From Dethiosulfatibacter sp. (GTDB lineage: Bacteria; Bacillota; Clostridia; Tissierellales; Dethiosulfatibacteraceae): a stretch of DNA of 14,748 bases. The notes beneath the pieces were generated by a model. That model worked only from the letters and a program-made list of their open reading frames with translations. It was not told the DNA's origin and ran no database searches. This document shows, in pieces, positions 1 through 14,748 of the stretch. The translations under genes were made by a program, and so were the position numbers. Location of the stretch: positions 1-14,748 of the forward strand of contig JAUVAG010000004.1 of the NCBI GenBank assembly GCA_030591825.1. The letters are read 5' to 3'. The first letter of the stretch is position 1. Every line of letters starts with the position of its first letter.

Positions 1-304
1 AGCTTCCGTCCTTGGATTTTTGACAGGAGCTACTGCAGACAACCAGGTTGCAGCAATAGCCCTTGTGAAGCTCAGTTTCATGCCTGTCATGCTATCCTTT
101 GCAGGGTCAATAATAATACCTGAAAGGTGGCAGATATTTCTGTACTGGTCTCCTTTCTATTGGGATTACAAGGTTCTGGAGGGTATATTGACAAAAAACA
201 TAGAATGGAGCCAGGTGCTATATTATTGCGGGCTCATATTGTTAACTTCGACAGCCTTTTATCTTATATTCAGAAGGAAGATTATACGAGGTCTTCAGGG
301 TTAG
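1..304 (+). CDS. ABC-2 type transporter permease, C-terminal part (5' truncated by window)
   Basis: The frame is open from base 2 to the TAG at 302-304, so the true start lies before the window and the TTG at 20 is not a start. About 100 residues are visible. They hold two hydrophobic membrane segments, one around VAAIALVKLSFMPVMLSFAG and a last one around VLYYCGLILLTSTAFYLIF, ending in a short basic tail (RRKIIRGLQG). Between them lies a stretch with WSPFYWDYKVLEGIL, like the loop before the last helix in ABC-2 type permeases (ABC2_membrane family). Such proteins form the channel of exporters for drugs, lipids or peptides, together with a separate ATPase that is not in view. The 3' end overlaps the end of a converging minus-strand reading frame by 23 bases. 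The family call rests on hydropathy and general resemblance; the substrate is unknown. Confidence 0.6.
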   Translation, partial: ASVLGFLTGATADNQVAAIALVKLSFMPVMLSFAGSIIIPERWQIFLYWSPFYWDYKVLEGILTKNIEWSQVLYYCGLILLTSTAFYLIFRRKIIRGLQG

Positions 305-541
305 AATTCTTTTCCATTATAACTATGAAGGAATCATCCTTTTTCAATTCCTTGTATACTATAAAATCCTTTATTGAGAATTTACCAATGATTTTTTCGA
401 TGCCTTCCCTTTCATAGCGGATATCGGGCATCGATTTTCCTTCTGTTTCCATATATAACTGTTGTCTGAAAATCTCACCATTAATGTATAGAATCTGGAT
501 AAGAGCCAGCCATATGATTTTAAATCGTCTTTATTTTTCAT
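282..541 (-). pseudogene. small unrecognised gene with a -1 frame change (frameshifted or programmed frameshift)
   Basis: On the minus strand an ATG at 541 has an excellent ribosome binding site (AGGAGT at 554-549, 7 bases spacing). The starting frame reads MKNKDDLK and then stops at 371. The -1 frame is open from just after the start to a TAA at 284-282 and reads like a genuine protein C-terminus (IIWLALIQILYINGEIFR, later PDIRYEREGIEKIIGKFSI and ending MEKNSNPEDLV). The two frames join exactly at T TTA AAA (524-518), which is both a homopolymer and a canonical -1 slippery heptamer. One missing A in the A4 run would restore an 86-residue protein. No family is recognised. It is preceded in the same sense by the structured element at 569-694. 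It could be a pseudogene, a sequencing error, or a recoded gene; if the frame change is not real, only the 56-residue product from the ATG is made. Confidence 0.45.
327..345 (+). terminator. weak candidate terminator after the permease
   Basis: A short hairpin, AAGGA-atca-TCCTT, is followed by four to five T residues, about 25 bases after the permease stop. The stem is only 5 bp and lies inside the opposite-strand reading frame, so it may be chance. Confidence 0.25.
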
Positions 542-568
542 TATTAATACTCCTAATCGGCTTTGTTT

Positions 569-694
569 TAGCTTAGGAAAGTTTAAATATGTTAAATCCC
601 TTGAAGCGTAGTATTTGACTTTCAAGGATAACTTTCCACGCTTACAACATCTATTTTATAGATGACGTAGCGTAGCTACTTTACCTATATTATA
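569..694 (-). repeat. structured leader-like repeat element, copy 2 (minus strand)
   Basis: Read on the minus strand, the element runs TATAAT (694-689), then AAAGTAGCTA (682-673), a perfect hairpin CATCTAT-aaa-ATAGATG (664-648), a long-range stem AAGCGT (643-638) with ACGCTT (609-604), then ACTTT (582-578), which pairs with the opening AAAGT, and finally AGCTA (573-569). Its last 40 bases match 32 of 40 positions in the corresponding part of the copy at 4880-5050, and the start (TATAATayargAAAGTAGCT) matches too. Fourteen bases after it comes the ribosome binding site of the small minus-strand gene. Identity was counted by eye. It may be a 5' leader RNA or a small mobile repeat. Confidence 0.6.
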
Positions 695-738
695 ACATTT
701 ATTTATTAATGAACCACTAATATTCATTACATAATTAT

Positions 739-766
739 TTGAAAACTACGATTCTTGTGATATACT
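739..766 (+). promoter_or_regulatory. promoter of the first molybdenum hydroxylase operon
   Basis: TTGAAA (739-744), a 16-base spacer and TATACT (761-766) form a good SigA-type promoter. Transcription would start near 773, giving a leader of about 43 bases before the FAD subunit. The promoter is divergent from the TATAAT of the minus-strand element at 689-694. No clear operator palindrome was seen. Confidence 0.55.
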
Positions 767-815
767 ACATAGTTGGGTAAATAATCATAATATAGTGTGA
801 ATTTAGGAGCAAAAT

Positions 816-1622
816 ATGATCAGAATAAGAAATTTAAACAAACCAAAGACAATGGAGGAAGCCTGGGAAATCTACAGCAATAAGAATAAAGCAAAGCTAA
901 TTGCTGGCGGAGCATTCCTAAGACTTTCCACAGACCTATACATAGGAGAGGCTGTAGACCTTTTCGATTTGAACTTGAATGGAATAAAGGAAACTGAGGA
1001 TGCTTTCACAGTTGGAGCAATGACTACTCTCAGGCAGTTGGAAACGGACAGTGCTTTAAACAGCTGGTTCGACAATTATTTCGCTGCGGCTCTTAAAAAT
1101 ATTGTAGGTGTGCAGCTTAGAAATATAGCAACCATAGGCGGTACAGTATATCCAAGATATGGATTTTCGGATCTTATAACTGCATTGCTGGCACTTGATG
1201 TAGACCTTCAGTTTTATAAAAGCGGAAGGATAAGCCTTGAGGATTATATGGAAAAGGGTCTTTTGGAAAAGGATATTCTGGTTGAAATTATAATAAAGAA
1301 AAACATAAATAATGCATCCTTTAAGATGATGAGAAATTCCAAAGGAGACTATGCAATACTGAATTGTGGAGTTTCATGTATTCATGGCAAGTACAGGATT
1401 GCCATAGGAGGAAGACCTGGAAGAGCAGTACTTGCAACAGATGCCATGGAGATTCTTAATGCTGCAGAAAAAATAGATGAAGATATAATAGGAAAAGCCT
1501 GTAATGCAGCAGCGGAACTGGCTTATGGAACAAATATTTTTGGATCTGGCCAATACAGAAGTGCCATGAGCAAGGTCCTTCTCAAGAGAGGAATCAGGGA
1601 GGTTCTTGGAAATGATAATTAA
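816..1622 (+). CDS. xdhB: xanthine dehydrogenase family, FAD-binding subunit
   Basis: A 268-residue FAD subunit of a three-subunit molybdenum hydroxylase. It passes electrons from the iron-sulfur subunit to FAD and then to an external acceptor, in the cytoplasm. The N-terminal FAD_binding_5 domain carries AGGAFL (residues 30-35) in place of the usual AGGTDL, and TIGGT (106-110) followed by VYPRYGFSD, where most family members have TIGGNIANASPAGD. A CO dehydrogenase flavoprotein C-terminal domain follows, from about residue 165. These variants look typical of a clostridial subgroup. The ATG at 816 follows TTAGGAGC with good spacing. The gene opens an operon with the 2Fe-2S and Mo subunits; its last 11 bases overlap the next gene. 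The substrate (xanthine, another purine, nicotinate) cannot be told from sequence. Confidence 0.85.
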   Translation: MIRIRNLNKPKTMEEAWEIYSNKNKAKLIAGGAFLRLSTDLYIGEAVDLFDLNLNGIKETEDAFTVGAMTTLRQLETDSALNSWFDNYFAAALKNIVGVQLRNIATIGGTVYPRYGFSDLITALLALDVDLQFYKSGRISLEDYMEKGLLEKDILVEIIIKKNINNASFKMMRNSKGDYAILNCGVSCIHGKYRIAIGGRPGRAVLATDAMEILNAAEKIDEDIIGKACNAAAELAYGTNIFGSGQYRSAMSKVLLKRGIREVLGNDN

Positions 1623-2061
1623 TCTTAATATAAATGGAAGTAATATAAAAGTGGAAGTAAAGGAAGATGAATATCTTTCCGAAACTTTAAGGAATAATGG
1701 CTGCAAGAGTGTGAAAAGGGGATGTGATAAAAGCACCTGTGGAGCCTGTACGGTACTAGTTGACGGAATCCCGGTACTGTCATGTTCTTACTTCAGCCAC
1801 AGAGCTGAAGGAAAAAGCATCACAACCCTCGAAGGAGTCATTGAAGAAGCCGAAAAGCTTGGAGAGCATATAATAAATGAAGGTGCAGACCAGTGCGGAT
1901 TTTGTACCCCATCCCTTGCATTGACTACAATATCTATGAAAAGAGAACTGGGAAACCCTACTGAGGAAGATATAAAGCATTATATAAATGGAAACCTGTG
2001 CAGATGTACAGGATATGAAGCCCAGATGAAGGGCATAAAGAAATATCTGGAGGTGGAATAG
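1612..2061 (+). CDS. xdhC: xanthine dehydrogenase family, 2x[2Fe-2S] subunit
   Basis: A 149-residue iron-sulfur subunit carrying electrons from the molybdenum site to FAD. The N-terminal plant-ferredoxin-like domain has cluster ligands Cys38, Cys43, Cys46 and Cys58 (GCDKSTCGAC...SC). The C-terminal [2Fe-2S]_2 domain has Cys95, Cys98 (QCGFC) and Cys130, Cys132 (NLCRCTGY). All eight ligands are present, unlike the paralogue at 8782. The ATG at 1612 is chosen over the TTG at 1606 because AGGGAGG (1596-1602) is 9 bases from the ATG and only 3 from the TTG. The gene overlaps the end of the FAD gene by 11 bases and its TAG directly abuts the ATG of the Mo subunit, so translation is probably coupled. 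Confidence 0.9.
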   Translation: MIINLNINGSNIKVEVKEDEYLSETLRNNGCKSVKRGCDKSTCGACTVLVDGIPVLSCSYFSHRAEGKSITTLEGVIEEAEKLGEHIINEGADQCGFCTPSLALTTISMKRELGNPTEEDIKHYINGNLCRCTGYEAQMKGIKKYLEVE

Positions 2062-4374
2062 ATGAAGGTACTGGACAAGAAACGGCCAAAGATACTTAAA
2101 ATTGTGAACCAGCCTATTCCAAAGAGAGACGGAAAGAAGCTTGTAACTGGAGCTGCAGTCTATACAGACGACCTGGCCCCAAGGGATGCCCTTATTGTAA
2201 AGATACTTAGAAGCAAGCATCATTTTGCGGAGATATTGAATATAGATACGGAAAAAGCCGAGAAAATTGAAGGTGTGGAGTGTATACTTACCTACAAGGA
2301 TGTGCCTGATGTGAGAATCACAAGAGCAGGACAGACATTTCCCGAGCCTTCTCCTCTTGATTGGAAAATACTTGACAATTATGTAAGATATATAGGAGAT
2401 GAGGTTGCAGTTATTGCTGCAAGGAATGAAGAGCAGGCAGACAAGGCCATGAGGTTGATCAAGGTTGACTATAGAGTAATTGAACCAGTCCTTGACTACA
2501 AGACTGCTGTCCAATCAAAATCCATAGTGCATTTTGAAAAAGATTCCAGAGTAAACTACGATATAGGCTTTGAGCCGGAAAAGAATATAGCATCACATCT
2601 TCATTTTGACATAGGAGACTATGAAAAGGGCTTCAGGGAAAGTGAAATAATCCTGGAGAGAGAATATGAAACTCAGGCAACCAATCCTGCAATGATGGAG
2701 CCTGTCACAACTTATACCTATATGGATGAATACGACAGGATGACTGTAGTGTCTGCAACTCAGGTTCCCTTCCATGTAAGAAGGATGATAGCAAATTCCC
2801 TTAATATTCCTACAAGCAGAGTAAGGGTTAAGAAACCGAGAATTGGTGGAGGCTTCGGACTTAAGCAGACAGCTGCTTCCGAGTTTTTTCCTGCACTTGT
2901 TACCCTTAAGACTGGAAAGGCTGCAAAGATTTATTATTCAAGGAAGGAAGTTTTTCTAGCTACAACTAGAAGACATCCCTTCTTAATGAAAGTGAAAATC
3001 GGAGCCAACAGGGATGGAAAAATCAAGGCCTTTGACTTTGAAGCAATATCAGATACGGGAGCTTTTGGAGAACATGCGAGTACAGTGATTGAAGCATGTG
3101 CCGAAAAATCAATGGCAATGTATAATAAGGTAGATGGCTACAGGTTTGATGCCACTGCTGTTTATACAAATCTGCCTTCTTCAGGAGCCTTCAGGGGTTA
3201 TGGAAAGACGCAAGGACTATTTGCTGTGGAATCCATAGTAAACGAACTGGCTAAAGAGATTGGAATGGACCCTACAGAACTGAGAAAGATGAACCTCATC
3301 AAGAAGGGTGAAAACCTTCTTCTTGGAACAAACCATGTATACGAAGACGACATAATAAGACAGGACAGCTGTGAGCTTGACTTTTTAATAGACAGGGGCA
3401 AGGAGCTCATAAATTGGGATGAAAACTATCCTGGAAAAGACATGGGAAACGGGAAATTTAGAGGTGTTGGAATGGCACTTTCAATTCAGGCATCAGGAGT
3501 GCTGAATATAGATTCTGCAAGTGCGACACTTAAGTTCAACAGTGATGGATTTTTCACACTGCTTATAAGTGCAACGGATATGGGTACAGGATGCGACACT
3601 ATACTATCACAGATGGCTGCCGAAACTCTGCAGGTTCCTCTTGAAAATATTGTCGTATATGCAGCGGATACAGATGTTACACCCTATGATGACGGTTCCT
3701 ATGCATCAAGCTCTACATATGTTACTGGAAGGGCTGTAGTAGAAGCGTCGGAAACGATTATTGAAAAGCTTAAGAAGGAAGTATCGGAAATTTCCCATAC
3801 GAAAATCGATGAAATAGAATATGACAACGGAGTATTTGCCTGGGGTGAGGACAGTATTAGTCTTAAGGATCTTGGATACAGGCTTAACTGCAGGCAGGTT
3901 ATGGCTACTGGAAGCCACACCTGTTCAAAGGAAGCACCACCATATAAGTCAGGTTTTGCCCTGGTTGAGGTTGACACTGAAACAGGAAAAGTTGACGTAC
4001 TGGAATTTGCGGGAGTGGTTGACTGTGGAACAGTGATAAATAGCAATCTTTGTACGGTCCAAACTCAGGGAGGAATACTTCAGGGAATAGGAATGGCTCT
4101 TTATGAGGATATAAATCACGACTTTGCAGGAAGAGAAATGAACGATAGCTTCATGACTTACAAGATTCCTACGAGAAAGGATTCTCCAAAAATTATGGTT
4201 GATTTTGCAAAAAGCTATGAGCCGACAGGTCCATATGGAGCCAAGTCTATAGGTGAGGTTGTAATAAATGCTGCTGCACCTGCAATAGCCGATGCAATAT
4301 ACAATGCAATAGGTGTAAGGTTCAGAAAACTGCCAATAACTCCAGAGAAGGTATTCTTTGCGTTAAACAAGTAA
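2062..4374 (+). CDS. xdhA: xanthine dehydrogenase family, molybdopterin-binding subunit
   Basis: The 770-residue catalytic subunit binds the molybdenum cofactor and hydroxylates an aromatic N-heterocycle or aldehyde using water. The N-terminal third is the Ald_Xan_dh_C hammerhead domain; the rest is the large Moco-binding domain. Key points: MMEP with Glu213 (position of bovine XDH Glu802), GGGFG at 262-266, GAFRGYG with Arg378 (position of Arg880), a Gly/Ser-rich SYASSSTYVTGR around 545-557, and the C-terminal GPYGAKSIGE with Glu732, the catalytic base (Glu1261 equivalent). Length is normal for the family. The active-site Glu and Arg are consistent with a purine hydroxylase but do not prove xanthine as substrate. 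GGAGGTGG lies 5 bases before the ATG. Last gene of its operon, followed by a strong terminator. Confidence 0.9.
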   Translation: MKVLDKKRPKILKIVNQPIPKRDGKKLVTGAAVYTDDLAPRDALIVKILRSKHHFAEILNIDTEKAEKIEGVECILTYKDVPDVRITRAGQTFPEPSPLDWKILDNYVRYIGDEVAVIAARNEEQADKAMRLIKVDYRVIEPVLDYKTAVQSKSIVHFEKDSRVNYDIGFEPEKNIASHLHFDIGDYEKGFRESEIILEREYETQATNPAMMEPVTTYTYMDEYDRMTVVSATQVPFHVRRMIANSLNIPTSRVRVKKPRIGGGFGLKQTAASEFFPALVTLKTGKAAKIYYSRKEVFLATTRRHPFLMKVKIGANRDGKIKAFDFEAISDTGAFGEHASTVIEACAEKSMAMYNKVDGYRFDATAVYTNLPSSGAFRGYGKTQGLFAVESIVNELAKEIGMDPTELRKMNLIKKGENLLLGTNHVYEDDIIRQDSCELDFLIDRGKELINWDENYPGKDMGNGKFRGVGMALSIQASGVLNIDSASATLKFNSDGFFTLLISATDMGTGCDTILSQMAAETLQVPLENIVVYAADTDVTPYDDGSYASSSTYVTGRAVVEASETIIEKLKKEVSEISHTKIDEIEYDNGVFAWGEDSISLKDLGYRLNCRQVMATGSHTCSKEAPPYKSGFALVEVDTETGKVDVLEFAGVVDCGTVINSNLCTVQTQGGILQGIGMALYEDINHDFAGREMNDSFMTYKIPTRKDSPKIMVDFAKSYEPTGPYGAKSIGEVVINAAAPAIADAIYNAIGVRFRKLPITPEKVFFALNK

Positions 4375-4392
4375 GTTCATTGAAATGACATT

Positions 4393-4426
4393 ACAGACAA
4401 GGAGATATTTTCTTTGTCTGTTTTTT
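4393..4426 (+). terminator. intrinsic terminator of the first molybdenum hydroxylase operon
   Basis: An ACAGACAA / TTGTCTGT stem (7 bp core, 4394-4400 with 4414-4420) is followed by six T residues, 19 bases after the Mo-subunit stop. Confidence 0.85.
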
Positions 4427-4491
4427 GCTAGCTTAGTTCAAAGTGAACGTCCGCAGTAATTTGGAATAATAACGTTATAATAGAGGATGAA

Positions 4492-4830
4492 ATGAAAATA
4501 GCTATAATAGTAAGAGAAAAGACTATGGAAAGATGCACGGGAAAAGGGTGTTTTAGAGCCTTCAACAACAGGGAGGATTCCTTCAGTGATTACGGTGAAG
4601 ATACAGAACTTGTGTCCTTCATGAATGATGGTGGAGATTTTGACTACAAGATACAAAAGCTCATTGACCTGGGAGTGGATACCGTACATCTTTCAACCTG
4701 CATAAGGGGAAAGAATGAAAACTACGAAGAAATGGCGGAAAAGCTTTCTGAACATTTCAACATAATTGGATATACCCATGGAAATGCTGAAGGAAGGTCA
4801 AGAAGTGCTGTCATCCTTCACAAAAAATGA
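4492..4830 (+). CDS. CGGC domain-family protein (putative metal-binding)
   Basis: A 112-residue cytoplasmic protein resembling the CGGC family (Pfam CGGC, COG5561), which is predicted to bind metal but has no established function. The conserved opening MKIAIIVRE, the CTGKGC pair (Cys15, Cys20), the HLSTC block (Cys about 68) and the final GYTHG are present. The eponymous CGGC stretch is replaced by NDGGD (about residues 45-49), so one expected ligand group is missing; I believe some relatives share this, but could not check. GAGGATGA precedes the ATG. It stands alone between the terminator of the first xdh operon and the structured element, on the same strand. A TATAAT at 4476-4481 is too close to the start to be an ordinary promoter. 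A role linked to the xdh genes is only suggested by position. Confidence 0.7.
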   Translation: MKIAIIVREKTMERCTGKGCFRAFNNREDSFSDYGEDTELVSFMNDGGDFDYKIQKLIDLGVDTVHLSTCIRGKNENYEEMAEKLSEHFNIIGYTHGNAEGRSRSAVILHKK

Positions 4831-4879
4831 CGATTCATGAACATTGCTTTTTAATATATATAATAATCCTGCAAAGTGA

Positions 4880-5050
4880 TATAATACAAGAAAGTAGCTT
4901 TGCTGCGTTAACCAGTTCACAGCGACATCGTCGCGCTAGATGTGAAGCAGATAGTGACCAGAGCGGTTATTAAGATGCGAAAGAAAGTTTCCTTAACCGC
5001 ATAACACCAACGCTTCAAGGGGTTATGCATAGTTTGACTTTCTTAAGCTA
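4880..5050 (+). ncRNA. structured leader-like element, copy 1 (candidate cis-regulatory RNA or repeat)
   Basis: The element opens with TATAAT (4880-4885), which would place a transcript start near 4892. Its ends pair: AAGAAAGT (4888-4895) with ACTTTCTT (5037-5044). Inside are three hairpins: TTCACA-GCGAC-atc-GTCGC-(6-nt bulge)-TGTGAA (4916-4946), GCGGTTA / TAACCGC (4963-5000) and GCATAAC / GTTATGC (4999-5028, sharing two bases with the previous one). The end pairing competes with TAGCTT (4895-4900) pairing AAGCTA (5045-5050). A shorter diverged copy lies on the minus strand at 569-694. Each copy sits just ahead of a ribosome binding site in the sense direction. I do not recognise a known riboswitch class. 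A MITE-like or IS200/IS605-derived repeat is the main alternative. Confidence 0.6.
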
Positions 5051-5076
5051 TAAAAAAAGGGAAGGAAGTGTTAGAA

Positions 5077-5775
5077 TTGGCAAAAAATAAAGTGATGTTT
5101 CAGTTGAATTTCAAGGAAATGATAAAGGAAACAAGTGATGTTTATTCTTTTGTATTCACTATACCCGAAGATCTTGATTGGATACCCGGGCAACATGGAA
5201 TTTTCAGGTTTACAGATAAAAACATAGAGGGTAAAGATTTTAGGATATTCAGTTTCGCTTCTATAAAAGAAGAGAATATGATGCTTTTTACTACTAGAAT
5301 AGTAGATGAACCCAGTGATTTTAAGAAGCATTTGCTGACACTCAAGACTGGAGATATAATGACAGTTGATGGCGCAATTGGTAAATTTAAGATTGATGAT
5401 TATGACAAAACCATTTGCATAATGGCAGGTGGAATTGGAATTACACCCATTAGAGCCTTTCTTAAGGATTTGGATAGCAGGGCGGTCAATCCCAAGTTGT
5501 TGAAGGTTTTGTATTCTGATGATAGGGGAGAATTCGCCTATGAAGAATTCTTGAAGGAAGTAAATGAAAAGTATAGCGGACTTGATATTGAATTCATTTC
5601 GGATAGAAATATATTTTCATATCAAATTGATGAATTTGCAAAAGAAAAGAGTAATGACTCTTTATATTATATAGCAGGAACACCAGGTATGAATGCTTTC
5701 ATTACTGAAAAGCTTCTTGGGCTTGGAATAGAAAAAGACTTTATAAAAACGGATGTTTTCCTTGGATATGAATAA
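5077..5775 (+). CDS. ferredoxin-NADP reductase-type FAD/NAD(P)-binding oxidoreductase
   Basis: A 232-residue flavoprotein of the ferredoxin reductase (FNR) superfamily. The N-terminal beta-barrel FAD domain has PGQH (37-40) and the flavin-binding RIFS (56-59). The NAD(P)-binding domain has GGIGITP (118-124), AGTPGM around 206-211 and the typical C-terminal KTDVFLGYE. There is no attached [2Fe-2S] ferredoxin or globin domain, so it must pass electrons to or from a separate partner. The TTG at 5077 is preferred to the GTG at 5068, because GGGAAGGAAG (5059-5068) is correctly spaced only for the TTG. The 15-base gap to the methyltransferase implies one transcript. The structured element at 4880-5050 forms its likely 5' leader. 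Partner and physiological role are unknown; its place between two molybdenum hydroxylase operons is suggestive only. Confidence 0.8.
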   Translation: MAKNKVMFQLNFKEMIKETSDVYSFVFTIPEDLDWIPGQHGIFRFTDKNIEGKDFRIFSFASIKEENMMLFTTRIVDEPSDFKKHLLTLKTGDIMTVDGAIGKFKIDDYDKTICIMAGGIGITPIRAFLKDLDSRAVNPKLLKVLYSDDRGEFAYEEFLKEVNEKYSGLDIEFISDRNIFSYQIDEFAKEKSNDSLYYIAGTPGMNAFITEKLLGLGIEKDFIKTDVFLGYE

Positions 5776-5790
5776 ATCGAGTTTAATAAT

Positions 5791-6378
5791 ATGAATCTAT
5801 CAGATATAATTTACGATTCCTTCATGCTTCCTCTTGAAACCTTTGTACTCAAGAAAAAAAGGAAGACAATGTTTAAGAATATAGAAGGTAATATATTGGA
5901 AATAGGTGCAGGGACAGGTACAAATCTTGGTTTTTATGATTTTGATATGATTTCATCCTATACTGTAGTTGACAGAAGGGTATTGGAGAAGATTAGAAAA
6001 TTTGATTTTCCCAAAGATAAGAAAATTAAATTTATTAATTCCAGCGTTGAATTTTTGTGTTTTGAAGATGACACTTTTGACAGTATAGTTTTCACTCTTG
6101 TATTTTGTTCCGTAGATGATCCTTTAAAAGGACTTAACGAGGTGAAAAGGGTTTTAAAGCCTGGAGGCAGAATTTATTTTATGGAGCATGTAATGCCTGA
6201 ACACAGTATTTTGAAGAATCTTTTCAATAGATTGAACTCCAGCTGGAACAAGCTTGCAAACGGTTGTAATCTAAACAGGGAAACAGCAGACATGATTAGA
6301 GATGCAGGTTTCGAAATTGAAACTTTGGAAAGGTTCTTCGGGGCATTTATAGTTGGAAGAGCTATAGTGAAACAGTAA
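5791..6378 (+). CDS. class I SAM-dependent methyltransferase
   Basis: A 195-residue Rossmann-fold methyltransferase. Motif I is LEIGAGTGTNL (36-46), which binds SAM. The acidic end of the second strand is in VVDRR, the post-motif DDTFDSIVF follows, and VLKPGGRIYFMEH is the conserved motif III region of the Methyltransf_11 / METTL7-like type. The protein ends in a beta hairpin-like stretch (FGAFIVGRAIVKQ). The substrate (lipid, quinone, small thiol or other) is not predictable. The ribosome binding site is poor; it lies 15 bases after the flavoprotein gene and is probably translated through coupling. A clear terminator follows. Confidence 0.8.
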   Translation: MNLSDIIYDSFMLPLETFVLKKKRKTMFKNIEGNILEIGAGTGTNLGFYDFDMISSYTVVDRRVLEKIRKFDFPKDKKIKFINSSVEFLCFEDDTFDSIVFTLVFCSVDDPLKGLNEVKRVLKPGGRIYFMEHVMPEHSILKNLFNRLNSSWNKLANGCNLNRETADMIRDAGFEIETLERFFGAFIVGRAIVKQ

Positions 6379-6402
6379 ATAGAATTTAAATTAGACTAAG
6401 AG

Positions 6403-6442
6403 ATCACCTTCTTTGCGAAAACTGCAAATGAGGTGATTTTTT
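6403..6442 (+). terminator. intrinsic terminator of the flavoprotein-methyltransferase operon
   Basis: ATCACCT (6403-6409) pairs with AGGTGAT (6431-6437), with an inner stem TTTGC / GCAAA, followed by six T residues (6437-6442). It starts 25 bases after the methyltransferase stop. Confidence 0.85.
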
Positions 6443-6455
6443 ATATTCCATGAAG

Positions 6456-6484
6456 TTGTCTTTTCTATTACTCTGAGATATAAT
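6456..6484 (+). promoter_or_regulatory. promoter of the second molybdenum hydroxylase / ureide operon
   Basis: TTGTCT (6456-6461), a 17-base spacer and a perfect TATAAT (6479-6484) make a strong SigA-type promoter just after the preceding terminator. Transcription would begin near 6491, leaving a leader of about 220 bases before the first start codon. Confidence 0.7.
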
Positions 6485-6490
6485 ATATAT

Positions 6491-6689
6491 TAGAAGATAC
6501 AATAGGTGAAGACTTGCTGCACGCTTGACATCTTGAGGAAAGAATGGCATGTTTTCTTTTGTAGCTTAGTTGCTTTGTTCTATAAGGGACTAAATAAGTA
6601 TATCAACATTTCTTGGTAGAAATCCAAGACTACATGAAGCATGCATTCATACTTATAGTATGGATAGTTTTGCTGTGTAGTCTTTTTTT
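6491..6689 (+). promoter_or_regulatory. long 5' leader with attenuator (candidate riboswitch), class unknown
   Basis: Between the likely transcript start and the first gene lies about 135 nt of untranslated leader, then a terminator at 6626-6689. The leader contains a hairpin GAAAGAA / TTTTCTTT region (about 6538-6559) and CTTGG-tagaaat-CCAAG (6612-6628), which shares three bases with the terminator stem. TGTAGCTT (6560-6567) could pair with AAGACTACA (6626-6634) with one bulge and so act as an antiterminator. No purine, TPP, FMN, SAM or cobalamin riboswitch consensus was recognised; a Moco- or purine-sensing leader is only a guess from the operon content. A protein-directed attenuator is equally possible. 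Confidence 0.55.
6626..6689 (+). terminator. intrinsic terminator inside the operon leader (attenuator)
   Basis: AAGACTACA (6626-6634) pairs perfectly over 9 bp with TGTAGTCTT (6676-6684). Inside are AGCA / TGCT and an 8-bp hairpin ATTCATAC-ttata-GTATGGAT with one G-U pair. Seven T residues follow (6683-6689). It ends 13 bases before the ribosome binding site of the first gene, so it must be bypassed for the operon to be expressed. Confidence 0.8.
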
Positions 6690-6712
6690 ATTACCCACAA
6701 ACGGAGGTGACC

Positions 6713-8785
6713 ATGAAAATTACAGACAGGATTAACAGAGTAGATGGTGTTGAGAAAATTAATGGAACAGCAAGGTATATAGAGGATATAAAATTTGAAA
6801 ATCTCCACTATGGAAGAACTCTGAGAAGCGAGATATCAAAAGGAAGAATTAAATGCATTAAATATCCGCAGCTACCGGAAAACCTTTGGGTAATTGATGC
6901 CAACGATACATTCATAAACCAAGTGGCGATGATAACGACGGATATGCCCATTTTTGCCGATGGCTATGTTAACTATAAGGGTGAACCAATAGCACTCATA
7001 GCAGGTAAGGACAAGAATGAAATAATAAGATTCATGAAAAATATAGAAATAGAATATGAAGAGGAAGAAGGGATATTTGACTTCGGAAGCGGAGATAACA
7101 TCTTTTCGGAACAGGAATATACAAAGGGAGACCTTGAAACCCTGGAATACGACAAGGTATTTGAAAAATCCTATTCTACAGGTTATCAGGAGCAGTTATA
7201 CATGGAAAAGCAGGGTCTTGTAGGAGATTTTTCAGATGGAAGGCTCATTATTTATGGTTCCATGCAGTGTCCCTACTATATCAAGAATGCTCTCATACAT
7301 TCAACAGGACTTGCAGACCATGATATAAGGGTAATACAAAGTGAAACAGGAGGAGCCTTTGGCGGCAAGGAGGAATACCCCTCACTTTTGGCATGTCAGG
7401 TTGCAGCTGCTTCCATGAAGATAGGAGCACCAGTAAGACTTATCTTTGACAGGCGAGAGGACATTGTATTCACAACTAAAAGACATCCTTCAAAAACCTT
7501 GGTGAAGACATATTTAAAGGACCACAGAATTGTGGGAATGGAATTTGATTTTGGAATAGATGCAGGACCATATCTTGGACTTTCTGATGTTGTTCTTCAA
7601 AGAGGAATACTATCCCTTACAGGATGTTACCTGATAGAAAACCTGAGAGTAAAGGGAACAACATATAAGACAAACAATATTTTCACAGGGGCTTTTAGGG
7701 GCTTTGGTGCACCCCAAACATTGTTCGCACTGGAACAGCATATGAACCAGCTTGCAAATCATTTGGGTTATGACCCTTTGGAATTCAGAAGGCCATATTT
7801 TGTGAAAAGAGGGGACATTTCATCAACTTCGGGAATATACAACGAGGAAATAAAGCTTGATGAGATGGCGGACAGGCTGGCTGAAATGGCAGGCTACGAC
7901 AAGTTAAAGGAAGAAATGGGAAGCTACAGAGGAATAGGAATATCATTCATTCCTCACGGAGGAGGATTTACCGGAGATGGTGAAGCCGAACATATAAAAA
8001 GTGTAGTGAAACTTAAAAAGGATACTGACAAGAATATCCATATTCTTGTGTCATCGGTTGAAATGGGACAGGGAGCAAAAACAGTACTTTCAAAGATTGT
8101 TGCATCGGTTCTGGATATAGAAATCGATAGGATAATATATGAAAATCCTGACACTCTTCTTGTACCTGATTCTGGACCTACAGTTGCATCGAGGACTACA
8201 ATGGTTGTTGGAGGGCTTCTTTACAAAGCAGCCCTTAGGTTGAAGGACAGTATGGAATCCGACGTGGAAATTGAAATAGTGGAGAACTACAAACAACCTG
8301 ACTATGTGAAATGGGACCAGGAAAATCTCAGGGGAAATGCATACATGTCATATTCATGGTCTGCAGTTCTTGCTGTTGTTGAAGTCGATCCATTGACTCT
8401 GGAGATTACCTGCAAGGACATATATGCGGTATATGATGTTGGAATGCCAATGGATGAAAAGACTTTTATTGGACAGGTTCATGGAGGAATAGCACAGGGA
8501 CTTGGATATGCAATGCTGGAAGTCATGACTACAAAAGACGGTCTCATAGAACACAATAGTTTTTCATCCTATACGGTGCCTACAATTGTCGATATGCCGA
8601 GGATGCATACGGACTGGATATTGAATCCGTACAAGGAAGGTCCCTACGGCGCAAAGGCTGCAGGCGAGCTTACGTTGGTGGGAGTGGCTCCCGCAATAGC
8701 ATCTGCAGTTGAAAATGCGATGGACATAGAAATAAAGGAATTGCCTGTGACTTCAGAAAATATACTTAAGGAGCTGCTGATATGA
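6713..8785 (+). CDS. xanthine dehydrogenase family, molybdopterin-binding subunit (second enzyme)
   Basis: A 690-residue catalytic Moco subunit, about 80 residues shorter than the paralogue at 2062; about 48 of these are missing before the first active-site Glu and about 20 in the linker before the last beta-rich block (around 500-556). Conserved points: YMEKQ with Glu165 (Glu802 position), GGAFGGKE from 213, GAFRGFGAPQ with Arg329, GPTVASRTT around 485-495, and GPYGAKAAGE with Glu652 as catalytic base. It is the kind of subunit found with YgeY/YgeW clusters (XdhD / putative 'selenate reductase' molybdenum subunit), which points to purine or related heterocycle hydroxylation. The ATG at 6713 is chosen because the GTG at 6707 lies within the GGAGGTG ribosome binding site. 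Its stop overlaps the next start as ATGA. Confidence 0.88.
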   Translation: MKITDRINRVDGVEKINGTARYIEDIKFENLHYGRTLRSEISKGRIKCIKYPQLPENLWVIDANDTFINQVAMITTDMPIFADGYVNYKGEPIALIAGKDKNEIIRFMKNIEIEYEEEEGIFDFGSGDNIFSEQEYTKGDLETLEYDKVFEKSYSTGYQEQLYMEKQGLVGDFSDGRLIIYGSMQCPYYIKNALIHSTGLADHDIRVIQSETGGAFGGKEEYPSLLACQVAAASMKIGAPVRLIFDRREDIVFTTKRHPSKTLVKTYLKDHRIVGMEFDFGIDAGPYLGLSDVVLQRGILSLTGCYLIENLRVKGTTYKTNNIFTGAFRGFGAPQTLFALEQHMNQLANHLGYDPLEFRRPYFVKRGDISSTSGIYNEEIKLDEMADRLAEMAGYDKLKEEMGSYRGIGISFIPHGGGFTGDGEAEHIKSVVKLKKDTDKNIHILVSSVEMGQGAKTVLSKIVASVLDIEIDRIIYENPDTLLVPDSGPTVASRTTMVVGGLLYKAALRLKDSMESDVEIEIVENYKQPDYVKWDQENLRGNAYMSYSWSAVLAVVEVDPLTLEITCKDIYAVYDVGMPMDEKTFIGQVHGGIAQGLGYAMLEVMTTKDGLIEHNSFSSYTVPTIVDMPRMHTDWILNPYKEGPYGAKAAGELTLVGVAPAIASAVENAMDIEIKELPVTSENILKELLI

Positions 8786-9252
8786 TCGTAGAATTCAAGC
8801 TAAACGGAGAAGATGTAAAGGTGGAAACAGGCCTAGCAATGAGGCTTCTTGATGTAATAAGAAACGACTTTGACCTTAAGGGAACAAAGGAAGGATGCGC
8901 CGAAGGAGAATGTGGAGCATGCATAGTATTTCTGGATGGAATGATAGTGAACTCCTGCATGATGCCTATGAATAATGTAATAGGTAAGGAGGTTGTAACA
9001 ATTGAAGGATTTTCAAAGACTGAAAGATACAAGGAAATAGAAAAGGCATTCATGGTGGAAGGTGCCGTCCAGTGTGGATTCTGTACTCCAGGAATGGTAA
9101 TGGCTACCGAAGGGCTTTTGAAACTGGGAATATCTCTTACTGAGGAAGATATCAAGGTAGGTCTTTCTGGGAATATATGTAGAAGTACTGGATATGAAGC
9201 CATATACAGGGCTGTCAGAAAACTTACACAGGAGGTGGTTTTAAATGATTGA
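8782..9252 (+). CDS. xanthine dehydrogenase family, 2x[2Fe-2S] subunit (second enzyme)
   Basis: A 156-residue iron-sulfur subunit of the second molybdenum hydroxylase. The plant-type ferredoxin domain has all four ligands: Cys39, Cys44, Cys47, Cys59. In the second domain Cys98, Cys101 (QCGFC) and Cys133 are present, but the expected CRCTGY reads CRSTGY: Ser135 (AGT) stands where the eighth cysteine should be. This could lower the potential of, or disable, the cluster nearest the Mo site, or serine may act as ligand. AAGGAG lies 8 bases upstream of the ATG. It overlaps the Mo gene by 4 bases and the FAD gene by 8, so translation is tightly coupled. Confidence 0.9.
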   Translation: MIVEFKLNGEDVKVETGLAMRLLDVIRNDFDLKGTKEGCAEGECGACIVFLDGMIVNSCMMPMNNVIGKEVVTIEGFSKTERYKEIEKAFMVEGAVQCGFCTPGMVMATEGLLKLGISLTEEDIKVGLSGNICRSTGYEAIYRAVRKLTQEVVLND

Positions 9253-10087
9253 TTGCAGAAGGCCGGAAACTGTTGATGAACTTCTGGAAATCATTGATAC
9301 AGGTAAATACAGAATCTTTGCCGGTGGAACGGATCTCATGGTCAGGAAGAGACAGTGGCAGGGAGCTGAAAGAAGATTCGAAGAAGATATTGTATTCATA
9401 GAACAGATAGATGAACTGAAGGGAATAACAGAGGACAAGGAGCATTACCATATCAAAACCTGCACCACCCATCGCAATATGGAAAAATCCCTGGTGCTTC
9501 CTGAATGTATAAAGCTTCCATATCGTCTAATGGGGAACCCTGCCATAAGAAATGTGGCTACTGTGGGAGGTAATATTGTCAATGCAGCACAGGTTGCAGA
9601 CAGTCTTCCATTGCTTTATGCTCTGGACGGGAAAATCCTTCTCAAAAGCAAGAACAGATCGAGGATACTGACCGTAGAGGATTTTATAAAGGGTAAATAC
9701 AAGACGGATATAAGAGAGAATGAATTTCTTCACGAGGTAATAATTCCAAAAATAGATATTACAGGTTTTAGGTACAAAAAAGTGGGATCCAGGAAAGCAA
9801 GTATACTTTCCAAGTTTTCAGTGGTTTTTCTTTATGGAATGAAGAATGACAAGCTTGACTATATAAGGGTTTCCATAGGTGCTGTCAATGAGCTGCCCGT
9901 GAGAAACAGGGAAGCTGAAGAGAGATTTGTGGAAAATCGGGACGTGAAGGAATTTCTTACTGCAATAAGAAAGGAAATGGAAGGAACCGATGACAAGCGC
10001 TCTACCAAGCTTTACAGGGAGGAAGTCAGCCTGAGGATAGTTGAGGAATACTTAAGTGAAATTTTGAGAGGTGACAGCTATGAATAA
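9245..10087 (+). CDS. xanthine dehydrogenase family, FAD-binding subunit (second enzyme)
   Basis: A 280-residue FAD subunit with the standard motifs: FAGGTDL (residues 25-31) and TVGGNIVNAAQVADSLPLL starting at 106. It is thus closer to the family consensus than the FAD subunit at 816. A C-terminal CO dehydrogenase flavoprotein-like domain begins near residue 170 (YKKVGSRKASILSKFSVV). It resembles the YgfM-type FAD subunits of the ygeW-ygeY clusters. GGAGGTGG (9231-9238) gives a strong start. The start overlaps the Fe-S gene by 8 bases and the end overlaps the ygeY-like gene by 8 bases. The pyridine nucleotide or other electron acceptor is unknown. Confidence 0.87.
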   Translation: MIDCRRPETVDELLEIIDTGKYRIFAGGTDLMVRKRQWQGAERRFEEDIVFIEQIDELKGITEDKEHYHIKTCTTHRNMEKSLVLPECIKLPYRLMGNPAIRNVATVGGNIVNAAQVADSLPLLYALDGKILLKSKNRSRILTVEDFIKGKYKTDIRENEFLHEVIIPKIDITGFRYKKVGSRKASILSKFSVVFLYGMKNDKLDYIRVSIGAVNELPVRNREAEERFVENRDVKEFLTAIRKEMEGTDDKRSTKLYREEVSLRIVEEYLSEILRGDSYE

Positions 10088-11285
10088 GCTTGAAAAAATA
10101 GAAAAACTTGCTGGAGAAATGAACAGCGATGTTGAAGGCTTTTTGAGGGATATAATAGCAATAAAATCTACTAGCATGGGAGAGGAAGAGGTAGTAAAAA
10201 GAATCAGGGAGGAAATGGAAACCCTTGATTTTGATGAAATAATAATAGACAAGATGGGAAACATTCTGGGCAGGGTAGGAAATGGAGAACATGTCTTTGC
10301 CTACGACGGTCACATTGATACTGTTGATGTTGGACAGGAGGATAACTGGGAATTCCATCCCTTCCAGGGGAAGGAAGACGAGGAATATATTTACGGAAGA
10401 GGTGCCAGCGACCAGAAGGGAGGGTTCGCTTCATGTCTCTATGGTGCTGCCATAGCCAAGAAGCTTGGACTTCTTGAAGGAATAAGTCTTTGGGTTGTAG
10501 GATCAGTACAGGAAGAGGACTGTGACGGTCTGTGCTGGCAGCATATCCTTGAAGAGAAAACCATAAATCCTGAGTTTGTTGTATTGACGGAACCTACTGG
10601 TCTTAATGTATACAGAGGCCACAGGGGAAGAATGGAAATAAAGGTGGCCGTAAAGGGTCTGAGTGCCCACGGTTCCGCTCCTGAAAGAGGAGACAATGCA
10701 ATTTATAAGATGGCTTCCATACTCAAGGAATTGGAAGAGTTGAATGAAAATCTGAAATACGATGAATTTCTTGGAAAGGGCACTCTGGCCGTTTCAGAGA
10801 TATTTTATACATCACCTTCCAGATGCGCAGTTGCAGACGGATGTGCTATATCAGTTGACAGGAGGCTTACCTTTGGAGAAACCAGAGACTCCGCCATAGG
10901 AGAAATAAAAGAACTAAAGAGCGTAGTAGATAGTGAAGCAGTAGTTGAAATGTACACATATTCGGGAAAATCATATACGGATCTGGTACAGGAGGTTGAT
11001 TGCTATTTTCCAACCTGGGTAATAGGTGAGGACAGCAGATATTGCGAAATACTTCTTGAATCTTGTGAAAAGATTCTTGGCAGTAAGCCTTTTCTTGACA
11101 AGTGGACTTTTTCAACAAACGGTGTTGCAATAATGGGAATGAAAAACATTCCATGCATAGGTTTCGGTCCTGGAAGAGAGGAGGAAGCCCACGCTCCCAA
11201 TGAGAAGATTTTAAAGGAAGAGCTGCTTAATGCAGTAAAGGTTTATGCAATAATTCCTGAATTATATAAAGGAGGACAGCAATGA
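10080..11285 (+). CDS. ygeY: YgeY-type M20 family metallohydrolase
   Basis: A 401-residue M20/ArgE/DapE-type di-zinc hydrolase of the YgeY subgroup ('YgeY family selenium metabolism-linked hydrolase' in databases). Visible catalytic set: His78 and Asp80 (GHIDTVD), bridging Asp111 (GRGASDQKGG), general base Glu145 and metal Glu146 (QEED), Glu171 (TEPTG) and His371 (EEAHAPNE). The lid/dimerisation domain lies in the middle, with AVKGLSAHGSAPERG at its start. In uric acid-degrading clusters YgeY is thought to hydrolyse a ureido or N-acyl intermediate; the exact substrate is not settled. The ATG at 10080 follows GAGAGGTGA, and the GTG at 10071 is within that site. Its end overlaps the ygeW-like gene as ATGA. 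Confidence 0.88.
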   Translation: MNKLEKIEKLAGEMNSDVEGFLRDIIAIKSTSMGEEEVVKRIREEMETLDFDEIIIDKMGNILGRVGNGEHVFAYDGHIDTVDVGQEDNWEFHPFQGKEDEEYIYGRGASDQKGGFASCLYGAAIAKKLGLLEGISLWVVGSVQEEDCDGLCWQHILEEKTINPEFVVLTEPTGLNVYRGHRGRMEIKVAVKGLSAHGSAPERGDNAIYKMASILKELEELNENLKYDEFLGKGTLAVSEIFYTSPSRCAVADGCAISVDRRLTFGETRDSAIGEIKELKSVVDSEAVVEMYTYSGKSYTDLVQEVDCYFPTWVIGEDSRYCEILLESCEKILGSKPFLDKWTFSTNGVAIMGMKNIPCIGFGPGREEEAHAPNEKILKEELLNAVKVYAIIPELYKGGQQ

Positions 11286-12244
11286 CAGGTAGATTAAAGG
11301 GAAAGGATTTCATCACCCTAAGGGACTGGACAAACGATGACATAAATATGCTTTTGGATGCTTCGGCGGACCTTAAGAGACAATTTTATATGGATATACC
11401 GACTCCAATACTGCCCTATAAGACAATATTTCTCATGTTTTTCGAACAGTCCACGAGGACAAGGAATTCCATGGAGGCGGGTATTGCACAGCTTGGAGGA
11501 CATGCAAACTTTTTGGATACATCAACAATGCAGATAAGCCACGGTGAGGTTGCACGGGACACTGCCAAAATACTTTCAAGCTACGGACACGGCATAGCTT
11601 GTCGAAACTGCAACTGGCAGGAGGGAAACAAGTATCTAAACGACATGGCTGCAAATTCCTCGACACCTATAATGAATCTCCAATGCGATTTTTTCCACCC
11701 AATGCAGGGAATAGCCGATTTAATGACTATAAAGGAAAAACATCCCAATACTGAAAAACTTAAGGTTTCAATAATTTGGGCCTATGCAACATCCCACAAG
11801 AAGCCTATAAGTGTTCCTCTTACGCAGATACTTCTATTTCCTAGATACAAGATGGATGTTACCCTTACCTATCCAGAGGGATTCGAACTTCCGGACTGGG
11901 CAATAGAGGAAGCAGAAGCTAATGCCAATAAATATGGTGGAGAATTCAGGATAACCCATGATATGGAAGAAGCATACAAGGATGCAGATATAGTAATTCC
12001 AAAGAACTGGGGATCATGGAGTACAAAGAATCCAGATGTAAACATTGAAGATTTCAAGGACTGGAAATGTACGGAGAAGTTAATGGAAACAGCTAATAAA
12101 AATGTGTACTATATGCATGCTTTACCTGCAGACAGAGGTAACGAAGTTGAAGATTCCGTAATAGATGGGGAACATTCCATAGTTTACCAGGAAGCGGAAA
12201 ACAGACTTCATACTGCAAAAGGAGTTATGAGTCTGATACTATAA
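11282..12244 (+). CDS. ygeW: YgeW-type aspartate/ornithine carbamoyltransferase family protein
   Basis: A 320-residue carbamoyltransferase. The carbamoyl phosphate loop is STRTR (57-61) and the second phosphate/substrate block is HPMQ (139-142). The stretch WAYATSHKKPISVP (KPxSVP at 174-179) matches the knotted YgeW / acetylornithine-type group, as does HALPAD (279-284). The C-terminus keeps AENRLHTAKGVM, as in catalytic ornithine/aspartate carbamoyltransferases, whereas E. coli YgeW, as I recall it, has lost this and is longer (about 396 residues). It probably runs in the catabolic direction, splitting a carbamoylated (ureido) compound to carbamoyl phosphate, from which a carbamate kinase could make ATP; this is inference. 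GGAGG sits 6 bases before the ATG, which overlaps the ygeY stop by 4 bases. Confidence 0.85.
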   Translation: MTGRLKGKDFITLRDWTNDDINMLLDASADLKRQFYMDIPTPILPYKTIFLMFFEQSTRTRNSMEAGIAQLGGHANFLDTSTMQISHGEVARDTAKILSSYGHGIACRNCNWQEGNKYLNDMAANSSTPIMNLQCDFFHPMQGIADLMTIKEKHPNTEKLKVSIIWAYATSHKKPISVPLTQILLFPRYKMDVTLTYPEGFELPDWAIEEAEANANKYGGEFRITHDMEEAYKDADIVIPKNWGSWSTKNPDVNIEDFKDWKCTEKLMETANKNVYYMHALPADRGNEVEDSVIDGEHSIVYQEAENRLHTAKGVMSLIL

Positions 12245-12274
12245 TTTCAAATTCTAATCTGAGGAGACGATATT

Positions 12275-13675
12275 ATGAATAAGGTACCTGTTGTTGGACC
12301 AACCTATGAGGAAATGCTTCATCCCTGGAAGATTGATCCGGAAATAAGAAAAGCGGCTTTTGAAATGAAGACCAAGGACATGTTGCATCCATTGAATCTA
12401 TACAATATAACTTGGAGGAATATTAACGACGAAATTGCATATTTCATACTGCCTCCAAGCTTCACAGGAATTAAGGCCAACATATTTGTAATGTATGCCA
12501 AGGATTTTCCAACGGGAAGCCATAAGGTTGGACCAACTTATTCGGTTCTTACTGAAAAGACTGTCCTTAAAGAGGTTGATCCATTGAATCACAGACTAAT
12601 ATGGCCTTCCACCGGGAATTATGGTGTAGGTGGTGCTTGGGTTAGTTCCAGGATGAACTATGATTCCCTTGTAATTCTTCCAAAGGAAATGAGTCAGGAA
12701 AGATTTGATCTCATCAGGCTTTATGGTTCCGATGTAATAGCTACACCTGGATGCGAGTCTAATGTAAAGGAAATATACGACAAGACAAAGGAACTTAAGA
12801 ATTTGGACCCTGAAAGGATAAGAATCCTGAACCAGTTTGAAAGCTTTGCAAACTACAGGTTCCACGAATATGTTACAGGAAATTCCATGGTGGAGCTTGT
12901 TAATGAGGAAAATATAGGAAATGGAGAAATATCAGCAGTTGTATTAACTGTTGGTTCGGGAGGAACAATAGCCTGTGGAGACCGTGTTAAGAGGAGTTTC
13001 CCTAATGCAAAGATTGTTGCAGGAGAACCTGTACAGTGTCCAACTTTGTCACTTAACGGATATGGTGGACATGACATCCAGGGTATAGGAGACAAGCATG
13101 TTACATGGATTCATAATGTAATGAATTGTGACGGTGTGGTTCAAATAGATGACATGGACTGTAAGAGAATGCTAAAGGTCTTCACTACAGAGGTTGGAAA
13201 GGAATACTTGAAGACTGTTCTTGGGGAGGAGACTGTTGAATTCATTTCCGACAAGATTGGAATATCAAGTGTTGCAAATATCATTGCTGCTATAAAGACT
13301 GCCAAATACTACGATCTTGATGAAGGGGACAATATCCTTACTATTGCCACTGATTCAATAGACAGATATCATTCTGTAATGAATAAGATGCCTGATATAG
13401 ACATAAACTGTGCCAAGAATATATACGACAGGGTAATAAGATTCCAGGAGCCTTCATTCTTCTTTGAAGGAGATATGGACAACAGAAGAAGATGGCACAA
13501 TCTGAAGTACTATACATGGGTAGAACAGCAGGGCAAGACTGTTGAAGAACTTAACATGCAGATTAAGCAATCCTACTGGCTTGAAAAAGCAGACCTTGTA
13601 GTAGAAGCGGATAGACTTATTAAAGAATACAGGGAAAAACACAAGGAAGAGCTTAGGGAAATCATGGGTGTCTGA
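12275..13675 (+). CDS. fold-type II PLP-dependent enzyme (cysteine synthase/threonine synthase-like), possible YgeX substitute
   Basis: A 466-residue pyridoxal phosphate enzyme of the tryptophan synthase beta / cysteine synthase fold. The Schiff-base lysine is most likely Lys84 (TGSHK). The substrate loop is PSTGNYG (111-117) and the phosphate-binding loop GSGGT (227-231). A C-terminal extension of about 100 residues (from FQEPSFFFEGDMDNRR onward) is helical-looking and unlike plain cysteine synthase. It occupies the place of diaminopropionate ammonia-lyase (ygeX) in related clusters, but shows none of the YgeX sequence I recall (about 400 residues), so the reaction, perhaps an ammonia- or carbamate-eliminating lyase on a 2,3-diaminopropionate-like amino acid, is inference. 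GAGGAG is 8 bases before the ATG; it follows ygeW by 30 bases. Confidence 0.75.
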   Translation: MNKVPVVGPTYEEMLHPWKIDPEIRKAAFEMKTKDMLHPLNLYNITWRNINDEIAYFILPPSFTGIKANIFVMYAKDFPTGSHKVGPTYSVLTEKTVLKEVDPLNHRLIWPSTGNYGVGGAWVSSRMNYDSLVILPKEMSQERFDLIRLYGSDVIATPGCESNVKEIYDKTKELKNLDPERIRILNQFESFANYRFHEYVTGNSMVELVNEENIGNGEISAVVLTVGSGGTIACGDRVKRSFPNAKIVAGEPVQCPTLSLNGYGGHDIQGIGDKHVTWIHNVMNCDGVVQIDDMDCKRMLKVFTTEVGKEYLKTVLGEETVEFISDKIGISSVANIIAAIKTAKYYDLDEGDNILTIATDSIDRYHSVMNKMPDIDINCAKNIYDRVIRFQEPSFFFEGDMDNRRRWHNLKYYTWVEQQGKTVEELNMQIKQSYWLEKADLVVEADRLIKEYREKHKEELREIMGV

Positions 13676-13676
13676 A

Positions 13677-14748
13677 ATGTTTGACCTTGGCATAATAAAT
13701 GGAAGAGTCTATATTGACGGCGGATTCGTGGATACAAACGTATATATTAATGAGGGAACCATTAAAAAGATAGACAGGTGTACATTTGAATGTGAAAAGA
13801 CTGTAAATGCAGAAGGAAAGCTTGTTCTTCCAGGATTTATAGACCCTCATGTACATTTCTCACTGAACCTTGGGGAGTTCAGTTCAAGGGACGATTTTGA
13901 GTCCGGGTCCAGAACTGCTGCCTTTGGCGGCGTCACCACATTTCTTGATTTCACTAGACCTGTATTCAGCCATGAGGAAGCCTTGGTGGCAATAAGGGAA
14001 AGGAAAAAAGAGGCTGAAAAGTCATGTGTTGACTATTCCTTTCACCTTACTCTTGGGAATTTCTCTGGAGATGTTGAAAACCTTGTGAAAACATGCAGGG
14101 AGGAAGGTCTTGGAAGCATTAAGGTATTTACAGCCTATTCAGAATCAAACAGAAGATGCTCCTACGAAATCATAGAAAAAATCCTTGAAAATGATATTCT
14201 TCTAATGTCCCATTCCGAGGAGGATGAACTTGTAAATCCCATTTGGGAAGAAGTAGCCACCTACGAGGAGTCAAGACCTGTAGTAGCTGAAATGACTTCT
14301 GTTGAAAAGCTGTGCAGGATTACGGAGGATAGGAAGGGCAAACTATACATAGTCCACGTTTCATCAGGATCAACCGTCGAGATGGTAAAGGATGAATTCG
14401 GACCATTGTTGAATAAAAGCATATTTCTTGAAAGTTGTCCCCACTATTTCAATCTATCATCGGAATTTTATTGTCGAAAGGATGGTAGGCTCTATCTAAT
14501 GGCACCTCCACTGAGGTCCAGGGAGGAAGTTGAAAAACTAAAAAATAATATGGACTTTATTTCAACCATAGGAACGGACCATTGTCCATTCATGAAAGAG
14601 GAAAAGTCTAAATATGAAAGGGCCGACAAGGTGCCCAAGGGGATAGGGGGAATAGAACATTCCTTTTCTCTAATGTATACGCTTTTCGGTGAAAAGATTA
14701 TTCCAAAGTTCACATCCAGTCCTGCTGAAATATTCGGTCTTGGAAAAA
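13677..14748 (+). CDS. hyuA: hydantoinase/dihydropyrimidinase-type cyclic amidohydrolase (3' truncated by window)
   Basis: The first 357 residues of a metal-dependent amidohydrolase of the dihydroorotase/hydantoinase/dihydropyrimidinase group (full length usually 440-470). It starts 1 base after the PLP gene stop, with a weak GGGTG site, so it is probably translationally coupled. The whole binuclear centre is visible: HVH (His58, His60), Lys149 (SIKVFTAY, the lysine that is carboxylated), His179 (MSHSEE), His227 (VHVSSG) and Asp301 (GTDHCPF). The N-terminal beta-sandwich (IINGRVYIDGGFV) and LPGFIDPH are typical. The role would be hydrolytic opening of a cyclic ureide such as a hydantoin, dihydropyrimidine or purine-derived ring. 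Distinguishing hydantoinase from dihydropyrimidinase or allantoinase is not possible from motifs alone. Confidence 0.85.
   Translation, partial: MFDLGIINGRVYIDGGFVDTNVYINEGTIKKIDRCTFECEKTVNAEGKLVLPGFIDPHVHFSLNLGEFSSRDDFESGSRTAAFGGVTTFLDFTRPVFSHEEALVAIRERKKEAEKSCVDYSFHLTLGNFSGDVENLVKTCREEGLGSIKVFTAYSESNRRCSYEIIEKILENDILLMSHSEEDELVNPIWEEVATYEESRPVVAEMTSVEKLCRITEDRKGKLYIVHVSSGSTVEMVKDEFGPLLNKSIFLESCPHYFNLSSEFYCRKDGRLYLMAPPLRSREEVEKLKNNMDFISTIGTDHCPFMKEEKSKYERADKVPKGIGGIEHSFSLMYTLFGEKIIPKFTSSPAEIFGLGK

Follow-up and report, generated by a model that had tools for sequence, protein, structure and literature searches.

In the 14,748-nucleotide window (the whole stretch of DNA analysed here, which is contig C225 of a Dethiosulfatibacter genome), a structured element lies between a TATAAT box and a flavoprotein gene, and a shorter copy of it is found on the other strand. 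Is this element a leader that regulates the gene behind it, or DNA that arrived there by insertion? The initial annotation preferred a cis-regulatory leader RNA with a two-state switch, and gave a dispersed repeat that carries a promoter as the alternative. As we discuss below, the long copy (copy A) is mobile DNA that landed before the flavoprotein gene and is not a switch built for that gene. One candidate riboswitch is thereby lost. What is gained is a large repeat family whose fold is clear and whose insertion rule is simple, with both filled and empty sites in two species. For the question of how structured repeats without genes move in Gram-positive bacteria, the family can serve as a test case. 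It also carries a warning: a structured stretch between a TATAAT and a ribosome binding site (RBS) can result from insertion.

Copies and distribution of the repeat

Copy A, the long form of the repeat, occupies 164 bases of the plus strand (4887..5050) and matches covariance model R1 over model positions 1-121 with 120.3 bits. Copy B, the short form, lies on the minus strand at about 569..683; its match to R1 spans 569-686 (71.3 bits), and its start was trimmed by eye. At their 3' ends the copies share 32 of 40 bases, as first reported, and the TATAAT noted ahead of each copy is confirmed at 4880..4885 on the plus strand, a putative promoter box, and at 689..694 on the minus strand. Both boxes are outside the repeat. 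Stretches resembling an RBS, read by eye, follow both copies.

The two copies belong to a large set. In the window genome (G000, an assembly of 351 contigs and 1.77 Mb with 68.3% completeness), BLAST gave 70 matches with copy A as query and 47 with copy B. Model R1, built from 23 copies, was run with an E cutoff of 0.01 and scored 150 candidates per genome. It matched at least 119 times in the window genome, which is 68% complete, and at least 86 times in Dethiosulfatibacter aminovorans DSM 17477 (G001), the second genome of the same genus; both counts include partial matches and matches at contig ends. A wide search of the order, with stricter filters that may miss weak relatives, placed the repeat in 2 of 249 genomes, the same two, and a search of the same kind in a class sample placed it in 1 of 391, the window genome itself. 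An exact pattern matched eight stretches of a species-level genome collection, all in D. aminovorans. Plasmid and phage collections held no match to the repeat, and viral contigs none to three exact patterns of it. The repeat is a small non-coding dispersed element with about a hundred copies, so far only in the genus Dethiosulfatibacter.

The initial annotation was right that this is a structured element without an Rfam counterpart: its fold covaries, as described below, and Rfam 15 gave zero matches to the window at E up to 1 and no match at the repeat in four further repeat loci. Among the open-access papers listed for such repeats or for this genus, none was found to report such a Dethiosulfatibacter family. 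The repeat is a new family of a general kind that is already known, since many intergenic stem-loop families are described in a survey of 40 genomes (PMC2267715). In the Bacillus cereus group, bcr1 and bcr2-bcr18 are described as intergenic elements, 100-400 bp long, that are confined to this one group of bacteria, and bcr1 is present 11 to 130 times per genome; mobile features and a link to a T-rich TTTAT motif are attributed to them, and their mechanism is worded there only as possible (PMC6542083). Part of the copies are transcribed in UTRs, and bcr1-bcr3 are termed MITE-like (PMC3446304). Compared by description only, the Dethiosulfatibacter repeat is like bcr1 in copy number, lineage restriction and T-rich motif (PMC6542083). 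It differs in that it occurs in another bacterial order and has the site NAANAAA, or TTTNTTN on the other strand. In kind, it appears to be like bcr1 or the REPINs considered below, as far as descriptions allow them to be compared.

Fold of the repeat and the folded strand

Copies typically start with CAAGAAAG (type A) or an AACAAAG-like sequence (type B). Then come helix P1, helix P2, the length of which varies from copy to copy, helix P3 with its inner hairpin P3b, and a 3' end that reads AAGCTR or a variant. In copy A, P1 (GTAGC / GCTGC) occupies 4894..4906, P2 with its long inner part 4910..4968, P3 (outer GC/GC plus AAGAAAGTT / GACTTTCTT) 4977..5048, and P3b (GCATAACACC / GGGGTTATGC) 4999..5028, all on the plus strand. 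The pairs changed on both sides number 3 of 5 in P1, 4 of 6 in P2, 4 of 11 in P3, and 3 of 9 in P3b. Among 23 copies, 97.2% of 710 cells are standard pairs and 14 of 31 pairs are changed on both sides, values that 0 of 500 shuffles reach; slid controls give 34-41%. RNAalifold, with 35 copies, returned 18 pairs (P1, part of P2, and P3b), of which 14 have changes on both sides. The helices are kept by paired changes among copies, a covariation that a leader RNA family would also show.

As the initial annotation described, the long copy can be folded with complementary ends and internal hairpins. The two mutually exclusive pairings on which that annotation based its switch can be drawn as well, but neither beats shuffles: the end-to-end pairing of AAGAAAGT with ACTTTCTT is present in 81.5% of cells against 81.5% in shuffles, and TAGCT/AGCTA in 80.0% against 80.0%, which amounts to no covariation for either. 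The bases of both rival pairings sit in helices that do covary. The minimum-energy fold of copy A includes the TAGCTT/AAGCTA pairing.

G-T and A-C cells bear on the question of which strand folds. In 132 copies, selected under a rule that favours neither kind, the plus strand has 132 G-T against 51 A-C cells (134 against 52 under an earlier rule); G-T is the commoner in 22 pairs and A-C in 3. A mutational asymmetry that would match this excess is not seen in the unpaired columns (C>T 6.2%, G>A 7.4%; A>G 4.4%, T>C 4.6%). When distinct helix sequences with one non-Watson-Crick cell are counted, G-T and A-C stand at 17 vs 5 in P1 and P2 together and at 20 vs 20 in P3a and P3b. This sequence comparison provides moderate evidence that the plus strand is the folded strand. 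Because copies run both with and against nearby genes, selection on the fold probably acts via mobility and not via each neighbouring gene. An IS200/IS605 derivative would be expected to move from the strand on the lagging template, and GC skew was used as a guide to the replication strand. It is positive on the plus strand in 23 of 71 copies in the window genome (p 0.004) and in 31 of 54 in D. aminovorans (p 0.34), a bias that is significant in the first genome and of opposite sign and not significant in the second. Pairs of flanking genes have the direction of the element in 12 cases and the reverse in 28 in the window genome, and 24 vs 12 in D. aminovorans.

Insertion sites

From 152 matches, 127 copies were kept and listed, 115 of them with enough flank; gene directions were taken from simple ORF calls. 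In the 111 non-tandem right flanks, A is the commonest base at positions 2, 3, 5, 6, and 7 (79, 92, 87, 88, and 77 of 111), a preference written as NAANAAA. The A-rich right flank of copy A, TAAAAAAA (5051..5058, plus strand), is on this insertion-site side. A strong motif was not found in the left flanks. The repeat's own 5' end (CAAGAAA) resembles the insertion-site motif, which would explain head-to-tail arrays. Past the A-rich flank, a simple script detected terminator-like hairpins to the right of 18 of 111 copies, a few of the 18 being doubtful, against 3 of 115 to the left. This would fit insertion into the T-tracts of terminators that lie on the other strand. With the flanks joined, an open frame of at least 90 codons runs across the site in 13 of 115 cases. 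Solo 5' ends (CAAGAAAGCAGC-like) often stand directly behind a full copy, as in the right flanks of loci L104, L102, and L170; they are perhaps remnants of older copies.

Three clean pairs of filled and empty sites were obtained between the two species, and in these the target bases are neither duplicated nor lost. At 777..778 of the window, TACATAGTTGGG runs uninterrupted into TAAATAATC; no element lies directly upstream of the gene at 816, and its counterpart in D. aminovorans (L091) has a 137-base copy at this point. Locus L028 of the window genome is empty, with TTTTCAAG joined to TAAACTCG, and locus L154 of D. aminovorans has a copy at the same point. Conversely, locus L159 of D. aminovorans is empty, with GTTGAA joined to CAAGAAGAAG, and locus L041 of the window genome has two tandem copies there. 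Insertion is thus shown to be precise and without target duplication, just 5' of the A-rich NAANAAA. The remaining comparisons are less tidy. For the tandem pair in L028 vs L154, the right joint alone is clean; the joints of L131/L021 and of the L159 copy vs L041 are roughly clean, that of L185/L081 is not, and for L126/L044 and L152/L017 only one of the two flanks matches. Two copies of the window genome, L044 and L046, are identical and have different flanks. Against mobility stand the small number of clean sites, just three, the one base beside the joint that differs between species in two of them (777..778 vs L091 and L028 vs L154), and the single copy that both species share between the same flanks (L156/L173).

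A last point against mobility is that the two window copies are not themselves at clean empty sites: the syntenic region of D. aminovorans lacks both, and the neighbouring genes are gone too. Within 4840-6431, the flavoprotein and methyltransferase genes are missing there along with copy A, and about 74 bases lie between the matching parts. Copy B and a small minus-strand frame (282-452), which has no Pfam match, are likewise in sequence, at 314-777, that is absent from D. aminovorans. A CGGC domain was found in a 112-aa protein that the window encodes at 4492-4830.

Routes of movement and the leader reading

The explanation that we favour, and consider fairly probable, is that of a repeat of the genus Dethiosulfatibacter that is mobile but not autonomous and is moved in trans, the leading guess being an HUH-type route on the minus strand. 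The mover would be an HUH-type single-strand transposase (IS200/IS605- or RAYT-like). Such a trans-acting enzyme would recognise the fold and the A-rich motif, and an effect of copy A on the flavoprotein gene would be incidental. Read on the minus strand, the site TTTNTTN lies 5' of the element and the element ends in TTTCTTG, which is how IS608-like ends are described. By eye, AAGAAAG near the minus-strand left end could pair with the site, so that a guide would be plausible there; none was seen for the minus-strand right end. The rules described for IS608 comprise a target tetranucleotide beside the left end, a matching motif at the right end, and guides beside hairpins (PMC6006769). The Dethiosulfatibacter minus strand fits the first two, with the site motif at its left end and a like motif closing its right end. 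The repeat also shares with IS200/IS605 elements insertion next to a fixed motif without target duplication. It differs from them in that no transposase-encoding relative of the repeat was found and the IS200-type loci of D. aminovorans are without the repeat; moreover, the strand evidence points to the opposite strand.

REPINs are described as extragenic elements that form tandem clusters, show compensatory changes in their hairpins, and have a 5' tail that can pair with the 3' end; movement in trans by a Y1 protein has been proposed for them (PMC3116915). Judged by that description, the Dethiosulfatibacter repeat shares with them the extragenic placement, the tandem clusters, the compensatory changes and the complementary 5' tail and 3' end (PMC3116915). 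REP sequences are defined by a GT[AG]G tetranucleotide at the foot of the hairpin (PMC6006769), which is absent, by eye, from the repeat consensus. A Y1 protein of 277 aa is encoded in both genomes. From its length we take it to be RAYT-like, which gives both genomes a gene of the REP-RAYT kind. REP repeats flank the RAYT gene, whereas the Dethiosulfatibacter copies are not beside the gene for the 277-aa protein: about 1.5 kb on either side of these genes holds no repeat copy. Of 249 genomes of the order, 83 have relatives of this protein and 2 have the repeat, and co-distribution was rejected as a link because it is non-specific. At locus L097, one weak partial match to the repeat lies about 0.9 kb from the gene for a 245-aa protein. 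D. aminovorans has in addition two IS200-type, one IS91-type, and two RVT_1 matches. When the Y1, Y2, and RT loci of both genomes (the window genome at 68% completeness) were scanned with a repeat profile or model, no full copy was seen beside any of them, and no autonomous parent with the same ends was found among them. The absence of full copies beside Y1 genes, the far wider spread of the 277-aa relatives, the failure to see a guide for the right end, the differing replication-strand bias of the two genomes, and the G-T excess of the plus strand speak against an HUH route. The evidence for a folded plus strand, in particular, weakens the HUH guess and leaves room for an RNA step.

It is unlikely, though well within reason, that the mobile repeat uses another DNA route, namely a site-specific recombinase or another transposase, as suggested for bcr elements. 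The same facts of mobility would hold, no mover was found among the families searched (Y1, Y2, RT), and for bcr elements a possible recombination-like mobility around TTTAT is described (PMC6542083). No candidate gene speaks for such a route within a search that covered those families. As to an IS91 route, Y2_Tnp gave one match in D. aminovorans and none in the window genome. The right flanks of the repeat include CAAG (10 of 111) and GAAC (6 of 111), both of them IS91 sites; TAAA is the commonest (21 of 111). The route was rejected on the grounds that the only Y2 gene is in D. aminovorans and the repeat is absent nearby. That IS91-type transposase gene (L191, 1381-3265) overlaps a recombinase-like frame.

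Movement through RNA is improbable. Here the plus strand would be transcribed, folded, and reverse-transcribed into a nick in T-rich DNA, much as a SINE moves. The G-T excess of the plus strand, which lacks a counterpart in the unpaired columns, the A-rich 3' flank, and the compared sites without target duplication are all consistent with it. The excess disappears in P3, however, once helices are collapsed, and RVT_1 has zero matches in the window genome (68% complete) and two in D. aminovorans, a short frame and a long protein. Slightly more doubtful still is the full claim of a bacterial SINE-like retroelement, a gene-less structured RNA reverse-transcribed into T-rich nicks, in which selection for mobility would act on the plus-strand fold. 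One long D. aminovorans frame (1141 aa; L100, 1042-3567) has an RVT_1 match.

The cis-regulatory leader RNA family with a two-state switch, with which the initial annotation began, is now very improbable, and as a function of the whole family it is already contradicted. Both window copies do lie between a TATAAT and an RBS-like stretch, the fold is conserved, and 10 of 115 copies have an exact TATAAT in the 18 bases to their left, compared with 1 of 111 on the mirrored side. For boxes that resemble TATAAT, however, the counts over the same distance are 30 of 115 to the left of the copies, 19 of 115 in a control stretch, and 9 of 111 in the mirrored position. These counts indicate that placement beside a promoter is somewhat frequent and not the rule. 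Nor are copies tied to gene starts, contrary to the earlier claim: the gene to the right has the direction of the element in 56 of 115 cases and the opposite direction in 58, the very outcome that had been named as refuting the claim. The flanking gene pairs are ++ in 36, -- in 40, +- in 17, and -+ in 17 cases, with 5 having one side unassigned. The rival pairings do not covary, and the presence of the repeat differs between species. Finally, a genome of the same family (G005), in which R1 did not find the repeat, has a 66%-identical flavoprotein gene followed, by eye, by a methyltransferase-like frame. The gene pair exists without the repeat, and the repeat is therefore not a required leader of the flavoprotein gene. 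The alternative offered by the initial annotation fared better in one half: the element is a dispersed repeat, but the TATAAT that it was thought to carry is outside it, and the compared sites have no flanking duplication. A classical DDE-type miniature inverted-repeat element with target duplication, which the short complementary ends AAGAAAG / CTTTCTT of the repeat might suggest, is the least credible explanation, being contradicted by the absence of target duplication at the three clean sites, with an end-to-end pairing that does not covary.

Other structured or repeated sequences lie close to some copies. At locus L010, a lysine riboswitch (1171-1315, 75.7 bits) is near a repeat copy, and at L016 a copy abuts, by eye, an apparent T-box leader terminator. 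Locus L041 also contains an unrelated sequence of about 115 bases (449-563 and 567 onward), which is present twice in tandem in the window genome and seemingly once in D. aminovorans.
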